Shown here: positions 1 through 64,000 of the stretch, one piece after another | Numbering within the stretch: position 1 is the stretch's first letter | How the letters are laid out: each line of letters starts with the position of its first letter | NCBI RefSeq assembly: GCF_008017455.1 | Contig: NZ_VRTY01000011.1 | Location: forward strand, 1 to 64,000 | From: Pontibacter qinzhouensis | GTDB lineage: Bacteria > Bacteroidota > Bacteroidia > Cytophagales > Hymenobacteraceae | Direction of reading: 5' to 3' | DNA: 64,000 nt | Notes under the pieces: generated by a model | Told to the model about the DNA's origin: nothing | Databases searched by the model: none | What the model saw: the letters and a program-made list of their open reading frames with translations, nothing else | Made by a program: the position numbers and the translations under genes

Positions 1-915
1 GTAGTTTATGTCGTTTGGGTTGGTGGTGCAACGCACAAAAGGTGTGTTAAACCCAGCGTCAATATCCATCAGGTCGGCATCGGGGCCTTCTTTTACCGTT
101 AGCTGGCGGGTTTTGGTGCTGACGCAGCCAGCGCTGTTGGTTACTTTTAAGGTAACGTTAAACGTTTTGGTGGCACCGGTAAAGCCTTTAAATACATGTG
201 TAGGTGAGGCCGCTGTGCTTGTTGTGTTATCACCAAAGTTCCACTCGTATTTTTTGCCATCGCCGGTCGAGGCATCGGTAAACTTTATACCGGAGCCTGC
301 GCAGAGGTCGCCGCCAGGAACAGTAAAGTCGGCTACTACCTCGGCTACTTTAATTGTTTTTTCCTGGGAGCTTTGGCAGCCATCGCTGTTGGTTACAGTA
401 AGTTTAACTTTGTAGTCGCGGCTGGTGGTGCCGTTGGGCAGGTTAAACGTATGGCTTGGGTCTTTGCTGGTGCTGGTGCCGGTTCCTCCAAAGTCCCAGC
501 TGTAGGTGAGGCCATCTCCGGAAGATGTGCTGGTGAAGCTAACACGGTCGCCGGAGCAAACTTCGTTCTTCAGAACAGAAAAATCTGCCAGTACGGCACT
601 TGCCGTTATAACGAATTCGTCAGATAAGGTGCCTGTGGTGCTGCAGCCGCTTGCGCCATCTACACGCACGGTGTACCTTCCGGCCTGGTTCACCTCATGT
701 TTGTCGGAGGTGGCGTTGGTGATGGTGGTGCCGTTTCTGGCCCAGGTATATCTGGTGCCCTTCAGGCTTGAAGTAAGCGTTACTTTATCTCCTGCACAAA
801 GTTTGGTAGGGCCAGAGGCCGTTATAGCTGGTTTACAGTTCTGGCCGCTTGCACTAAATAGGCTGCCGCAGAGAAGGCATAGCACGAAAAGTCCTCTATG
901 TAAAAGATGCATCAT
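1..915 (-). CDS. PKD-domain secreted protein, partial (C-terminus outside window)
   Basis: The frame runs leftwards from ATG at 915 (a second in-frame ATG follows at 912) and is still open at the window edge, giving about 305 residues of a longer protein. The first 24 residues form a signal peptide ending near SASGQ. An Ig/PKD-like module (about 28-105) is followed by two PKD modules with cores WDFGG (about 139) and WNFGD (about 224), each introduced by a Cys-Ser/Ala-Gly motif. PKD modules are beta-sandwich repeats of secreted adhesins and enzymes; in Bacteroidota such proteins usually end in a T9SS sorting domain, which would lie outside the window (inference). Its neighbour, also leftward, is another T9SS-type surface protein. 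No enzyme domain is visible, so the role is unknown; export is the confident part. Confidence 0.85.
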   Translation of the reverse strand, partial: MMHLLHRGLFVLCLLCGSLFSASGQNCKPAITASGPTKLCAGDKVTLTSSLKGTRYTWARNGTTITNATSDKHEVNQAGRYTVRVDGASGCSTTGTLSDEFVITASAVLADFSVLKNEVCSGDRVSFTSTSSGDGLTYSWDFGGTGTSTSKDPSHTFNLPNGTTSRDYKVKLTVTNSDGCQSSQEKTIKVAEVVADFTVPGGDLCAGSGIKFTDASTGDGKKYEWNFGDNTTSTAASPTHVFKGFTGATKTFNVTLKVTNSAGCVSTKTRQLTVKEGPDADLMDIDAGFNTPFVRCTTNPNDINY

Positions 916-1588
916 AATGTCGGATAATAGTTTGTAATAGAAATGAGGGTACAGCTTCCTCTTTAACAGTACAGAGAAAGCGCTAGCCTGATAATGTTGC
1001 TGGTTTATAATGGATTATGGCAGAATGAAGGTAAAATTTAAATCCATAATATTCAAAATAATATTGAATAAGTGATTAAAATACCTGGAAGCAGGTATGA
1101 ATTTGAAGGGATTCAGTTGAAATCACTGAAGCGTTCAGGCTGTATTACCTGCTCTTTTAAAAAAGAAAGGCCTATGGAGATAGTAAGTAGTATTTGAATA
1201 AAAAATAGTAATTAAAAGATAAGGAAAGCAGCCACAGTTAAGATTAGCATGAACCAGTTACCGGCAACTAAAATCAGCAGCTATACCCTTGGAGGTAATT
1301 TGCCCAAATTTCTTTGGGAGGCCATTTTTATTTGAATAATTGATGTTGCCTACACTTATGCTTGAAGAGAAGCAGTCGTGCTTTAAAGTTATACTGGCAG
1401 AAAAGGATAGCTTATAGCTTGATAAAGATAGTTCTTACACGTTGTAGCCACACGAAGTTACAAGCTCGCCAGACACACTACTACCCAACATAATTAACTT
1501 CAAAAGGTAATAAAGGTAAATCCGTAACACCAATTATTTAAATGAAAATGCCCTTCCGAAGCTGTTTTAGGTGAAAGTGTGCCAAGGG
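916..1588. other. Gene-free stretch with two 58-bp elements
   Basis: No supported coding frame lies between the PKD gene and the next gene's stop codon. The stretch holds two copies of the interspersed 58-bp element (1285-1342 and 1531-1589), arranged head to head, and a degenerate palindromic motif at about 1451-1470 resembling the hairpin at 14279-14301. The rest is A+T-rich sequence with no recognisable signal. Confidence 0.6.
1285..1342 (-). repeat. 58-bp intergenic element, copy 1
   Basis: Reverse-oriented copy: tail ACCCTTG at 1285-1291 and head AATAATTG ending at 1342. The core reads GGCCTCCCAAAG on the minus strand. It lies head to head with copy 2 about 190 bp to the right and is not adjacent to any stop codon. 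Confidence 0.85.
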
Positions 1589-1589
1589 T
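1531..1589 (+). repeat. 58-bp intergenic element, copy 2
   Basis: Forward-oriented copy: head CAATTATTTAAATGAAAA from 1531, core GCCCTTCCGAAGC, tail CAAGGGT at 1583-1589. The last tail base is also the final base of the TAA stop codon of the leftward gene ending at 1589, so the element begins exactly at the end of that reading frame. Confidence 0.9.
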
Positions 1590-4500
1590 TACTTTATGAT
1601 ACTCACATTGCCTGAGAATAATTCGTTGTAATCTTTAAGCTCAATTATATAATAATAGGCGGCAGCCGGCAAGGTTTTGCCCTGGTACGTGCCATCCCAG
1701 AGCTTCGTGTATCCTTTCGATTCAAAAATCTTGGCTCCCCAGCGGGTAAAAATCTGCACGTGGCAATTGGGGTAAAGCCCGATGTTCTCGATTTCCCAGC
1801 CTTCGTTTATGCCATCGCCGTTCGGTGTAATGGCATTCGGAATGCGCAGGCCCGGTAGCACTGTAACAGTAACCTCATCTGTAAAGGTGCAGCCCTCCGG
1901 CGTAACTACCGTTACCGTGTAAGCGGTGGTTTGATGCGGTTTGGCTACCGGGTTTGCCACAAAACTATCTGACAAGCCCTCTTGCGGCCACCAACTGTAG
2001 CTACCGCCACCAGCAGCTTGCAGGTGCGTGCTCTTGCCTGCTATAACCGATACATCTTCGCCAGCGTAGGCCGAGGGCTTATAAACAGAGGCTGTTACCT
2101 TTGTTCGCGGGCTTATGCAGCCAAAAGCACTCACCGTTTGCACATAAAAATCCTGATCGGCAAAAAGGGCACGGGTTTGCATCTCGTTTCCTCTGTTTAT
2201 GGCAGTTCCGCCGCTTGCCTGATCAAACCACTCCAGCCGCGCATCGGCAATCGTAGTGCTGGCTACCAGCCTGGCGGCCTCGCCCGGGCATACGGTGGCA
2301 GCTTGTACGGCGGGTGCTTCCGGAATGGGGTAAATCAGGATTTGCATGGCTTTGCTTACTAACTCCTGGCAGGGTGCCGAAAACACTTTACGCCTGAACC
2401 AAGTGGTAGCAGAGAGGGGAGGAGGTGTATAAGCCGCCTGGTTGTTTATGCCGGGAGCAGGTGCAAAACCCGAAGTGGCAGAGGTTGTACTCGCCTCCCA
2501 CAGGTAATGGTACTTGCCGCTGCCACCTCTGGGCGTAGAACTTACCAGCGCGGCAGGTTGCTCACCGGCACAGAGGCTCTGTGAACCGGAAATAAGGTTA
2601 CCTTCCAGAGCCTTGTACAGCACCACCTCATGGGGAGCACTTACAGAAGGCAGGCAGGTGCCGGCATTTACCACTCGCCTGAACCAGGTGGTTTGTGTCA
2701 GGTTTTGGGGTTGATAAGTTGCTGTGGTATTGGCTCCGCTGGCAGGCGCGAAACTGCCGGAAGGGCCTGTGGTACTGGCCTCCCACAAATAGGTGTAAGG
2801 TCCGTTGCCACCTGTAAGGGCAGCTCCTGTTAGGAAACCATGTGGTGTGCCAATACATGCCTCTCCGGCTCCGGTTATGGTATTGTTGGCTATAAGAGGG
2901 GTTATGGTAATAAGTACAGGCTCACTGTAATGCTCAAAACAGTCGCCAGATAAAACTTTTCGCCTGAGCCAGGTAGTTTGAGTTAGCAGCACCGGCGGAT
3001 AATCTTGCAAATGGTTGGTGCCGGGAGCTATGGTATAGCCACTTTGCGCGCCTAGTGTACTGCTTTCCCACACATACTGGTAATTACCGATTCCGCCAGT
3101 TGGTAAGCTGCCGGTAAGAGTTGCGGTTAAGTTGCCGGAGCAAAGGGTTTGTGCTGCAGTTACCAGGTTGTTTGCGATGGCGATTCTGGCAGGTTTTACC
3201 TCAATGGTTTCGGTGGCTGTCTTTATAATACCACAGTTGTTCGTGGTAACAGCAAACTCGATCTGGTAAGAAGGGTTTAGGAGAGCGGCACAATCTATTT
3301 GCCAGGCAAAAGTTGCCGTGGCCTGCCCTGTGGCCGAAGCAACCGGCTGATACGAAATGGCGTGAGAAGCCATAGAAAAGTCTTTGCCTACAGCCGTAAT
3401 TTCTACAAGATCATTCTCCGCATCCGTTCCGATTATCTCGAACCGTATCTGGTCCTTCTCCGATACTTCAAAAACACGTGTTGGGGTCGTTAGGGTAATG
3501 GTAGGCGGTGTGTCTTCTAAGGGTTCTACTATAAAGCTGATGCGCAGAGTGTCCTGGCCGGGCATGCTGCATTCTCCGTCGCCATCGTCGCTGGCAATTA
3601 AGTCGATCATGTAAATTTTCCCGTTTGAGTCGAAGCAGTTAAGGAGGCAGAGGGTGGTTTTCAGCGTATCTGCTTCGGGGCCGGTATTCACTTTGCCGCT
3701 CGTGGGGCCGGAGAAATAGAAATAGTCGTTATCGAAGTTTACAGGAATGGCTTTAATGGCTACCGGTTCGTTTTTGTCTCTATCCGTAATAAAAACAGAG
3801 AGGCAGCGTGCATCGGTGGGGTTAATGCGCAAAATGTCGCCTGGTTTATATTCGCGGCTAGGCAAACCATAACCCGGCTCGTATTTTGCCATAACAGCGG
3901 GTTCTTCGTTGCTCAGGCAGTCTCTTACAAGTAACTGAAACTCGATGCGGGTTTCGCCTATTTTTTCACCGTTTCTGAACTCCTGGCAACGCACCGAAAA
4001 CACAAATAGCCCTTTATTTAAAGGCTTTACGCTGAGCATTCCAGTTTTTGAGTCGATGGTTAAAGCCGGATCGCCCAGAATCTGCTTTTCCTTGCTGTAA
4101 CCAGGTAGCCACTGAATATCCGGATAAGGCCCAGGTGAGGCAGCAGGTGCAATGTTGATTTCAGAACTGAAGCCGTTGATAGGAGTTACCAGGTCGTACA
4201 CCAGCTCATCGCCATCGGGGTCCTTTCCTCCGAAGTTGTACGTAAATAGCTCATTGGTGCAGGCATACACACTTGGTGGTGGAGGCAGGTTAGGCGAGGA
4301 GTTTATGAAAGTTGCATTGTTTCGCACAACTGCAGGAAACTCCACATAAAATGTTTGACCGGCACCGGCAGAATTAATAATGTTGCTGATGATGTTGTTG
4401 CGGCAGCACCTTTCCCACACGGCATAATACCCCTCCGGGTGGTGGTAAACAGCAGGATCGAGGTAGAGCGGCAGCTCGTAGTACATGAGCGTTGTTTTAA

Positions 4501-4795
4501 TGCTAACGTTACTACAAAATGTATTGGAGTAGTTCATGGGCGTTTCCGAACGTAACGGCATGAGCAGGTTCTGCACCGGTTTGTTGGTACCCTTTTCGAA
4601 AATAGTGACACTCAGGTTCTGATCTTTTGCACCTAAATCTCCATTTATGGCATCGAAATAAAGGTTTAAAGAAAGCTTGTAATTATGGCCATTTACATGC
4701 TGCAAATTAAAGTCGCCACCTACCAGGTGAGTAGCGGAAGCGGGTAATGTAATGCTGAGAAAGATGGTGAAAAAAACCAGTAAAATTTTTCTCAT
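1589..4795 (-). CDS. Large surface protein with T9SS type B (gliding-motility-associated) sorting domain
   Basis: This 1068-residue protein has a signal peptide (1-21, ending PASA). The N-terminal part (about 22-300) opens with HLVGGDFNLQHVNG, a domain frequent at the start of Bacteroidota gliding-associated surface proteins. Residues about 545-800 hold three tandem repeats of roughly 85 residues, each with a (L/V)WE(A/S)S core and ending in TTWxRRKV/RRVV, followed by a Cys-Pro-Gly Ig-like module. The last 85 or so residues (IPNAITPNGDGINEGW, later FTRWGAKIFES and the ending GNVSIIK) are the conserved CHU_C type B signal recognised by the type IX secretion system. It is therefore predicted to be exported and attached to the surface as an adhesin-like protein. 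No catalytic motif is visible. Its stop codon abuts copy 2 of the 58-bp element. Confidence 0.9.
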   Translation of the reverse strand: MRKILLVFFTIFLSITLPASATHLVGGDFNLQHVNGHNYKLSLNLYFDAINGDLGAKDQNLSVTIFEKGTNKPVQNLLMPLRSETPMNYSNTFCSNVSIKTTLMYYELPLYLDPAVYHHPEGYYAVWERCCRNNIISNIINSAGAGQTFYVEFPAVVRNNATFINSSPNLPPPPSVYACTNELFTYNFGGKDPDGDELVYDLVTPINGFSSEINIAPAASPGPYPDIQWLPGYSKEKQILGDPALTIDSKTGMLSVKPLNKGLFVFSVRCQEFRNGEKIGETRIEFQLLVRDCLSNEEPAVMAKYEPGYGLPSREYKPGDILRINPTDARCLSVFITDRDKNEPVAIKAIPVNFDNDYFYFSGPTSGKVNTGPEADTLKTTLCLLNCFDSNGKIYMIDLIASDDGDGECSMPGQDTLRISFIVEPLEDTPPTITLTTPTRVFEVSEKDQIRFEIIGTDAENDLVEITAVGKDFSMASHAISYQPVASATGQATATFAWQIDCAALLNPSYQIEFAVTTNNCGIIKTATETIEVKPARIAIANNLVTAAQTLCSGNLTATLTGSLPTGGIGNYQYVWESSTLGAQSGYTIAPGTNHLQDYPPVLLTQTTWLRRKVLSGDCFEHYSEPVLITITPLIANNTITGAGEACIGTPHGFLTGAALTGGNGPYTYLWEASTTGPSGSFAPASGANTTATYQPQNLTQTTWFRRVVNAGTCLPSVSAPHEVVLYKALEGNLISGSQSLCAGEQPAALVSSTPRGGSGKYHYLWEASTTSATSGFAPAPGINNQAAYTPPPLSATTWFRRKVFSAPCQELVSKAMQILIYPIPEAPAVQAATVCPGEAARLVASTTIADARLEWFDQASGGTAINRGNEMQTRALFADQDFYVQTVSAFGCISPRTKVTASVYKPSAYAGEDVSVIAGKSTHLQAAGGGSYSWWPQEGLSDSFVANPVAKPHQTTAYTVTVVTPEGCTFTDEVTVTVLPGLRIPNAITPNGDGINEGWEIENIGLYPNCHVQIFTRWGAKIFESKGYTKLWDGTYQGKTLPAAAYYYIIELKDYNELFSGNVSIIK

Positions 4796-5158
4796 AAGAG
4801 AGCGGCTGATGGTATTGCTAATTTTTTGTGAATATATGATAATATTTGGTGTGTTATATACTATTCCCTGTTTCTTTTCTGTAAATATTGGTATTTTGTA
4901 GAAGATGTGTACAGTAGCGGAGCCAGTACAGCTTTTACCAATAAACCTATGAGCAGGTAATAATCCTAAGTAACTGCCGGTGCTGCAGCCTGATAGGACT
5001 AGATAGCTGTTGTTATGGTAAGTTGCTTTTGGTGCAGTAAGAGCAGCACCAGCAACCCTTTACCTAAAAAGGATGAAAATGCTTTGGAAGGGCTTTTTAA
5101 TTTAAATAATTGCAATCGGGCCTGAGTTTCCTGTAAAAGAGCAGCTGCTGCAAGTTAC
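4796..5158. other. Gene-free stretch with one 58-bp element
   Basis: Upstream region of the leftward surface-protein gene. It contains A+T-rich sequence just before that gene (4800-4900), a TGCTGCAGC-type short palindrome near 4980, and copy 3 of the 58-bp element (5055-5112). No supported coding frame was found. Confidence 0.5.
5055..5112 (-). repeat. 58-bp intergenic element, copy 3
   Basis: Reverse-oriented copy: tail ACCCTTT at 5055-5061 (one base off the usual ACCCTTG) and head AATAATTG ending at 5112. The minus-strand core is AGCCCTTCCAAAGC. The head end lies 46 bp from the stop codon of the leftward DUF2721 gene. Confidence 0.85.
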
Positions 5159-5563
5159 TTAGGTTGCCTCTGTCTCCTCCTCCATATCGTTTAGCTCTAG
5201 CTCAAGGGCATGTACCGAAATCTGTATTTCGCGGAGGGCCAGGCCGAGCGAGGCCAGCAGCATGAGCAGGCTCAGCCCGAAAACATACTTACCTGCCGTG
5301 TTGTAGCCGGCAAACAACAGAAACATGCACAGCACACAGCCAAACAGACTGCCAATGCCCACTGCCTGCATGTTCCGGATTAGAACGAGGCGGGTTCGCA
5401 GGTTCTGGATCTGGGCCAGCACGAGGTGGCTGTGGGTGGAGGCATAGCGCGGTTTCAGCCCCCTGATCAGGCTGGCTGTTGCCATAAACCGGTTGGTGTA
5501 AGCCAGCAGCAGCAGCGAGAGGGCCGGAAAAAGTAACCCGGGGGTGGTTAAGGTTAATTCCAT
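5159..5563 (-). CDS. DUF2721 family membrane protein
   Basis: A 134-residue protein matching the DUF2721 pattern: an N-terminal hydrophobic helix (LTTPGLLFPALSLLLLAYTN), the following RFMATASLIRGLK segment, and two more membrane helices at about 66-86 and 90-110. The tail is acidic (ELNDMEEETEA). The family is widespread but its function is unknown. The gene follows the acidic hypothetical at 5591 by 27 bp on the same strand, so the two are probably cotranscribed from the promoter near 6170-6200. Confidence 0.8.
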   Translation of the reverse strand: MELTLTTPGLLFPALSLLLLAYTNRFMATASLIRGLKPRYASTHSHLVLAQIQNLRTRLVLIRNMQAVGIGSLFGCVLCMFLLFAGYNTAGKYVFGLSLLMLLASLGLALREIQISVHALELELNDMEEETEAT

Positions 5564-5590
5564 AAGGGGAGCTTAGGCCGAGGGTGGTGT

Positions 5591-6133
5591 TTATTTTATA
5601 CTTTTTATAAACTCATCGTCAATGGGGTCGTCCTCGTCTTCGTCGGGGTTGTTGTGGTCGAAGTCAATGGTCTGCAGCAGGTCGAGCCCTTCCAGCATCA
5701 GGTTGTCCAGTTCGTCTTTAGAGGCTGCATCGAGGGTGCGCTCAAACAAACCCAGAATCTGCTCGCGCTGCTCGTGCACAAAAATCTCCTGGTACAGGGT
5801 ATCGAAAGCGGCAATTTTTTTCTGGATGATCTTGTCGATTTCTCTTGTGCTTTTAGCCTTAACAGCCTCCTGCAGCAGCGCCAGTACTTCGGTTGCTCCC
5901 TCGTTATCGGCTAACCGAGAAAAAGCTTTTATAAAAGCAATAGCTACCCCCAGCCGCACCAGTTCAAACCGAAAGTTGAGCTCTTCTGCTGAAGTGCCTT
6001 TATGCTGCAGCCGTGTGGCTTTAAACGTTTGCTCAAATTTTTTATAAACAGCAGGTGCGCCTTCTTCAAACAGTTCGGGTACTTCTGGCGAGTAGGCAGA
6101 TTCTAGCAGCAGGTCAAAGCTTCTGGCGCTCAT
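5591..6133 (-). CDS. Hypothetical acidic protein
   Basis: A 180-residue soluble protein starting MSARSFDLLLESAYSP. I chose the ATG at 6133 over an in-frame ATG at 6199 because a promoter (TTG-N18-TACCTTTG, 6171-6199) lies between them and would place transcription initiation near 6164. The protein is helical in character, with no signal peptide or membrane segment, and ends in a strongly acidic tail (DHNNPDEDEDDPIDDEF). I do not recognise the family. It is probably cotranscribed with the DUF2721 gene 27 bp downstream. Confidence 0.75.
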   Translation of the reverse strand: MSARSFDLLLESAYSPEVPELFEEGAPAVYKKFEQTFKATRLQHKGTSAEELNFRFELVRLGVAIAFIKAFSRLADNEGATEVLALLQEAVKAKSTREIDKIIQKKIAAFDTLYQEIFVHEQREQILGLFERTLDAASKDELDNLMLEGLDLLQTIDFDHNNPDEDEDDPIDDEFIKSIK

Positions 6134-6170
6134 AATGGCAATTTGGTTTAAGTAATTAATTGTGTTAGCA

Positions 6171-6199
6171 CAAAGGTAAAGTAACTGAATGCAAAACAA
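6171..6199 (-). promoter_or_regulatory. Bacteroidota-type promoter for the 6133/5563 pair
   Basis: On the minus strand TTG (6199-6197) is followed after 18 bp by TACCTTTG (6178-6171), matching the Bacteroidota primary sigma consensus TTG-N(17-23)-TAnnTTTG. Initiation would fall about 30 bp upstream of the ATG at 6133. Confidence 0.6.
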
Positions 6200-6676
6200 G
6201 AATACCTATGCCTATAGTTTTGCCAATACTTCATATAAAGTGAAGTTAGCAACTCTGGCCGCATTTCAAAAGGCAAAAATCATCGGATATGGAAGTGTAG
6301 CCGAAAGGGGAGGAAAATGTGCTGTGTCAGTAGAGCATTAACTACTTGCTTAAACCTGATTTTAGAAACAAAAACATTTGCGGAAGCTGCAAAAGCAGAG
6401 TTAAATGGCCTGATAAACAGGGGGCTGGCAATTTTAGGTAATACCTGGCCGTTATATACACAACACATTAAAAACATCAAAAAAGACTAGATCAGGTAAT
6501 CTGGTTTACTCTGCAGCAATGGGTGCAGCATAGAGTAGCCTCTTTTTCTGACCAAAGCTGCACTGTTATTAACAGAAGCCTTTTTTTAAGTACAGCAAGA
6601 GAATCGCTGGAGCTTCAATCTGAGGTTAAAGCTGTAAAACGTAAGAACTGCCATTCACCTAACAAGCTATAAAACA
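6200..6676. other. Gene-poor stretch upstream of the DJ-1/PfpI gene
   Basis: About 480 bp. The only candidate coding content is the 57-codon frame at 6317-6490, listed separately. No 58-bp element, terminator hairpin or clear promoter was seen in the remainder. Confidence 0.5.
6317..6490 (+). CDS. Possible small ORF, 57 codons, preceded by a strong ribosome-binding site
   Basis: ATG at 6317 is preceded by GGGGAGGA, an unusually good Shine-Dalgarno match for this genome, where most genes have none. The peptide begins MCCVSRALTTCLN and has an amphipathic middle part (ETKTFAEAAKAELNG). There is no signal peptide or recognised domain. It could be a genuine small protein, a remnant or chance; only the ribosome-binding site argues for it. 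Confidence 0.25.
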   Translation: MCCVSRALTTCLNLILETKTFAEAAKAELNGLINRGLAILGNTWPLYTQHIKNIKKD

Positions 6677-7291
6677 ATGGAAAACACAAGAAAAATTCTC
6701 TTCCTCACCGGCGATTTTACCGAAGATTATGAAACCATGGTTCCTTTCCAGATGCTGGAGATGGTAGGATACGAGGTACATACAGTTTGCCCGGATAAAA
6801 AGAAAGGCGATACCGTAAAAACAGCCATCCACGATTTTGAAGGCGACCAGACCTATACTGAAAAGCCGGGCCATAATTTTCAGCTTAACTACACTTTTTC
6901 TGATGTTAATGTTAGCGATTACGATGGCCTGGTGATAGCAGGTGGCAGGGCACCAGAGTACCTGCGCCTGAACCAGAAGGTGCTGGAGATAACCCGCTAC
7001 TTTATGGAACACAACAAACCGGTTGCCGCTATATGCCACGGCATACAAATTTTAACAGCAGCTCGTGTGGTAACCGGCCGGAAATTAACTGCATACCCCG
7101 CAGTAGGCCCTGAAGTAGAACTAGCCGGTGGTACGTACATGGACGTGCCTGCTACAGATGCTGTGGTAGATGGTAACCTGGTTACTTCGCCTGCCTGGCC
7201 TGGCCATGCCAAATTTATAAGAGAATTTCTACAAGTGTTGGGCGCAAAAATTGAGATAGGCCAAAATGCAACAGCAGAAGCAACTGTTTAA
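6677..7291 (+). CDS. DJ-1/PfpI family protein
   Basis: A 204-residue class I glutamine-amidotransferase-like protein. It shows the DJ-1/PfpI fold order: a first strand [14 protein letters not shown], the glycine turn [14 protein letters not shown] (about 84-97), and the nucleophile elbow [10 protein letters not shown] with Cys120 and the adjacent His121. The family includes intracellular cysteine proteases, glyoxalase III/deglycase-type enzymes and stress chaperones; sequence alone does not choose among these. It is cytoplasmic, with no signal peptide. It stands alone and ends at a hairpin shared with the convergent gene at 7397. Confidence 0.85.
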
Positions 7292-7304
7292 TTTAATTTA
7301 ACAG

Positions 7305-7344
7305 GCAGAAGCCGGCAAGTAGCTACTTATTTGCTGGCTTCTGC
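7305..7344. terminator. Convergent bidirectional terminator
   Basis: GCAGAAGCCGGCAA at 7305-7318 pairs with TTGCTGGCTTCTGC at 7331-7344 (one G-U pair), followed by a short T-rich run. It lies 13 bp after the DJ-1 stop and 52 bp beyond the stop of the leftward DUF2459 gene, so it can serve both. Confidence 0.7.
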
Positions 7345-7396
7345 TTTATCTCAAGGTCGCTTATTTATTCTTCCACTTTACCGGCCAGAGCTGCCG

Positions 7397-8086
7397 TTAC
7401 CGCAGGTGCCGCATAATAGCATACGGGAATGGTGCCCACCATGCCGTTTTTACATCGGCTGCTTTTAAGCCTTTGTTTACCCAGCTGTTGCAGTTTTTAG
7501 TAGCATAGAATTTACCATGCGCTTCGTAAAAGTTATCGTGGCCACTGTAGCCGCTACCTTCTATTAACACATACTCTCCATTTTGCTGCTGAAACGAACT
7601 ATCGATAAACTCTATGAGTTGCTGGTACTGCGCCAGCGTGAGCAGCACTGGGCGTTGGCGGTCGTTTGTGGCGAGGCTGCTGCGGATGTACTCTACATGC
7701 ATAGCGGTGCGGGTGGGCCAGAGGGCAGAAGTTAGGGCCACATTCAGCTTCAGGTCGCTCCATTCAGGTGTTTCCATGTAGAAGCGGCGGTCGCCCCAAC
7801 CAAAGCCGATGTGCGTAAAAGTGCTATCGGTTGTAGCAAAGTCTTGCAGCGGCAGCTTCTGTCGCCAATCGCGGAGAGGCGTTACCACAGGCAGCACCAG
7901 GTCGGTGTGCACCCCATTCGACGTAACAAAAATCCGGATGGTGCTTTCTGGTGTTTGGGCAAAGCTGCGGTTTACAGGGAAGCTGCTGAGCAGAAAACCC
8001 AGCACAAAAAACAGCGTCACCAACAGCAACACGCCTGCCGCTACTTTGGCCAGGAACATCAGTAATTTTTTGAAAAATAGAGTCAT
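7397..8086 (-). CDS. DUF2459 / TIGR02117 family protein
   Basis: A 229-residue protein, with the start taken at ATG 8086 (MTLFFKKLLMFLAKV) because this places a membrane anchor (about 10-32) at the N-terminus; an upstream in-frame ATG at 8176 would add 30 unlike residues. After the anchor the DUF2459 pattern is seen: IRIFVTSNGVHTDLVLPV, then HIGFGWGDRRFYMETPEW, and a C-terminal FYATKNCNSWVNKGLKAA. The conserved Cys and His residues (NGVHTD, NCNSW) recall a papain-like/NlpC-type arrangement, but this is inference; family function is unknown. Predicted periplasmic and membrane anchored. Confidence 0.8.
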   Translation of the reverse strand: MTLFFKKLLMFLAKVAAGVLLLVTLFFVLGFLLSSFPVNRSFAQTPESTIRIFVTSNGVHTDLVLPVVTPLRDWRQKLPLQDFATTDSTFTHIGFGWGDRRFYMETPEWSDLKLNVALTSALWPTRTAMHVEYIRSSLATNDRQRPVLLTLAQYQQLIEFIDSSFQQQNGEYVLIEGSGYSGHDNFYEAHGKFYATKNCNSWVNKGLKAADVKTAWWAPFPYAIMRHLR

Positions 8087-8376
8087 GTCTTTAAAAGCAC
8101 ATCTGTTCCTGGTTTTTAGTTCAACAGCGTATGCTCTGGCTTCAGATAAAAATACTAAAAAGCAGTACGATGGCAATGCCAGGCAGGCTCAGAAAAGGTA
8201 CTGATACATGTTGCGCAAGCTTCACTTTTGTTTTCGGTTCCTCAGCTAAACAGGCTATATCAGGAGCATTTTACTTAAATCTGCTAACATACCTCTTTAA
8301 AAATTGGCAGGGTCAGCAATTTTCCGCAGATTGTAGAACCAACAGTATACCTGACTAAAACACATCTAACATAACA

Positions 8377-10935
8377 ATGACGAATACCCTGAAGCGACTT
8401 CTCGCTTTTATTGTGTTGCTGCTTGCCGTGCAGGTGGCAGTGGCCCAGCAAAAGATAAAAACTCCCGCCGAATTTTTAGGTTATAAGCTAGGAGAGCAGT
8501 TCTCTTTTCATGCTCAGGTGGTAGACTATGTGAACTACCTGGCTGCCCAGGCACCAAACCGGCTGAAGGTGCAGGAGTACGGCAAAACCTACGAAGGTCG
8601 CCCGCTGCTGCTGGCTTATGTGGCAAACGACGAGAACCTGCAGCGGCTCGAGCAGATACGGGAAAACAACCTGCGCCAGGCAGGTGTGCTGCCAGGGCAG
8701 GTGCAGGGCAACCAACCCTCTATTGTGTGGCTCAGCTACAATGTGCACGGCAACGAGTCTGTGTCGAGCGAGGCGGTGCTGCAGGTGCTCTACGACCTTG
8801 TAAACCCCGACAACGCCCAGATAAAGGAGTGGCTGCAAAACACGGTGCTGCTCATAGACCCCTGCGTGAACCCCGATGGCCGCGAGCGTTATGTGCAGTG
8901 GTATAAGCAGACGCAGAACCAGGGCGGAAACCCTTCGCCACATGCCTGGGAGCACTACGAGCCCTGGCCAGGCGGCAGACCCAACCATTACTATTTCGAC
9001 CTGAACCGCGACTGGGCCTGGCAAACCCAGGTAGAGTCGAAGCAGCGGCTGGCGCTTTACAATGTGTGGCTGCCACAGGTGCACGCCGATTTTCATGAGA
9101 TGGGAGCAGAGTCGCCTTATTATTTTTCTCCTGCTGCCAAACCGTTTCACGAGAGCATTACGCCTTTTCAGCGGGAGTTCCAGAACACCATCGGCGACTA
9201 TAACCGGGCTTATTTCGATAAAAACAACTGGCTCTACTTTACCCGCGAGAATTTTGATCTGCTGTACCCCAGCTACGGCGACACCTGGCCCACTTACAAC
9301 GGGGCCATTGGCATGACCTACGAGCAAGGCGGCTCCGGACGTGCCGGTCTGGCTTACAAAAAGCAGGATGGCGACACCCTTACCCTCACCGATCGCATTG
9401 CCCACCACCACGCTGCCAGCCTGGCCACCATTCAGGCAGGCTCCGAAAGAGCCGACCAGCTAAAGCAGGAGTTCCGGAAATACTACGAAAACAACCTCAA
9501 AAATCCGGCAGGCGACTACAAAGCTTTTGTGTTTAAGGCAGAAAGCGGCAGTGCCGGCAACTTACGTGAACTAACCAACTACCTCGACCGGCAGCAGATC
9601 TGGTATGGGTACGCTGGCAAAAGCAGCAAAGGCAGAGGCTTTAATTACGCAACAGGCAAAGAAGAAAGCGTACAGGTGGGGCAGCAGGACATCGTTATAA
9701 GCATGTACCAGCCAAAGTCTACACTCATTAAGGTACTTTTTGAGCCAGCCTCCAAACTGGAGGATAGCCTTACCTACGATATTACCTCCTGGGCTTTGCC
9801 GTATGCCTTTGGGGTGCAGGCTTATGCTTTGCGTAACCGCCTGGAGCCAGCCCATGGCAACGTAACTCCGGCTGAGGCTGCTCCTGTAACCATAGAAAAA
9901 CCTTACGCTTACCTGGCCCGCTGGAATAGCCTGAGCGATGTAAAGTTTCTGGCCGAGCTGATGCAGGCCAAGGTAAAGGTGCGGGTGGCCGAAAAAGAGT
10001 TTGAAACCGATAAACAGCAATACGGCGCTGGCACGCTTATTATAACGCGCACCGGCAACCAGGCTGTGGCAGGCGATTTCGATGCCACGGTGCAGGCGCT
10101 TGCTAAAAAGCACCAGGTCAGCCTCAGCGCCACCACCACCGGTTTTGTAAGCAGCGGCTCCGACTTCGGCTCTTCGAACGTGCGTTACCTGAAGGCTCCG
10201 CGAGTGGCCATGATGTCGGGAGAGGGTGTGTCGGCGTATGCGTTTGGGGAGGCCTGGCACTTTTTTGAGCAGCAGATCGGGTACCCGGTAACTGTGCTCG
10301 GAACTTCTTATTTCCAGCAGGTGCCCCTGCACGAGTTCGACGTGCTTATATTGCCGGGCGGTAACTACAGTCGCGTCTTCACCGATCCGGTACTTGAGCA
10401 GGTTAAAAACTGGGTGCGTTCAGGTGGTAAACTAATTGCTTTAGAAGGAGCAGCCGCTTTTCTGGCCGATAAAAAAGACTTCAACCTGAAAAAGAAAGGA
10501 GCAGAAGATACAACAGCAGCGGCTAAATCTAAAAACGAAACCCAGAACCCATACCAGAACCTGCGCGTGTACGGCAACCGCGAACGCGAATCGCTGGCCG
10601 AAGAAGTGCAAGGCAGTATCTTCAGGGTAAACCTCGACAAAACGCACCCGCTGGCCTTTGGTTACGGCGACACCTATTACGCCCTGGTTCGCTCTTCCGA
10701 TACCTTTGAGTACCTGAAAGATGGCTGGAATGTAGGCGTGTTGAAAAAAGGAAACTATGCCACCGGCTTTGTCGGCACTAAAGCGAGAACAAAGCTTCAG
10801 GATTCGCTGATTATGGGTACTCAACCTATGGGCCGCGGCCAGATAGTATACATGGCCGGCAACCCGCTTTTCAGAGGATTCTGGCAAAGTGGCAAGTTAC
10901 TTTTCAGTAATGCCGTATTTCTGGTAGGGCAGTAA
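8377..10935 (+). CDS. M14 family zinc carboxypeptidase, secreted
   Basis: An 852-residue protein with a signal peptide (1-24, ending VAVAQ). The M14 metallopeptidase domain covers about 40-340: zinc ligands His124 and Glu127 in YNVHGNES, the PDGRERYVQW substrate-binding segment (about 167), LNRDWAWQ, and the third zinc ligand in HADFHEMGAESPYYF (about 235-249). The C-terminal half (about 600-850) resembles a class I glutamine-amidotransferase-like fold (FDVLILPGGNYSRVF), a combination known for long Bacteroidota M14 proteins. It is expected to remove C-terminal residues from peptides in the periplasm or outside the cell. It is monocistronic, followed by a 381-bp gap holding copy 4 of the 58-bp element. 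Confidence 0.88.
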   Translation: MTNTLKRLLAFIVLLLAVQVAVAQQKIKTPAEFLGYKLGEQFSFHAQVVDYVNYLAAQAPNRLKVQEYGKTYEGRPLLLAYVANDENLQRLEQIRENNLRQAGVLPGQVQGNQPSIVWLSYNVHGNESVSSEAVLQVLYDLVNPDNAQIKEWLQNTVLLIDPCVNPDGRERYVQWYKQTQNQGGNPSPHAWEHYEPWPGGRPNHYYFDLNRDWAWQTQVESKQRLALYNVWLPQVHADFHEMGAESPYYFSPAAKPFHESITPFQREFQNTIGDYNRAYFDKNNWLYFTRENFDLLYPSYGDTWPTYNGAIGMTYEQGGSGRAGLAYKKQDGDTLTLTDRIAHHHAASLATIQAGSERADQLKQEFRKYYENNLKNPAGDYKAFVFKAESGSAGNLRELTNYLDRQQIWYGYAGKSSKGRGFNYATGKEESVQVGQQDIVISMYQPKSTLIKVLFEPASKLEDSLTYDITSWALPYAFGVQAYALRNRLEPAHGNVTPAEAAPVTIEKPYAYLARWNSLSDVKFLAELMQAKVKVRVAEKEFETDKQQYGAGTLIITRTGNQAVAGDFDATVQALAKKHQVSLSATTTGFVSSGSDFGSSNVRYLKAPRVAMMSGEGVSAYAFGEAWHFFEQQIGYPVTVLGTSYFQQVPLHEFDVLILPGGNYSRVFTDPVLEQVKNWVRSGGKLIALEGAAAFLADKKDFNLKKKGAEDTTAAAKSKNETQNPYQNLRVYGNRERESLAEEVQGSIFRVNLDKTHPLAFGYGDTYYALVRSSDTFEYLKDGWNVGVLKKGNYATGFVGTKARTKLQDSLIMGTQPMGRGQIVYMAGNPLFRGFWQSGKLLFSNAVFLVGQ

Positions 10936-11316
10936 TACTACGCACAATTAAAAATTAAAAATTAGAAATGATCGGGAATGAACTCACTTTCCATCCCTTT
11001 TTCCTGATTTGAGTTGAAGAAATAATAGTGCCTTTTGCCAATTGGTGCAGGTAAATTATTTAAATGAAAAAGCCCTTCCGAGGGCTTTTTAGCTTCCTGA
11101 TGCTCAAGGGTAGGGCAGGGTTGGCAACAATTTACTTGGCAGGTAAACTACCAATTGTTACCTTAGTGAAACGTAATAAATAAGTGGTTTGTGTGAAGTC
11201 GAAAGAGACTGAAAGTAGGAAAACCTGCAGCGTTAAAATAGTCATGTAGTATTCACACACTCACTCATTTATTCATTCAAAATTAAAACGGGCTGCGGCT
11301 CCAGAAACAGAACGCT
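10936..11316. other. Gene-free stretch with one 58-bp element
   Basis: It holds an A+T-rich tandem AATTAAAA tract (10949-10966), copy 4 of the 58-bp element (11053-11111), and a C/T/A-rich tract with repeated CACTCA/ATTCA units (11250-11282) just before the DinB gene. No coding frame was supported. Confidence 0.5.
11053..11111 (+). repeat. 58-bp intergenic element, copy 4 (perfect terminator-like hairpin)
   Basis: Head AATTATTTAAATGAAAA from 11054 and tail CAAGGGT at 11105-11111. The core is the best hairpin in the family: AAAAAGCCC pairs with GGGCTTTTT across the loop TTCCGA, forming a bidirectional intrinsic-terminator shape. It lies 117 bp after the M14 peptidase stop. Confidence 0.9.
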
Positions 11317-11853
11317 ATGGCACCTCAGATTACCTTTCCGGCCCCAGCCGAATACCCAGACGCAGTAAAAGCTTACGTAGAAGCAGCCAAAGCCGAAGAT
11401 ATATTGGCAGGGCTGGCCGCTAGTCAGCAGTTTATTATAAACTCGATGCTGGAGCTAAAAGAGGCGCAGCTAAATTTGCGTTACCAGCCTGGTAAATGGA
11501 GCATAAAAGAAGTGCTGGTGCATGTGGCAGATACCGAGCGTATTTTTGCCTACCGCGCCCTCCGCTTCGCCCGTCACGATAAAACCCCGCTTCCCGGTTT
11601 CGACCAGGATATTTATGTGGAACCATCTAAAGCCGCAGCCAGAACCATTACGTCTATTTTAAATGAGTATGCGGCAGTGCGGCAGTCAACAATTGAGCTG
11701 TTTAAAAGTTTCGATGAAGAAGCTCTTAACCAGACCGGTCTGGCGAGTAACAACGAGATCTCGGTAAGAGCCATTGGCTACGCGATTCTGGGCCACGAAA
11801 TACACCACCTGCGTATAATCCGGGAAAAGTACCTGCAGCTGCCACTAATTTAG
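11317..11853 (+). CDS. DinB family protein
   Basis: A 178-residue four-helix-bundle protein of the DinB/YfiT type. Metal-ligand histidines sit at His69 (KEVLVHVADTERI) and in GHEIHHLR near the C-terminus (His160 and His163/164). W61 in PGKWSIKEVL matches the conserved helix-2 start. Members are putative metal-dependent hydrolases or thiol transferases; the substrate here cannot be inferred. A small membrane protein follows 73 bp downstream on the same strand and may share the transcript. Confidence 0.85.
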   Translation: MAPQITFPAPAEYPDAVKAYVEAAKAEDILAGLAASQQFIINSMLELKEAQLNLRYQPGKWSIKEVLVHVADTERIFAYRALRFARHDKTPLPGFDQDIYVEPSKAAARTITSILNEYAAVRQSTIELFKSFDEEALNQTGLASNNEISVRAIGYAILGHEIHHLRIIREKYLQLPLI

Positions 11854-11926
11854 GTGTTTGAGCATCAGGATGTAAGTTAAAGTTAACCTATGAAGCTGCC
11901 TGCACAGTAGCTACCGAAGAACCCAC

Positions 11927-12106
11927 ATGAGAAACCAAAAACTTTTTAGAATAGCCCTGGCCGTGGCCTGTTTTGTATTTGCCGGCCTAAAAGCCTATGC
12001 CATTGCACAAGGCGATTATACCTGGATCGATGTATTTTTCATGATTGCCTTTCTGGGCTTCGGCATTATGTACCTGATCGTGCTCAACAAAACAAAAAAG
12101 CCATAG
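11927..12106 (+). CDS. Small two-helix membrane protein, 59 residues
   Basis: ATG at 11927 opens a 59-residue frame starting MRNQKLFRIALAVACFVFAG. It contains two hydrophobic helices (about 8-27 and 33-53) joined by a short polar loop (GDYTWID), and ends NKTKKP. Base use and composition resemble its neighbours. The family is not recognised. Copy 5 of the 58-bp element starts 5 bp after the TAG stop, and the transcript would read that element tail first. Confidence 0.7.
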   Translation: MRNQKLFRIALAVACFVFAGLKAYAIAQGDYTWIDVFFMIAFLGFGIMYLIVLNKTKKP

Positions 12107-12111
12107 CCACC

Positions 12112-12169
12112 ACCCTTGACTAAAAATAGCCTAAAATGCTTTTGGAGGGTATTTTCATTTAAATAATTG
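12112..12169 (-). repeat. 58-bp intergenic element, copy 5
   Basis: Reverse-oriented copy: tail ACCCTTG at 12112-12118, head AATAATTG ending at 12169. It starts 5 bp after the stop codon of the small membrane-protein gene. Beyond the head lies a G-poor degenerate tract (minus-strand AACCATTAAGCCAT, about 12188-12230) also seen beside copies 7, 9 and 18. Confidence 0.88.
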
Positions 12170-12496
12170 ACTGCGATCTGCTTGCTGCTACATGGCTTAA
12201 TGGTTAAATTATTTGATGGTTGTTTTGGGGAGTGTTGCATTCGTAGAGGTAGAAATTTTGAATGAGAGATTGAGTGAATAACTCATAAGTTTTTTCTTAA
12301 AAACGGGTCTAGTACCTTCTATTTAGCGCTTTAAACCTAATCTCGCAGCCGATACCTAAACGGAAGACATGTGCGTAAAATGCCCTAAAAGCAAAACCTG
12401 AACTTAAAAGGACTGCTAAAGTCCAACTAAGTTCAGGTTCTCAACTTTTAGCCAAAGGTATTTAATTATACGTTTGACCGAAAAGAAGGTTTCTGT
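12170..12496. other. Gene-free stretch
   Basis: Between the head of copy 5 and the stop codon of the leftward cupin-like gene. It includes the degenerate TTAAATTATTTGATGGTTG tract (12204-12222) and, at about 12390-12445, a possible weak hairpin (CTGAACTTAAAAGG with CTAAGTTCAG) that could terminate the cupin-like gene. No coding frame was supported. Confidence 0.4.
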
Positions 12497-12922
12497 TTAC
12501 TCCGCTAAAAAAGCAATAAGTTTCTGAGAATGAGGTTGTAAGATGCCTGTTTTAGCCTTGTCTTCGTAAACCACTGCTTTAAATTCAACCTTACCCACGT
12601 TTACTGTTTTGTAGGAGTTTATGCCTGACCAAAGCTGGTCGCCTGCTTTAACCTTTATTAGTTGTGTGTTGCCATCCGGAGTGGTAACAAGTAAGGTGCC
12701 GGCAGTGGCAGCATAGGCTAATTGCTCCGGGTTGCCGTGCACGGTCGCAAATTCACCTGGCTTCAGGTCTACTTCGAGTAGGCGCATAAAGTTGGTGTCG
12801 AGCAACTGAGAGAATTTTTGTGCTTCGTTTTTGGTAGCAGGAACATCCTGGCCATTTGCAGCGGAAGTAGAAACAGATAAAGACGTAGCCAACAGAGCAG
12901 CTACCATGGTAATTTTTTTCAT
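12497..12922 (-). CDS. Small secreted cupin-like protein
   Basis: A 141-residue protein with a signal peptide (about 1-22, ending STSAA). The mature part resembles a single small cupin barrel: LLEVDLKPGEFATVHGNPEQ carries the expected Gly, Glu and His positions, and KVKAGDQLWSG resembles the second cupin turn, although the canonical second His is absent. A metal site is therefore uncertain. The function is not recognised. The 5' leader shares a short pattern (AAAATTAACC ... AAACTATGAAAA) with the small frame at 13118-13246, hinting at a related translation-initiation region. Confidence 0.65.
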   Translation of the reverse strand: MKKITMVAALLATSLSVSTSAANGQDVPATKNEAQKFSQLLDTNFMRLLEVDLKPGEFATVHGNPEQLAYAATAGTLLVTTPDGNTQLIKVKAGDQLWSGINSYKTVNVGKVEFKAVVYEDKAKTGILQPHSQKLIAFLAE

Positions 12923-13117
12923 AGTTTTATTTTTTGGAGCGGTTAATTTTCAAGTTTTATTTTGTCGGAAGAGTTGCTTTAACTCGTCTTTCTGGTGTGT
13001 GTAGAGGTGGCGTTGTAATGGGTAAGCGGTATTTGTAATTGGTTTGTATAATTCTGAAATTCAATACTATAGATGCAGTAATGCTATTAGAGGTTGCATC
13101 AGCTAAAAGAATACTAG

Positions 13118-13246
13118 CTAAATAATGCGAAGCGATGTGAATGCTATCTCGCTACCTTTCAGAACCGCTTTTTTTGTGTCAGCAAAGTTTTCAAGTACGC
13201 CAAGCATTAGCAGAAACAGGACCAGTAGTAAGAAAAGCATTTTCAT
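13118..13246 (-). CDS. Possible small secreted/membrane peptide, 42 codons
   Basis: A leftward frame from ATG 13246 to TAG 13118 encodes MKMLFLLLVLFLLMLGVLEN followed by a short polar tail rich in Lys and Ser. The hydrophobic N-terminus resembles a signal peptide or single membrane helix. Its leader resembles that of the secreted gene at 12922. There is no homology claim, and chance cannot be excluded. Confidence 0.3.
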   Translation of the reverse strand: MKMLFLLLVLFLLMLGVLENFADTKKAVLKGSEIAFTSLRII

Positions 13247-13475
13247 AGTTTGGTTAATTTTAGGTTCTTCAATTTACGTGTGCTTTATAGATGTAGAAAA
13301 CCAGTAAAGGGTTGCTTTATGTTCAGAAATAATTTCTACTTAATCCTGATTTCCTTATAGCATTTGCTATGCCAAGTTTGTAAATGGCTATTAATTAATG
13401 CTTTACAAAGTAATTTTGTATCTGGAGGAAAATAAATCGTCCGGAGGTGCACACTTCTGTGTTCGGTAGCGGACA

Positions 13476-13520
13476 CAATTTAGTTAGCAATACCTATTGC
13501 TTTGGTAGCTAACTAAATTG
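13476..13520. repeat. Perfect 13-bp inverted repeat
   Basis: CAATTTAGTTAGC (13476-13488) is exactly complementary to GCTAACTAAATTG (13508-13520), with inner TACC/GGTA able to extend the stem. There is no T run on either side, so it is not a typical terminator. It could be an operator, a decayed transposon end or an RNA hairpin. Confidence 0.6.
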
Positions 13521-13822
13521 ATGGCTATCTGTGGATGGTTCAATTATAAGCAGCGGTAAATATTTTAAACTTTGATTTACAGAAAGGTATACAGCTTGGG
13601 GAGCTACCTTGCCAACTACCGCAGAGCAAAGTTTATTCTCTGGTTTATAGAGTTATCCTGGACGATGTAATGTAAATTTAGTAATTTAAAGACAACTGCA
13701 CTAGTGTTTACTTTTAGAGAAAACTATGCAGCAAAAGGTAAAACCACTTACGCAAATAGTGCAGATAAACGTATGTTTAAGGGGTTATTACGTTTAGTTG
13801 CTAGTTATAGCGTATTAAATTT

Positions 13823-14233
13823 ATGAAATTTCTTATCCTAACAAGTCTACTAACCTTATTCTCCTCTGTCGGATTTGGGCAAACAATAAAGTTGACTGAC
13901 GCAGACATCAATAATAGTGGCGCTATTAAATTAGTGTTTGTTACCACAGTTGATGAAGCCCGAGAACTTGCAAAAAAGGATATTAAGAAGAACATGCCTT
14001 TTCTGTTGCTGCGAAGCGAAATAGCCCCTGTAGTATATAATACAGACAGCGCCTTTGAAAACAAATATAGTGTCTACTACTATGAAGATGGCTGCACAGG
14101 GCCAGATTATAGACTAACGGAAGAATATAACTTCGTGATTCTCGACCATCTGCAAAAGACATATGGTAAGGAATGGATGAGAAAAATAAGAACGGATGTG
14201 GTAGGTTATAAAAAGTGGAGAAGCGAGAAATAA
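13823..14233 (+). CDS. Hypothetical secreted protein
   Basis: A 136-residue protein with a signal peptide (1-19, MKFLILTSLLTLFSSVGFG). The mature part is mixed and basic at the C-terminus (KEWMRKIRTDVVGYKKWRSEK), with DGCTGPDYRLTEEYNF in the middle carrying the only mature cysteine. I do not recognise the family. Codon use is more A+T-rich than in neighbouring genes and the gene sits after a 900-bp gene-poor region, which fits recent acquisition (inference). Confidence 0.7.
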   Translation: MKFLILTSLLTLFSSVGFGQTIKLTDADINNSGAIKLVFVTTVDEARELAKKDIKKNMPFLLLRSEIAPVVYNTDSAFENKYSVYYYEDGCTGPDYRLTEEYNFVILDHLQKTYGKEWMRKIRTDVVGYKKWRSEK

Positions 14234-14278
14234 AACAAGCTACAACCACACCCATAAGCCAGCTACGCCACCCCTGCT

Positions 14279-14322
14279 GGCGCGAGTTTGTAACTCGTGC
14301 CTCCATGTTTTACAAGCTCGCA
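14279..14322. repeat. REP-like palindrome with inverted partner
   Basis: GGCGCGAGTTTGTAACTCGTGCC (written in two parts: GGCGCGAGTT, TGT, AACTCGTGCC; 14279-14301) is a hairpin with a 3-base loop. A partial inverted copy, TTTACAAGCTCGC, follows at 14310-14322. Together they resemble a paired REP/BIME arrangement. A degenerate relative lies at about 1451-1470. Confidence 0.45.
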
Positions 14323-14363
14323 CTATCGTAGCAACCTTAAAAGCAGCAATGTAACTAGTTTCC

Positions 14364-14442
14364 AAATCATTTTAATAGAAACAGCCTTTCCCGTCTTTCT
14401 GCTCCTGCTGCTGCTTTTCCGGTCATTGAGACGCTGTAAGGT
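14364..14442 (+). repeat. Possible decayed 58-bp element next to priA stop
   Basis: AATCATTTTAATAGAAAC followed by AGCCTTTCCC (14365-14392) resembles the element head and core, and TGTAAGGT (14435-14442) resembles the tail 4 bp from the priA stop codon. The total length, 79 bp, is about 20 bp too long, so this is at best a decayed or enlarged copy. Confidence 0.3.
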
Positions 14443-14446
14443 CATC

Positions 14447-16978
14447 TCACGCCGGGTCTACATCTACCACCACGCGCAGCCCTTTAAAATCGGGGAGGAG
14501 CTTGAGCTGGTGAATGGTATCGGCAATCATGCGTTTGGAGCTGCTGAGCTGGCCGCTCTGGCGGGGCAGCTTGATGTGGATCTCCTGCAGAAACAGATTC
14601 CGGATTTTAAAGATGTACGGCACCTCCGGCCCCAGCACCTGTTCTTTGCTGAGTTGATCGGTTAGCTCCTTTGCCAGCACAATGGCTGAGTTCTCAGCGG
14701 TGCGCTCGTCTTCGTGCTTTACTGTAATTTTGATCATACGCACAAAAGGTGGGAAATTAAAGCGCATCCGCTCCTCAATCTCATGCTCGTATAAGGCTAA
14801 GTAATCGTTGTTGCGCACCTTCCTGAAGATGGACTGCAGTGGGTCACGCGTCTGAATAATAACGGTGCCGTGCTTGCCTTTGCGGCCCGCCCTGCCGCTT
14901 ACCTGCACAAACAGCTGGTACGCCCGCTCATGCGCCCGGAAGTCAGGGAAGTTAATAATGGTATCGGCATTCAGGATACCTACTAAGCTCACGTTTTCGA
15001 AATCGAGGCCTTTGGTTACCATTTGCGTACCGACTAATATGTTGGTGCGGCCGCTCTCAAAGTCAGCGATAATCTGCTGGTAACTGTTCTTCTTCTTGGT
15101 CGTGTCCAGGTCCATGCGCTGCACCTCGGCATTGGGCAGCATCAGTTTCAGTTCGTCCTCTACTTTTTCAGTGCCGAAACCCATGCTTTTGAGGGTGGTG
15201 GCACCGCAGGCGGGGCAGTCGGAGGGCATGCGCTCGTGGTAGCCGCAGTAGTGGCAGCGTAGTTCCTGGTTGTATTTGTGGTACGATAGGCTAACGGCGC
15301 AATGCTTGCACTTCGGAATCCAGGAGCACTCGTCGCAGGCAATAAAGGGCGCATAGCCACGGCGGTTCTGAAACAGGATGACTTGCTCCTGCCGGTGCAG
15401 CCGGGCTTCAATTTCGTTTATCAGTTTTGCCGAGAAATGGCTGTGCATTTTTTTTCGCTTCTGTTCGTCGCGCGTGTTCACCAGCTCAATATCCGGCATT
15501 TGGGCCGCACCGAAGCGTTTGGTCATGCTAACCAGACCCCAGCGGCCGGTCTTGCAGTTATGGTAGGTTTCTACAGAAGGCGTAGCAGAGCCCAGGAGCG
15601 TTTTAGCACCTTGCAGGTGTGCCATCATCAGGGCCGTTTCGCGGGCATTGTAGCGCGGGGCCGGGTCGTATTGCTTATACGATGGCTCGTGCTCCTCATC
15701 TATTATAACCAGCGAGAGGTTATGGAAGGGCAGGAAAATAGACGAGCGTACGCCTACCACCACCTGGAACTTTCCCGACAGAATGCCTTGCCACACTTCC
15801 GCTCGCTCGTTATCTGAGAATTTTGAATGGTACACACCCAGTTGGTCGCCAAATACTTTCATCAGGCGGGTTACGATCTGAGCCGTCAGGGCAATTTCGG
15901 GGAGCAGGTACAGCACCTGGCCGCCACCTTCGAGGGCATGTTTTATTAGGTCGATGTATACTTCAGTTTTGCCGCTGCCGGTTACGCCATGCAGCAGCAC
16001 CGTGTCTTTCTGCTTGAAGAGACCCAGAATCTCCTCGCGCGCCTCCGCCTGGTGCTCCGATAAAGCCATGGGCATTTGCATGGCACCAAAGTCTGTCGGG
16101 AACCGCGACACAATCTGGTCGAATTGCTCCAGCACGCCCTTCCGTATCAGGCTCGTAATGGCCGACTGCGAGAGATGCGGGTTACCGGTCAGTACGTTTT
16201 TCTCCAGGCCCCTGATGTTCAGGTTTTTGTCTTGGTGCACGGGCACCTTCTGCAGGTAGTTCAGCAGTATGTCGAGTTGTTTAGGCTTGGGAGTTAGCTG
16301 TGCAAAAAGCTCCTCCAGCATAGCCTCCTCCTGCACGAAATGCTCCGAAAGCCGCACCTTCTTCACCACCTTGGGAGAGTATTTGTCGCTTACCTGCTCA
16401 AAAATAATAATAGCTTCTTTCTGGATAAGCGACTTAATGTACTTGTGGTAATTTTTGAGCTGCAGCAGGTTGCCTACTTCGGTAAACGTGAGGGCTTGGT
16501 TTTGCTGTAGGGCGTAAATTATCTTAACCTCCTGTGTTGCCAGCGGAATGTCGTCTTCTTCGGGTTCATAGCTCGGGTGCAGCTGCAGCCTCGATTCGCT
16601 GCTGAGTTTGAGGGCCGATGGTAATGCTGCATTTATAACTTCACCGAGCGTACACATGTAGTAGTCGGCGATCCATTTAAACAGCTTTAATTGTGGTGCT
16701 GTTACAATGGGTTTGTCGTCGAGCACATCGAGCACGTACTTGGCCTGGTAATCAGCGGGAGCATTTTCATGAATATCGGCCACAATGCAACTAAGCACTT
16801 TTTTGGCACCAAACTGAACAATAACCCGCACTCCCACCAGCACCTCGTCATTCATCTCGAAGGGGATGCGGTAGGTGTAGAGCTTGGGCAGCGGCAGCGG
16901 CAGTATTACATCTGCAAACAGCGTAACACGGTCTACGGCTGGCTCCGGCGGAAAATTAAAGTTCAGTAGTTCTGACAA
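14447..16978 (-). CDS. priA: Primosomal protein N' (replication restart helicase)
   Basis: An 843-residue superfamily 2 DNA helicase that reloads the replisome at stalled forks. The N-terminal DNA-binding part (VDRVTLFADVILPLPLPKLY) is followed by the helicase core with Walker A GVTGSGKTEVYIDLI (about 330), Walker B IIDEEHEPSYKQYD (about 425) and motif III GSATPSVET. The PriA-specific zinc-binding insert is complete: CDEC, CKHC, CHYC and CPAC pairs (about 555-600). VGTQMVTKGLDFENV and QVSGRAGRKGKHGTVIIQT are the C-terminal helicase motifs. Length matches Bacteroidota PriA. It stands alone, leftward, upstream of an area with two 58-bp elements. Confidence 0.95.
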   Translation of the reverse strand: MSELLNFNFPPEPAVDRVTLFADVILPLPLPKLYTYRIPFEMNDEVLVGVRVIVQFGAKKVLSCIVADIHENAPADYQAKYVLDVLDDKPIVTAPQLKLFKWIADYYMCTLGEVINAALPSALKLSSESRLQLHPSYEPEEDDIPLATQEVKIIYALQQNQALTFTEVGNLLQLKNYHKYIKSLIQKEAIIIFEQVSDKYSPKVVKKVRLSEHFVQEEAMLEELFAQLTPKPKQLDILLNYLQKVPVHQDKNLNIRGLEKNVLTGNPHLSQSAITSLIRKGVLEQFDQIVSRFPTDFGAMQMPMALSEHQAEAREEILGLFKQKDTVLLHGVTGSGKTEVYIDLIKHALEGGGQVLYLLPEIALTAQIVTRLMKVFGDQLGVYHSKFSDNERAEVWQGILSGKFQVVVGVRSSIFLPFHNLSLVIIDEEHEPSYKQYDPAPRYNARETALMMAHLQGAKTLLGSATPSVETYHNCKTGRWGLVSMTKRFGAAQMPDIELVNTRDEQKRKKMHSHFSAKLINEIEARLHRQEQVILFQNRRGYAPFIACDECSWIPKCKHCAVSLSYHKYNQELRCHYCGYHERMPSDCPACGATTLKSMGFGTEKVEDELKLMLPNAEVQRMDLDTTKKKNSYQQIIADFESGRTNILVGTQMVTKGLDFENVSLVGILNADTIINFPDFRAHERAYQLFVQVSGRAGRKGKHGTVIIQTRDPLQSIFRKVRNNDYLALYEHEIEERMRFNFPPFVRMIKITVKHEDERTAENSAIVLAKELTDQLSKEQVLGPEVPYIFKIRNLFLQEIHIKLPRQSGQLSSSKRMIADTIHQLKLLPDFKGLRVVVDVDPA

Positions 16979-17097
16979 GGGTGCTGCAAAAGATTAATAC
17001 TACTAGCAAAGGTCGGAAAAAAATGTGAATTGCTACAGGAGGAATGTGCGCTGCAGGCTAAGCCGTTTCTCTAACAGGCCAAGGTATGTTGCAGAGG

Positions 17098-17155
17098 CAA
17101 TTATTCAAATGAAATTGGCCTTCCAAAGCTTTTTACGCGAAAATCGGTCAAGGGC
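17098..17155 (+). repeat. 58-bp intergenic element, copy 6
   Basis: Head CAATTATTCAAATGAAA from 17098, core GGCCTTCCAAAGC, tail CAAGGGC at 17149-17155 (last base differs from the consensus T). It lies upstream of priA, not next to a stop codon. Confidence 0.88.
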
Positions 17156-17207
17156 TTTTGTGGTCTGCAGCAGGATTTATTGGCACTTGAGATGAACTGA
17201 TTTTAGC

Positions 17208-17252
17208 TGTCCTGGCTACTCTGAAATAAATCCTTTTTAGAGTAGCCAGGAT
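17208..17252. terminator. Imperfect inverted repeat, possible terminator
   Basis: CTGTCCTGGCTACTCTGAAA at 17208-17227 faces TTTTTAGAGTAGCCAGGAT (about 17234-17252): TCCTGGCTACTCT and AGAGTAGCCAGGA are exact complements (13 bp). Read leftwards from the YyaL-like gene it would form a stable hairpin, but it has no clean T run. Confidence 0.5.
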
Positions 17253-17343
17253 TTAGTGGGAAGATGTTAAATACTGAAATAACTCACGCGAAAGTATTCA
17301 ACCATTTAACATTTCAGCCATTTAGCAATCAACAGCCAGCAGC

Positions 17344-17402
17344 CAATTATTCCAATCAAAACAGCCTTCCAAAGCCTAAAAGGCTATTTTGATGTCAAGG
17401 GT
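17344..17402 (+). repeat. 58-bp intergenic element, copy 7
   Basis: Head CAATTATTCCAATCAAAA from 17344, core AGCCTTCCAAAGCC plus an extra AGCCTAAAAGGCT hairpin, tail CAAGGGT at 17396-17402. The tail directly abuts the TAA stop codon (17403-17405) of the leftward gene. It is preceded by a G-poor tract with CAACCATTTAAC and AGCCATTTAGCAATCAACAG. Confidence 0.9.
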
Positions 17403-19466
17403 TTAGAGGTCAGGAAACTTCTTTTGATCTTTTTGGTGGTTTTTTAATTGCTCTAATGCCTCGGCTACTGTGTACACCGGCAGCTGGCAGGTTTTGTTGT
17501 AGCAGACGTAAATAGTGGTATCACCGTTAACTGGAACTTTGTCATGGAGCAGGGCCAACTGGCTTTGGTTTTGTGTACCCAGCAGCAGCATGTTCGGCAA
17601 GAAAAACAGGCTGAGTTCGGCGCGTTTGGCGGCGGCTTTTTCGCCTACTATGGCTACTTCGGCAGTTGGCTTTAATTTATAGAAATAAAGGCTGGCCCAG
17701 TTGCTCATGTGCGATGGCTCTTTTATGACCAGGTCTTTCACCTTACTGAGCATGTCGTTCGAGAGCTGCTGGTAATGCTCCTCATCGAAGTAAAGGCCCA
17801 GAAAGTGCAGGTTGGTAGCCATAACCGAGTTAGAGGCAGGCACTACATTATCGGTAATTTCTTTTTTGCGGGCTATCAGTTTTTCGGAGCTATTGTCGGT
17901 AAAGAAGAACAGCTTTTCCTGCTCATCGTAGAAGTGGGTCAGGGTGTAATCTGCCAGGGTTTTGGCCTGTTGCAGCCATTTCTCCTCAAAGGTTATCTCA
18001 TACACCCTGATCAGGGCCTGAATCAGCAGCGCATAATCTTCCAGAAAGCCATCGATGGTTGGTTTGCCGGCTTTGTAGTTGTGGTAGAGCTTTCCGTTTA
18101 CCAGCATCTGCTTCACCAGGAACTCAGCGTTTTGAAGGGTGAGCGTTAATAGCTGCTTCTCACCAAAAACATAAAAAGCATCGGCCAGTCCTTTCAGCAT
18201 CAGGGCGTTCCAGGAGAGGAGGATTTTGTCGTCGAGGCCGGGGCGGATGCGCTGCGCCCGTGCTTCCATCAGTTTTTCTTTCCAGCCGGCTTTCATCTCC
18301 TGCAGTACCTCCATGGCCAGTTGGTTTTCCTGTACAAACTTCTCGTCGCTGATGCGGCGGTTCAGGATGTTACGGCCATGCTCAAAATTTCCGGCAGCCG
18401 TTACATGGTAATACTTCGAGAACAAGGGTTCTTCCTCTTCCAGCAACTCCTGCAGCTCTGCTTTGGTAAACGTATAAAACTTGCCTTCTTCGCCCTCGCT
18501 GTCGGCGTCTAACGAAGAGTAAAAACCACCTTCGGGGCTCATTAGCTCGCGTTCCACAAAAGCGATGGTCTCCATTACCACCCCCTTGTACAGCGGCTCT
18601 TTTGTAACCTGGTAGGCCTGGGCATAGAGGCTCACCAGCTGCCCGTTGTCGTAAAGCATTTTCTCGAAGTGTGGCACCAGCCATTCGGCATCTACCGAGT
18701 AGCGCGAAAAGCCTCCGCCCATCTGGTCGTAGATGCCGCCATAAGCCATTTCGCGGAGGGTCAGGTTGAGCTGGTTCAGGGCGGTTTGGTCGTGGGTGTG
18801 GCTGTAGTAACGCAGCAGGAACAGGTACGTACTTGGCATCGGGAATTTAGGCGCCTGGCCCAGGCCACCCAGCTTTTTGTCGAAACGGGTGCTCAGGTTA
18901 TAGCCCATCAGCCTGAAATCTTCTTCGCGCACATGAAAGTTGCTTTCCTGAAGTCCGTATTTTGCAAGTTCACTTGCGTTCAGGTGGCTGGCAAACTGCT
19001 CTGCCGACTTGTCGAGCTCCTGCCTGCTTTTTTTGTAGGCATCGGCTACATTTTGCAACAAACCCAGCCATTGCTGCGCCGGAAAGTAAGTGCCGCCGTA
19101 AAACGGCTTTGCCTCCGGATTCAGAAATACGTTCAGGGGCCAGCCACCTTGTACCCCCATGGCATGAAGGGCATCCATGTAAATGGCATCTACATCAGGG
19201 CGCTCTTCGCGGTCTACTTTTATACAGATAAAGTGCTCGTTCATAGCAGCCGCAATGTTCTCCTGCTCAAACGACTGATGCTCCATTACATGGCACCAGT
19301 GGCAGGCAGCATACCCGATACTCACAATAATCGGCTTGTCTAATTCTTTAGCTTTTTGCAGGGCTTCTTCGCCCCAGGGGTACCAGTCTACGGGGTTATA
19401 GGCGTGCTGCAACAGGTAGGGGCTGCTTTCGTGAATGAGGCGGTTTGCTTTCTTCTCTTCTGACAT
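17403..19466 (-). CDS. Thioredoxin-domain protein, YyaL/SSP411 (DUF255) family
   Basis: A 687-residue protein. The N-terminal DUF255 thioredoxin-like domain (about 5-170) carries [14 protein letters not shown] with the CxxC-type pair, [14 protein letters not shown] and [20 protein letters not shown]. The remaining part is an (alpha/alpha)6-type glycosidase-like domain ([44 protein letters not shown]). The fused domains are characteristic of this widely conserved cytoplasmic family, whose biochemical function is not settled. Its stop abuts copy 7 of the 58-bp element. The GSCFA gene lies 98 bp upstream on the same strand. Confidence 0.9.
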
Positions 19467-19564
19467 AGTTTTTTCTGCTGTGTGCTGTTCCGGGTTCTGT
19501 TTTGTACGGACCTGAAGGGTAAAGGTAACAGGCGATCTTCAGCTGGCGCTGGTATGCAGCAGGC

Positions 19565-20545
19565 TTACAGGAGTTGCGCCTGTAGCTGTGCGGCTTCTGC
19601 GGAGCAGTTAAGGTGGTGTTTCTGCTCCAGCTGCCGTAGCTGCTGCAAAGTGGCCTTCAGGAACTGCTGGTGTGCAGCCGATACCGGATGAAAAGCTTTG
19701 TGGGCCAGGGCTCGTTTTATCTTCTCCCACTCCGGCAGAAACGCCTGGAAACCCTCATCGAAATAAGCTGAGACGAATTTCTGCCAGATGTAATCTTCGG
19801 CCATATCAGTAGGGTGCACCAGGTCAGACTTGTAAAACCTGTAGTCTCGCAAATCATCGAGCATGATCTCGTAAGCCGGGAAGTACTGCACCTGCTCGTG
19901 CGCCTCTGTTAGCTGATGCGTAGCCAGCCGCAGAATAGCTTTGCTCACGCTGTTGATCTCCAGGGTCTCTTTGGTGTGGCGCACCGGGCTCACCGTTAAA
20001 AGTAGTTGTAGAGTAGGGTTCAGCTGCTGCAGGCGTGGCAGCATCTGGTTAAAAGCATCAGTTATTTCGGAGGGGTTGAGCAGCAGCCGGGTAAACTGCC
20101 TGGCCGGGAGCTTGTGGCAGTTGGCCACTACTGCCCCGGTGGCGGTAAGGCGGTAGCTCACGGCGGTTCCCCAGGTCATAATCAGCAGCGAAGCTCTTTG
20201 GAGTTGATCGTGTGTTTCCTGTAGTTTTTGTTCAATGATGTGCAGCAATTCTTCTTTAGAAGGAGAGGAGAGCGCAGAGTGCAGGTCGTAGGCGTACCAG
20301 ACACCATTGTGCTGCACCAGGTGCTGCTCAAAATCATAGGTTTTGCCACAGGCTATTTCCAGCAACAGGCACGCCGATAGCGGGTTAAAGATAGTGCCAA
20401 AAGGGTTTACCAGTGCCGGTACTTTGTTTTGAAGCAGCTTTTGGCCAATTACTTCAGCAAAACACGAGCCGATGGTCACAACTTCTGACTGGTGGGGCAG
20501 GTTGAGCTGCGATGCTTTAATCGAAACTTCGGTGCGGAACATCAT
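19565..20545 (-). CDS. GSCFA domain protein
   Basis: A 326-residue protein starting MMFRTEVSIKASQLNLPHQS (either of two adjacent ATGs). The family name motif is intact in VVTIGSCFAEVIGQKL (about 22-37), followed by NPFGTIFNPLSACLLLE and, later, LLTVSPVRHTKE and SDLVHPTDMAEDYIW, which match an SGNH/GDSL-like hydrolase arrangement (Ser in GSCF, Asp/His near SDLVHPT). The substrate is unknown. No signal peptide. It is separated from the upstream M3 peptidase gene by a strong hairpin, so probably has its own transcript. Confidence 0.85.
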   Translation of the reverse strand: MMFRTEVSIKASQLNLPHQSEVVTIGSCFAEVIGQKLLQNKVPALVNPFGTIFNPLSACLLLEIACGKTYDFEQHLVQHNGVWYAYDLHSALSSPSKEELLHIIEQKLQETHDQLQRASLLIMTWGTAVSYRLTATGAVVANCHKLPARQFTRLLLNPSEITDAFNQMLPRLQQLNPTLQLLLTVSPVRHTKETLEINSVSKAILRLATHQLTEAHEQVQYFPAYEIMLDDLRDYRFYKSDLVHPTDMAEDYIWQKFVSAYFDEGFQAFLPEWEKIKRALAHKAFHPVSAAHQQFLKATLQQLRQLEQKHHLNCSAEAAQLQAQLL

Positions 20546-20562
20546 ACAGGAAAGATATCATA

Positions 20563-20600
20563 AACAGATCAGGCTGACAAATTTGCCAGCCTGATCTGTT
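20563..20600 (-). terminator. Perfect 14-bp stem hairpin after the M3 peptidase gene
   Basis: AACAGATCAGGCTG (20563-20576) and CAGCCTGATCTGTT (20587-20600) are exact complements around a 10-base loop. Read leftwards it follows the M3 peptidase stop by 25 bp and is followed by only a short T run (TTTATG), so it is a plausible but not perfect intrinsic terminator. Confidence 0.65.
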
Positions 20601-20625
20601 ATACTAAAATATGTAAAGCCTGGAG

Positions 20626-22851
20626 TTACTTTTTTCTGGCAGGTGCTTTTTTAGTTGCTTCTCCTTTTACCGGGAAACCACGCTTACGCATAAGTGCTTC
20701 CACTTTCGGGTCGCGGCCACGGAAGGCACGGTAACCTTCGGCCGGATCGATGGTGTTGCCTACCGAGAAAATATGCTGCTGCAGACGCTTGGCTACGGCT
20801 TTGTCGTAAGGGCCACTGCCTTCTGTAAAGGCTCCGTAAGCATCGGCCGTCAGTACATCAGACCAAAGGTAGCTGTAGTAGCCGGCCGAGTAGCCATCGC
20901 TGGAGAACACGTGCATGAACTGTGGCGTGCGGTGGCGCATCACAATTTCAGAAGGCATACCCAGCGCAGCTAGTGTTTCGCGCTCAAAAGCATCGGCATC
21001 AATTTTCTGATCTCCGGCCAGGTGAAGTTTCATGTCGATAAGGGCACTCGATAAATACTCAGTCGTTTCGAAACCTTCGTTAAAGGTAGAAGCTTTTTCT
21101 ATGCGGTCCACGAGGTTCTGCGGAATCGGCTTGCCTGTTTGGTAATGTACGGCAAAGCGTTGCAGTACCTCCGGCGTAGAGAGCCAATGCTCCAGCAACT
21201 GCGACGGGAATTCTACATAGTCGCGCACCACGGCAGTACCCGATAACGACGGGTAGGTTACGTTAGAGGAAAGACCATGCAGGGCATGACCGAACTCGTG
21301 GAACAGGGTGTTAGCATCGTCCCAGGAGATAAGCACAGGCTCGCCTTCTTTGCCTTTCACGAAGTTCGAGTTGTTCGATACAATGGTGGCGGTGTTGCCA
21401 TCCAGCCTGTGCTGGCGGCGGTAGGCGTTCATCCAGGCACCGGAGCGCTTGCCGGCGCGGGCATACGGGTCGAAGTACCACAGGCCGATATGCTGGCCGG
21501 TGATTTTGTTCTTCACTTCCCATACGCGCACATCGGGGTGGTAAACCGGTACATCTGTAACGGGAGTGAAGTCGAAATCGAAAAGCTCGCCTGCTACCCA
21601 GAACATGCCTTCGCGCAGCTTCTCCAGTTGCAGATATTCTTTTACCTCGTTCTGGTCGAGGTCGTATCGCGCTTTTCGTACCTTTTCGGCGTAGTAGCGG
21701 TAATCCCAGGGCTCAATTTTTATGTTGGCTCCTTCTTTTTTTGCTAATGCCTGCATATCGGCTACTTCTTCGCGCACACGGGCAATGGCAGGTGTCCAAA
21801 CGGCTTCCATCAGTTCTAAAGCGCGTTCCGGCGTTTTGGCCATGGTGTTCTCAAGGCGCCAGTGCGCGTGTGTTTTGTAGCCTAATAACTTGGCACGTTC
21901 CGCCCTTAATCTTAGAATTTCTGAAATGATGGCGTTATTGTCGTGTTCACCACCATTGTCGCCCCGGTCAACAAACATTTTCCAGGCCTTTTCGCGCAGA
22001 TCACGACGATCGGAGTAAGTCAGGAAGGGATCGATGGAGGAGCGGGTGTTGGTGATAACGTAAGAGGCCTTGCTGTTTTTGGTTTTAGCTGCCCCTGCAG
22101 CCGCTTCTCGCAGCGAGGCTGGCAAACCAGCCAGGTCGGCATCGTTCTGCAGTTCCAGCACATAATCTGTTTCGTCGGCCAGCACGTTCTGGCTGAAGTT
22201 GGTGAAAAGGCCTGCCAGCTCCTGATTTATTGCCGATAGGCGCTCTTTGGCCTGAGCATCGAGCCGGGCACCTGAGCGTACAAAGTTGTTGTAGTAGTTC
22301 CAGGTAAGCCGCTGCTGCTCTGCACTAAGTTGTGCTTTGTCAGGGGAATTATAAACTGCCTCGATGCGTTTGAACAGGGCTTCGTTTTGCGTTATTTTAT
22401 CAGAGTAAGCAGAAAGTTTAGGGGCCATCTCTCTTTCAATTACCTGAAATTCGGGGCCGTTCATGTTAGAGCTCCAGATGCCGTAGATGGTGCGCACGCG
22501 GTTCATGGCCTGACCAGCCCGTTCCAGAGCCGCTATGGTGTTCTCGAAGTTAGGAGCAGCCGGGTCAGCAGCAATGTTGTCAATTTCGGCCAGGTTTTCG
22601 GCCATAGCTGTTTCCAGAGCTGGCTTAAACAGGCTAATCTGCACGTGGTCGAAAGGTGGTACACCGCCATAAGGTCCGGCCCAGTCGGCTACTAGTAGGT
22701 TCTGTACTGCTGGAGCCGTTGTGTCAGTAACAGCAGTTGTGCTGGTGTCGGGGGTGGTCTGTGTCGATTTGTTCACGCAGTTTGTTGTTGCCAAAATAGT
22801 AAAGGCGGGGACTGCAAGCAGTGCGCCATAACGAACAATAGATTTTCGCAT
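20626..22851 (-). CDS. M3 family peptidase (dipeptidyl carboxypeptidase-like), exported
   Basis: A zinc metallopeptidase of the thimet/Dcp family, 741 residues from the ATG at 22851 (MRKSIVRYGALLAVPAF). I prefer this start over the in-frame ATG at 22902 because it places a signal peptide at the N-terminus; TILATTNC looks like a lipobox, so it may be a lipoprotein. The catalytic motif HEFGHALHGL (HExxH; about residue 535) with downstream NEGFETTEYL is intact. The Dcp-type C-terminal region FSSDGYSAGYYSYLWSDVLTADAYGAF is present. It would trim dipeptides from peptide C-termini in the periplasm. The tail is basic (GEATKKAPARKK). Confidence 0.9.
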   Translation of the reverse strand: MRKSIVRYGALLAVPAFTILATTNCVNKSTQTTPDTSTTAVTDTTAPAVQNLLVADWAGPYGGVPPFDHVQISLFKPALETAMAENLAEIDNIAADPAAPNFENTIAALERAGQAMNRVRTIYGIWSSNMNGPEFQVIEREMAPKLSAYSDKITQNEALFKRIEAVYNSPDKAQLSAEQQRLTWNYYNNFVRSGARLDAQAKERLSAINQELAGLFTNFSQNVLADETDYVLELQNDADLAGLPASLREAAAGAAKTKNSKASYVITNTRSSIDPFLTYSDRRDLREKAWKMFVDRGDNGGEHDNNAIISEILRLRAERAKLLGYKTHAHWRLENTMAKTPERALELMEAVWTPAIARVREEVADMQALAKKEGANIKIEPWDYRYYAEKVRKARYDLDQNEVKEYLQLEKLREGMFWVAGELFDFDFTPVTDVPVYHPDVRVWEVKNKITGQHIGLWYFDPYARAGKRSGAWMNAYRRQHRLDGNTATIVSNNSNFVKGKEGEPVLISWDDANTLFHEFGHALHGLSSNVTYPSLSGTAVVRDYVEFPSQLLEHWLSTPEVLQRFAVHYQTGKPIPQNLVDRIEKASTFNEGFETTEYLSSALIDMKLHLAGDQKIDADAFERETLAALGMPSEIVMRHRTPQFMHVFSSDGYSAGYYSYLWSDVLTADAYGAFTEGSGPYDKAVAKRLQQHIFSVGNTIDPAEGYRAFRGRDPKVEALMRKRGFPVKGEATKKAPARKK

Positions 22852-22939
22852 AGGTAGTTTTTCCGAAGTTAGGTTTAGGTAGTAGTACGTGTTTTGCTTC
22901 ATTTCAAAGATACTACAATCTCATGAGGCAGGCAATTCA

Positions 22940-22997
22940 GAATTATTCTAATGAAATAAGCCTCCGGAAGGTTTTTAAGCTAAATATGCTCAAGGGT
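22940..22997 (+). repeat. 58-bp intergenic element, copy 8
   Basis: Head GAATTATTCTAATGAAA from 22940, core GCCTCCGGAAGG, tail CAAGGGT at 22991-22997. It sits about 90 bp upstream of the M3 peptidase start. Confidence 0.88.
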
Positions 22998-23147
22998 TTA
23001 ACCAGCATGTTCAAGCGGAAGCTACTTATCTCATGCTCCTTTGAAGCAGAGTTGCTGCAGCCTCTCCGAAAGATCGTTCTGATCTGCCGGTTCGAATGCT
23101 CTGATCAGCATGAACAAATGATATAGCACACTTTCATGTGTAGAAAT

Positions 23148-23214
23148 CAACCATTTAACAATTAAGCCATTTAACAATTAACAATCAGCAACCAACAATC
23201 AGCGATCAACAACC
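23148..23214 (+). repeat. Degenerate G-poor tract preceding copy 9
   Basis: Units such as CAACCATTTAACAATTAA, AGCCATTTAACAATTAAC and AATCAGCAACCAACAATC follow one another up to the element head. Similar tracts precede copies 7 and 18 and follow copy 5 on its head side. Confidence 0.65.
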
Positions 23215-23272
23215 AAATTATTCCAATCAAAAAGCCCTTCAGAAGATTTTTTGCCTGTTTTGGGTCAAGGGT
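23215..23272 (+). repeat. 58-bp intergenic element, copy 9
   Basis: Head AATTATTCCAATCAAAA from 23216, core GCCCTTCAGAAG, tail CAAGGGT at 23266-23272. It lies beyond the rplI terminator. Confidence 0.88.
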
Positions 23273-23302
23273 CGGCAAGCGTGCTTTATGGGGTAGGGGC
23301 AT

Positions 23303-23342
23303 AAAAAAAGCGTTCTGCCTTGTTGGGCAGAACGCTTTTTTA
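23303..23342 (-). terminator. Intrinsic terminator of the rpsF-rpsR-rplI operon
   Basis: AGCGTTCTGCC and GGCAGAACGCT form an 11-bp GC-rich stem around a short loop, flanked by seven A's on one side and six T's on the other, so it is bidirectional. It lies 17 bp after the rplI stop. Confidence 0.92.
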
Positions 23343-23358
23343 AAATGATTGCTATAAC

Positions 23359-23802
23359 TTAGGCAGCCACTACGTTGAAACGTACCTGGTGCTTTACTTC
23401 TTTGTGTAAGATAAGTGTAGCAGTGTACTCACCAGCTGTTTTCACTTCCTGATCGAAAGAGATACGCTTACGGTCTACGTCAAAGCCTTTTGCTTTAAGG
23501 GCATCAGACACTTGAAGTGTTGTAACAGAACCGAAGATTTTGCCGGTCTCACCAACTTTAGCCGGTATTTCAAGCATTACTTCACCGATGCTGTTAGCCA
23601 GTTCCTGCGCGTCGTTCTTAATTTTATCAGCTTTGTGAGCAGCCTGACGGATGTTCTCAGCTACTACTTTTTTGTTAGATGTGTTGGCAAGAACAGCCAG
23701 CCCTTGCGGGATCAGGAAGTTACGGCCAAAACCAGGCTTCACAGATACGATATCGTTCTTGAAACCTACGCCTTTCACGTCATCTTTTAATATAATTTCC
23801 AT
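23359..23802 (-). CDS. rplI: 50S ribosomal protein L9
   Basis: A 147-residue protein with the L9 N-terminal domain (MEIILKDDVKGVGFKNDIVS, then VKPGFGRNFLIPQGLAVLA), a connecting helix rich in Lys and Ala (about 42-75), and the C-terminal domain (GETGKIFGSVTTLQVSDALK). L9 binds 23S rRNA near the L1 stalk. It is last in the rpsF-rpsR-rplI operon, 14 bp after rpsR, with an intrinsic terminator immediately downstream. Confidence 0.97.
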   Translation of the reverse strand: MEIILKDDVKGVGFKNDIVSVKPGFGRNFLIPQGLAVLANTSNKKVVAENIRQAAHKADKIKNDAQELANSIGEVMLEIPAKVGETGKIFGSVTTLQVSDALKAKGFDVDRKRISFDQEVKTAGEYTATLILHKEVKHQVRFNVVAA

Positions 23803-23816
23803 TGCTCAGTTCCTCC

Positions 23817-24068
23817 TTATTTTAAAGAATCAGTTACATAAGGCAAAATAGCAAGGTGTCTTGCTCTTGCAACCGCCTGCGATACTTTGCGCTGAAATTT
23901 CAGGCTTGTACCTGTTAATCTTCTAGGAAGGATTTTACCTTGCTCGTTTACAAATTTAAGTAAAAAGTTACCGTCTTTGTAATCGATGTATTTAATACCG
24001 CTTTTTTTGAATCGGCAGTATTTCTGGCGGTTCTCCTGCTTGTGTACTTTCTCGTTAACTAAGCTCAT
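23817..24068 (-). CDS. rpsR: 30S ribosomal protein S18
   Basis: An 83-residue basic protein with the S18 signature: [19 protein letters not shown], then [20 protein letters not shown] and the C-terminal [15 protein letters not shown]. It binds 16S rRNA together with S6 on the platform of the small subunit. Its ATG overlaps the rpsF stop codon as ATGA (24065-24068), suggesting translational coupling between the two partners. Confidence 0.97.
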
Positions 24069-24436
24069 GATGCTTTAACCTCCTCTTTTTTAGCTTGTGA
24101 CTTAAATTCGCCTTTTCTTCTGCGCTCGTTGTAAGCAAGAGCATGCTTATCAAGGGCAGTAGTTAAGAAGCGAACAACTTTTTCATCACGGCGATAAGCC
24201 AGCTCAAGTGCATCTACAACAGTAGTAGGAGCAGCAAACTCGATGAGGTGGTAAAAGCCTGTCGATTTTTTCTGGATTGGATAAGCCAGTTTACGCAGAC
24301 CCCAGTTCTCTTCGTGGATAATGTCGGCGCTATTTTCCTTAAGCACCTGTCTGAACTTCTCGACCGTTTCTTGCATCTGCACCTCGTTCAGCAACGGGGT
24401 CAGGATGAAGATCGTTTCGTAATTTTTTAATTCCAT
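24065..24436 (-). CDS. rpsF: 30S ribosomal protein S6
   Basis: A 123-residue protein starting [20 protein letters not shown], with the S6 ferredoxin-like fold pattern ([20 protein letters not shown]) and a basic, Lys/Glu-rich C-terminal extension ([15 protein letters not shown]). It heads the rpsF-rpsR-rplI operon. A TTG-N20-TAAATTTG promoter lies just upstream, giving a short leader of about 25 nucleotides, too short to hold the S6:S18 autoregulatory leader RNA described in other phyla. Confidence 0.97.
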
Positions 24437-24467
24437 TTGTGTATGAGAATTTTTTGAATTTAGCCTG

Positions 24468-24498
24468 CAAATTTAGGACTTATATTTTTGTATTACAA
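24468..24498 (-). promoter_or_regulatory. Promoter of rpsF-rpsR-rplI
   Basis: Minus-strand TTG (24498-24496), a 20-bp spacer, then TAAATTTG (24475-24468): a full match to the Bacteroidota TTG-N19/20-TAnnTTTG consensus. Initiation is expected near 24461. Confidence 0.75.
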
Positions 24499-24944
24499 GC
24501 ACTTTCTATAACCGAACTAAAATTATTGACATCAACTCTCCAAAATTCTCTGGTAGCAGCAAATCTACAACCTGGTTTCAGAGGTAGCAGAAACGGCATA
24601 CACCTTAATATATAGGTAACGTTTCATTTGTAAAAATTTCGGCGCAAAAGTCTAAGCTTAACATTGCAGCTAATGATGAATTGAGGTGGAAAAAAATCAA
24701 GAGCATAAGAAAAGTGCAATTTTCTAAACGGCTTCATCAGAATATAATTTATGGGTCGGCCTGATAATTTGTGCAAATATGATTTATGTTGGTTTTTTAA
24801 AAGAGAGATATCAGGATTGATAACTGTTATTTAGAATTAATATAAATAAATAAGGGTGTAAGGTATTTATAAAAAGAATATTAAAGGAGAAATGATATCG
24901 GGCACAATAACCGAAAAGTAGGGGAAAAATACAGTTATTTATAT

Positions 24945-24974
24945 TTGATTAATGGAATTCGCATAGTAGATTTG
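24945..24974 (+). promoter_or_regulatory. Promoter of the act-cox operon
   Basis: TTG at 24945-24947, a 19-bp spacer and TAGATTTG at 24967-24974 fit the Bacteroidota consensus. Initiation near 24981 would leave a leader of about 40 nucleotides before actA. Confidence 0.75.
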
Positions 24975-25019
24975 TGCCCATAAGTATTTTCACCATCTAC
25001 TAAACAAGTTATCTTGGCT

Positions 25020-26330
25020 ATGATTAGCTGTATACTTAAAGCAAAAACCAAATTTCTTATTGCCTTTTTATTTGCCGTTACCGTTTCTTTCGGTGCGTGG
25101 GCTCAGGCTAGCGACCAGGCAGATATAGCTACTAAGGGGGTAGAGCCCGGAGCTGTGGCAACTGCATCTGATGCCGGCGCTGCTGGCGATCCTGCTGTCA
25201 TCAGCGCAGGCCAGTCTCTTTTCAAAAACAACTGTGCGGCTTGTCACTCTGCCGGAGGCGATGTTGTAGTTGGCCCTGGTTTGCAGGGCATGAGTCAGCG
25301 ACACAGCGAATCATGGTTAATTAAGTGGATCAGAAACTCCCAGGCGCTTATTCAGTCTGGCGATGCGCAGGCTGTTGCTGTGTATGAGCAGTACAACAAG
25401 CAGGCCATGCCTTCTTTTGCCTTCTCTGATGACGAGATCAAGTCTATCATAACTTATATTGAGTCTGGTGTAGATGCCGCTCCTGCAGGTGGTACTGATG
25501 CTGCCGTGGCAGATGGAACGCAGCCAGTAGGCGACCAGGCCATTGGCGCCATTGGTGGATACCTCGATATTATTCTGGTTGTGCTTATTGTAGTGCTTAT
25601 TGTGCTGGTAGTAACCCTATTGCTGATTTCTTCTATTCTGAAGAACTACCTGAACAAGAACAAGAAACTTGATGAGTACGACGACGAAATAGTTAACCAG
25701 CGTTTCGACCTCTCTAAAGTTTATAAATCCAGTGCCGTTCGTACTATTGTAGCTCTGATCTTTGTGGTGGTGTTAATCGACCTGGGGCTTGATAAGATGA
25801 TGGGTATCGGTATTCAGCAAGGATACCAGCCACGTCAGCCAATCGCCTTCTCGCACGCCCTGCACGCCGGTGAGCACGAGATTAACTGTAACTACTGCCA
25901 CACAACCGTGTACGAAAGCAAGAGTGCCAGTATTCCTTCTGCCAACATCTGTATGAACTGCCACAGCCAGATTAAAACAGAGTCGCAGGAGATTCAGAAA
26001 ATTTACCGCGCACTGGAGCGCAACAAGCCAATTGAATGGGTGCGCATTCATAACCTACCTGATCTTGCCTACTTTAACCACGCACAGCACACACAAGTGG
26101 CTGGCGTAGAGTGCCAGACTTGCCACGGACCTATACAGGAAATGGAAGTGGTATACCAATACTCTCCATTAACCATGGGCTGGTGTATCGACTGTCACCG
26201 CGAAACTCCTCTGAATACAAAAGGTAACGGCTATTACGACAACCTGGTGAAGCTGCACGAAGCATCATCTAAGGGAGCTTTCACAGTGGCGTCTAATGGT
26301 GGTACAGAATGTTCTAAGTGTCACTATTAA
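25020..26330 (+). CDS. actA: Alternative complex III multihaem cytochrome c subunit ActA, fused to a monohaem domain
   Basis: A 436-residue protein, start taken at ATG 25020 (a TTG two codons earlier is less likely). Signal peptide about 1-28 (ending AWAQA). It has six CxxCH haem sites: CAACH in an N-terminal single-haem cytochrome c domain (about 70-150), then, after a membrane helix (about 185-205) and another (about 240-262), CNYCH, CMNCH, CQTCH, CIDCH and CSKCH. Classical ActA carries the five-haem part; the N-terminal haem domain is an added module. It accepts electrons from the iron-sulphur subunit ActB and passes them toward ActE and the oxidase. It is first in the 15-gene operon. Confidence 0.93.
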   Translation: MISCILKAKTKFLIAFLFAVTVSFGAWAQASDQADIATKGVEPGAVATASDAGAAGDPAVISAGQSLFKNNCAACHSAGGDVVVGPGLQGMSQRHSESWLIKWIRNSQALIQSGDAQAVAVYEQYNKQAMPSFAFSDDEIKSIITYIESGVDAAPAGGTDAAVADGTQPVGDQAIGAIGGYLDIILVVLIVVLIVLVVTLLLISSILKNYLNKNKKLDEYDDEIVNQRFDLSKVYKSSAVRTIVALIFVVVLIDLGLDKMMGIGIQQGYQPRQPIAFSHALHAGEHEINCNYCHTTVYESKSASIPSANICMNCHSQIKTESQEIQKIYRALERNKPIEWVRIHNLPDLAYFNHAQHTQVAGVECQTCHGPIQEMEVVYQYSPLTMGWCIDCHRETPLNTKGNGYYDNLVKLHEASSKGAFTVASNGGTECSKCHY

Positions 26331-26376
26331 TCAAATTCATCTAATTATATAAGTATCCGAGTTCTCTAGATATATT

Positions 26377-29300
26377 ATGCAAGACAGAATTAAATACTGG
26401 AAAGGAATTGAGGAGTTAGAAAATACTCCGGAGTTCGCCAAGCATGCTCATAATGAGTTTCCAGAATTCCTGCCGTTAAATGAAACCCCAGCAGACAGCA
26501 AGTCTTCGCAGGTTAGTGCCCCAAGAAGAGATTTCTTAAAGCTTCTTGGCTTTGGTCTGGCTGCAGCCACTCTGGCTTCTTGTGAGGCGCCTGTTAGAAA
26601 AGCGATCCCTTACCTGAACAAGCCGGTTGATGTAGAACCAGGTGTTGCCAACTGGTACGCCTCTACCTATTTCTCACACGGAGACTACAACAGCGTCCTG
26701 ATTAAGACCCGCGAAGGCCGGCCAATTAAGATCGAGCCGAACCCGATGTCTTCTATTACGCCACTGGGTACAAGCCCAAGAGCGCAGGGTTCTGTTTTAA
26801 ATGTGTATGATAACAACAGACTTCGCCACCCGCTTATAAAAGGCAAAGAAGCCAAGTGGGAGCAGGTAGACCGTGATATCACGTCACGTCTTTCTGGCAT
26901 CAACGGCAAAGTTGTGCTGGTGTCTTCTACCGTAGCCAGCCCTTCTACAAAACAATTGATTGATGAGTTCGGATCGCGCTTCGGAAGCTTTGAGCACGTA
27001 ACTTACGATGCCAATTCTGCTTCTGCTCTGCTTGCCGCGAATGGTGGTACCATTCCAGGCTACGACTTCAGCAAAGCTAATATTATAGTAAGCGTTGGTG
27101 CCGATTTCCTGGGTTCCTGGATCGCCCCAACTCCTTTTGCAAAACAATACATCCAGAACCGTAAGATCACCAAAGAGAGTGCGGTGATGTCGCGTCATTA
27201 CCAGTTCGAGACGATTCTTTCTCTTACTGGTGCTAACGCGGATGTACGTGTGCCTATCAAGCCATCGCAGGAAGCTGCGCTTGTAGCGGCTCTTTATAAC
27301 AGCATCTCCGGCCAGGGTGGAAGCGCTCCTGCAAATGTAGACAGCAAGGCTTTTGCTGCTGCTGTTAGAGATCTGAATGCCAACAAAGGCAAGGCGCTAG
27401 TGGTGTCTGGCTCAAACGACCCAGGTGTTCAAACCATGGTAACTGCTCTTAACGAAGCCTTAGGTGCTGGCGGTACTACCATCGATACAGCTGCTCCTTA
27501 CTTTGTAAAGCAGGGTAACGATGCGCAAATGCTTCGTTTTATCGAAGATATGAATGCCGGAACAATCGGTGCCGTGTTCTTCTACAATGCAAACCCTGCC
27601 TACGATCATCCGCTTGCAGACAGAGTAGCCTCCGGATTAACTAAAGTTGGTCTGAAGGTATCTTTTGCAGAGCGCGTAGACGAAACAGCTTTATTAGCTG
27701 ATGTTGTAGCTCCAGACAGCAATTACCTGGAGTCGTGGAATGATTACGAGCCGAAAAGAGGTTTCCTAAGCTTAGCTCAACCTGTAATCAGCCCGATATT
27801 TAAGACTCGCCAGATGCAGGACAGCCTGCTTACCTGGAGTGGCAGTACAACAACTTACTACGACTATATCAGAAATAACTGGAGAAAAGTAGCTTCAGGT
27901 GATTTCAATACCTTCTGGGATAAAGCAGTGCATGATGGTGTGCTGGAGACAGGTGCTACCATGCTCCGCGTAAACACCACTGCCAATACTATAACAGCCG
28001 CTGCTGCCGCAAGTGCTGCTGGCAGTAGAGCAGCCGGAAACGGAATAGAAGCTGTTGTATACGAAAAAGTACAAATTGGCCCTGGCTACGAAGTAAACAA
28101 CCCTTACCTGCAGGAAGCTGGTGATCCTATCACTAAATCGACCTGGGGTAATTATGTAACCATGCCTCGTTTAATGGCCGAGGAAATGAAAGTGGTACAG
28201 GGAGATGTGCTGAGAATCACGACTGCTAATGGTAAGACTATAGAAGCTCCTGCACTTGTTCAGCCAGGGCAGGCACCAGGAACCGTTGGTCTTGCGATGG
28301 GTTATGGCCGCGATCTGGAGTCTATGCCGGTTGTAAGAGGCTTAGGTGCTAATGCCTTCCCGATCACAACGGTTGCTAACAATGCGGTAAGCTACAGCAG
28401 CGTGGTGAAAATTGAGAAGACAGACGCTACTTCTCCAATTGCGCAAATGCAGACACACCACACGATCATGGACCGTTTGGTAGTGCAGGAGAATACGCTG
28501 GCAAACTATCAGGCCGATCCTAAGAAAGTAACAACGTACATCCGCCTGACTACACATGATGGCCCTGTTAAACCAGCTACTGTTTCGCTTTGGGATGATT
28601 ACGAATACAAGAACCACCACTGGGGAATGGTCATTGACCTTAATTCCTGTATTGGTTGCGGTGCTTGTACCCTGAGCTGCAATATTGAGAACAACATTCC
28701 GGTAGTAGGTAAAGCAGAAGTAATCAACCGCCGAGAGATGCACTGGATGCGCATTGACAGGTATTACAGCGCGAAGGAGCACGAGGAGAAAGATTACGCA
28801 GAGATGGAGCATCCGGCTGATAACCCTTCAGTTATCTTCCAGCCGATGATGTGTCAGCACTGCAACCATGCTCCATGTGAAACAGTTTGCCCGGTTGCCG
28901 CTACCATGCACAGCTCTGAAGGTATCAACCAGATGGCTTATAACCGTTGCGTAGGTACTCGTTACTGTGCAAATAACTGCCCTTACAAAGTGCGTCGTTT
29001 TAACTGGTTTGCTTACGCCAACAACGATAAATTCGACTACAACATGAACAACGACCTCGGTAAGATGGTGTTGAACCCAGATGTGGTGGTTCGTTCAAGA
29101 GGTGTAATGGAGAAATGCTCTTTCTGTGTGCAGCGTGTTCAGCTTGGTAAGCTTGAGGCGAAACGTGAGAACAGAAGACCAAAAGACGGTGAAATCGTTT
29201 CTGCTTGCGCGCAGTCCTGCCCAACTGATGCGATCATCTTTGGTGATATGCTGGATCCTGAAAGCCGAATTTCGCAAGTGTTGGCCAAAGAAGAAGGCGA

Positions 29301-29379
29301 GCGTGCTTTCCAGGTACTGGAAGAAATCAACGTTCAGCCAAACGTTACTTACCTGACTAAAATTAGAAACTTAGCTTAA
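26377..29379 (+). CDS. actB: Alternative complex III iron-sulphur subunit ActB
   Basis: A 1000-residue protein combining a molybdopterin-oxidoreductase-like domain (about 75-720) with a ferredoxin-type domain (about 745-1000). A twin-arginine motif [15 protein letters not shown] (Arg50-Arg51) is followed by a lipobox-like LASC (Cys69), so export by Tat and lipidation are likely. Four cysteine clusters are visible: [35 protein letters not shown] and CSFCVQ...CAQSCPTD, consistent with three [4Fe-4S] centres and one [3Fe-4S] centre as in known ActB. In this family the large domain is thought not to bind molybdopterin. It connects quinol oxidation in ActC to ActA. Confidence 0.95.
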
Positions 29380-29398
29380 AATAAATTTAGATAGCGTT

Positions 29399-30835
29399 AT
29401 GCAGCATGTATCTCCGATAAGAGAGCCTCTTGTAACGGGGGGGAAAACATACCACGACATCACTGAAGATGTCTGCAGACAGGTAGAGGCAAGACCCAAC
29501 ATGCGTTGGGCCATTGCCCTGGCTGTTGCCCTGGTAGGTTTTGCTATTTTTTGTTACTCTGTTTACCGCACCCTTTGGTATGGTATAGGGGAGTGGGGCC
29601 TTAACAAAACAGTAGGTTGGGCCTGGGATATCACCAACTTCGTATGGTGGGTAGGTATTGGTCACGCCGGTACACTTATCTCAGCTATCCTTTTGCTGTT
29701 CCGCCAGAAGTGGAGAACTTCTATTAACCGTGCCGCTGAGGCGATGACCATTTTCGCGGTAATATGCGCGGCCATGTTCCCGGTACTGCACATGGGCCGC
29801 CCCTGGATGGCCTTATGGGTACTTCCTCTTCCCAACACATACGGTTCGCTTTGGGTTAACTTTAACTCACCGCTACTTTGGGATGTGTTCGCGATCTCCA
29901 CATACTTCTCAGTATCACTGGTTTTCTGGTACATCGGTCTGATTCCTGACTTTGCTACCATCCGCGACCGTGCTACAGGGCCAATAGCAAGACGAGCTTA
30001 TGCTGTTCTTTCTTTCGGCTGGACTGGTTCAGCAAAAGCCTGGTCACGTTATGAAACAGTTTCCCTGATTCTGGCTGGTTTAGCTACACCGCTTGTACTT
30101 TCTGTACACACCATCGTATCTTTTGACTTTGCAACATCTGTAATTCCAGGCTGGCACACCACTATCTTCCCGCCATACTTTGTGGCAGGTGCGATTTTCT
30201 CAGGTTTTGCCATGGTGTTAACCCTGATGATTATTACCCGAAAGGTATTTAAGCTGGAAGATTATATTACCCTGGAGCACATCGAATCGATGAACAAGGT
30301 AATTATTCTGACAGGTTCTATTGTAGGTGTAGCCTATATCACAGAGTTCTTTATTGCCTGGTATTCACAGGTAGAGTACGAACAGTATGCCTTCATTAAC
30401 CGTGCAACAGGTCCTTACTGGTGGGCTTACTGGTCTATGATGACCTGTAACGTAATCACGCCGCAGCTATTCTGGTTCAGAAGCATCCGCAGAAGCCTGA
30501 CAGCTACGTTCATCATCACGATCTTCGTAAACATCGGTATGTGGTTCGAGCGTTTCGTAATTATCGTTACTTCCCTGCACCGCGATTACCTGCCATCTTC
30601 CTGGGCAATGTTCTCTCCAACCATTATCGACGTTGGTATTTATGTGGGTACTATCGGCTTGTTCTTTACACTGTTCCTGCTGTTTGCCAAATTCTTCCCG
30701 GTAATTAACATGGCAGAGGTAAAAGCCATTCTGAAATCATCTTCAGAGGTAAAACCGCATCACCAGCGTCATACGAACACGATGCATGGCACTCCAAAGG
30801 ATTCTAACTCTAATACATCTCATAGCAATGAATAA
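29399..30835 (+). CDS. actC: Alternative complex III quinol-binding membrane subunit ActC (NrfD family)
   Basis: A 478-residue NrfD/PsrC-type membrane protein with about ten helices. The first helix begins after residue 35 ([20 protein letters not shown]); [19 protein letters not shown] and [16 protein letters not shown] are characteristic of the quinol-site region. The C-terminus is hydrophilic ([19 protein letters not shown]). It is expected to oxidise menaquinol at the periplasmic side of the membrane. The final codons overlap actD by 8 bp. Confidence 0.94.
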
Positions 30836-31352
30836 AAAGTTTGTTCTAGGTATCTACGATGATGAAGATGTCCTGCTGACGGCCATCGAAAACGTACGGG
30901 CTGCAGGTACCAAAATTTATGAAGTCTTCTCACCTTATCCTGTACACGGTATAGATGATGTATTAGGTATAAAAAGATCCCGTCTGCCGATAGCTGCCTT
31001 CTTCTTTGGGCTTTTTGGTACTTCATTCGCTCTTTGGATGCAGATTTGGATGCTCGGTTTTGACTGGCCAATGATTATTGGTGGTAAGCCTCACATTGCG
31101 TTACCATCTTTTATTCCGGTAACATTTGAGCTTACAGTTCTATGTGCTGCTCATGGTATGGTGATCACCTTCTTTATTGTAACAAAACTAAAACCTTCTA
31201 CCAAGGTGCCTGTTTTTGATAAGCGATCTACAGATGATAAATTTGTAATGGCAATTGAAGTAAAAGATGGTGTTACAGATCTTGCTGCTTTAAATGACCT
31301 GCTTCGGACAAACGGTGCAATCGAAGTTAACCAGAAGGAGGTGCTGAAATAA
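30828..31352 (+). CDS. actD: Alternative complex III membrane subunit ActD (DUF3341)
   Basis: A 174-residue protein. I take the start at ATG 30828 ([16 protein letters not shown]); the frame extends further upstream inside actC, but those residues do not resemble ActD. The soluble N-terminal part (about 1-55) precedes two helices (about 56-78 and 95-120, with [20 protein letters not shown]). DUF3341 proteins are structural subunits of Act complexes. The gene overlaps actC by 8 bp and actE by one base (TAATG). Confidence 0.92.
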
Positions 31353-32020
31353 TGAAAAGTTTATCTACAATAGGTTTGAAAGCTTCTGCTCTGCTTTTCG
31401 CTACCGCAGCATTGGTAGCTTGTAAAAATGAGCAAGACCCGGGCGTAGAGTATGCTCCTGATATGTATAATGCCATTCCTTTAGAGCCTTATTCACAGAT
31501 CAAGCCGAGCCTTTACAACCCAGGTGGCCTTAACATGCGTGAACCTGCTCAGGGTACTGTTGCCCGTGGCAAAATGGGGTACACAATGTATCTATCATCT
31601 GATACGGCTGAAGTGGCTGGCGTTGAGCTAAAAAATCCACTTGCCAGAACTACACAGAACCTGGAAGATGGGAAGTTACTTTACGCCCGTTTCTGCTCTC
31701 CATGCCATGGCGAGCAAGGAGATGGTCAGGGTAAAGTGGGTATAAAATTCAAAGGTGTTCCTTCTTATACTGCGGGTCGTGTGGCTACGCTTCCCGAAGG
31801 TCATATTTACCATGTAATCACAAACGGCAGAGGACGTATGCGTCCGCATGGAACACAAGTGAACCCAACTGAACGCTGGAAAATTGTGATGTATGTGCAG
31901 CAGCTTCAGACTGGCGAGGCAGATACAGCCATTGCCACTGAAGAGCAGGCAAATCAGGCAAGCACAGCCACTGAGGCTGGAGCAGACAACACAGGAAATA
32001 GTGACACTCCTAATAACTAA
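31352..32020 (+). CDS. actE: Alternative complex III monohaem cytochrome c subunit ActE
   Basis: A 222-residue lipoprotein: signal with lipobox LVAC (Cys24). The cytochrome c domain shows FCSPCHGEQGDGQG (CxxCH about residue 113) and the candidate axial Met in GRGRMRPHG (about 160). The C-terminal 40 residues are Ala/Glu/Thr-rich and probably disordered. ActE is the likely electron exit from the complex, facing the oxidase. Translation is coupled to actD through TAATG. Confidence 0.93.
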   Translation: MKSLSTIGLKASALLFATAALVACKNEQDPGVEYAPDMYNAIPLEPYSQIKPSLYNPGGLNMREPAQGTVARGKMGYTMYLSSDTAEVAGVELKNPLARTTQNLEDGKLLYARFCSPCHGEQGDGQGKVGIKFKGVPSYTAGRVATLPEGHIYHVITNGRGRMRPHGTQVNPTERWKIVMYVQQLQTGEADTAIATEEQANQASTATEAGADNTGNSDTPNN

Positions 32021-32047
32021 CGTCTAAGGCAAAATTTTAAAAGGATA

Positions 32048-33319
32048 ATGACAGAAGAAAGACTCATCATTTCGAGGAAAACAAATAACAAGTTTTTCTT
32101 AATGATAGCTATAGGTGTTGTTTTACTTATAGTAGGTATTATTGCCATGGCTATGGGATGGGGTGGAGAACACCATGCCGTGGATGCTGCGCATGGCGAA
32201 GCTGCTGCCCATGAGCCTGCTACTTGGGTGAAGAGGCTCTACGTGAACTTGTGGCTCAACAATGTGTATTTTTCAGGAATAGCCCTGATCGGGGTTTTCT
32301 TCGTGGCGGTACAATATGTAGCCTATGCAGGCTGGTCAGTGCTTATCAAAAGGATTCCTGAGGCTCTAGGTTACTACCTTCCAATAGGTGGTGCCGTTAT
32401 GCTGATCGTATTCCTGCTAGGTGGGCATGATATTTTTCATTGGACGCATGACTATCTTTATGATGTAAATGATCCACGCTTCGACCCTATTATCAACGGT
32501 AAGAAGCCTTACCTGAACTTCGCATTCTTCCTGATAAGAATGGTGGTTTATTTTGCGCTATGGATTTTGTTCTTCAACTGGTTAAGAAGAAACTCTATTG
32601 CTGAAGATTTACAAGGAGGCACAAACTATTACCATAAAAGTATCCGTATTTCGGCTATGTTCCTGGTGGTTTTCGGTGTAACTTCTTCTATGTCTGCCTG
32701 GGACTGGGTACTTTCAATCGACACGCACTGGTTCAGTACCATGTTTGGTTGGTATGTATTCGCCAGCTGGTGGGTATCTGGATTAGCCGCAATTACGCTA
32801 ACAGTAATTATCCTAAAGCAGAATGGATACCTGAAAATGGTAAATGCCAACCACTTACATGACTTGGGTAAATTCTGCTTCGCGTTCTCTATTTTCTGGA
32901 CCTACATTTGGTTCTCACAGTTTATGCTGTACTGGTATGCCAATATTCCGGAAGAGGTAATTTATTTTACAGAGCGTTTAAGCGGTTATGATGGAAAATA
33001 TCTCGGTATTTTCTTCGCTAACCTGGTTATAAACTTTGCTTTCCCTTTCCTGGTGTTAATGACGAGAGACGCAAAACGCCAGATGATCATGCTCAAGCTG
33101 GTTACTATTGCTATCCTATTTGGTCATTGGTTAGATTTCTACCTCATGATGATGCCTGCGACCATGCGCGGCGACGCCGGATTTGGCTTCATAGAAGTAG
33201 GTACAGCACTTGTGTTCTTAGGAGTGTTCCTGTTTACGTTTGCAAAAGGCCTTTCTAAAGCGTCCCTTGTACCTGTGAACCACCCATTCCTGGAAGAGAG
33301 TATTCACCATCATGTATAG
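32048..33319 (+). CDS. actF: Alternative complex III membrane subunit ActF
   Basis: A 423-residue NrfD-like protein with about ten helices, starting MTEERLIISRKTNNKFFLMI. The loop after the first helix is His-rich (GGEHHAVDAAHGEAAAHE, about 38-55). WDWVLSIDTHWFSTMFGWY and WFSQFMLYWYANIPEE are family-typical. ActF is the second large membrane subunit, related to ActC but without a clear quinol function. It lies 27 bp after actE and 24 bp before coxB. Confidence 0.94.
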   Translation: MTEERLIISRKTNNKFFLMIAIGVVLLIVGIIAMAMGWGGEHHAVDAAHGEAAAHEPATWVKRLYVNLWLNNVYFSGIALIGVFFVAVQYVAYAGWSVLIKRIPEALGYYLPIGGAVMLIVFLLGGHDIFHWTHDYLYDVNDPRFDPIINGKKPYLNFAFFLIRMVVYFALWILFFNWLRRNSIAEDLQGGTNYYHKSIRISAMFLVVFGVTSSMSAWDWVLSIDTHWFSTMFGWYVFASWWVSGLAAITLTVIILKQNGYLKMVNANHLHDLGKFCFAFSIFWTYIWFSQFMLYWYANIPEEVIYFTERLSGYDGKYLGIFFANLVINFAFPFLVLMTRDAKRQMIMLKLVTIAILFGHWLDFYLMMMPATMRGDAGFGFIEVGTALVFLGVFLFTFAKGLSKASLVPVNHPFLEESIHHHV

Positions 33320-33343
33320 AGACAATACTAAAAGCGTTATATA

Positions 33344-34411
33344 ATGATTACGTTCGCCATTGGTTTATCCATAATTCTATTAATCGTAGTTCTGTTCCTG
33401 CTATTCCGGATCGGTACATTGGCCTCTATATTCAGAGGTTCCAGCCAACGGGCATCAGGTACTACTAAAACAAGTAACAAAGTAAACAGTGCACTCTTAT
33501 TGTTGTTCCTATTTGTAGGTGGAGCCGCTTTCTTCTGGTCTTTCGCCAGATACTGGGATGAAATGAACCAGCCGCTGGCATCTGTTCACGGAGAATGGAC
33601 CGACAGTCTTTTCTGGACAACAATGATTGTAATCGGTATCGTATTTGTACTGACACAGATTTTACTGTTCGTTTATTCTTACAAGTATCAGCACCAAGAC
33701 AACAAAAGAGCTTATTACTATCCGCACAATAATAAGATTGAGATTGTGTGGACTTTGATTCCTGCTGTTGTAATGGCACTACTAGTATTTGCCGGCTGGA
33801 AAACATGGACAAAAATTACAAGTGCTGCGCCTGAAGATGCCGTGGTAATTGAGGTAGTAGGAAAGCAGTTTAACTGGATTGTTCGGTATCCGGGTGCTGA
33901 TGGCAAACTGGGTGTAGCCGATTATAAACTAATTGATGCTGTAAATGAACTTGGTGTAGACTTCAGTGATCCGAATGCGCAGGACGACTTTATGCCAATG
34001 CAGTTGCACGTACCAAAAGGTAAGCCTGTGTTGTTAAAGATCAGAGCCAGAGATGTAATACATAGTGTATTTATGCCACATTTCAGACTTAAAATGGATG
34101 CCGTGCCTGGTATGCCCACTAAGTTCTGGTTTGTTCCTACTGAAACAACAAATGACATGCGAAGCAAAACCGGTAACCCTGACTTTAACTATGAGTTAGC
34201 ATGTACGGAAATCTGCGGACGTGGTCACTTTGCAATGCGCTTTATTGTAGTTGTAGATGAACCCGAGGATTATGAAGAATGGGTTGCACAACAGAAGTCT
34301 TTTGTTGATCAGAACCCGGATATATTAGCGAAGTTTTCTAACCCTTCTCAAGAGCGTTTAGTAATGAGCAAAGAGGCTGAGAAAGCAGAGGAAATAAAAT
34401 CAGAGTTGTAG
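33344..34411 (+). CDS. coxB: Cytochrome c oxidase subunit II
   Basis: A 355-residue subunit carrying the binuclear CuA site: His in RDVIHSVFMPHFRLKMD (about 236), then CTEICGRGHFAMRF (about 286), giving the full His/Cys/Glu/Cys/His/Met ligand set. It has four predicted membrane helices (about 1-22, 45-67, 85-110, 130-152) rather than the usual two, with a long N-terminal extension. There is no C-terminal haem domain; ActE/ActA are the likely electron donors. The CuA domain faces the periplasm. Confidence 0.95.
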   Translation: MITFAIGLSIILLIVVLFLLFRIGTLASIFRGSSQRASGTTKTSNKVNSALLLLFLFVGGAAFFWSFARYWDEMNQPLASVHGEWTDSLFWTTMIVIGIVFVLTQILLFVYSYKYQHQDNKRAYYYPHNNKIEIVWTLIPAVVMALLVFAGWKTWTKITSAAPEDAVVIEVVGKQFNWIVRYPGADGKLGVADYKLIDAVNELGVDFSDPNAQDDFMPMQLHVPKGKPVLLKIRARDVIHSVFMPHFRLKMDAVPGMPTKFWFVPTETTNDMRSKTGNPDFNYELACTEICGRGHFAMRFIVVVDEPEDYEEWVAQQKSFVDQNPDILAKFSNPSQERLVMSKEAEKAEEIKSEL

Positions 34412-34430
34412 CATTTAAATACGTTTGTCT

Positions 34431-36257
34431 ATGTCTAGTGCAGATATCTCCATTCATAAAGATGTACATCATGCTCACGATGAGCATGATCATCATCACG
34501 ATCAAAATTTCTTTGAGAAGTATATCTTTAGCCAGGACCATAAAGTAATTGGGAAGCAGTTCCTCTTTATGGGTATTCTGTGGGCTTTTATAGGTGGCTT
34601 CTTATCTATTCTGTTCCGATTGCAGTTAGGTTGGCCTGAGGCTACATTCACGTTTCTGGAACCTATTCTGGGTGGATGGATTGAGAATGGTAAACTAAAC
34701 CCGGAGTTTTACCTGGCCATGGTGACCATGCACGGTACTATTATGGTGTTCTTTGTATTGACTGCCGGTCTAAGCGGTACGTTCTTTAACTTCCTTATTC
34801 CGTTGCAGATTGGTGCGCGCGATATGGCTTCAGGCTTCATGAACATGCTTTCATTCTGGTTCTTCTTCCTGGCCAGCGTAATTCTGTTTATCTCCCTTTT
34901 CTTAGATTCAGGTCCTGCAGGTGGTGGCTGGACAGTTTACCCTCCATTAAGTGCCTTACCGCAGGCTATTGAAGGTTCTAAGTCAGGAATGACGCTTTGG
35001 CTTATTGCAATGGCGCTTTTCATTGTATCGCAGCTTTTAGGTGGTGTTAATTACATTACAACTGTCATTAACCTGCGCACTAAAGGTATGTCAATGACCA
35101 AAATGCCTTTAACAATCTGGTCATTCTTCTTAACGGCTATACTTGGCTTACTTTCTTTCCCTGTTCTTTTCTCAGCTGCCTTGTTGCTGATTTTTGACAG
35201 AAGCTTTGGCACCAGCTTTTACCTTTCTGACATCTACATTGCAGGAGAGGCTTTAGCGAACACGGGTGGTTCTCCTATCTTATTCCAGCACTTGTTCTGG
35301 TTCCTTGGTCACCCAGAGGTGTATATCGTAATTCTGCCTAGCTTCGGTATGGTGTCAGAAGTTATCTCGACCAACGCGCGTAAACCTATTTTCGGTTACC
35401 GAGCCATGATTGGTTCATTACTTGGAATTGCTTTACTTTCGTTTGTGGTTTGGGCGCACCACATGTTCGTAACGGGTATGAACCCGTTCCTTGGATCTGT
35501 GTTCATGTTCCTTACTCTGATTATTGCAGTTCCTTCAGCTGTTAAGGTATTTAACTGGTTGGCTACACTTTGGAGAGGCAATATCCGTTTTACAGCAGCC
35601 ATGATGTTCTCTATTGGTTTTGTATCGCTGTTTATAGCTGGTGGTTTAACAGGTATTATCCTTGGTAACTCTTCACTCGACATTCACCTGCACGATACTT
35701 ATTTTGTAATTGCCCACTTCCACCTTGTAATGGGAGCTGCAGCATTCTTTGGTATGTTTACAGGGGTATACCACTGGTTCCCTAAGATGTTTGGCCGCAT
35801 GATGGATGAGAAATTAGGATATATCCACTTCTGGTTAACGTTTGTGGCTGTTTACCTGGTGTTTATGCCTATGCACTACCTTGGTATTGCAGGCTTCCCT
35901 AGAAGATATTACTCCTGGACTACTTTTGATTCTTTCAGCATGTTCGGAGACTTAAATGCTTTCATTAGTATAGCTGCTATCATCGGTTTCGGAGCTCAGT
36001 TTATCTTCCTCTTTAACTTTATCTATAGCATCTTTAAAGGGCGTAGAGCTTCTATGAATCCATGGCACTCCAACACTCTGGAGTGGACAACTCCTCCGTT
36101 GCCAGGACATGGTAACTGGCCAGGTGAAATACCTGCTGTTTACAGATGGCCTTACGACTATAGCAAACCAGGTGCCGCGGAAGATTATATTCCTCAAACA
36201 GTACCTTTCTCAGAAACGCAGTCTTCAAACCTGCCGCATGAGAAAGATTTAGAGTAG
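34431..36257 (+). CDS. coxA: Cytochrome c oxidase subunit I (caa3/aa3 type)
   Basis: A 608-residue haem-copper oxidase subunit, start taken at ATG 34431 rather than the TTG two codons earlier. Twelve or so helices; the haem-copper motifs are intact: VTMHGTIMVFFV (haem a ligand), GHPEVYIVILPSFG (CuB His cross-linked to Tyr, about 294), WAHHMF (CuB), and LHDTYFVIAHFHLVMG (haem a/a3 ligands). Glu in GHPEVY marks the A1-type D-channel. The usual GGDP before helix VI reads GGSP here. The N-terminus is strikingly His/Asp-rich (HHAHDEHDHHHDQ). It reduces oxygen and pumps protons. Confidence 0.96.
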   Translation: MSSADISIHKDVHHAHDEHDHHHDQNFFEKYIFSQDHKVIGKQFLFMGILWAFIGGFLSILFRLQLGWPEATFTFLEPILGGWIENGKLNPEFYLAMVTMHGTIMVFFVLTAGLSGTFFNFLIPLQIGARDMASGFMNMLSFWFFFLASVILFISLFLDSGPAGGGWTVYPPLSALPQAIEGSKSGMTLWLIAMALFIVSQLLGGVNYITTVINLRTKGMSMTKMPLTIWSFFLTAILGLLSFPVLFSAALLLIFDRSFGTSFYLSDIYIAGEALANTGGSPILFQHLFWFLGHPEVYIVILPSFGMVSEVISTNARKPIFGYRAMIGSLLGIALLSFVVWAHHMFVTGMNPFLGSVFMFLTLIIAVPSAVKVFNWLATLWRGNIRFTAAMMFSIGFVSLFIAGGLTGIILGNSSLDIHLHDTYFVIAHFHLVMGAAAFFGMFTGVYHWFPKMFGRMMDEKLGYIHFWLTFVAVYLVFMPMHYLGIAGFPRRYYSWTTFDSFSMFGDLNAFISIAAIIGFGAQFIFLFNFIYSIFKGRRASMNPWHSNTLEWTTPPLPGHGNWPGEIPAVYRWPYDYSKPGAAEDYIPQTVPFSETQSSNLPHEKDLE

Positions 36258-36267
36258 AAATACATTA

Positions 36268-37344
36268 ATGACTAAAAATTCTTTTCCTGAAAAAAGGTTT
36301 AGAACAATTGGAATTGTAACAGTTGTTGCTGTTTATTTTCTGATACTGGTTGGAGGAATCGTGCGAAGCACTGGTTCAGGTATGGGTTGCCCAGACTGGC
36401 CAAAGTGTTTTGGCAGCTGGGTTCCTCCAACTGATGTCAGTCAACTACCTCCTGATTATCTTGAAGTTTATAAACAGAAACGTATAGATAAGAATGAGAG
36501 GTTAGCTGCCTCGTTAAGTAAATTCGGATTTACAGAACTTGCTGCTAATATATTCGCACATCCTAGTCAGTACATTGAGACGGAGTTTAATGTAACAAAG
36601 ACATGGATAGAATATGTTAACAGGCTTGTTGGTGTTTTAATCGGTATTTTCATTTTCCTGACAGTCGTTTTCTCTATTCCTTATCTAAGAAAAGATAAGG
36701 TAGTATTTTACCTGGCCTTTACCAGTTTTTTGGTGGTAGGTGTTCAAGGCTGGTTAGGTTCTATCGTGGTATCAACTAATTTGCTGCCAGTTACAGTAAC
36801 CGTACATATGGCGCTGGCATTAGTGCTTATTGCTTTGCTGGAGTACATGCTGGTGAGGTCACAGGCCAGGTCCTTTGTAAGTCGGTTTAACTTTTCGGCC
36901 AGTACCAATATGTTGCTCCTGATAGTTACAGCTATTACTTTTGTGCAAATATTAATTGGAACGCAGGTGCGGGAGGATGTTGATGTAGTAGCTTACATGA
37001 TGAATGGCACTAACAGAGAAAGTTGGATTGAGCAGTTGGGTAGATCTTTTTATATTCACCGTTCATTCTCGATTGTATTGTTAGCTCTAAACGGCTGGTT
37101 AGCTTACCAACTGTATAAGCTCAAAGACAATACCATGAGTTTGCTTTGTAACTGGATGCTGATCGTAGTAGGAGCAGAAATAGCAATAGGTGTGGTAATG
37201 GCATATTTTGCTATACCACCTGTATTGCAGCCTTTGCACCTTGTGCTTGCTACTGTTCTGTTCGGTGTACAGTTCTTTATGATTATCATTTACAATTATG
37301 CTTCTAAAGGAGCACCAAAAAAGGCAATAGCAGCAGTTAGATAA
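36268..37344 (+). CDS. ctaA: Haem A synthase (CtaA/COX15) with altered first His motif
   Basis: A 358-residue membrane protein that oxidises haem O to haem A for subunit I. It has eight helices in two pseudo-symmetric halves, with the Cys pair of GMGCPDWPKCFG (residues 40-47 approximately) in the first periplasmic loop. The second half has the expected IHRSF and PLHLVL histidines, and the first half has VTVHMALAL, but the usual ExxHR of the first half reads EYVNR (Glu115, Asn118). So one of the four classical haem-ligand histidines is Asn. This may be normal for the phylum. It sits 10 bp after coxA and overlaps ctaB by one base. Confidence 0.9.
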   Translation: MTKNSFPEKRFRTIGIVTVVAVYFLILVGGIVRSTGSGMGCPDWPKCFGSWVPPTDVSQLPPDYLEVYKQKRIDKNERLAASLSKFGFTELAANIFAHPSQYIETEFNVTKTWIEYVNRLVGVLIGIFIFLTVVFSIPYLRKDKVVFYLAFTSFLVVGVQGWLGSIVVSTNLLPVTVTVHMALALVLIALLEYMLVRSQARSFVSRFNFSASTNMLLLIVTAITFVQILIGTQVREDVDVVAYMMNGTNRESWIEQLGRSFYIHRSFSIVLLALNGWLAYQLYKLKDNTMSLLCNWMLIVVGAEIAIGVVMAYFAIPPVLQPLHLVLATVLFGVQFFMIIIYNYASKGAPKKAIAAVR

Positions 37345-38240
37345 TGTACACACAGAAATCAAACCTGATATTGTCTTGTTTACTCATGACAAATAAAGCA
37401 ACAGAATACTTTAAGCTTTTAAAGTTCAGGTTAAGTTTTGTAGTTGCTTTTTCCAGTGCTATAGGCTTTATACTTGGCCGAATGGATAGCTCATTTCTAC
37501 AGGTGGGGCTGGTATTTTTGGCTGGCATGCTCGTAACGGGGGCTGCCAATATCATTAATCAAATACTGGAGAAAGATCTGGATAAGCATATGAAACGCAC
37601 AGCAAAGCGGCCATTGCCTACTGGTCGTTTATCTGTTTTGGAGTCTGCTGTATTCGGAACTCTTATCGGCGTGTCTGGTGTGGCAATTCTTTGGTTTGTT
37701 TTCAATCCTTTAGCAGCGCTTCTCTCTTTATTATCCCTTGTCCTTTACGGTTTTGTTTATACACCAATGAAGCGTATAAGTCCTATATGCGTATTTGTTG
37801 GGGCTATACCAGGTGGCATGCCACCACTTATTGGTTGGGCGGCAGCAACTGGTGTATTAGGAGTAGAAGCCTGGATTTTGTTTGGCATACAATTCACCTG
37901 GCAGTTCCCGCATTTCTGGGCGATCGCCTGGGTACTTGATGACGACTATAAAAAAGCCGGTTTTAAAATGTTGCCTATGTCTGGTGGTAAAAACCTCAAA
38001 ACAGCTATCCAGATTATGATATATACGCTTCTGTTAATTCCACTAAGCCTGTTGCCTCTACAGTTTGGTATGACAGGTGCTACCTCAGCCTTAGTAGCTG
38101 TAGTATGTGGCGTTCTTTTTCTTGCCCAAACATTTTATCTTATGCGCACCTGCTCTAAAAAAGCAGCCATGAGTATTATGTTCGGATCTTTTTTATATCT
38201 GCCTATCGTGCAGATAGCTTTTGTGTTGGATAAAGTGTAA
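37344..38240 (+). CDS. ctaB: Protohaem IX farnesyltransferase (haem O synthase)
   Basis: A 298-residue UbiA-type prenyltransferase with about nine helices that makes haem O from haem B. The prenyl-diphosphate site is NQILEKDLDKHMKRT (about 73-87), with Glu in place of the usual first Asp, and the second motif YTPMKRISPICVFVGAIPGG is intact. Two starts are possible: ATG 37344, coupled to the ctaA stop as TAATG, and ATG 37386 (MTNKATEYFKLLKFRLS), whose N-terminus better matches the family. I list the coupled start. Confidence 0.9.
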   Translation: MYTQKSNLILSCLLMTNKATEYFKLLKFRLSFVVAFSSAIGFILGRMDSSFLQVGLVFLAGMLVTGAANIINQILEKDLDKHMKRTAKRPLPTGRLSVLESAVFGTLIGVSGVAILWFVFNPLAALLSLLSLVLYGFVYTPMKRISPICVFVGAIPGGMPPLIGWAAATGVLGVEAWILFGIQFTWQFPHFWAIAWVLDDDYKKAGFKMLPMSGGKNLKTAIQIMIYTLLLIPLSLLPLQFGMTGATSALVAVVCGVLFLAQTFYLMRTCSKKAAMSIMFGSFLYLPIVQIAFVLDKV

Positions 38241-38245
38241 TAGTA

Positions 38246-38833
38246 ATGATGGTAGCTAATAAATTAGATGAAGAAAATTCTCCGGCAGGGGTACATCCAC
38301 TAAAGTTTTCGCTTTGGTTGATTATTGTTAGTATTTTTATGATGTTTGCTGCCTTTACAAGCGCTTATATAGTTAGAAGATTTGAAGGCAATTGGTTAGA
38401 ATTTGAATTGCCAGCAGCTTTTCTTATCAATACAGTTATTATTCTGCTAAGCAGCGCCTCCATGCAATTGGCTCATAATGCAGCTAATAAAAATAACCTG
38501 CCAATGGTTAAAATTATGCTGTTGCTAACCATTGGTCTTGGAATAGCATTTTTATTTGGTCAGTTAAACGCTTGGGGAGAACTAGTTAACAATAAAGTGT
38601 TTTTTGGAGGTTCAGAAAGTAACCCTGCAGGATCATTTTTGTATGTACTAACGGGGGTACACGGTTTTCACCTTGTTACTGGTCTTATTTTCCTGTTAAT
38701 TGTTCTGGTGGCCAGCTTCAGGTTTAAAGTACATTCCAAAAGTATGCTGCAAATTCATTTATGTACCATCTATTGGCACTTTTTAGGTGGACTTTGGCTA
38801 TTTTTGTACATCTTTTTAAGAATTTATAATTAA
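38246..38833 (+). CDS. Cytochrome c oxidase subunit III, first of two
   Basis: A 195-residue subunit III/CyoC-like protein with five helices, starting MMVANKLDEENSPAGVHPLK (two adjacent ATGs). Family signatures are LTGVHGFHLVTGLIFLL and HLCTIYWHFLGGLWLFLYIF. It lies 5 bp after ctaB and 20 bp before a second, longer subunit III gene. Tandem subunit III genes are usual in this type of cluster in Bacteroidota. Subunit III stabilises the subunit I core. Confidence 0.9.
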   Translation: MMVANKLDEENSPAGVHPLKFSLWLIIVSIFMMFAAFTSAYIVRRFEGNWLEFELPAAFLINTVIILLSSASMQLAHNAANKNNLPMVKIMLLLTIGLGIAFLFGQLNAWGELVNNKVFFGGSESNPAGSFLYVLTGVHGFHLVTGLIFLLIVLVASFRFKVHSKSMLQIHLCTIYWHFLGGLWLFLYIFLRIYN

Positions 38834-38853
38834 CACGTTTTTATTATATCAAT

Positions 38854-39600
38854 ATGTCTACTTCAACTACGCTGGAAGCACCAAATTCAGGTACATGGGA
38901 CGGTGGCAACGAGCCATTAAAAGCGAGCTATGGAAAACTCATGATGTGGTTTTTCCTGCTGTCAGATGCCTTTACTTTTGGCGCTTTACTGATCGTTTAC
39001 GGTTTATCACGTCATAAGCACCTTCCTTACACCGGAGATCCTGATGCTTTCACGTTCTCAACTGAATGGTGGCCAATTCCTGAAAAGGTTTACAATGCTT
39101 TCCCTGGTTTACATGGAATGGATCTGCCTTTGGCATTCGTGGCCTTAATGACCATGATTCTGATCTTAAGCTCTGTAACCATGGTGCTGGCAGTTGAGGC
39201 GGGACATCGAATGGATAAAAACGATGTGCAGAAGTGGTTGTTATGGACGATCCTGTTTGGTAGCATCTTCCTGGGTTGCCAGGCGTGGGAGTGGGCGCAC
39301 TTTATCTCAGGCGATGATACTGGCATGGTATTATCTGACGGAACACAGATTTTCGGTGCTAACCTGACAGTGAACCAGTACGGACCTCCCTTGTTTGCAG
39401 ATCTGTTCTTCTTCATCACTGGCTTCCACGGCACGCACGTATTCTCTGGGGTAGTATTGCTGGTCATGATCTTTATTAATACGGTTAATGGTGTTTACCA
39501 TAAGCGTGGCCACTACGAAATGGTAGAAAAAGTTGGTTTATACTGGCACTTTGTAGACTTAGTGTGGGTATTTGTATTTACCTTCTTCTACTTAATTTAA
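38854..39600 (+). CDS. Cytochrome c oxidase subunit III, second of two
   Basis: A 248-residue subunit III with about six helices. Signatures: KLMMWFFLLSDAFTFGALLI, FFFITGFHGTHVFSGVVLL and the terminal GLYWHFVDLVWVFVFTFFYL, which is the conserved WHFVDxVW ending. It differs from the preceding subunit III by an inserted periplasmic loop (ISGDDTGMVLSDGTQIFGAN). A short GACC/GGTC hairpin occurs in the 67-bp gap before the next gene. Confidence 0.92.
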   Translation: MSTSTTLEAPNSGTWDGGNEPLKASYGKLMMWFFLLSDAFTFGALLIVYGLSRHKHLPYTGDPDAFTFSTEWWPIPEKVYNAFPGLHGMDLPLAFVALMTMILILSSVTMVLAVEAGHRMDKNDVQKWLLWTILFGSIFLGCQAWEWAHFISGDDTGMVLSDGTQIFGANLTVNQYGPPLFADLFFFITGFHGTHVFSGVVLLVMIFINTVNGVYHKRGHYEMVEKVGLYWHFVDLVWVFVFTFFYLI

Positions 39601-39667
39601 TTTTCGTACAACAATAAACTAAATAAATTGACCCTAAGGTCGTTTTAAAATATAGATACTGTAAGTT

Positions 39668-40015
39668 ATGGCAATGCATTCTGATCATTCACACGATTTT
39701 GACCATACCGCGGATATTCCAAAGCCGCAGACAAAGGTAATCTGGAAAACATTTTTCATATTGGTAGCTCTTACTGCCGTGGAGTTCTTGTTCGCCTTTA
39801 CCATGGATGCAGGTACACTCCGAAATGCAATCTTTATAGTGCTTACTATATTTAAAGCATTTTATATTGTAGCGGAGTTTATGCACTTAAAACACGAAAC
39901 AAAAGCTCTGATCTGGTCTGTGCTTATTCCGATGGCACTCGTTGTATGGCTAATGGTAGCACTTATTTCAGAAGGAAGTTACTACTTCGACTCTGTTGAA
40001 AATTACTTTAATTAA
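39668..40015 (+). CDS. Cytochrome c oxidase subunit IV family protein
   Basis: A 115-residue protein with three helices (about 22-42, 50-68, 78-98) of the prokaryotic subunit IV type (FLFAFTMDAGTLRNAIFIVL, AEFMHLKHETK). The N-terminus is His/Asp-rich (MHSDHSHDFDHT), like those of CoxA and ActF. It is small, membrane embedded and probably structural. It lies 8 bp before the SCO gene. Confidence 0.87.
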   Translation: MAMHSDHSHDFDHTADIPKPQTKVIWKTFFILVALTAVEFLFAFTMDAGTLRNAIFIVLTIFKAFYIVAEFMHLKHETKALIWSVLIPMALVVWLMVALISEGSYYFDSVENYFN

Positions 40016-40023
40016 TTTATAAG

Positions 40024-40692
40024 ATGAAACCTGCAAAGGCACTAATGTTAGGTCTCCTACTGTTAGTGCCTATTCTTATTTTCCTGTTTATAGGTACCTT
40101 CGGGGAACACCATTTTACGTTGAAGCATTACTTTCCGGAAACGGATAGCCGAGGTGAGATTATGTTAACGGAATCTGGTGATACTGTTTTTAAGCAGATA
40201 CCGCCATTCGCCCTTACTTCTCAGGAAGGTAAAACCGTTACAGGCAACGATCTGGAAGGTAACCTTTACGTGGTGAATTTCTTTTTCGCGTCTTGCCCTG
40301 ATGTCTGCAAAAAAATGTCGTCGCAGCTAACACGTGTGCAGGAAAAATTTCAGAAATCGCCTGATGTGAAACTTGTTTCTATCTCCATTAATCCGGAACA
40401 TGATACCCCAGAGGTGCTGCAGCAGTATGCCGATATGTACGGGGCAGACCCTGCTAAATGGTATTTTTTGACCGGAAATAGAAAGGAGATTTACACACTT
40501 GCTGAAAAAGGGTTCTATTTACCAGTGCAACAAGTGGCCGGCCAGCAGGATTTTATTCATAGCGAAAGATTTTTGCTGGTTGACAAGAACAGGAGAGTTC
40601 GGGGCATCTACGATGGCACCGACAGAGAAGATGTAGACAGGTTGATGTTAGAAATAAACGTTCTGCTGGATGAATACAGTAAAAACAAATAA
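40024..40692 (+). CDS. SCO family copper chaperone
   Basis: A 222-residue protein with one N-terminal membrane anchor (about 5-25) and a thioredoxin-like domain. Copper-binding residues are in FFFASCPDVCKKMSSQL (CPDVC, about 91-95) and the conserved His in DFIHSERFLLVD (about 180). SCO proteins deliver copper to, or reduce, the CuA site of subunit II, fitting its place in the operon. Its last 23 bp overlap the DUF420 gene. Confidence 0.93.
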   Translation: MKPAKALMLGLLLLVPILIFLFIGTFGEHHFTLKHYFPETDSRGEIMLTESGDTVFKQIPPFALTSQEGKTVTGNDLEGNLYVVNFFFASCPDVCKKMSSQLTRVQEKFQKSPDVKLVSISINPEHDTPEVLQQYADMYGADPAKWYFLTGNRKEIYTLAEKGFYLPVQQVAGQQDFIHSERFLLVDKNRRVRGIYDGTDREDVDRLMLEINVLLDEYSKNK

Positions 40693-41230
40693 TCAGAGTG
40701 CTCAGAAAGACAGAAAGTTTTTGATAGTGATTGCTGTTCTGTCGGTGGCAATTCCGGTGGTGGTGGCCATGCTATTTTTTATGCCGAAAGCAGGCTCTAC
40801 AGTAGATGTTTCTTTTCTTCCGGCTTTTCATGCTATTCTGAACTCACTTACAGCCGTAGCACTTGTTATTGGCTATATAAACATAAAACGCGGCAATACT
40901 AAGAACCACAGGGCCGCTATGCTCACGGCATTTGGTCTTTCTTCTGTTTTTCTGGTTTCGTATGTTACCTATCATTTCCTGGGTGAGCGTACTATTTACG
41001 GGGGTGATGGTTTCCTGAAAATGTTTTACTACTTCATTCTCCTGACGCACATCGTACTCGCCGTCGTTATCGTGCCATTGGTGCTGCTCTCGGTTTATTT
41101 TGGAATTACAGATCAGCGCCTGAAGCACCGTCGTATTTCCCGCTGGACCTTCCCGATTTGGTTGTATGTGGCTGTAACAGGTGTGCTGGTTTACCTGCTG
41201 ATCTCACCTTATTATAATGTAACCAACTAA
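40670..41230 (+). CDS. DUF420 membrane protein
   Basis: A 186-residue protein with five helices. DUF420/CtaM-like features include FLPAFHAILNSLTAVALVIG, KNHRAAMLTAFGLSSVFLVS and FYYFILLTHIVLAVVIVPL; the conserved His residues (FHAILN, YHFLG, LTHI) may bind metal or haem. Relatives in other phyla are assembly factors for haem-copper oxidases, which fits the context (inference). It overlaps the SCO gene by 23 bp and ends the respiratory operon. Confidence 0.88.
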   Translation: MNTVKTNNQSAQKDRKFLIVIAVLSVAIPVVVAMLFFMPKAGSTVDVSFLPAFHAILNSLTAVALVIGYINIKRGNTKNHRAAMLTAFGLSSVFLVSYVTYHFLGERTIYGGDGFLKMFYYFILLTHIVLAVVIVPLVLLSVYFGITDQRLKHRRISRWTFPIWLYVAVTGVLVYLLISPYYNVTN

Positions 41231-41280
41231 AACATAATCAGGCATTTTGTTATTCTAAAGTAATAGCAAATAGATACACC

Positions 41281-41338
41281 TAATTATTTAAATGAAATAG
41301 CCCTTCCAAAGCTAATTCTGAGATTTTTTGTCAAGGGT
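41281..41338 (+). repeat. 58-bp intergenic element, copy 10
   Basis: Head AATTATTTAAATGAAA from 41282, core GCCCTTCCAAAGC, tail CAAGGGT at 41332-41338. Its head end lies about 50 bp after the last stop codon of the respiratory operon and it is the only hairpin candidate there. Confidence 0.88.
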
Positions 41339-41472
41339 ACGATTCACATGTAAGGGAGAAAATTTAAACGGGAAGCTGAGATTAACTTTGTAACTAAGGA
41401 ATAGAATCTTTAAAAGCAATTTGGACAGTTAAATAATTTACCTGAAACTTTATTCGTACTCACCTTACGTTA

Positions 41473-41530
41473 GACCTTGAGGTGAAATACCCAAAAATCT
41501 TTTGGAAGGCCTTTTTCATTAGAATAATTC
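41473..41530 (-). repeat. 58-bp intergenic element, copy 11
   Basis: Reverse-oriented copy: degenerate tail GACCTTG at 41473-41479 and head AATAATTC ending at 41530. The minus-strand core is GGCCTTCCAAAAG. It lies 145 bp upstream of the CAMCR-protein gene. Confidence 0.82.
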
Positions 41531-41674
41531 ATCAATACCTAAACAGATAAACTAAATAGCTTCAACAGCTGTTGAGTTAACTGACAGTATCAGATCGAAA
41601 CAATAATCGTAAAAATTAGAAGGCTTGTACCATAATACGTACGTCTTTTCATAAACTAATAATTGCACCATAAA

Positions 41675-41941
41675 ATGAAGATATCAAAACAGATTCAAAA
41701 GGTATGGCTGCTTCTTAGCTTCATGTTTGTTTTAACCATGGTTTCTACTACGGCTTACAGTCAGTGTGCTATGTGTAGAGCTACAGTTGAGTCTAATGTT
41801 GGTACTGGCAGTACAGATTCTGATTCTGATGTGGGATCTGGCTTGAACACCGGCATTTTGTACCTCATGATTATTCCTTACGTGCTGGTTGGTACGGTAG
41901 GCCTGCTCTGGTATAAGAGCAGCCGTAAAAAGAATGCCTGA
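41675..41941 (+). CDS. Small membrane protein with CAMCR motif
   Basis: An 88-residue protein with start ATG 41675 (a TTG four codons earlier is unlikely). It has a signal-like N-terminus (about 10-30), then SQCAMCRATVESN and a second helix (about 58-78) ending in basic residues (KSSRKKN). The two cysteines of CAMC form a CxxC pair just after the cleavage site. Similar small proteins near oxidase or DUF983 genes are common in Bacteroidota (recalled, not checked), but the function is unknown. It overlaps the DUF983 gene by 8 bp. Confidence 0.75.
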   Translation: MKISKQIQKVWLLLSFMFVLTMVSTTAYSQCAMCRATVESNVGTGSTDSDSDVGSGLNTGILYLMIIPYVLVGTVGLLWYKSSRKKNA

Positions 41942-42318
41942 ACCGGCAGAGGCAGAAGCCATATTGGCTAGTAAATGTCCGAGGTGCCGAAAGAGGCAGG
42001 TTTTTTAGCTCTTACAACCTGGGCAGGTACTACAGTATGCACAAGCATTGCCCTATCTGTGGTTTCTTCTACGAAGTCGAGATTGGATTCTTCTGGGGAG
42101 TGCTGTACATCAGTTGCTTTATGTCGGTAGGAATTGTGCTGCCGGTAGGTGTTTTGTTGTACTACCTGGCCGGCGACCCGCCAACCTGGGTTTATTTAGC
42201 AATGGTTGCCTCCTTCATTTTTGTTTTCACACCTTTTTTATTCAGATACGCCCGTATTCTGATGCTTCACTTTTTTTCTGGCACCAAATTAGATCCGACT
42301 TATAGCGACAAGCACTGA
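41934..42318 (+). pseudogene. DUF983 membrane protein, interrupted by a one-base frameshift
   Basis: The frame from ATG 41934 reads MPEPAEAEAILASKCPRCRK and then RQVF before a TAG. One base out of frame, starting inside the run of six T's at 42001-42006, the protein continues SSYNLGRYYSMHKHCPICGF and on through two helices to the stop at 42318. DUF983 proteins have exactly this two-CxxC arrangement (CPRC and CPIC), so both parts belong to one gene of about 127 residues. The lesion may be a real mutation, a slippage site read at low frequency, or a sequencing error in the homopolymer. The downstream part could start alone at ATG 42037. Confidence 0.8.
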
Positions 42319-42382
42319 TTTCTTCTGAAAGAATGGTGCTTCTGTGTCGTTTTGCTTATTTTCGTAGATAAACTCATCTGCT

Positions 42383-45300
42383 TTGAATCGGAAGGTTACG
42401 CCAATTCTTTTTTTACTTCTTGCGCTGCTATGCTTTTTAGCCTCTGCTGCCCTGCATTTTAATTTGCTAACATCTAAGCCTGCCGGTAATTACGCCAGCA
42501 TTGTAGGCAACATAAACAACCTGGTAGAAGAGAGCATTGCCGATGCTAACCGAGATGCCTCTCTTATAGAAGCGCAACTAGAGCAGCACGACTTGTCTTT
42601 TTCGCAATTGCTGCACCGTACTAAGTTTCCTACCTTTATTTACAGCCAGGATCGATTGGTTTTCTGGTCCGATCACAGCATAATTCCGGACCTTGATTAT
42701 CCGCCTAAAACCATGCGGCCCACTACAGTGCGCAACGCATACGGCGCTTTTCTGGTTGTTCCGCACAAAGTGCAGTACTACGATGTGTTGGTGTACATTC
42801 CGCTGCAGATAGACTATCGCATCAGCAACAGTTATCTGTCCTCGGGGCTTCAGAAAAGTATATTTGGTAATATTGCTGCAGCATTGGTGTTAGAGCCCGT
42901 AGCACACCTGCACCACATTACCACCTCCGATGGTCAGTTTTTGTTTGCGCTCGATTTTGGTGTAGCCAAAGCCGAAGCCGGTACCGGGTCGCTGGTGTTT
43001 CTGCTGTTTGCAGCCGGCATAGTCTTCTTTGTTCTGTTCGCAGTTTACCGCAGCAGGATCTTATTTCGGAAGGGCAAACACAACGAAGGTGTATTTCAGC
43101 TGCTGGGCTTTCTGGTACTGTTCCGGGTGCTGCTGCTGGTGCTTAATCTCCCCTTTAGCCTGGTAGAAATAGAATTATTCGATCCGCGTGTGTATGCCGC
43201 CTCGTTCTGGTCTCCTTCTGTAGGCGATATGGCCATGAACATGCTGTTGCTGGCCCTAATTGCATGGGCAGCGGCTTATTTATACAAAAAGAATGAAGTA
43301 ACCAACCAGTTGTTCGTGCTGCCCAAACGGCAAGTGAGGCAATTGCTGGTAGGTTGCTTTTTAGCGTTATTTGTGTTGCTGGTGGTGCTTTACCAGTTCT
43401 ACTACGGCATTTACCACAACTCGCCACTGGTGCTCGATATCAGCCAGTCGCTTGATCTCACAAAATACAAGATCATTATTTATAGTATCATGTTTGTGCA
43501 CACGGCTTCGCTGTGTGTGTTCACGTTTATACTGGCTACTGTGGTTTCGGTGCTGTTGCAGCAGGAGGAGAAGGCATGGACCTATAAAGTATTTGGCAGC
43601 ATTGCCTTTGTTCTCCTGATTCTGTCGTCGTGGCTCACGCCGCACCTTAGCGGCCTGGCGTTTACAGGTGTCCTCTTCTGGGTCCTGATGGTGGTGTCGG
43701 CGCAGTACAAGCATGCTGTTAGTTTTCCGTATCGCAGTTACCTGTTCGTTTTCCTGATTGTAGCCATAAGTGCCTTAACCGGCGCTACTGCTATTTATAC
43801 ACATTATCAGAATGAGCTGATGGAGTATAAGCAGAAATTCGGGCGTACTATTCTGGAAGAGAATGATGTTTTAGGGGAGTACCTGCTGGAAGACGTAGCA
43901 GCCAAAATAGCAGCCGACCCGCTTATTCAGTTTAAGTTAAAGGGACCTTACGTAGATCCTTACTTTATCAGAAGGAAAATATCGAAGCACCTCCCTGATT
44001 ATTTCGATAAATACGAGACCAATGTGTTGCTCTTCGACAGCGATGGACTGGCACTCGAAAGTGCCGATAGCGCCGTGCCGACGCTACAGGAACTCATGGC
44101 CCGGTATAACACTCCCCAAACCAGAACAGAGCATAAGAACCTGTTCCTGGTGCGGGAGCCAACTAAATTTAATACCCGCACTTACCTGCAGGTTATTCCC
44201 GTTCAGATAAATAACTGGCAACGGGGCACCATTATTCTGCAACTAAGCCTCAAGAAGCTGCTGCCCAACAGTGTGGTGCCGGAGCTGCTGGTAGACCAGA
44301 AACACAACCAGCCTTTCCGGGCCGACATGCTGAGTTATGCTTTGTACGACGGTGGCAAGCTAAGCTACAGTGAGGGCGAATACGATTATGCCACCAACTT
44401 TAACAAATCGCTTGTTAACAGGAGTGAGTTCTACAGAAAAGGTACGACCAGCGAAGGCTACCATCATGTAGGCATCCGGAACGATAAGGCGCAGGAGCAG
44501 ATTCTGGTTATCACGACAGAGCAGTACGGCGGGCGCGAGCTGCTGTCTAACTTTTCTTTTCTATTCCTGTTTTTTACGGGCGGCGTAATTATCTGCGTGT
44601 TTATTGGCTTGTTGCTCCAACGCCATAGCTTTAAAGCCTATAGCCCCAATTTCAGTACTAAAATCCAGATTTTCCTGAACTTTGGCATTCTGTTGCCTTT
44701 GCTGCTGGTGAGCCTGGTTACGGCCAGCCTGGTAACCGCCTCTTACCGCAAAGACCTGATGCGCTCTTATGAGCAGCGTGGGGAGTCTATTCAGGAGAAC
44801 CTGAGGAGGGTTATAAAGAGGGACCTGATGTCGCAGAAAAACTGGCTGTTGCGGCATGTAACGGAGGTAGCTGCCATATCGGAGGCAGATGTGAACGTGT
44901 ATAACCGCTATGGCCGGTTGTTGGTAACCAGCCAGCCACTTATTTTTGAAGCTGGTTTGCTCTCGCAGCTTATTAACCCGGAGGCGTTTGCTGCCATTTC
45001 GGAACGGCAGGCCCTGCGTGTGCTGTTAGATGAGCGAGCTGGCAACCTGACTTTTAACGCCGTTTACCTGCCGCTGCACGAAGGCGAGAACTCAGACCAG
45101 ATCGCAGGCTTTATCGGCATTCCGTTCTTTAACTCAGAGAAACAGCTCGACCTGAAACTGATTGAGCTGGTTACCACCATCATGAACATTTTTACCGTGA
45201 TGTTTATGATGTTTATCATTCTCACATTTTTTGCTTCGCGGGCACTAACTGTACCCTTGCGTATGTTGGCTAATAAGCTAAAGCAAACATCCCTGACCGG

Positions 45301-46090
45301 GAAAAACGAAATGCTTGCTTACGAAGGAGCCGATGAAATAGGAATGTTGGTACAAGAGTATAACCGGATGCTGCTGACACTGGAGCAGAACAAACTAGAG
45401 CTGGCCATGCGCGAGAAGGAAGCGGCATGGCGGGAAATGGCGCGCCAGGTGGCACACGAGATCAAGAACCCGCTAACGCCCATGAAGCTCTCGCTGCAGT
45501 ACCTGCAGAAAGCCATTGCTGAGAAAAAGCCAAATACCGAACAACTGATCGATAAGATTTCGCATACCCTTATTACTCAGATAAATATATTAAGCGACAT
45601 TGCCACGTCGTTCTCTAATTTTACGTCGATGCCGGAGCCGAAGGTAGAACCTATGGATATGGCAGAAGCCTTGCGCAAAGCCGTAGACCTGCACCACGAT
45701 ACGGCGACAGCCTCCATTACGACAGCTATACCATCCGTTCCGGTTATAGTTCTGGCAGATGAAAGCCTGATGGTGAGATGCTTTAATAACCTGCTCCTGA
45801 ACGCTATTCAGGCAGTGCCTACAAGCCGAAAACCAAAGATAAATGTGTCGTTAGAAATAGACGCGACTGGTAAGGTGCTGATTTCGATACAAGACAATGG
45901 AAACGGCATTCCGGCTGATATCCGGAACAGGGTGTTTATTCCGAACTTCAGTACGAAGTATACAGGTTCGGGCATTGGACTGGCCGTAGCGAAAAAGGGA
46001 ATAGAAAATGCAGGCGGAAGTATCTGGTTTGAGACGGAGGAAGAGAAAGGCACTACATTTTTTATAGCATTACCCTTGGCGCAGCCATGA
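42383..46090 (+). CDS. Large membrane sensor histidine kinase, NtrY-like
   Basis: A 1235-residue kinase. The only plausible start is TTG 42383 (reading as MNRKVTPILFLLLALLCF), since an in-frame TAG lies six codons upstream and no ATG is close. It has an N-terminal helix, a periplasmic sensor part (about 30-190), a block of about eight helices (about 200-480), a second extracytoplasmic region, a further helix pair, HAMP (about 945-1000), HisKA with the phosphorylated His1025 in RQVAHEIKNPLTPMKLS, and HATPase with DNGNGIP and GSGIGLAVAKKG. No response regulator is adjacent. The SprA-like gene overlaps its stop (ATGA), so the two are translationally coupled. Confidence 0.88.
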   Translation: MNRKVTPILFLLLALLCFLASAALHFNLLTSKPAGNYASIVGNINNLVEESIADANRDASLIEAQLEQHDLSFSQLLHRTKFPTFIYSQDRLVFWSDHSIIPDLDYPPKTMRPTTVRNAYGAFLVVPHKVQYYDVLVYIPLQIDYRISNSYLSSGLQKSIFGNIAAALVLEPVAHLHHITTSDGQFLFALDFGVAKAEAGTGSLVFLLFAAGIVFFVLFAVYRSRILFRKGKHNEGVFQLLGFLVLFRVLLLVLNLPFSLVEIELFDPRVYAASFWSPSVGDMAMNMLLLALIAWAAAYLYKKNEVTNQLFVLPKRQVRQLLVGCFLALFVLLVVLYQFYYGIYHNSPLVLDISQSLDLTKYKIIIYSIMFVHTASLCVFTFILATVVSVLLQQEEKAWTYKVFGSIAFVLLILSSWLTPHLSGLAFTGVLFWVLMVVSAQYKHAVSFPYRSYLFVFLIVAISALTGATAIYTHYQNELMEYKQKFGRTILEENDVLGEYLLEDVAAKIAADPLIQFKLKGPYVDPYFIRRKISKHLPDYFDKYETNVLLFDSDGLALESADSAVPTLQELMARYNTPQTRTEHKNLFLVREPTKFNTRTYLQVIPVQINNWQRGTIILQLSLKKLLPNSVVPELLVDQKHNQPFRADMLSYALYDGGKLSYSEGEYDYATNFNKSLVNRSEFYRKGTTSEGYHHVGIRNDKAQEQILVITTEQYGGRELLSNFSFLFLFFTGGVIICVFIGLLLQRHSFKAYSPNFSTKIQIFLNFGILLPLLLVSLVTASLVTASYRKDLMRSYEQRGESIQENLRRVIKRDLMSQKNWLLRHVTEVAAISEADVNVYNRYGRLLVTSQPLIFEAGLLSQLINPEAFAAISERQALRVLLDERAGNLTFNAVYLPLHEGENSDQIAGFIGIPFFNSEKQLDLKLIELVTTIMNIFTVMFMMFIILTFFASRALTVPLRMLANKLKQTSLTGKNEMLAYEGADEIGMLVQEYNRMLLTLEQNKLELAMREKEAAWREMARQVAHEIKNPLTPMKLSLQYLQKAIAEKKPNTEQLIDKISHTLITQINILSDIATSFSNFTSMPEPKVEPMDMAEALRKAVDLHHDTATASITTAIPSVPVIVLADESLMVRCFNNLLLNAIQAVPTSRKPKINVSLEIDATGKVLISIQDNGNGIPADIRNRVFIPNFSTKYTGSGIGLAVAKKGIENAGGSIWFETEEEKGTTFFIALPLAQP

Positions 46091-49000
46091 TGAGGCAGCT
46101 CTACCTTATACTATTTTTTCTCGGTTTATGCTTACCTGCATTGGCGCAGGCACCAGTCAATAACAAGCGCTGCCAATGGATACCTGTATCCGCAAACCCT
46201 GTCGTGCTCGATTCTCTCACGCTGCTGCCTTCTACTGTTTCTTTTTTCGGCCCCAACAACAAACAATACGCATTCGATTATAGCTACACCACCAACGAGT
46301 TCCGCTTAACCAAATGGCCACAGCCCGATTCTGTGGGTGCAAAAGTAGCAGATTCTGTGTTGGTCTGTTTTAGAGTGATGTCGTTGAACCTGACGAAACC
46401 AGCTTATAATCGCGACATTACCAAGCTCGATGTCAGCTCCTTTAAAGACGATTTTTACCAGGAGGATTTTACAACACGCGAAGAAATTTTTAAAACACCA
46501 GGCCTGAACAAAACAGGTAGCATCTCCAGAGGCGTGTCGTTTGGTAATACGCAAAACGTGTTTGTAAATTCAGCCCTAAACCTGCAGCTCGATGGTAAAC
46601 TGACCGATGATATCAGTATAACAGCAGCCATCACCGACCAGAACATACCCTTTCAGCCGGAGGGCAACACGCAGCAACTGCAGGAGTTCGACCGTGTGTA
46701 TATCACCCTCAAGCACAAGCAATGGCAACTAACAGCAGGCGATGTGGTGTTGCAGAGCCGGCCATCGTACTTTCTGCAATACTATAAAAACGTGCAGGGC
46801 GCAGCCTTCGAAACCATTACCGGCAAATCGCCGGAGCGGCAGGGCATTACCACGGTGGCTGCCTCGGTATCTAAAGGTAAATTTGCTTCGCAAACAGTGC
46901 AGGCGCTGGAGGGCGTGCAGGGGCCTTACCGGCTGCGTGGCCCCAATAACGAGCGTTTTATTATTGTGCTGGCCAACTCCGAGCGTGTATTCCTAGATGG
47001 AAGGCTGCTGACCCGTGGCTTCGACTTCGACTATACTGTAGATTACAACCAGGCAGAGATCACTTTTACCACTCGCCACGTTATTACCAAGAATTCCCGC
47101 ATTAAAGTAGACTTCGAGTACTCCGACATGAACTACAGCCGGAGCATCTATAACATGAGCCATTACCAGACCTTTGGTAAGATGAAGGTGTACGCCAACT
47201 ACTATAACGAATCTGATAACCCGAACAACCTCCTGAACCTGGACCTGCGCGACGACGACAAACGCTTGCTGGCCAGCATCGGCGATAGCCTGAACATGGC
47301 GGTTATTCCGGGAGCAACTGAAGTAACCTTCGACCCAAACCAGGTGCTGTACGCGAAACTCGATACTATTTATAACGAAGGCCAGGGCTTTGCCACCATC
47401 TACCGCTACTCTACTAACCCCGATTCGGCTATGTACAATGTGCGCTTTACGGAGGTGGGGCCTAATGCCGGCGATTATGTGGCTGCCAACTCTACTGTGA
47501 ATGGCAGAGTCTATACCTGGGTGGCACCAGTTAACGGTGTGCCGCAAGGCAGCTATGCACCGGTGCGCATTCTGCCAACGCCACGTAAGAAACAGCTTGT
47601 AAACCTGGGAGCCTCCTATGAGCTGCAAAAAGGCGTAAACTTCTTTGTAGAAGGTGCCGTTTCGGAAAACGACCTGAACCGCTTCTCTAAACTCGATTCG
47701 CACGACGACCAAGGCATGGCCGTGCGGGTAGGGTACACCGTGCAGGACAAGGAGGTGTCGTTGCTGGGAGCTTACAAAGTTAACAGCGTGCTGAACTATG
47801 AATTTACGGATGAGAACTTTCTGCCCATAGACCGTTACCGGCCCATCGAGTTCGACCGCGACTGGAGTTTAACGGGGGCAGAGCAGAAAGCGGCAGATCA
47901 TATCTTTAACTTTTCGGTGGGGGCCACCAAAGATCAGCACAACATGTTCAACTATCGCATCAGTCACCGAAACCGTGATTCGCAGCTCAACGGCATGCAG
48001 CATTCCCTCGATGTGGTGCAACGGCTGGGCCGGGTGGACTTGCAGAACAGCTTCTTTATGCTCAACAGCGCACAAGGAGAACGGGAGTCTGATTGGGTGC
48101 GGGGCGATGTAGGTATAAAATACAACACCCGCTGGCTGGTGCCGGGCTATGTGTATCGTTTCGATAAAAATAAAATTACAGCAGCAAGCACTGATGCCGT
48201 TATAGCATCGGCCATGTATTTCGATGAGCACCTGTTTTATGTGCAAAGTCAGGATACTGCTAAAACAAAGTTCCGCCTAGACTACAGTCACCGCACCGAT
48301 CTCCGCCCCACAGAGAACGGCACCATGGGGCTGCCGGAGGTAGGGCAGACCTATAACGGAACTGTGCAGACAAAGCTAGGGCAGGAGAACGACCTGGCCC
48401 TGCAGGTAACGTACCGGAAACTGGAGTTAGCCACAGCCCAAAACGAAGAAACAGTGCAATCGCGGGTAGACTGGAACGGCAGTTTTCTGGATGGTAGTTT
48501 CCGCTCTGAGTTCAGCTACTCAGTAGGCACGGGGCGCGAACTGAAGCGGATATTTATTTTCAGGGAGACGCTGCCGGGGCAAGGAACCCACTACCTACGT
48601 GAAGGTGGCAACCTCAACGACCTGAACGATTACCTCGAAGCCCAAACCATAGACCAGCAACGCTACATCAAAATATTTCTGCCTACCGACGAGTACATAA
48701 ATGCCTACACCAACCGCTTTACCTACCGCCTCAATAGTGCCACTCCCCGCAGCTGGCACAATCAGAAAAACTGGAAAGGACTGGCTTCTCATTTTTCGGT
48801 GTTGACGTTTGTGAGCATCGACAAAAAAACAACCGATGAAGATTTAACGAACAGGTTCAACCCTTTCAGCGAGAATTTCGATGATGAGTTCCTGATCTCG
48901 ATGGTGAAGTCGTTGCGGAACACGTTTTATTTTAACCGGACCAATCCCAAATACGGTTTAGAGTATACGGTGCAGCAGAACCAGCAGAAGTCGCTGCTGA

Positions 49001-49557
49001 CCAATGGGGCCGAAACCAGGAGCCTCGGGAGCCATGCCGTAATAGGCAGGCTCAACTTAAACGAGGTGATGAGCTCTAAACTTAGTGTGGGGCAGCACAT
49101 CCGTGATAATCGTTCTAATTTCCTGTCTTCTAAAAACTTCAGAATCGTATCGAAGGAGCTAACGCCGGAACTGAGTTATCAGCCAGGTACGAAGCTGCGT
49201 TTTACCGGAACATACCAATATGCAGTGCGCCAGGATGTGCTGCAAGCTGATGAGGCGGCGCAGCAGGAGGGGGTGTTTCATGAGCTGGGCCTGGAGACTA
49301 AGCTGAACCAGGTAAGCAAGCGCACACTGGCCGGCACGGTTCGGTATGTCAATATCCATTTCGAAGGCGATCAGCAGACCTTTGTGGCCTACGAGATCCT
49401 GAATGCTCTGCGACCCGGTAACAACCTGACATGGTCGTTTAATGTGCAGCAGCGCCTGAGCAATGGCCTTAACATTTCGGTGAACTACGATGGCCGGAAA
49501 GCTAACGGAATAGGAGCGGTGCATACTGGCAGAACCCAGGTTTCGGTGCTGTTTTAG
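46087..49557 (+). CDS. SprA-like outer-membrane protein
   Basis: An 1156-residue protein with a signal peptide (1-20, ending PALAQ) and no further membrane helix. The segment from about 145 to 220 (SRGVSFGNTQNVFVNSAL, LQLDGKLTDDISITAAITD, IPFQPEGNTQQLQEFD, LTAGDVVLQSRPSYF) is typical of SprA and related Bacteroidota proteins. The remainder is rich in alternating aromatic beta-strands, ending in VSVLF, as expected for an outer-membrane barrel. SprA itself is the much larger translocon of the type IX system; this shorter relative is a separate family of unknown role. Its start overlaps the kinase stop (ATGA at 46087-46090). Confidence 0.7.
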   Translation: MMRQLYLILFFLGLCLPALAQAPVNNKRCQWIPVSANPVVLDSLTLLPSTVSFFGPNNKQYAFDYSYTTNEFRLTKWPQPDSVGAKVADSVLVCFRVMSLNLTKPAYNRDITKLDVSSFKDDFYQEDFTTREEIFKTPGLNKTGSISRGVSFGNTQNVFVNSALNLQLDGKLTDDISITAAITDQNIPFQPEGNTQQLQEFDRVYITLKHKQWQLTAGDVVLQSRPSYFLQYYKNVQGAAFETITGKSPERQGITTVAASVSKGKFASQTVQALEGVQGPYRLRGPNNERFIIVLANSERVFLDGRLLTRGFDFDYTVDYNQAEITFTTRHVITKNSRIKVDFEYSDMNYSRSIYNMSHYQTFGKMKVYANYYNESDNPNNLLNLDLRDDDKRLLASIGDSLNMAVIPGATEVTFDPNQVLYAKLDTIYNEGQGFATIYRYSTNPDSAMYNVRFTEVGPNAGDYVAANSTVNGRVYTWVAPVNGVPQGSYAPVRILPTPRKKQLVNLGASYELQKGVNFFVEGAVSENDLNRFSKLDSHDDQGMAVRVGYTVQDKEVSLLGAYKVNSVLNYEFTDENFLPIDRYRPIEFDRDWSLTGAEQKAADHIFNFSVGATKDQHNMFNYRISHRNRDSQLNGMQHSLDVVQRLGRVDLQNSFFMLNSAQGERESDWVRGDVGIKYNTRWLVPGYVYRFDKNKITAASTDAVIASAMYFDEHLFYVQSQDTAKTKFRLDYSHRTDLRPTENGTMGLPEVGQTYNGTVQTKLGQENDLALQVTYRKLELATAQNEETVQSRVDWNGSFLDGSFRSEFSYSVGTGRELKRIFIFRETLPGQGTHYLREGGNLNDLNDYLEAQTIDQQRYIKIFLPTDEYINAYTNRFTYRLNSATPRSWHNQKNWKGLASHFSVLTFVSIDKKTTDEDLTNRFNPFSENFDDEFLISMVKSLRNTFYFNRTNPKYGLEYTVQQNQQKSLLTNGAETRSLGSHAVIGRLNLNEVMSSKLSVGQHIRDNRSNFLSSKNFRIVSKELTPELSYQPGTKLRFTGTYQYAVRQDVLQADEAAQQEGVFHELGLETKLNQVSKRTLAGTVRYVNIHFEGDQQTFVAYEILNALRPGNNLTWSFNVQQRLSNGLNISVNYDGRKANGIGAVHTGRTQVSVLF

Positions 49558-49589
49558 GTTGCCAACGCGTTTAGCTTAGTAGCTGCGCT

Positions 49590-49647
49590 AAATTTTTCAA
49601 ATGAAATAAGCCTTCCGAAGATGTTTCAGATAAATTCTGCCAAGGCC
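49590..49647 (+). repeat. 58-bp intergenic element, copy 12
   Basis: Head AATTTTTCAAATGAAA from 49591 (degenerate AATTTTT for AATTATT), core GCCTTCCGAAG, tail CAAGGCC at 49641-49647. It begins 32 bp after the stop of the SprA-like gene. Confidence 0.8.
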
Positions 49648-49710
49648 TGCCACGCTCTCGGCTGGCAAAACTTTTCGTTCCATCTTAAACTAAAGCAAGC
49701 GCCTCTCCTT

Positions 49711-49769
49711 ACCCTTGGATGCCCGAAGCCAAATTTGGCTTTGGAAGGCTGTTTTTATTAGAATAATTG
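49711..49769 (-). repeat. 58-bp intergenic element, copy 13
   Basis: Reverse-oriented copy: tail ACCCTTG at 49711-49717 and head AATAATTG ending at 49769. It contains the 16-bp perfect palindrome AAGCCAAATTTGGCTT next to the core, a stronger second hairpin than in other copies. Confidence 0.88.
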
Positions 49770-49949
49770 CACCTTATTTGCCCAGTAATTAGTTAGCTGC
49801 TAGTTGTTTAAAGCCGGTGTTATGAAAAAAATACAAAATAAATATATCCTTTCTAAACTTAAGTTCGTAAAGATGAGAAATATACGATAGACCTATATTT
49901 AAATTGGTGAAATATCGTATTTATAAAAGTTAAACTAAAAAAGTAGATT

Positions 49950-50162
49950 ATGAAAAAGTTATTTTTTGCCGCAGCCGTTCTTTTTGGTTCATTTAGCATG
50001 TATTCTTGCGATAATCAGGCTGGAACTGAGAGCGATGCAAATGAGACAGTAATCGATTCAGAAACTAAAGTTTCAGAATATGAAGTGGAAGAAACTGTAG
50101 TAGAAACAGATACTACCACCAGAACAGAAACGATCGACGCTGACGAAACCAGAAATCAATAA
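49950..50162 (+). CDS. Small acidic lipoprotein
   Basis: A 70-residue protein with a lipoprotein signal, MKKLFFAAAVLFGSFSMYSC, with Cys20 as the lipidation site. The mature part is almost entirely Glu, Thr, Asp and Val (SEYEVEETVVETDTTTRTET), so it is low complexity and probably unstructured. Function unknown. It is a single-gene unit with its own strong terminator 31 bp downstream. Confidence 0.75.
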   Translation: MKKLFFAAAVLFGSFSMYSCDNQAGTESDANETVIDSETKVSEYEVEETVVETDTTTRTETIDADETRNQ

Positions 50163-50193
50163 TAGTAACGTATAAGTATATTGTAAAAGTTAT

Positions 50194-50238
50194 AACCGGT
50201 TGCTTTGGTCTTTATGACTAAAGCAACCGGTTTTTTTT
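50194..50238 (+). terminator. Strong intrinsic terminator of the small lipoprotein gene
   Basis: AACCGGTTGCTTTGGTC (50194-50210) pairs with GACTAAAGCAACCGGTT (50216-50232) around the loop TTTAT, with one G-U position and a run of eight T's (50231-50238). Confidence 0.93.
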
Positions 50239-50296
50239 AATGGTATTCTGGTGATGTATTGAAAGGATATACAGCAGTCTCTAGTTACTTACTAAT

Positions 50297-50354
50297 AAAT
50301 TATTCTAATGAAAATGGCCTTCTGAAGAATTTCTGCCGGAATTCTGCCTATGGT
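50297..50354 (+). repeat. 58-bp intergenic element, copy 14 (decayed tail)
   Basis: Head AATTATTCTAATGAAAA from 50298 and core GGCCTTCTGAAG. The tail position reads CTATGGT rather than CAAGGGT. It lies between two convergent transcription units, each with its own terminator. Confidence 0.72.
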
Positions 50355-50426
50355 CTTTGTTTTTAACAGAAAGCTATTCGGCTGTTGAACAAGCAGATGG
50401 TTGATTTCTAGTTTCAATACCAGCAT

Positions 50427-50465
50427 AAAAAAGCCCCACCCGAAATGAATCAGGCAGGGCTTCTT
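50427..50465 (-). terminator. Terminator of the ilv operon
   Basis: On the minus strand AAGCCCTGCCTGA pairs with TCGGGTGGGGCTT (two wobble pairs, one mismatch), followed by a run of six T's. It lies 18 bp after the ilvA stop codon. Confidence 0.8.
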
Positions 50466-50482
50466 ATTATAAGTGGTTTCTG

Positions 50483-51754
50483 CTACACGAGCAGGTTCAG
50501 GAAATCCTGTTTGCCGTTGAGGTATTCGTAGGCGAAACCTTCTTCAAGCATTTTCAGCTTAATAGTTTCCACATCGTGCGGATGCTTCACCTCGATTCCT
50601 ACAAACACAGGTCCTTTCTCCTTGTTGTTTTTCTTGATGTACTGAAAATGGATAATGTCGTGGTCGGGGTGCAGCACTTTGTTCACAAAGGTCCGTAACG
50701 CACCGGGTTTCTGGTTAAAAGTAACCATAAAGTAGTGCTTCAGGCCCTGATGCTGCATGGCGCGCTCCTTAATATCCTCCATGCGGGTAATATCGTTGTT
50801 GCTGCCACTTACCACACAAACCACATTTTTGCCTTCTATCTGACTGGCATAACCTTTGAGCGCGGAAATAGAGAGTGTGCCTGCAGGTTCGAGCACAATG
50901 CCTTCTTCGTTGTACATCTTCAGGATGTCCTCACAAATCTGGCCTTCCGGAATCAGCACCACATCGTCGAGCAGCTCACGGCAGATCTCAAAGGTGAGTT
51001 CTCCGGGGCATTTCACGGCGGCACCATCCACAAAGCTGTCGATGTGGTCGAGCATCAGGCGCTGGTTCTCCTGTATAGAGCGGTACATAGATGGTGCTCC
51101 CATAGGTTGCACGCCAATAAGCTTGGTATGCGGGCTCAACCGCTTAAACACACTCGATAGGCCGGAAGCCAGACCACCGCCACCAATCGGCATAAAGCAG
51201 AAATCGATGGAGAAAGAAGCATCTTTCAGAATCTCCAGCCCCACAGTTGCCTGGCCTTCTACTATGGCCATGTCGTCGAAGGGAGGAATAAAGGTACTGC
51301 CACGGCTGTCGCAAAATTCCTTGGCTGCCTTAAAGGTATCGTCGTAGGTGTTACCCGTTAGCACGACTTCTACCATTTCTTTGCCGAACAGGCGCACCTT
51401 GCTCACTTTCTGAGCCGGTGTATTAGAAGGCATAAAGATATAGCCCTTGATACCTAACAACTGGCAGGCATAGGCCACCCCTTGTGCATGGTTTCCGGCG
51501 CTGGAGCAAACGATTTCGCGCTCTTTCTCCTCGGCTGCCAGGCCACACATTTTGTTGTACGCGCCTCTGATTTTGTAAGACCGCACCACCTGCAGGTCCT
51601 CACGCTTCAGGTAAATGTTCGCATTGTAGTGCTGCGAGAGCGAGAGGTTCTGCAGAAGGGGTGTTTTGTAAATAACACCTTTCAAGTTCTTAGCCGCCTT
51701 CTCCACTTTTTCAAGCGAGACGACAGTATCTAAAGAGGCTATAGCTTTATCCAT
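50483..51754 (-). CDS. ilvA: Threonine ammonia-lyase (biosynthetic threonine deaminase)
   Basis: A 423-residue PLP enzyme that converts threonine to 2-oxobutanoate, the first step of isoleucine synthesis. The PLP lysine is Lys61 in RSYKIRGAYNKM, CSSAGNHAQGVAYACQ is the substrate loop, and GGGGLASGLSSVF (about 192) binds the phosphate. A C-terminal ACT-like regulatory region (about 335-423, HYFMVTFNQKPGALRTF) suggests feedback control. It is the last gene of the ilvD-B-N-C-A unit, 14 bp after ilvC. Confidence 0.95.
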   Translation of the reverse strand: MDKAIASLDTVVSLEKVEKAAKNLKGVIYKTPLLQNLSLSQHYNANIYLKREDLQVVRSYKIRGAYNKMCGLAAEEKEREIVCSSAGNHAQGVAYACQLLGIKGYIFMPSNTPAQKVSKVRLFGKEMVEVVLTGNTYDDTFKAAKEFCDSRGSTFIPPFDDMAIVEGQATVGLEILKDASFSIDFCFMPIGGGGLASGLSSVFKRLSPHTKLIGVQPMGAPSMYRSIQENQRLMLDHIDSFVDGAAVKCPGELTFEICRELLDDVVLIPEGQICEDILKMYNEEGIVLEPAGTLSISALKGYASQIEGKNVVCVVSGSNNDITRMEDIKERAMQHQGLKHYFMVTFNQKPGALRTFVNKVLHPDHDIIHFQYIKKNNKEKGPVFVGIEVKHPHDVETIKLKMLEEGFAYEYLNGKQDFLNLLV

Positions 51755-51768
51755 TAATAATGTACTCC

Positions 51769-52809
51769 TTATTTAGAGCGCAGTTTTCTTACTACCGCTC
51801 CTGTTTGCCATAATTCTGACTCACGCAATTCTTTCAGCTCTGCCTCCAGGTCCTGACGGTACTCTGGGTTAGAACCTCTTTCGATCGTGCGCTGTGCTTC
51901 TTTGCCAGAGGCCACGCTATCGTACAGCTCGTTCAGAACCGGCAGTGTAGCTTCTCTGAATTTGCCTTTCCAGTCGAGGGCACCACGCTGTGCAGTAACA
52001 GAGCAGTTGGCGTACATCCAGTCCATGCCGTTTTCGCCAACAAGTGGCACAAGGCTCTGGGTTAATTCTTCTACTGTTTCGTTAAAGGCCTCAGAAGGAG
52101 AGTGTCCGCGCTCACGCAGTACCGCATACTGGGCTTCGATAATGCCTGCAAGGGCACCCATCAATACACCACGCTCACCGGTAAGGTCGCTGTATACTTC
52201 TTTTTTGAAATCTGTTTCGAACAGGTAACCAGATCCTACACCGATACCCATGGCAATTGCTTTTTCGTAAGCCTTACCAGTAGCATCCTGGAACACAGCA
52301 AACGAAGAGTTCAGGCCACCACCGGCCAGGAACAATCTGCGAAGGCTTGTACCGCTGCCTTTAGGAGCAACCAAAATTACGTCAACATCAGCAGGAGGAA
52401 CAATGTTTGTGTGCTCTTTAAATGTGATGCCGAAGCCGTGAGAGAAATAAAGGGCTTTACCAGGGGTAAGTCTTTCTTTAATAGTTGGCCAAACAGCAAT
52501 TTGTCCGGCATCAGAAAGCAGGTTGCAGATGATCGTGCCACGCTCTACTGCTTCTTCAATAGAGAATAATGATTCACCTTCAACAAAGCCATCATTTTTA
52601 GCTCTGTCCCAGGAAGAAGAGTCTTTACGCTGGCCTACGATAACATTAAATCCATTGTCTCTCATGTTAAGAGCCTGACCAGGACCTTGCACGCCGTAAC
52701 CGATAACGGCGATTACTTCGTTTTTAAGTACTTCCTGGGCTTTTGAAAGAGGGAATTCGTCACGGGTGATAACTGTTTCGTCTACTCCTCCGAAATTGAT
52801 AGTTGCCAT
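51769..52809 (-). CDS. ilvC: Ketol-acid reductoisomerase
   Basis: A 346-residue NAD(P)H-dependent enzyme of isoleucine and valine synthesis. The N-terminal Rossmann motif is VIGYGVQGPGQALNMRDNG (about 35-53), followed by the cofactor-specificity loop VGQRKDSSSWD. Catalytic acidic residues lie in the C-terminal helical domain (SDLTGERGVLMGALAGIIEA). The length fits the short class I form. It is separated from ilvN by a 182-bp gap containing a long imperfect inverted repeat. Confidence 0.95.
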   Translation of the reverse strand: MATINFGGVDETVITRDEFPLSKAQEVLKNEVIAVIGYGVQGPGQALNMRDNGFNVIVGQRKDSSSWDRAKNDGFVEGESLFSIEEAVERGTIICNLLSDAGQIAVWPTIKERLTPGKALYFSHGFGITFKEHTNIVPPADVDVILVAPKGSGTSLRRLFLAGGGLNSSFAVFQDATGKAYEKAIAMGIGVGSGYLFETDFKKEVYSDLTGERGVLMGALAGIIEAQYAVLRERGHSPSEAFNETVEELTQSLVPLVGENGMDWMYANCSVTAQRGALDWKGKFREATLPVLNELYDSVASGKEAQRTIERGSNPEYRQDLEAELKELRESELWQTGAVVRKLRSK

Positions 52810-52850
52810 TCTGATTTTAGCTAGTTAAAAATTGTTTATTTTATTAGATT

Positions 52851-52994
52851 TTAGATATTAGATTCTAGATGTTAGACTGTGTTATTAGACTTTGATTAAG
52901 AGAAGTGGCGTATTGTAAGGAGCTAAGACTCTCTGCCTCTAATCTCTTTTCAAAAACAAAATCTATAATCTAACATCTAGTATCTAGCATCTTA
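52851..52994. repeat. TAGAT-rich long inverted repeat between ilvN and ilvC
   Basis: Arms at 52851-52876 and 52969-52994 match at 22 of 26 positions when one is reversed; the best part, TAGATTCTAGATGTTAGA against TCTAACATCTAGTATCTA, matches at 17 of 18. The right arm runs into the ilvN stop codon. Both arms consist of TTAGAT/CTAGAT units. No T run follows, so it is not a typical terminator. Confidence 0.7.
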
Positions 52995-53600
52995 CATAGT
53001 AAATACTTTGTCGCGGCTGTTGAGGTACTCGTTTTCGATTACTTCGTGGCCGGGTTCTTTGCGTTCGAACTCGCGCAGTTTCCTGTTAAAGCCATCGCTG
53101 TCTTTTATGATCGCGATGCGGGCGCTGCGTACAAACTCAATCAGGCCGAACGGTTGCAATACCTTTATCAGGTTGTCGGTCTCTTCGCGGTGGCCGGTTG
53201 TTTCAAACACGGTGTAATCTTTCCGGATAACCACGGCACGCGCACCGTTTTCACGCAGCAACCGCTCCACTAAGGCTTTTTCAGCGATAATGTCGGTAGG
53301 CACTTTATAAAGCGCCATTTCCTGCCAGATCACGTCGTCGTTGGTGTTGTAATACACTTTCAGTACTTCAACCTGCTTTTCTATCTGGCTGGCCAGTTTG
53401 CGCACCACTTCTTCGGTTTCGTGAATCACGATGTTGAAGCGGTGAATACCTTCTATTTCGGAAGGTGATGTGTTCAGGGAGTCGATATTGAGTTTGCGGC
53501 GGGAGAAGATAGTGGAAATGCGGTTAAGCAGCCCAATCGTGTTCTCCGTGTAAACTGTAATATTGTACTCCTGCCTGTCTATTTGCTGTTGATTACTCAT
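52992..53600 (-). CDS. ilvN: Acetolactate synthase small (regulatory) subunit
   Basis: A 202-residue regulatory subunit. The N-terminal ACT domain opens YNITVYTENTIGLLNRISTI, with SRRKLNIDSLNTSPSE following; a second domain (about 85-165) contains FGLIEFVRSARIAIIKDSDG. ACT domains bind valine and control the catalytic subunit IlvB encoded 26 bp upstream. It is longer than the roughly 165 residues of many homologues because of a C-terminal extension (REFERKEPGHEVIENEY). Confidence 0.93.
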   Translation of the reverse strand: MSNQQQIDRQEYNITVYTENTIGLLNRISTIFSRRKLNIDSLNTSPSEIEGIHRFNIVIHETEEVVRKLASQIEKQVEVLKVYYNTNDDVIWQEMALYKVPTDIIAEKALVERLLRENGARAVVIRKDYTVFETTGHREETDNLIKVLQPFGLIEFVRSARIAIIKDSDGFNRKLREFERKEPGHEVIENEYLNSRDKVFTM

Positions 53601-53626
53601 GTTGTTTTTCTTCTTTAAAATGAAGA

Positions 53627-55369
53627 TTACTTCAGCCTGATCTCGCTTACGCTGCAGCCCTGCGGCACCATTGGGAACACGTTGTTCTCTTTTGTTACCA
53701 TCACCTCCAGCAGGAAAGAGCCTTTGTGGGCCAACATTTCGGCAAGAGTAGGTTGTAATTCTTCTCTTTTAGAAATGCTTTTTCCGGCAATGCCGTAGCC
53801 ACTGGCTACTGTTACAAAGTTAGGGCTCGTGATATCCACAAACGAATAACGCCTGTCGTGGAACAGCTCCTGCCATTGCCTTACCATGCCCAGGAACTGG
53901 TTGTTCAGGATGAGGATCTTTACATCTACGCCACTCTGCATAATGGTACCTAATTCCTGTAAGGTCATCTGGAAACCGCCATCGCCAATTACGGCTACAA
54001 CTGTTTTGTCCTGAGCACCAAATTTAGCGCCTATGGCAGCAGGCAGGGCAAAGCCCATTGTGCCTAAACCACCGCTGGTAATGTTGCTGCGTGTATTGTT
54101 TAGCTTGGCGTAGCGGCAGGCTACCATCTGGTGCTGGCCTACATCCGATACAATAATGGCTTCACCACCTGTTAAATCGTTCAGCTGCTGAATTACCTCG
54201 CCCATTGTCATTTCTTCTGACGTAGGGAAAAGCTCATCCTGAATAACAGCTGCTATTTCCTGTTGCTCGTATTCCTTAAACTTTTGCAGCCACTCGGTGT
54301 GCTGCTTTGGCTCGATGAGCTCTGTCAGGAGTGGCAGTGTTTCCTTGCAATCGCCCCAAACCGGCACAGTTGTTTTCACGTTTTTGTCGATTTCTGATGG
54401 ATCGATATCAAAGTGAATAACCTTTGCCTGCTTGGCGTATTTGTCTAAGCGGCCGGTTACGCGATCGTCGAAACGCATACCGATGGCAATAAGCACATCG
54501 CATTCGTTTGTGAGCACGTTAGGGCCATAGTTGCCGTGCATGCCGAGCATACCTACGTTCTGTGGGTGGTCGCTGGGCAGCGAGCCGGCACCCATAATAG
54601 TCCAGGCAGCTGGTATACCGCTTTTCTCTATGAATGCTTTAAACTCCTGCTCTGCGGCACCCAGCATTACACCTTGCCCCCAGAGTACAAAAGGCTTTTT
54701 AGCAGCGTTTATCAGTTCTGCTGCCTGCTCAATGTACTCTTTGCGCACGATCGGCTTCGGGCGATAACTGCGTACATGGTCGCAGCGGTTATAGCCTTTG
54801 TACTCGAATTTCTGAATCTGCGCGTTTTTGGCAATATCGATCAGTACAGGCCCTGGGCGGCCGCTTTTAGCAAAATAGAATGCCTTCGCCAGTACCTCCG
54901 GTATTTCGTTGGCATCGGTAATCTGGTAATTCCATTTGGTAACCGGAGCTGAGATACTGATTACGTCTGCTTCCTGAAAAGCGTCGGTGCCCAGCAGGTG
55001 CGCGAACACCTGACCGGTGATACACACCAGCGGGGTGCTGTCTATCTGGGCATCAGCGAGGCCGGTAATTAAGTTGGTAGCCCCGGGGCCGCTTGTGGCA
55101 AATACTACACCTACCTTGCCGGAGGAGCGGGCATAGCCCTGGCCGGCATGTATACCGCCCTGCTCGTGCCGCACCAGCACGTGATTTACTTTGTCCTGAT
55201 ACCCATACAAGGCATCATATATAGGCATAATAGCGCCACCCGGATATCCGAAAATGGTGTCTACACCTTCTGCCAGGAGTATTTTTATAAGGGCTTCACC
55301 ACCTGATATGGTTTCTGCCACTTGTTCTTCTTTAAGCAATTCCGGAGCTTGTTTCTCTCTCGTTAACAT
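53627..55369 (-). CDS. ilvB: Acetolactate synthase large (catalytic) subunit
   Basis: A 580-residue thiamine-diphosphate enzyme that condenses pyruvate with pyruvate or 2-oxobutanoate. [20 protein letters not shown] (about 35-54), the catalytic Glu in [17 protein letters not shown], and the ThDP/Mg motif [15 protein letters not shown]...[12 protein letters not shown] (about 458-490) are all intact. Its first 38 bp overlap the end of ilvD in another frame, so the two are likely coupled in translation. Confidence 0.95.
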
Positions 55370-57050
55370 AAGCCTCTTCTAAATCTGTAATACATCCGTT
55401 ACTTGCATCGCTAACTGTTCTGCGGTACTTCAGCAGCACTCCCTGTGTCACGTTTGGCGCAGGTCTGGTCCACTTGTCGCGGCGCAGGCTCAGCAGGGCA
55501 TCGTCTACCAGCATGTGTATGGAGTTGGTAGTGGCATCCAATACAATCCAGTCCCCGTCTTCTACCAGGGCAATGTTGCCGCCATCGTAAGCCTCAGGGG
55601 TTACGTGCCCGATAACGAAGCCATGCGTGCCACCTGAAAATCGACCATCTGTTATAAGCGCTACTTTATCGCCAAGGCCAGCTCCCATAATGGCAGAGGT
55701 AGGCTTCAACATTTCCGGCATGCCTGGTCCGCCTTTCGGTCCGACATACCGGATTACGACCACATTGCCAGCTTTTATCTTGCCTTGCACAATGCCTTCG
55801 TTCAGTTCTTCTTCTGAGTTAAAGACCACAGCCGGACCTTCGAAACGCTCTCCTTCTTTACCGGATATTTTGGCCACGCCACCTTTAGTTGCCAGGTTAC
55901 CATAGAGTATCTGGATGTGGCCATCGGCCTTAATCGGGTTAGAGAGCGGTCGCAGCAGGTCTTGCTCTTCACCAAGTGGTTTTACATTGGCCAGGTTTTC
56001 GGCTATAGTTTTGCCTGTTACAGTAAGCAAGTCGCCGTTAATCAAACCTTCGTTGAGTAAGGTTTTCATGACGGCAGGTACACCACCTACTGCAAAAAGG
56101 TCCTCCATCAGGTATTTGCCACTAGGTTTCAGGTCGCCGAGAAGTGGTGTTCTGTCGCTTACTGCCTGAAAATCTTCCAGCGTCAGTTTTATACCGGCCG
56201 CATGTGCAATAGCAATCAGGTGAATAACAGCGTTGGTAGAGCCACCGAGCACGGTAATTAAAACCATGGCGTTTTCGAAAGCTTCTCTTACCAATATATC
56301 TCTTGGTTTAATGTCTTTTTCAAGCAGGATTCTCAGGTATGTTCCTGCGTTCAGGCACTCCTCGCGCTTCTCCTGGCTAACTGCCGGCAACGAAGAAGAG
56401 TAGGGCACCGACATACCCAGCGCCTCAGCGGCAGAGGCCATGGTATTGGCAGTATACATACCACCGCAAGCACCCGGACCTGGGCATGCATTCCGGATAA
56501 TGCCTTTATAATCTTCGTCAGAGATCTGGCCATTCAGCTTTTTGCCATAGGCTTCGAAGCACGATACTATATTGAGTTTATTTTCCTTAAACAAGCCACC
56601 TTTAATGGTACCGCCATACACCATCATGCTGGGGCGGTTCAGGCGGGCCATGGCAATAAGAGAGCCAGGCATGTTTTTGTCGCAACCTACCACACAAGCC
56701 AGCGCATCGTAGTTGTGTGCACCAGCCATAGCCTCAATAGAGTCGGCAATAATCTCGCGCGATACCAGCGAGTAGCGCATACCGGCAGTGCCGTTGGTTA
56801 TGCCATCGCTTACACCAATTGTATTAAACCGTAGCCCCACCATGTCAAGACCAGAGACTCCTAATTTCACATCATCAGCCAGGTCGTTGAGGTGCATGTT
56901 GCAGGTGTTGCCTTCAAAGCCGGTAGAGCAAATGCCTACAAAAGGCTTGCGCAAATCCTGTTCCGACAATCCAGAGCCGATAAGCATGGCCTGTGAAGCA
57001 GGTAGGCTGTCGTCTTGCGTGTAAATGCGGCTATATTTGTTTAATGCCAT
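55332..57050 (-). CDS. ilvD: Dihydroxy-acid dehydratase
   Basis: A 572-residue iron-sulphur enzyme of the IlvD/Edd family and first gene of the operon. It dehydrates dihydroxy acids in valine and isoleucine synthesis. Cluster cysteines appear in [12 protein letters not shown] (about 48-59), [14 protein letters not shown] and [17 protein letters not shown] (about 187-203), and [21 protein letters not shown] is the C-terminal family signature. A 16-codon Leu/Ile-rich frame overlaps its start codon. The next gene, ilvB, overlaps its end by 38 bp. Confidence 0.95.
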
Positions 57051-57091
57051 TGCTGTATTATTTTTAACAAGGTTATTTGGTGCAGAGCCAT
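57041..57091 (-). CDS. Possible Leu/Ile-rich leader peptide before ilvD
   Basis: A 16-codon frame, ATG 57091 to TAA 57041, reads [16 protein letters not shown], with six of sixteen residues Leu or Ile. It is preceded by AGGAG directly next to the ATG and ends 10 bases inside ilvD in another frame. A GCAGAG/CTCTGC pair could form just around its start. The spacing of the ribosome-binding site is too short to be ideal, and no terminator follows, so ordinary attenuation is not evident. It may be chance. Confidence 0.3.
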
Positions 57092-57814
57092 CTCCTGATG
57101 TTCGTCCTCTGCCTGTGTCTATTTCTTAAGCTAACAAGTCTCCTGTTCCTTTAAACAGATGGAGGCCAGTTAAATCTGTTCACAATTTCAGTGAATTAGT
57201 GCTGCAAGTGAAATCTTTTTTTTTATTTGCCACTATTTCTAATGATTCTTTTTTGTAGTATAAGATATTGATTAACAGTGCAATGTTTGCTTTGGTTCTA
57301 CAATCTCTAAGCGAATAATAGTTATTTATTTTAAGGAACTTTAGGTGTGTTTTGATCCAAATTGTAGTAATCAAATGAAATCAGCAGGCAGGCAAACTGG
57401 AGTTTATACTAGTGTAGCGTCTGCGGGTATAACATTTCATTGTGGCGTTTAGTTTGATGTTACCTTTTTAAGGTGTAGTAGCTGCTGGCTGGTAGGAAAT
57501 TATTCTAATGGAAATGGCCTTCGGAGAGAGTTTTGGGGTACAGGAGGCCAAGGGGTTGTTAGGCCACTAAGTGCTGGAGAACTATATGTTGCTGCAACAC
57601 CTGGTACCAGAACAAAAGCCGTGTAGCTTCTTAGATGTCGTGTGCTGTGTGATTGTCTTTGTGTAGCTGAGTGGATAAAGCTATATAACCTGTGCCAAAA
57701 CCTAGCTTGATAAGTTTCACTTATAGCTTAAAATTAGCTTATCGGTTTCTGCTCTTCCATTACTTACTAGTGAGTTCTTCTGTCTCCTGTTTTTTACTTG
57801 AGATATGATAGCAG
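57051..57814. other. Gene-poor stretch upstream of ilvD
   Basis: About 760 bp between the ilvD start and the stop of the leftward hypothetical gene. It holds the possible leader peptide, an A+T-rich block (57180-57400) and copy 15 of the 58-bp element (57497-57555). No promoter matching the phylum consensus was found with confidence. Confidence 0.5.
57497..57555 (+). repeat. 58-bp intergenic element, copy 15
   Basis: Head AATTATTCTAATGGAAA from 57498, core GGCCTTCGGAGAG and tail CAAGGGG at 57549-57555 (one base off). The tail points toward the stop of the leftward hypothetical gene, 260 bp away. Confidence 0.8.
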
Positions 57815-59196
57815 TTATTGCTTTGCCGCTTTTTTTTGAGAAAACACAATTCCTTTCACATCAAATTCACCTTTGGCCTTGTCTACTTCCTTCAAAACAG
57901 TCTTTTCAGTTGGGGCTTTTTCATTTAAAATGCAGGTAAAGTAGTAAGTTTTGTTAGGTGCCGGCATAAAACTGAAGCCATTTTCTTCATCGTCAGGCAG
58001 GCTTATCGTTGTTCCTGCACTATTGGTGCTCAAGTCCAGTTCTATAAACTCGTTTGGGTGAAAAAGCTTTTCCTCACCATTAAGTCTTACTATAACAGGC
58101 GTTTTCTGCTCGCCTTTTGCCTGCCGGTATACAATTAGTTTTGCATTAGCTGTGTTCACGCCAACAGGTTTGCCATTGTAAGTAACTGTTCCTGCAACCA
58201 GGTCGAGCTGGTACATGGCTGGTTTGGAGGTAGCGGCTGCAACGCCTCCAGCAATAGCAGCTCCAACTAACCCGCCCATTACAGCACTTGTTACAATCAG
58301 TCCGCTGGCATCGTTTATAGGAGGACCTGAAAAGCTAAAGCTGCTACCATCAAACATCAGTTGGTAGTACACGCCTGCAAACTTATAGTAGGTTTTGTTC
58401 TGGTGGGTAAAGCCCCATGCCGTCGGCAATAATTTGGCTTTTCCTTCAGCAGTTACTATCACAGGAATCCACTCACCACCTCCAACCATAATGTTAGAAA
58501 AAGTACTTCTATGCCTTATTTCATAGCCGGAAGTAATGCTAGGTGCGTTATTCCTGAATTCATTCATTGTCAGATAGATGCCAGGTACAGGAGTCTTTGT
58601 ACTAATAGGATAGGCGCTTGCTGCCACTATTGTATCGTAAGGGCCTTTGGCTTCCTCCTCTGTTAGTAAAATCGAACCCGCATGCAGCTTGCTCCACGAC
58701 TTTGTAGAGAACTCTTTGAGGCAGCTGTGTATAGCATTGGCAATATTCTGTTCATGTTTTCTTGTTACATCGAGCCCATTTTGGCTTACAATGGCAGTAG
58801 CGGTATATAATTTATAGTAAGACTGACCGGAGCGGTAGAGGAAGTCAACCAATAGCTCAGCTGTTCCTGTTTCAGTGTTAATGGTTGTGTGCTCCGATAC
58901 CCACAGTTTATTTATCCGTAAAATTACCGGTTCCTGGTTTCCCTGCTTTGGATAATGGTTCGTCATAAACTGCTGTAGTTCCTCCTCTAGTGGCTGAGCA
59001 AAAATAGCAGGTATCACAGCCCTGCCTGTACCTCGCCAACCGCCTGCTTGTTGGGTCTGCTGTCTATTACTTCTGCTATATAAAATTGCCGATCCAGCGA
59101 CTCCAAACTCTGGTTTTTAAAGCTTAAGGTGCGTGATTGCGAGAATACTATTGAAAATGTGAAGAGGAGAAGAAGGGCTGTAAAAGTAGATTTCAT
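57815..59196 (-). pseudogene. Secreted hypothetical protein, apparently split by a frameshift
   Basis: Two leftward frames join here. The first, ATG 59196 to TGA 59014, gives a signal peptide (MKSTFTALLLLFTFSIVFSQ) and the segment FYIAEVIDSRPNKQAVGEVQAGL. The second, overlapping at 59014-59017, opens at GTG and gives 400 residues from IPAIFAQPLEEELQQFM to KGIVFSQKKAAKQ. The second has no signal of its own, and joining them one base out near 59018-59035 gives a natural secreted protein of about 459 residues. It includes a Gly/Ala-rich hydrophobic segment (VMGGLVGAAIAGGVAAAT). The family is not recognised. The break may be a real mutation, programmed shifting or a sequence error. Confidence 0.65.
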
Positions 59197-59254
59197 AAAG
59201 TAGTGTTGAGTGCTATAATGTATACATATAGTACTATATTCGCAAATGTTAAGG

Positions 59255-59294
59255 CAAAAAAATACCCGAGGCTGCAAAAGCTACCCCGGGTATC
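59255..59294 (-). terminator. Intrinsic terminator of typA
   Basis: Minus-strand ATACCCGGGGTAGC and GCAGCCTCGGGTAT form a stem with two mismatches around TTTT, followed by seven T's. It lies 21 bp after the typA stop. The plus-strand side also has an A run but only weak T's. Confidence 0.85.
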
Positions 59295-59314
59295 TTAAAA
59301 TATTTTAAGAAATA

Positions 59315-61120
59315 TTATCCTTCAGACTTCGACATGCGGTTACGCTCGTTCTCGTCGAGGTAAATTTTGCGCATGCGGATGCTCTTTGGAGTTACTTCCA
59401 GCAATTCATCTTTCTGTATATATTCCATGGCTTCTTCCAGAGAGAAGTTTTTGGCAGGAGCGATCTTCACGTTGTTATCTGAGCCGGAAGCACGCATGTT
59501 GGTAAGCTTCTTGCCTTTCTGAATGTTTACCGTTATGTCGTTCTGACGGCTGTGCTCGCCAATTACCTGGCCCATGTACACATCTACACCCGGATCAACG
59601 AAGAAAGAACCGCGATCCTGTAGTTTGTCAATAGAGTAAGCAGTTCCAGGGCCTGTTTCCATAGAAATGATAGAACCGTTAATGCGGCCTGGTATGTTGC
59701 CTTTGTGCGGCTCGTACTGGCTGAAACGGTGGTTCATAATCGCCTCACCTGCTGTAGCAGTCAGGATGTTGTTACGCAGGCCAATAAGACCTCGCGCCGG
59801 AATGTTGAACTCCAGGTGCTGCAGATCTCCCTTTGGCTCCATGATAGTCAGCTCACCTTTACGCTGGGTTACCAGTTCAATTACCTTACCGGCAGTTTCT
59901 TCTGGTACGTCTACTACCATGTGCTCGATAGGCTCGCAACGAACACCGTCAATTTCTTTATAAATTACCTGTGGCTGACCAACCTGAAGCTCATAGCCTT
60001 CGCGGCGCATAGTTTCGATAAGTACAGACAAGTGCAGAATACCACGACCAAATACCAGGAAGGTATCTTCACGGTCGGTTTCCTGCACACGCAGAGCCAG
60101 GTTTTTCTCAGTTTCTTTGAACAAGCGGTCGCGCAGGTGGCGCGATGTCACGAACTTGCCCTCTTTACCGAAGAAAGGAGAGTTGTTGATCGTGAAGAGC
60201 ATGTTCATTGTAGGCTCATCAATAGAGATACGCTTCAGTGGTTCCGGGTTGATTGGGTCAGCAATGGTATCGCCAATGTCGAAACCTTCGATACCGGTTA
60301 CAGCGCATATTTCGCCGGCAGTTACCTCAGGAACGCTCTTTCTGCCAAGTCCTTCAAAGATCTGCAGTTCGGCGATTTTTCCTTTCTTAATAGAACCGTC
60401 TGCTTTGCACAAGCTAATAGGCATACCTTCCTTCAGGGTACCACGGTGCACACGACCAATGGCAATACGACCTACGAAAGAAGAATAATCGAGTGACGTG
60501 ATCTGCATCTGAGGTGTTCCATCGAGGTAAGGAGCAGGAGGGATTACTTCAATGATGGCATCCAGCAGTGGCGTGATGTTGTCGGTTGGTTTTGTCCAGT
60601 CGGTGCTCATCCAGCCTTGTTTCGAAGAGCCGTAAAGTGTCACGAAATCCAGCTGATCTTCTGATGCTTCCAGGTTAAACATCAGGTCGAATACCTGCTC
60701 GTGCACCTCATCAGGACGGCAGTTTTCTTTGTCTACTTTGTTCACTACCACGATCGGCTTCAGGCCCAGCTGAATAGCTTTGCCAAGTACGAAGCGTGTT
60801 TGAGGCATGGCACCTTCAAAGGCATCTACCAGCAGTAGCACGCCATCGGCCATTTTAAGTACACGCTCTACCTCACCGCCAAAGTCGGCGTGACCAGGTG
60901 TGTCAATAATATTGATCTTAACGTCTTTGTAACGAACAGAAACGTTCTTGGAAACGATCGTGATGCCGCGTTCGCGCTCCAGATCATTGTTGTCCAAAAT
61001 CAGGTCGTCAAAGTGCTGGTGGTCAGCAAAAAGCTTTGAAGCATGAATGATCTTATCCACGAGTGTAGTCTTGCCGTGGTCAACGTGTGCGATAATCGCG
61101 ATATTTCGAATATTTTGCAT
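59315..61120 (-). CDS. typA: Ribosome-associated GTPase TypA/BipA
   Basis: A 601-residue translational GTPase related to EF-G. G1 is AHVDHGKTTLVDKII (residues 11-25), switch 2 is DTPGHADFGGEVERVL, and G4 is NKVDKENC. C-terminal domains III, V and the BipA-specific domain follow (EPTMNMLFTINNSPFFGKEG, MEPKGDLQHLEFNIPARGLI, and the end ITPKSIRMRK-like VTPKSIRMRKIYLDENERNR). It binds the ribosome and supports 50S assembly and stress growth. A TACCTTTG -7 box lies 21 bp upstream of the ATG (minus strand, 61148-61141), without a clear TTG at the right spacing. Monocistronic. Confidence 0.95.
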   Translation of the reverse strand: MQNIRNIAIIAHVDHGKTTLVDKIIHASKLFADHQHFDDLILDNNDLERERGITIVSKNVSVRYKDVKINIIDTPGHADFGGEVERVLKMADGVLLLVDAFEGAMPQTRFVLGKAIQLGLKPIVVVNKVDKENCRPDEVHEQVFDLMFNLEASEDQLDFVTLYGSSKQGWMSTDWTKPTDNITPLLDAIIEVIPPAPYLDGTPQMQITSLDYSSFVGRIAIGRVHRGTLKEGMPISLCKADGSIKKGKIAELQIFEGLGRKSVPEVTAGEICAVTGIEGFDIGDTIADPINPEPLKRISIDEPTMNMLFTINNSPFFGKEGKFVTSRHLRDRLFKETEKNLALRVQETDREDTFLVFGRGILHLSVLIETMRREGYELQVGQPQVIYKEIDGVRCEPIEHMVVDVPEETAGKVIELVTQRKGELTIMEPKGDLQHLEFNIPARGLIGLRNNILTATAGEAIMNHRFSQYEPHKGNIPGRINGSIISMETGPGTAYSIDKLQDRGSFFVDPGVDVYMGQVIGEHSRQNDITVNIQKGKKLTNMRASGSDNNVKIAPAKNFSLEEAMEYIQKDELLEVTPKSIRMRKIYLDENERNRMSKSEG

Positions 61121-61398
61121 TGAATTGGGTTTTCGAGCCGCAAAGGTACAGAAAAGGGTTGATATTTTTTGTAGCCTGCCCGAAATAAACTGATTATGAA
61201 TTTATTAACTTCTTATTTTACAGCCTTCTGGGCATGTAAAGGAGCTAACACCATCCTGACAAGGTTTGTTCATTTAAGGCATTAAATAGCGCTTTGTCCT
61301 GTAAAATGGCGTGCAGTAGGGGCAGTGGTAGCTGCCTCACAGCTCTTAACGGGCATAGGTAAGCTGATTTTACTACAGTTGCACCAAGCCAGCTGCGG

Positions 61399-61456
61399 AC
61401 CCTTGGCGTTAAAAGCGCTTACAGCCTTTGGAAGGCTGATTTCATTTAAATAATTA
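61399..61456 (-). repeat. 58-bp intergenic element, copy 16
   Basis: Reverse-oriented copy: tail ACCCTTG at 61399-61405 and head AATAATT ending at 61455. The core forms CAGCCTT-TGG-AAGGCTG, a 7-bp stem. It pairs head to head with copy 17. Confidence 0.9.
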
Positions 61457-61484
61457 CCAAAGCGCAACAGCTTGTTCACTCTGG

Positions 61485-61542
61485 CAATTATTTAAATGAA
61501 ATCAGCCTCCAGAAGCTTTTTCCAGCATTTCAGGTCAAGGGT
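61485..61542 (+). repeat. 58-bp intergenic element, copy 17
   Basis: Head CAATTATTTAAATGAAA from 61485, core AGCCTCCAGAAGC, tail CAAGGGT at 61536-61542. The tail lies 9 bp from the stop codon of the leftward oxidoreductase gene. Its first 23 bases after the C are identical to those of copy 16. Confidence 0.9.
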
Positions 61543-61551
61543 TAAAGGGGT

Positions 61552-62961
61552 TTAATCTTCTGGCTGGCTCAGTTTCAGGAACAGATTATTGAACGATTCG
61601 ATGTAGGTGGGATGCGCAAAAACACCTTCCTGCAACTGCTGGTAAGTGAGTTTGCCCATCATGGCAATCTGCAACGCCGACATAATTTCGCCGCCTTCTG
61701 GTGCCAGTATAGCAGCTCCCAGAATCTGGTCTGTCTCCGCATCTACAAGCACTTTGTAGAACCCGTTTGTCTGGCCGGTTTCGATGCCACGAGCCACTGT
61801 TGCCATTTCTAGTTTCGCTGCTTTGTAGTTTAAGTGCTGTTCTTTTGCCTGCTTCTCTGTAAGGCCGATGCGGCCAAGTTGCGGGTCTGTGAAAACGCAG
61901 TAAGGCACCGGGCGGTCTGCAGTCGATCGTTTTTTTTGGTGCAGAAACATGTCGCGCAGTATCCGGAAGTCGTCGTAGGAGATGTGCGTAAACATGGGGC
62001 CGCCTTTTACATCGCCAATAGCATACACACCCTCCGAAGAGGTGCAAAGGTGCTGGTCTGTTTTGATGTTGCCTTTCTCGTCTGTTCTGATGCCTGCTTT
62101 TTCTAGCTGCAGGCCTTCGGTGTTTGCTTTTACACCTGTAGCCAGCAAAATATGGCTAGCCTGCACCTCCTGAAGCTGCCCGGAAGCATCTTTTACCTTC
62201 AGCAGCAGGTTACCTTCAGCAAGCTGCTGTGCCTGCTGGGGTTCCGCTTCGAGCAGTAGCTCAATTCCTTCCGATTTGAGGAGGTGCTGCAGGGCTTCTG
62301 CTACATCTGGGTCTTCGCGTGTCAGGAGCTGACCGGTGCGTTGTACAATGGTAACGCGGCTCCCAAAGCGTCTGAACATCTGCCCAAACTCCACAGCTAT
62401 GTAGCCACCACCAATAATTAGTAAATGCGCTGGCAGCTCCGTTAGCTCCTGTATGGTTTTATGGGTGAGGTAAGTAACCTTGTCCAGGCCATTTATGGCA
62501 GGTATGCGGGTGCTGGTGCCGGTGTTGAGAATTATTTTGTCGGCCGTAACCTCGCGTTTGTCTCCGTCTGCAGAAGTTAAAAGTAGTTTGTTTGGACCCA
62601 AAAACGAGGCTTTACTAAAAATCAGGTCTGCTTCCGATTCTTCCAGCCCGCTCTGGCTGCCATCTCTGAACTTTTTTACCACGGCATCCCGGCGGTTTTT
62701 TACAGCCTGCAGGTCTACCTGGCTTAGCTGGGCCTGCACCCCGAAATCGGCTGCGTGCCTCACCGTATGGGCTACCTGGGCACTGGCCAACAGGGTTTTG
62801 GTAGGGGTGCAGCCGTAGTTAACGCAGGAGCCGCCCACATGATGCTCTTCAATTAAAGCTACTTTCCAGCCTGCACTGGCAAGCTCTTTTACCAGTGGTG
62901 TACCCCCTTGCCCCGACCCCACAACAATGGCATCGTAATGTGTTGTTTTATCTTGAGACAT
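61552..62961 (-). CDS. Pyridine nucleotide-disulphide oxidoreductase (class I, FAD)
   Basis: A 469-residue flavoprotein of the dihydrolipoamide dehydrogenase/mercuric reductase superfamily. FAD binding is seen in AIVVGSGQGGTPLVKELASA, the redox-active disulphide in GGSCVNYGCTPTKT (Cys46 and Cys51), and NAD(P) binding in LLIIGGGYIAVEFGQMF (about 170-186). The C-terminus has FAHPTYIESFNNLF, with the catalytic His-Pro-Thr but no C-terminal Cys pair, so it is not a true mercuric reductase despite frequent annotation as such. The substrate is unknown. The gene is alone, far from 2-oxoacid dehydrogenase genes. Confidence 0.87.
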   Translation of the reverse strand: MSQDKTTHYDAIVVGSGQGGTPLVKELASAGWKVALIEEHHVGGSCVNYGCTPTKTLLASAQVAHTVRHAADFGVQAQLSQVDLQAVKNRRDAVVKKFRDGSQSGLEESEADLIFSKASFLGPNKLLLTSADGDKREVTADKIILNTGTSTRIPAINGLDKVTYLTHKTIQELTELPAHLLIIGGGYIAVEFGQMFRRFGSRVTIVQRTGQLLTREDPDVAEALQHLLKSEGIELLLEAEPQQAQQLAEGNLLLKVKDASGQLQEVQASHILLATGVKANTEGLQLEKAGIRTDEKGNIKTDQHLCTSSEGVYAIGDVKGGPMFTHISYDDFRILRDMFLHQKKRSTADRPVPYCVFTDPQLGRIGLTEKQAKEQHLNYKAAKLEMATVARGIETGQTNGFYKVLVDAETDQILGAAILAPEGGEIMSALQIAMMGKLTYQQLQEGVFAHPTYIESFNNLFLKLSQPED

Positions 62962-63142
62962 TCTGTTATGGCTTCGTTCTTTTTTCTGTATATTTTAGCT
63001 ATACGGCCACAATGCCATTGCTGCCGTACTGCTTGTACAAAACTCACCTGCTGAGAAAGGCACATAACAGTTTATCTTCTGTTGTTAATGAAGAAATTAA
63101 ACGAAGCCGTACAGGAAGCAGAATCGTAGCAATTCCTTATTC

Positions 63143-63221
63143 GCTCACCCACTCAATCAATCAGTCGAAATTACTCTCAATCAGCCATTCAACTATTTAA
63201 CAATCAACAACCATCAATCAT
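63143..63221 (+). repeat. Degenerate G-poor tract preceding copy 18
   Basis: Units such as ACTCAATCAATCAGTCG, CAATCAGCCATTCAACTATT and TAACAATCAACAACC run directly into the head of copy 18, as in the tract before copy 9. Confidence 0.6.
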
Positions 63222-63280
63222 CAATTATTTCAATGAAAACAGCCTTCCAAAGGCTTTTGGGCTTCTGAAGGGTCAAGGGT
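63222..63280 (+). repeat. 58-bp intergenic element, copy 18
   Basis: Head CAATTATTTCAATGAAAA from 63222, core AGCCTT-CCA-AAGGCT followed by TTTT (a clean hairpin with T run), tail CAAGGGT at 63274-63280. It lies 190 bp upstream of the bestrophin-like gene. Confidence 0.9.
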
Positions 63281-63470
63281 AAAACCCAGGGCTTTTTTAA
63301 ATTAGCGGCCTTATGAGTAGCTTTGCCTTAGATGCCTTCGTACGACATCCTGCAAGCCGCTGTTAACGAAAGTTAAGTGCCTTTTTTGCTATAAATCAGC
63401 GGCAACACCAGGCATGCTTTTTAAACTTGGCTGCTTTGTTTTTTCATGATGCTCGTACAAATTTCTTAGC

Positions 63471-64000
63471 ATGATAAACTATAATCCAAAAGACTGGTTC
63501 TTTTTCCTGTTCCGGTTTCCGAAGGCTGATACATTCCGGAAGCTGCTTCCGCTGATGATCGGGGTTAGCTTTTACTCCGGCATGATCGCGTACCTGGAGC
63601 TGAATTATTTGAACCTGGCAGAGTCTAACCACATCCGGAATGTGGGGCTGATGCACGGGGTGCTGGGCTTTGTTATTTCGCTCCTGCTGGTTTTCCGGAC
63701 AAATACCGCCTATGACCGCTGGTGGGAAGGGCGCAAAATCTGGGGCAGCCTGACCAACACCAGCCGAAACCTGGCCATAATGCTGCAGGCTTACCTGCAC
63801 AACGACGACGATAAGGCCTTCTTCCGGAAAACGATTCCAAGTTACGCCTTCGCTCTAAAGAACCTGCTGCGCGAAAACGAAGATTACCATGACCTGGACC
63901 CGGTGCTCGACCTCAAAAAAGAGCGGCATCTGCCCAACCAGATTGCTGCCTGCATCTACACAAAACTGATGCAACTACAAACCGAGGGAAAACTGTCGGT
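63471..64000 (+). CDS. Bestrophin-like membrane protein, partial (C-terminus outside window)
   Basis: The ATG at 63471 (an in-frame TGA lies at 63447) opens a frame that runs off the window, giving 176 residues. It matches the bacterial bestrophin/UPF0187 family: NPKDWFFFLFRFPKADTFRK, a first helix (about 26-44), a second with GVLGFVISLLLVFRTNTAYD, and RWWEGRKIWGSLTNTSRNLA, the signature after helix 2. Bacterial members are pentameric ion channels. Only about half of the usual 300-residue length is present. Confidence 0.88.
   Translation, partial: MINYNPKDWFFFLFRFPKADTFRKLLPLMIGVSFYSGMIAYLELNYLNLAESNHIRNVGLMHGVLGFVISLLLVFRTNTAYDRWWEGRKIWGSLTNTSRNLAIMLQAYLHNDDDKAFFRKTIPSYAFALKNLLRENEDYHDLDPVLDLKKERHLPNQIAACIYTKLMQLQTEGKLS

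Follow-up and report, generated by a model that had tools for sequence, protein, structure and literature searches.

A sensor histidine kinase and a giant outer-membrane barrel protein, encoded by overlapping genes in Pontibacter qinzhouensis, stand in a gene order that recurs across Cytophagales, and within this order the kinase is tracked more closely by an unlinked receiver-AAA+ regulator (phi 0.85) than by the barrel (phi 0.53). The explanation we favour, at close to an even chance, is an envelope-sensor kinase acting in one pathway with this unlinked regulator, C160, and a separate barrel, together at the tail of an old Cytophagales operon. The evidence comprises gene structure, distribution, co-occurrence and predicted folds; the window is the whole stretch of 64,000 nucleotides that was analysed.

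The preliminary description of the locus had a 1235-residue kinase starting at TTG and overlapping, by ATGA, a gene for a large second protein, and the open reading frame coordinates proved exact. The TTG start is plausible: in nine Pontibacter relatives the start, assigned mechanically as the first in-frame one, is likewise non-ATG (TTG in seven, GTG in two). The features of the locus are as follows.

34425–41230, forward strand: cytochrome c oxidase genes by domain family (COX1, CtaA, UbiA family (CtaB-like), two COX3, COX4_pro, SCO1, DUF420)
41663–41941, forward strand: small membrane protein (cluster c3), without a Pfam family, also found upstream of kinase genes in various other genomes
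42037–42318, forward strand: DUF983 protein (Pfam family), directly upstream of the kinase
42383–46090, forward strand: kinase gene, TTG start, 1235 aa; sensor histidine kinase, NtrY/WalK-like
42398–42472, forward strand: kinase TM1, residues 6–30 (AlphaFold2 helices, hydropathy)
42482–42955, forward strand: first extracytoplasmic region, kinase residues 34–191, alpha/beta (AlphaFold2), sensor-like by inspection only
42983–43855, forward strand: extra multi-helix block, kinase residues 201–491, eight long helices (AlphaFold2, hydropathy)
43868–44521, forward strand: second extracytoplasmic region, kinase residues 496–713, alpha/beta (AlphaFold2)
44729–45172, forward strand: third extracytoplasmic domain, kinase residues 783–930, CACHE/PDC type (structural match to the WalK extracellular domain)
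45233–45388, forward strand: HAMP-like segment, kinase residues 951–1002 (Pfam, 18.8 bits, below the cut-off of 25)
45428–45601, forward strand: HisKA phosphoacceptor domain, kinase residues 1016–1073 (Pfam)
45758–46081, forward strand: HATPase_c, kinase residues 1126–1233 (Pfam)
46087–46090, forward strand: ATGA stop/start overlap of 4 nt, kinase to barrel gene
46087–49557, forward strand: barrel gene, ATG start, 1156 aa; giant SprA-like outer-membrane beta-barrel protein
46504–49554, forward strand: barrel region, residues 140–1156, about 38–40 long strands (AlphaFold2, mean pLDDT 80.3, pTM 0.66)
46912–47469, forward strand: barrel-protein residues 276–461, the sole stretch with a SprA profile match (profile comparison; conserved residues)

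The kinase core is secure, as HisKA and HATPase_c are clear Pfam matches. The kinase resembles NtrY in its kinase-core motif and its multi-TM extracytoplasmic part; an NtrY-type layout is seen in the TM and HAMP segments, the latter below cut-off, followed by HisKA and HATPase_c. A Pfam search of the window protein found no PAS family before HisKA at E≤1. The extra multi-helix block noticed in the sequence reappears in the AlphaFold2 model as eight long helices (residues 201–491) between the extracytoplasmic regions. The third sensor domain is matched by 4ywz_B (Z 12.8, rmsd 2.9, 140 residues aligned), the extracellular domain of WalK (YycG) being the top VIA row, while the first and second regions are hardly covered by PDB structural matches and no known fold was assigned to them. 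Unlike WalK, the kinase has these two further extracytoplasmic regions and the eight-helix block, and the NCBIfam equivalog HK_WalK reaches 99.1 bits against a cut-off of 725. CACHE domains usually bind small ligands.

The locus was said to lack an adjacent response regulator, and this holds well beyond the window. Of 64 receiver domains in the source genome none lies on the window's contig, C13. Neighbors were examined at 81 kinase loci picked for spread (the window, 60 others of the order and 20 outside it, a few of them cut by contig ends), and scanning with a receiver profile built from 30 receivers placed a regulator gene within two genes of the kinase at two loci, leaving 79 of 81 without one. 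At five Pontibacter loci (L161–L164, L167) the second gene downstream of the kinase encodes a receiver; these genes lie on the opposite strand, are absent from the other 68 of 73 loci and were set aside as incidental.

A co-occurring orphan NtrC-type regulator, for which the preliminary description had suggested a search, is encoded elsewhere. G000:C160 is a protein of 388 aa with a receiver and an AAA+ (Sigma54_activat) domain, unlinked to the kinase gene. Among the 148 sampled Cytophagales genomes kinase and regulator are both present in 110 and both absent in 30, with the kinase alone in five and the regulator alone in three (phi 0.848). The phi of the kinase is 0.53 with the barrel, 0.469 with PorX, 0.438 with SprA and 0.271 with a second NtrC-type regulator; all values are raw, without tree correction, and both common descent and the presence of reduced genomes, in which many genes are missing, confound them. 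Seven of the eight genomes with only one of kinase and regulator are at most 93% complete, the eighth being G093 (99%), which has the kinase without the regulator. Both genes are absent from 17 genomes that keep PorX and SprA. These include five genomes of genus g45 (family f9), where the barrel is kept, and, in family f11, three of g54 and one of g57; kinase and regulator are both present in the remaining sampled members of these two families. By our estimate the two genes were lost together independently only about two to six times within the order. In a single genome, G039, kinase and regulator genes lie 2.8 kb apart (one of 25 same-contig pairs), which was not counted as evidence.

Outside the order, 51 genomes of the class were compared. 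Every one of the 13 in which the kinase gave a strong match over its full length also has the regulator, and the five lacking the regulator have no kinase match, three of them keeping the barrel. Conversely, 33 of the 46 regulator genomes show no strong full-length kinase match (13 weak, 20 none), and family f26 has a kinase of similar type of about 490 aa instead of the long one. The regulator is thus often found without the long kinase outside the order and does not need it.

The predicted pair resembles NtrY/NtrX of Alphaproteobacteria in that C160 combines a receiver with Sigma54_activat and has no canonical GAFTGA; the loop reads GSFTSA or GAFTSA in the three orthologues compared. An excerpt of one paper describes Caulobacter NtrX as also being without GAFTGA (PMC10274813). 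The differences from NtrY/NtrX are that the kinase and regulator genes are unlinked, that the kinase has no PAS domain and that C160 has no DNA-binding domain: no C-terminal (Fis-type) family was found, and the protein ends soon after AAA_lid_14. Our search of open-licence PMC papers found no description of the kinase-regulator pair.

The kinase and barrel genes are less tightly bound. In the same 148 genomes both occur in 93, the kinase alone in 22 and the barrel alone in seven, two of the latter being 84% complete. The two genes are adjacent in 35 of the 93 genomes with both, spread over 19 genera and nine families with order and strand conserved, so this is no accident of one species; the count omits G115, in which the barrel gene spans two contigs and its first part follows the kinase. 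In the other 58 of 93 they lie apart or on different contigs. Direct adjacency is also seen in 70 of the 80 named best loci, among which close relatives are over-represented; where the kinase is upstream (73 loci), an ATG falls at −4 in 14 cases and at −1 in six. A quickly built kinase tree covering 59 members of the order, which carried a long-branch warning, needs eight changes to account for adjacency. The kinase-barrel order is old but loose, and its conservation across nine families argues for some functional link between the two. Neither was the pair confined to one species nor, the two exceptions among 81 loci apart, was the kinase found elsewhere with its own adjacent regulator.

The overlap had prompted the proposal that the kinase monitors the state of the barrel or is dependent on it, so that the pair would form a dedicated sensor-effector module. 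The conserved order and strand, the ATG starts at −4 or −1 and the eight changes on the tree speak for such a module, but the rest of the distribution does not bear it out, and we regard it as unlikely. Of 115 genomes with the kinase 22 have no barrel, and no kinase is present in seven of the 100 barrel genomes (a count that leaves out G005, whose sole match is a SprA-sized frame at E 1.1e-4). The five g45 genomes keep the barrel without kinase or regulator, and the kinase-barrel phi is no better than that between barrel and regulator (0.532). Outside the order the barrel was found near the kinase at none of 20 loci within the stretch examined around the kinase. Cluster c46, a long open reading frame directly behind the kinase in four of these outside genomes, was considered as a second barrel and rejected, as the barrel profile gave no match at E up to 10; we take its sequence to be a UvrD/AddA-type helicase.

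A reading of similarly low probability places the kinase at the end of a cytochrome-oxidase operon, where it would monitor oxidase biogenesis or respiration and the barrel would be a passenger. At 22 of 61 order loci at least three oxidase-operon gene families surround the kinase: 13 of 21 loci with an adjacent barrel, four of 21 with the barrel elsewhere and five of 19 without a barrel. The remaining 39 of 61, some cut by contig ends, fall below three families, however, the two scored marker clusters were found at no locus of the 20 from outside the order, and small ligands are what CACHE domains usually bind. PorX (receiver and PglZ), the orphan regulator of type IX secretion, is encoded away from the locus in the source genome (G000:C183), and if this kinase were its missing partner the SprA-like neighbor would be explained. 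Of the 33 genomes lacking the kinase, however, 20 have PorX, and its distribution across the order disfavours it as partner, making this highly improbable. An excerpt on PorX/PorY presents another Bacteroidota two-component arrangement from separate genes (PMC4800418); unlike there, PorX presence does not follow our kinase.

The barrel protein carries a signal peptide and a C-terminal Phe, both read off the sequence, and its relatives' listed open frames are mostly 1,130–1,330 aa, compared with 1156 aa here. A likeness to part of SprA had been noticed, and it is upheld by fold and by one weak profile match. SprA (PF14349; PDB 6H3I, 8GL6), of the type IX translocon, is the top Foldseek match of the barrel model and holds ranks 1, 2, 5 and 7 (8gl6_A, E 1.8e-8; 6h3i_A, E 6.3e-7). 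VIA aligns model residues 138–1156 with 8gl6_A over 682 residues (Z 14.6, rmsd 8.8), and the profile comparison gives a single weak local match (pairwise E 1.3e-4, probability 53.8%). The structural alignments have 6–12% identity, TM-scores of 0.15–0.26 and large rmsd. FimD ushers outscore SprA by Z (17.9, 353 aligned) while covering only model residues 137–793, and many smaller barrels match over about 230–300 residues. The SprA match may thus partly reflect general barrel shape, and the protein may belong with other barrel families. Against PDB sequences the best E was 0.18 with the single sequence and 0.57 with the profile. No Pfam family was found at E≤1, and neither Pfam nor NCBIfam backs the SprA resemblance.

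The barrel protein is not SprA itself, because SprA_N (PF14349) is absent from it and from 28 relatives, not appearing even among seven weak families at E≤0.1, because it is half as long (SprA has about 2390 aa) and because SprA is encoded elsewhere in the source genome, as identified by the SprA_N model, which matches SprA in 138 of the 148 order genomes. The strand count, an approximate one of about 38–40 long strands read off the model's DSSP assignments, stands beside 36 strands in SprA. Excerpts of two papers name SprA as the giant barrel of Bacteroidota (PMC12611786, PMC9581022), and no description of the present family was found among open-licence PMC papers. The barrel probably serves as a channel for export or assembly.

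Overall, the locus would be the tail of an old Cytophagales operon. Its three extracytoplasmic regions, eight-helix block and WalK-like CACHE-TM-HAMP-kinase end suggest that the kinase is an envelope sensor, which most likely phosphorylates the unlinked C160. This regulator would exert its effect by way of its AAA+ domain or with the help of partner proteins and not as a classical sigma-54 activator. The barrel would be a separate, phylum-wide giant outer-membrane protein of SprA-like fold, a putative channel often co-transcribed with the kinase in Cytophagales, translationally coupled to it in some species, and a non-obligatory part of the signalling pathway.

It is possible, though we would not count on it, that the barrel is a second phylum-conserved giant outer-membrane channel of SprA-like fold besides SprA, perhaps the largest single-chain barrel yet with its 38–40 or so strands, and that Cytophagales express it together with a kinase of three sensor regions, which signals to an AAA+ regulator that has no DNA-binding domain and whose gene lies elsewhere. 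Two predictions can be tested: that kinase and regulator form a split two-component pair, and that there is a second giant barrel resembling SprA. The predicted kinase-regulator pair, if true, would link two signalling proteins that are widespread but encoded separately in a single pathway, testable in laboratory strains. Since the barrel is present in 147 of 247 sampled Bacteroidota genomes and no Pfam family covers it, one asks directly what it transports or helps to assemble.

The two open reading frames of the preliminary description, encoding a membrane histidine kinase and a large SprA-like outer-membrane protein (the barrel), were exact, as was the ATGA stop/start overlap between them. 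Their neighborhood reads as follows:

5' of the kinase gene: cytochrome-oxidase operon (COX1, CtaA, UbiA family, two COX3, COX4_pro, SCO1, DUF420)
Between oxidase operon and kinase gene: small membrane protein, then DUF983 protein
42383-46090: kinase gene, 1235 aa, TTG start
46087-49557: barrel gene, 1156 aa
Downstream of the barrel gene: larger ORFs on the opposite strand
50194-50232: strong terminator-like stem of 17 pairs (from a hairpin scan, which in itself says nothing of function), between the barrel gene and a convergent threonine dehydratase gene

Of nine close relatives compared, seven have TTG as the first in-frame start of the kinase and the other two have GTG. The nearest titled relative of the barrel comes from Pontibacter beigongshangensis (92% identity); the genus is placed in Cytophagales, Bacteroidota.

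The kinase matches HisKA and HATPase_c in Pfam, with HAMP below threshold, and none of the 25 NCBIfam models listed reaches its own cut-off. The AlphaFold2 model of residues 1-1010 (61 sequences; mean pLDDT 81.1, pTM 0.75) predicts TM1, an extracytoplasmic region (34-191), the extra multi-helix block already noticed in the sequence (201-491) and a second extracytoplasmic region (496-713), followed by two long helices, a third extracytoplasmic domain, and a TM with HAMP. This third domain resembles the extracellular domain of WalK (4ywz_B, Z 12.8, rmsd 2.9, 140 residues aligned) and, by structural alignment and Foldseek, other CACHE sensors; the structure comparison hardly covered the other two regions. 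Other kinase forms were also observed. At loci L297-L305 of family f26, which we guess to be Flavobacteriaceae, a kinase of ~490 aa resembles no more than the C-terminal third of the window kinase, with one sensor domain, HAMP and core, and at many of these loci adjoins genes of ~260 and ~180 aa; it may be a shortened form without the multi-helix block. Two f27 loci (L295, L296) carry an intermediate form of 935 aa, and at L083 (genome G055) a 435-aa kinase-related second ORF lies 5' of the full kinase, from which an ORF of 1296 aa separates it.

No Pfam family is matched by the window barrel or across the set of 29 members searched, and NCBIfam gave a single short, sub-threshold row (E 0.06). 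A profile built from 29 relatives found the barrel in 147 of 247 genomes sampled over the phylum, the listed open frames being mostly 1,130-1,330 aa. Its AlphaFold2 model (59 sequences; mean pLDDT 80.3, pTM 0.66) is predicted to hold ~38-40 long strands within residues 140-1155 (hand count, DSSP list). SprA takes Foldseek ranks 1, 2, 5 and 7, and SprA 8gl6_A gives the longest VIA alignment among the rows listed (682 residues over model residues 138-1156, Z 14.6, rmsd 8.8); FimD reaches a Z above that of SprA but with fewer residues aligned. Comparison with a profile of 16 full-length SprA proteins yielded one local match, between window residues 276-461 and SprA columns 677-836 (pairwise E 1.3e-4, probability 53.8%). 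SprA proper is encoded elsewhere in the genome, on contig C152. From the fold matches, the local profile match and this separate SprA, the proposed resemblance to part of SprA stands for the fold, perhaps with distant kinship, but the barrel falls outside the SprA family. In the excerpts of PMC12611786 and PMC9581022, the 36-strand barrel of the T9SS is identified as SprA, and no second single-chain barrel of its size is named; those of PMC9581022 also mention the nine-chain CsgG barrel. Our literature search, which covered open-licence PMC papers, listed none on this barrel or on the kinase-regulator pair proposed below. Ahead of the barrel, C29 (46171-46173) and C94 (46366-46368) are near-invariant (at least 90% in the 59-sequence alignment) and perhaps form a disulfide in the N-terminal domain.

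Conservation of the pair's order across Cytophagales, proposed at the outset as a check, holds in part. The kinase occurs in 115 of 148 genomes of the order and the barrel in 100; 93 genomes carry the two together. The genes share order and strand within 3 kb in 35 of these 93, spread over 9 families and 19 genera, but lie far apart on one contig in 11 and on separate contigs in 47. Adjacency requires 8 changes on the kinase tree (59 order members). The 80 best titled loci are weighted toward close relatives: 70 have the kinase immediately upstream and 3 have it upstream with one gene between, 4 have no kinase within the flank, and 3 lie at contig edges. At 20 kinase loci outside the order, no barrel was seen within the stretch examined. 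Read most simply, the arrangement is ancient within the order and has been disrupted repeatedly. With the genes apart in 58 of 93 genomes, we consider it unlikely that the kinase is a dedicated sensor of the barrel. Of the 61 loci of the order that were examined, 22 have three or more oxidase-operon families around the kinase (13/21 with adjacent barrel, 4/21 with the barrel elsewhere, 5/19 with no barrel). A role as oxidase or respiration sensor likewise appears improbable to us. Behind the kinase or barrel a convergent gene pair recurs (L039, L042, L045, L051, L086, L094, L096 and others) that, as read from sequence, presumably encodes an ABC transporter of MlaF/MlaE type; an SDR-type gene and one of ispG type follow.

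As first described, the kinase lacks an adjacent regulator: a receiver-profile match falls within two genes at only 2 of 81 loci. The window genome encodes 64 receiver domains, and five receiver proteins carry a sigma-54 AAA+ domain. For two of these five, on contigs C160 and C146, reading of the 3.5 kb examined revealed no neighboring kinase. The C160 regulator consists of receiver, AAA+ domain and lid; a DNA-binding domain is absent. Its GAFTGA position reads GSFTSA, and two other orthologues have GSFTSA and GAFTSA. The C146 regulator, whose type served as co-occurrence control, has an intact GAFTGA and a longer C-terminus. According to the excerpts of PMC10274813, GAFTGA is missing from Caulobacter NtrX. 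Outside the class, relatives of the C160 regulator mostly occupy open frames of greater length (~458-480 aa), so a DNA-binding domain may have disappeared in the class to which the window belongs.

The search for a co-occurring orphan NtrC-type regulator, proposed at the outset, singled out the C160 regulator, which tracks the kinase over the 148 genomes with phi 0.848 (both 110, neither 30, kinase only 5, regulator only 3). Controls in the same genomes gave 0.53 for the barrel, 0.469 for PorX, 0.438 for SprA and 0.271 for the C146-type regulator. Kinase and regulator are both missing from five genomes of genus g45 (family f9) that retain barrel, PorX and SprA, and both are present in the remaining sampled f9 genomes. 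Within f11, three g54 genomes and one g57 genome lack both and the other six have both. The sampled genomes are related, which leaves few effectively separate joint losses, so Fisher values overstate the association. Among the 130 genomes with both PorX and SprA, 106 have kinase and regulator, 17 neither, 4 the kinase only and 3 the regulator only. That the kinase is instead a partner of PorX is very improbable.

The class was also sampled outside the order, with 51 more genomes. There the regulator (E <= 1e-140) is present in each of the 13 genomes that give a strong full-length match to the kinase, and the five genomes lacking the regulator have no kinase match, three of them retaining the barrel. 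Strong full-length matches are missing from 33 of 46 regulator genomes (13 weak, 20 none). Here the kinase implies the regulator and the converse does not hold, which lowers our confidence in the kinase-regulator reading. Overall, our tentative and still somewhat less than probable interpretation is that the kinase would sense the envelope and signal to the C160 regulator encoded elsewhere in the genome, and that the barrel would be an outer-membrane channel, co-expressed with the kinase yet separable from it.
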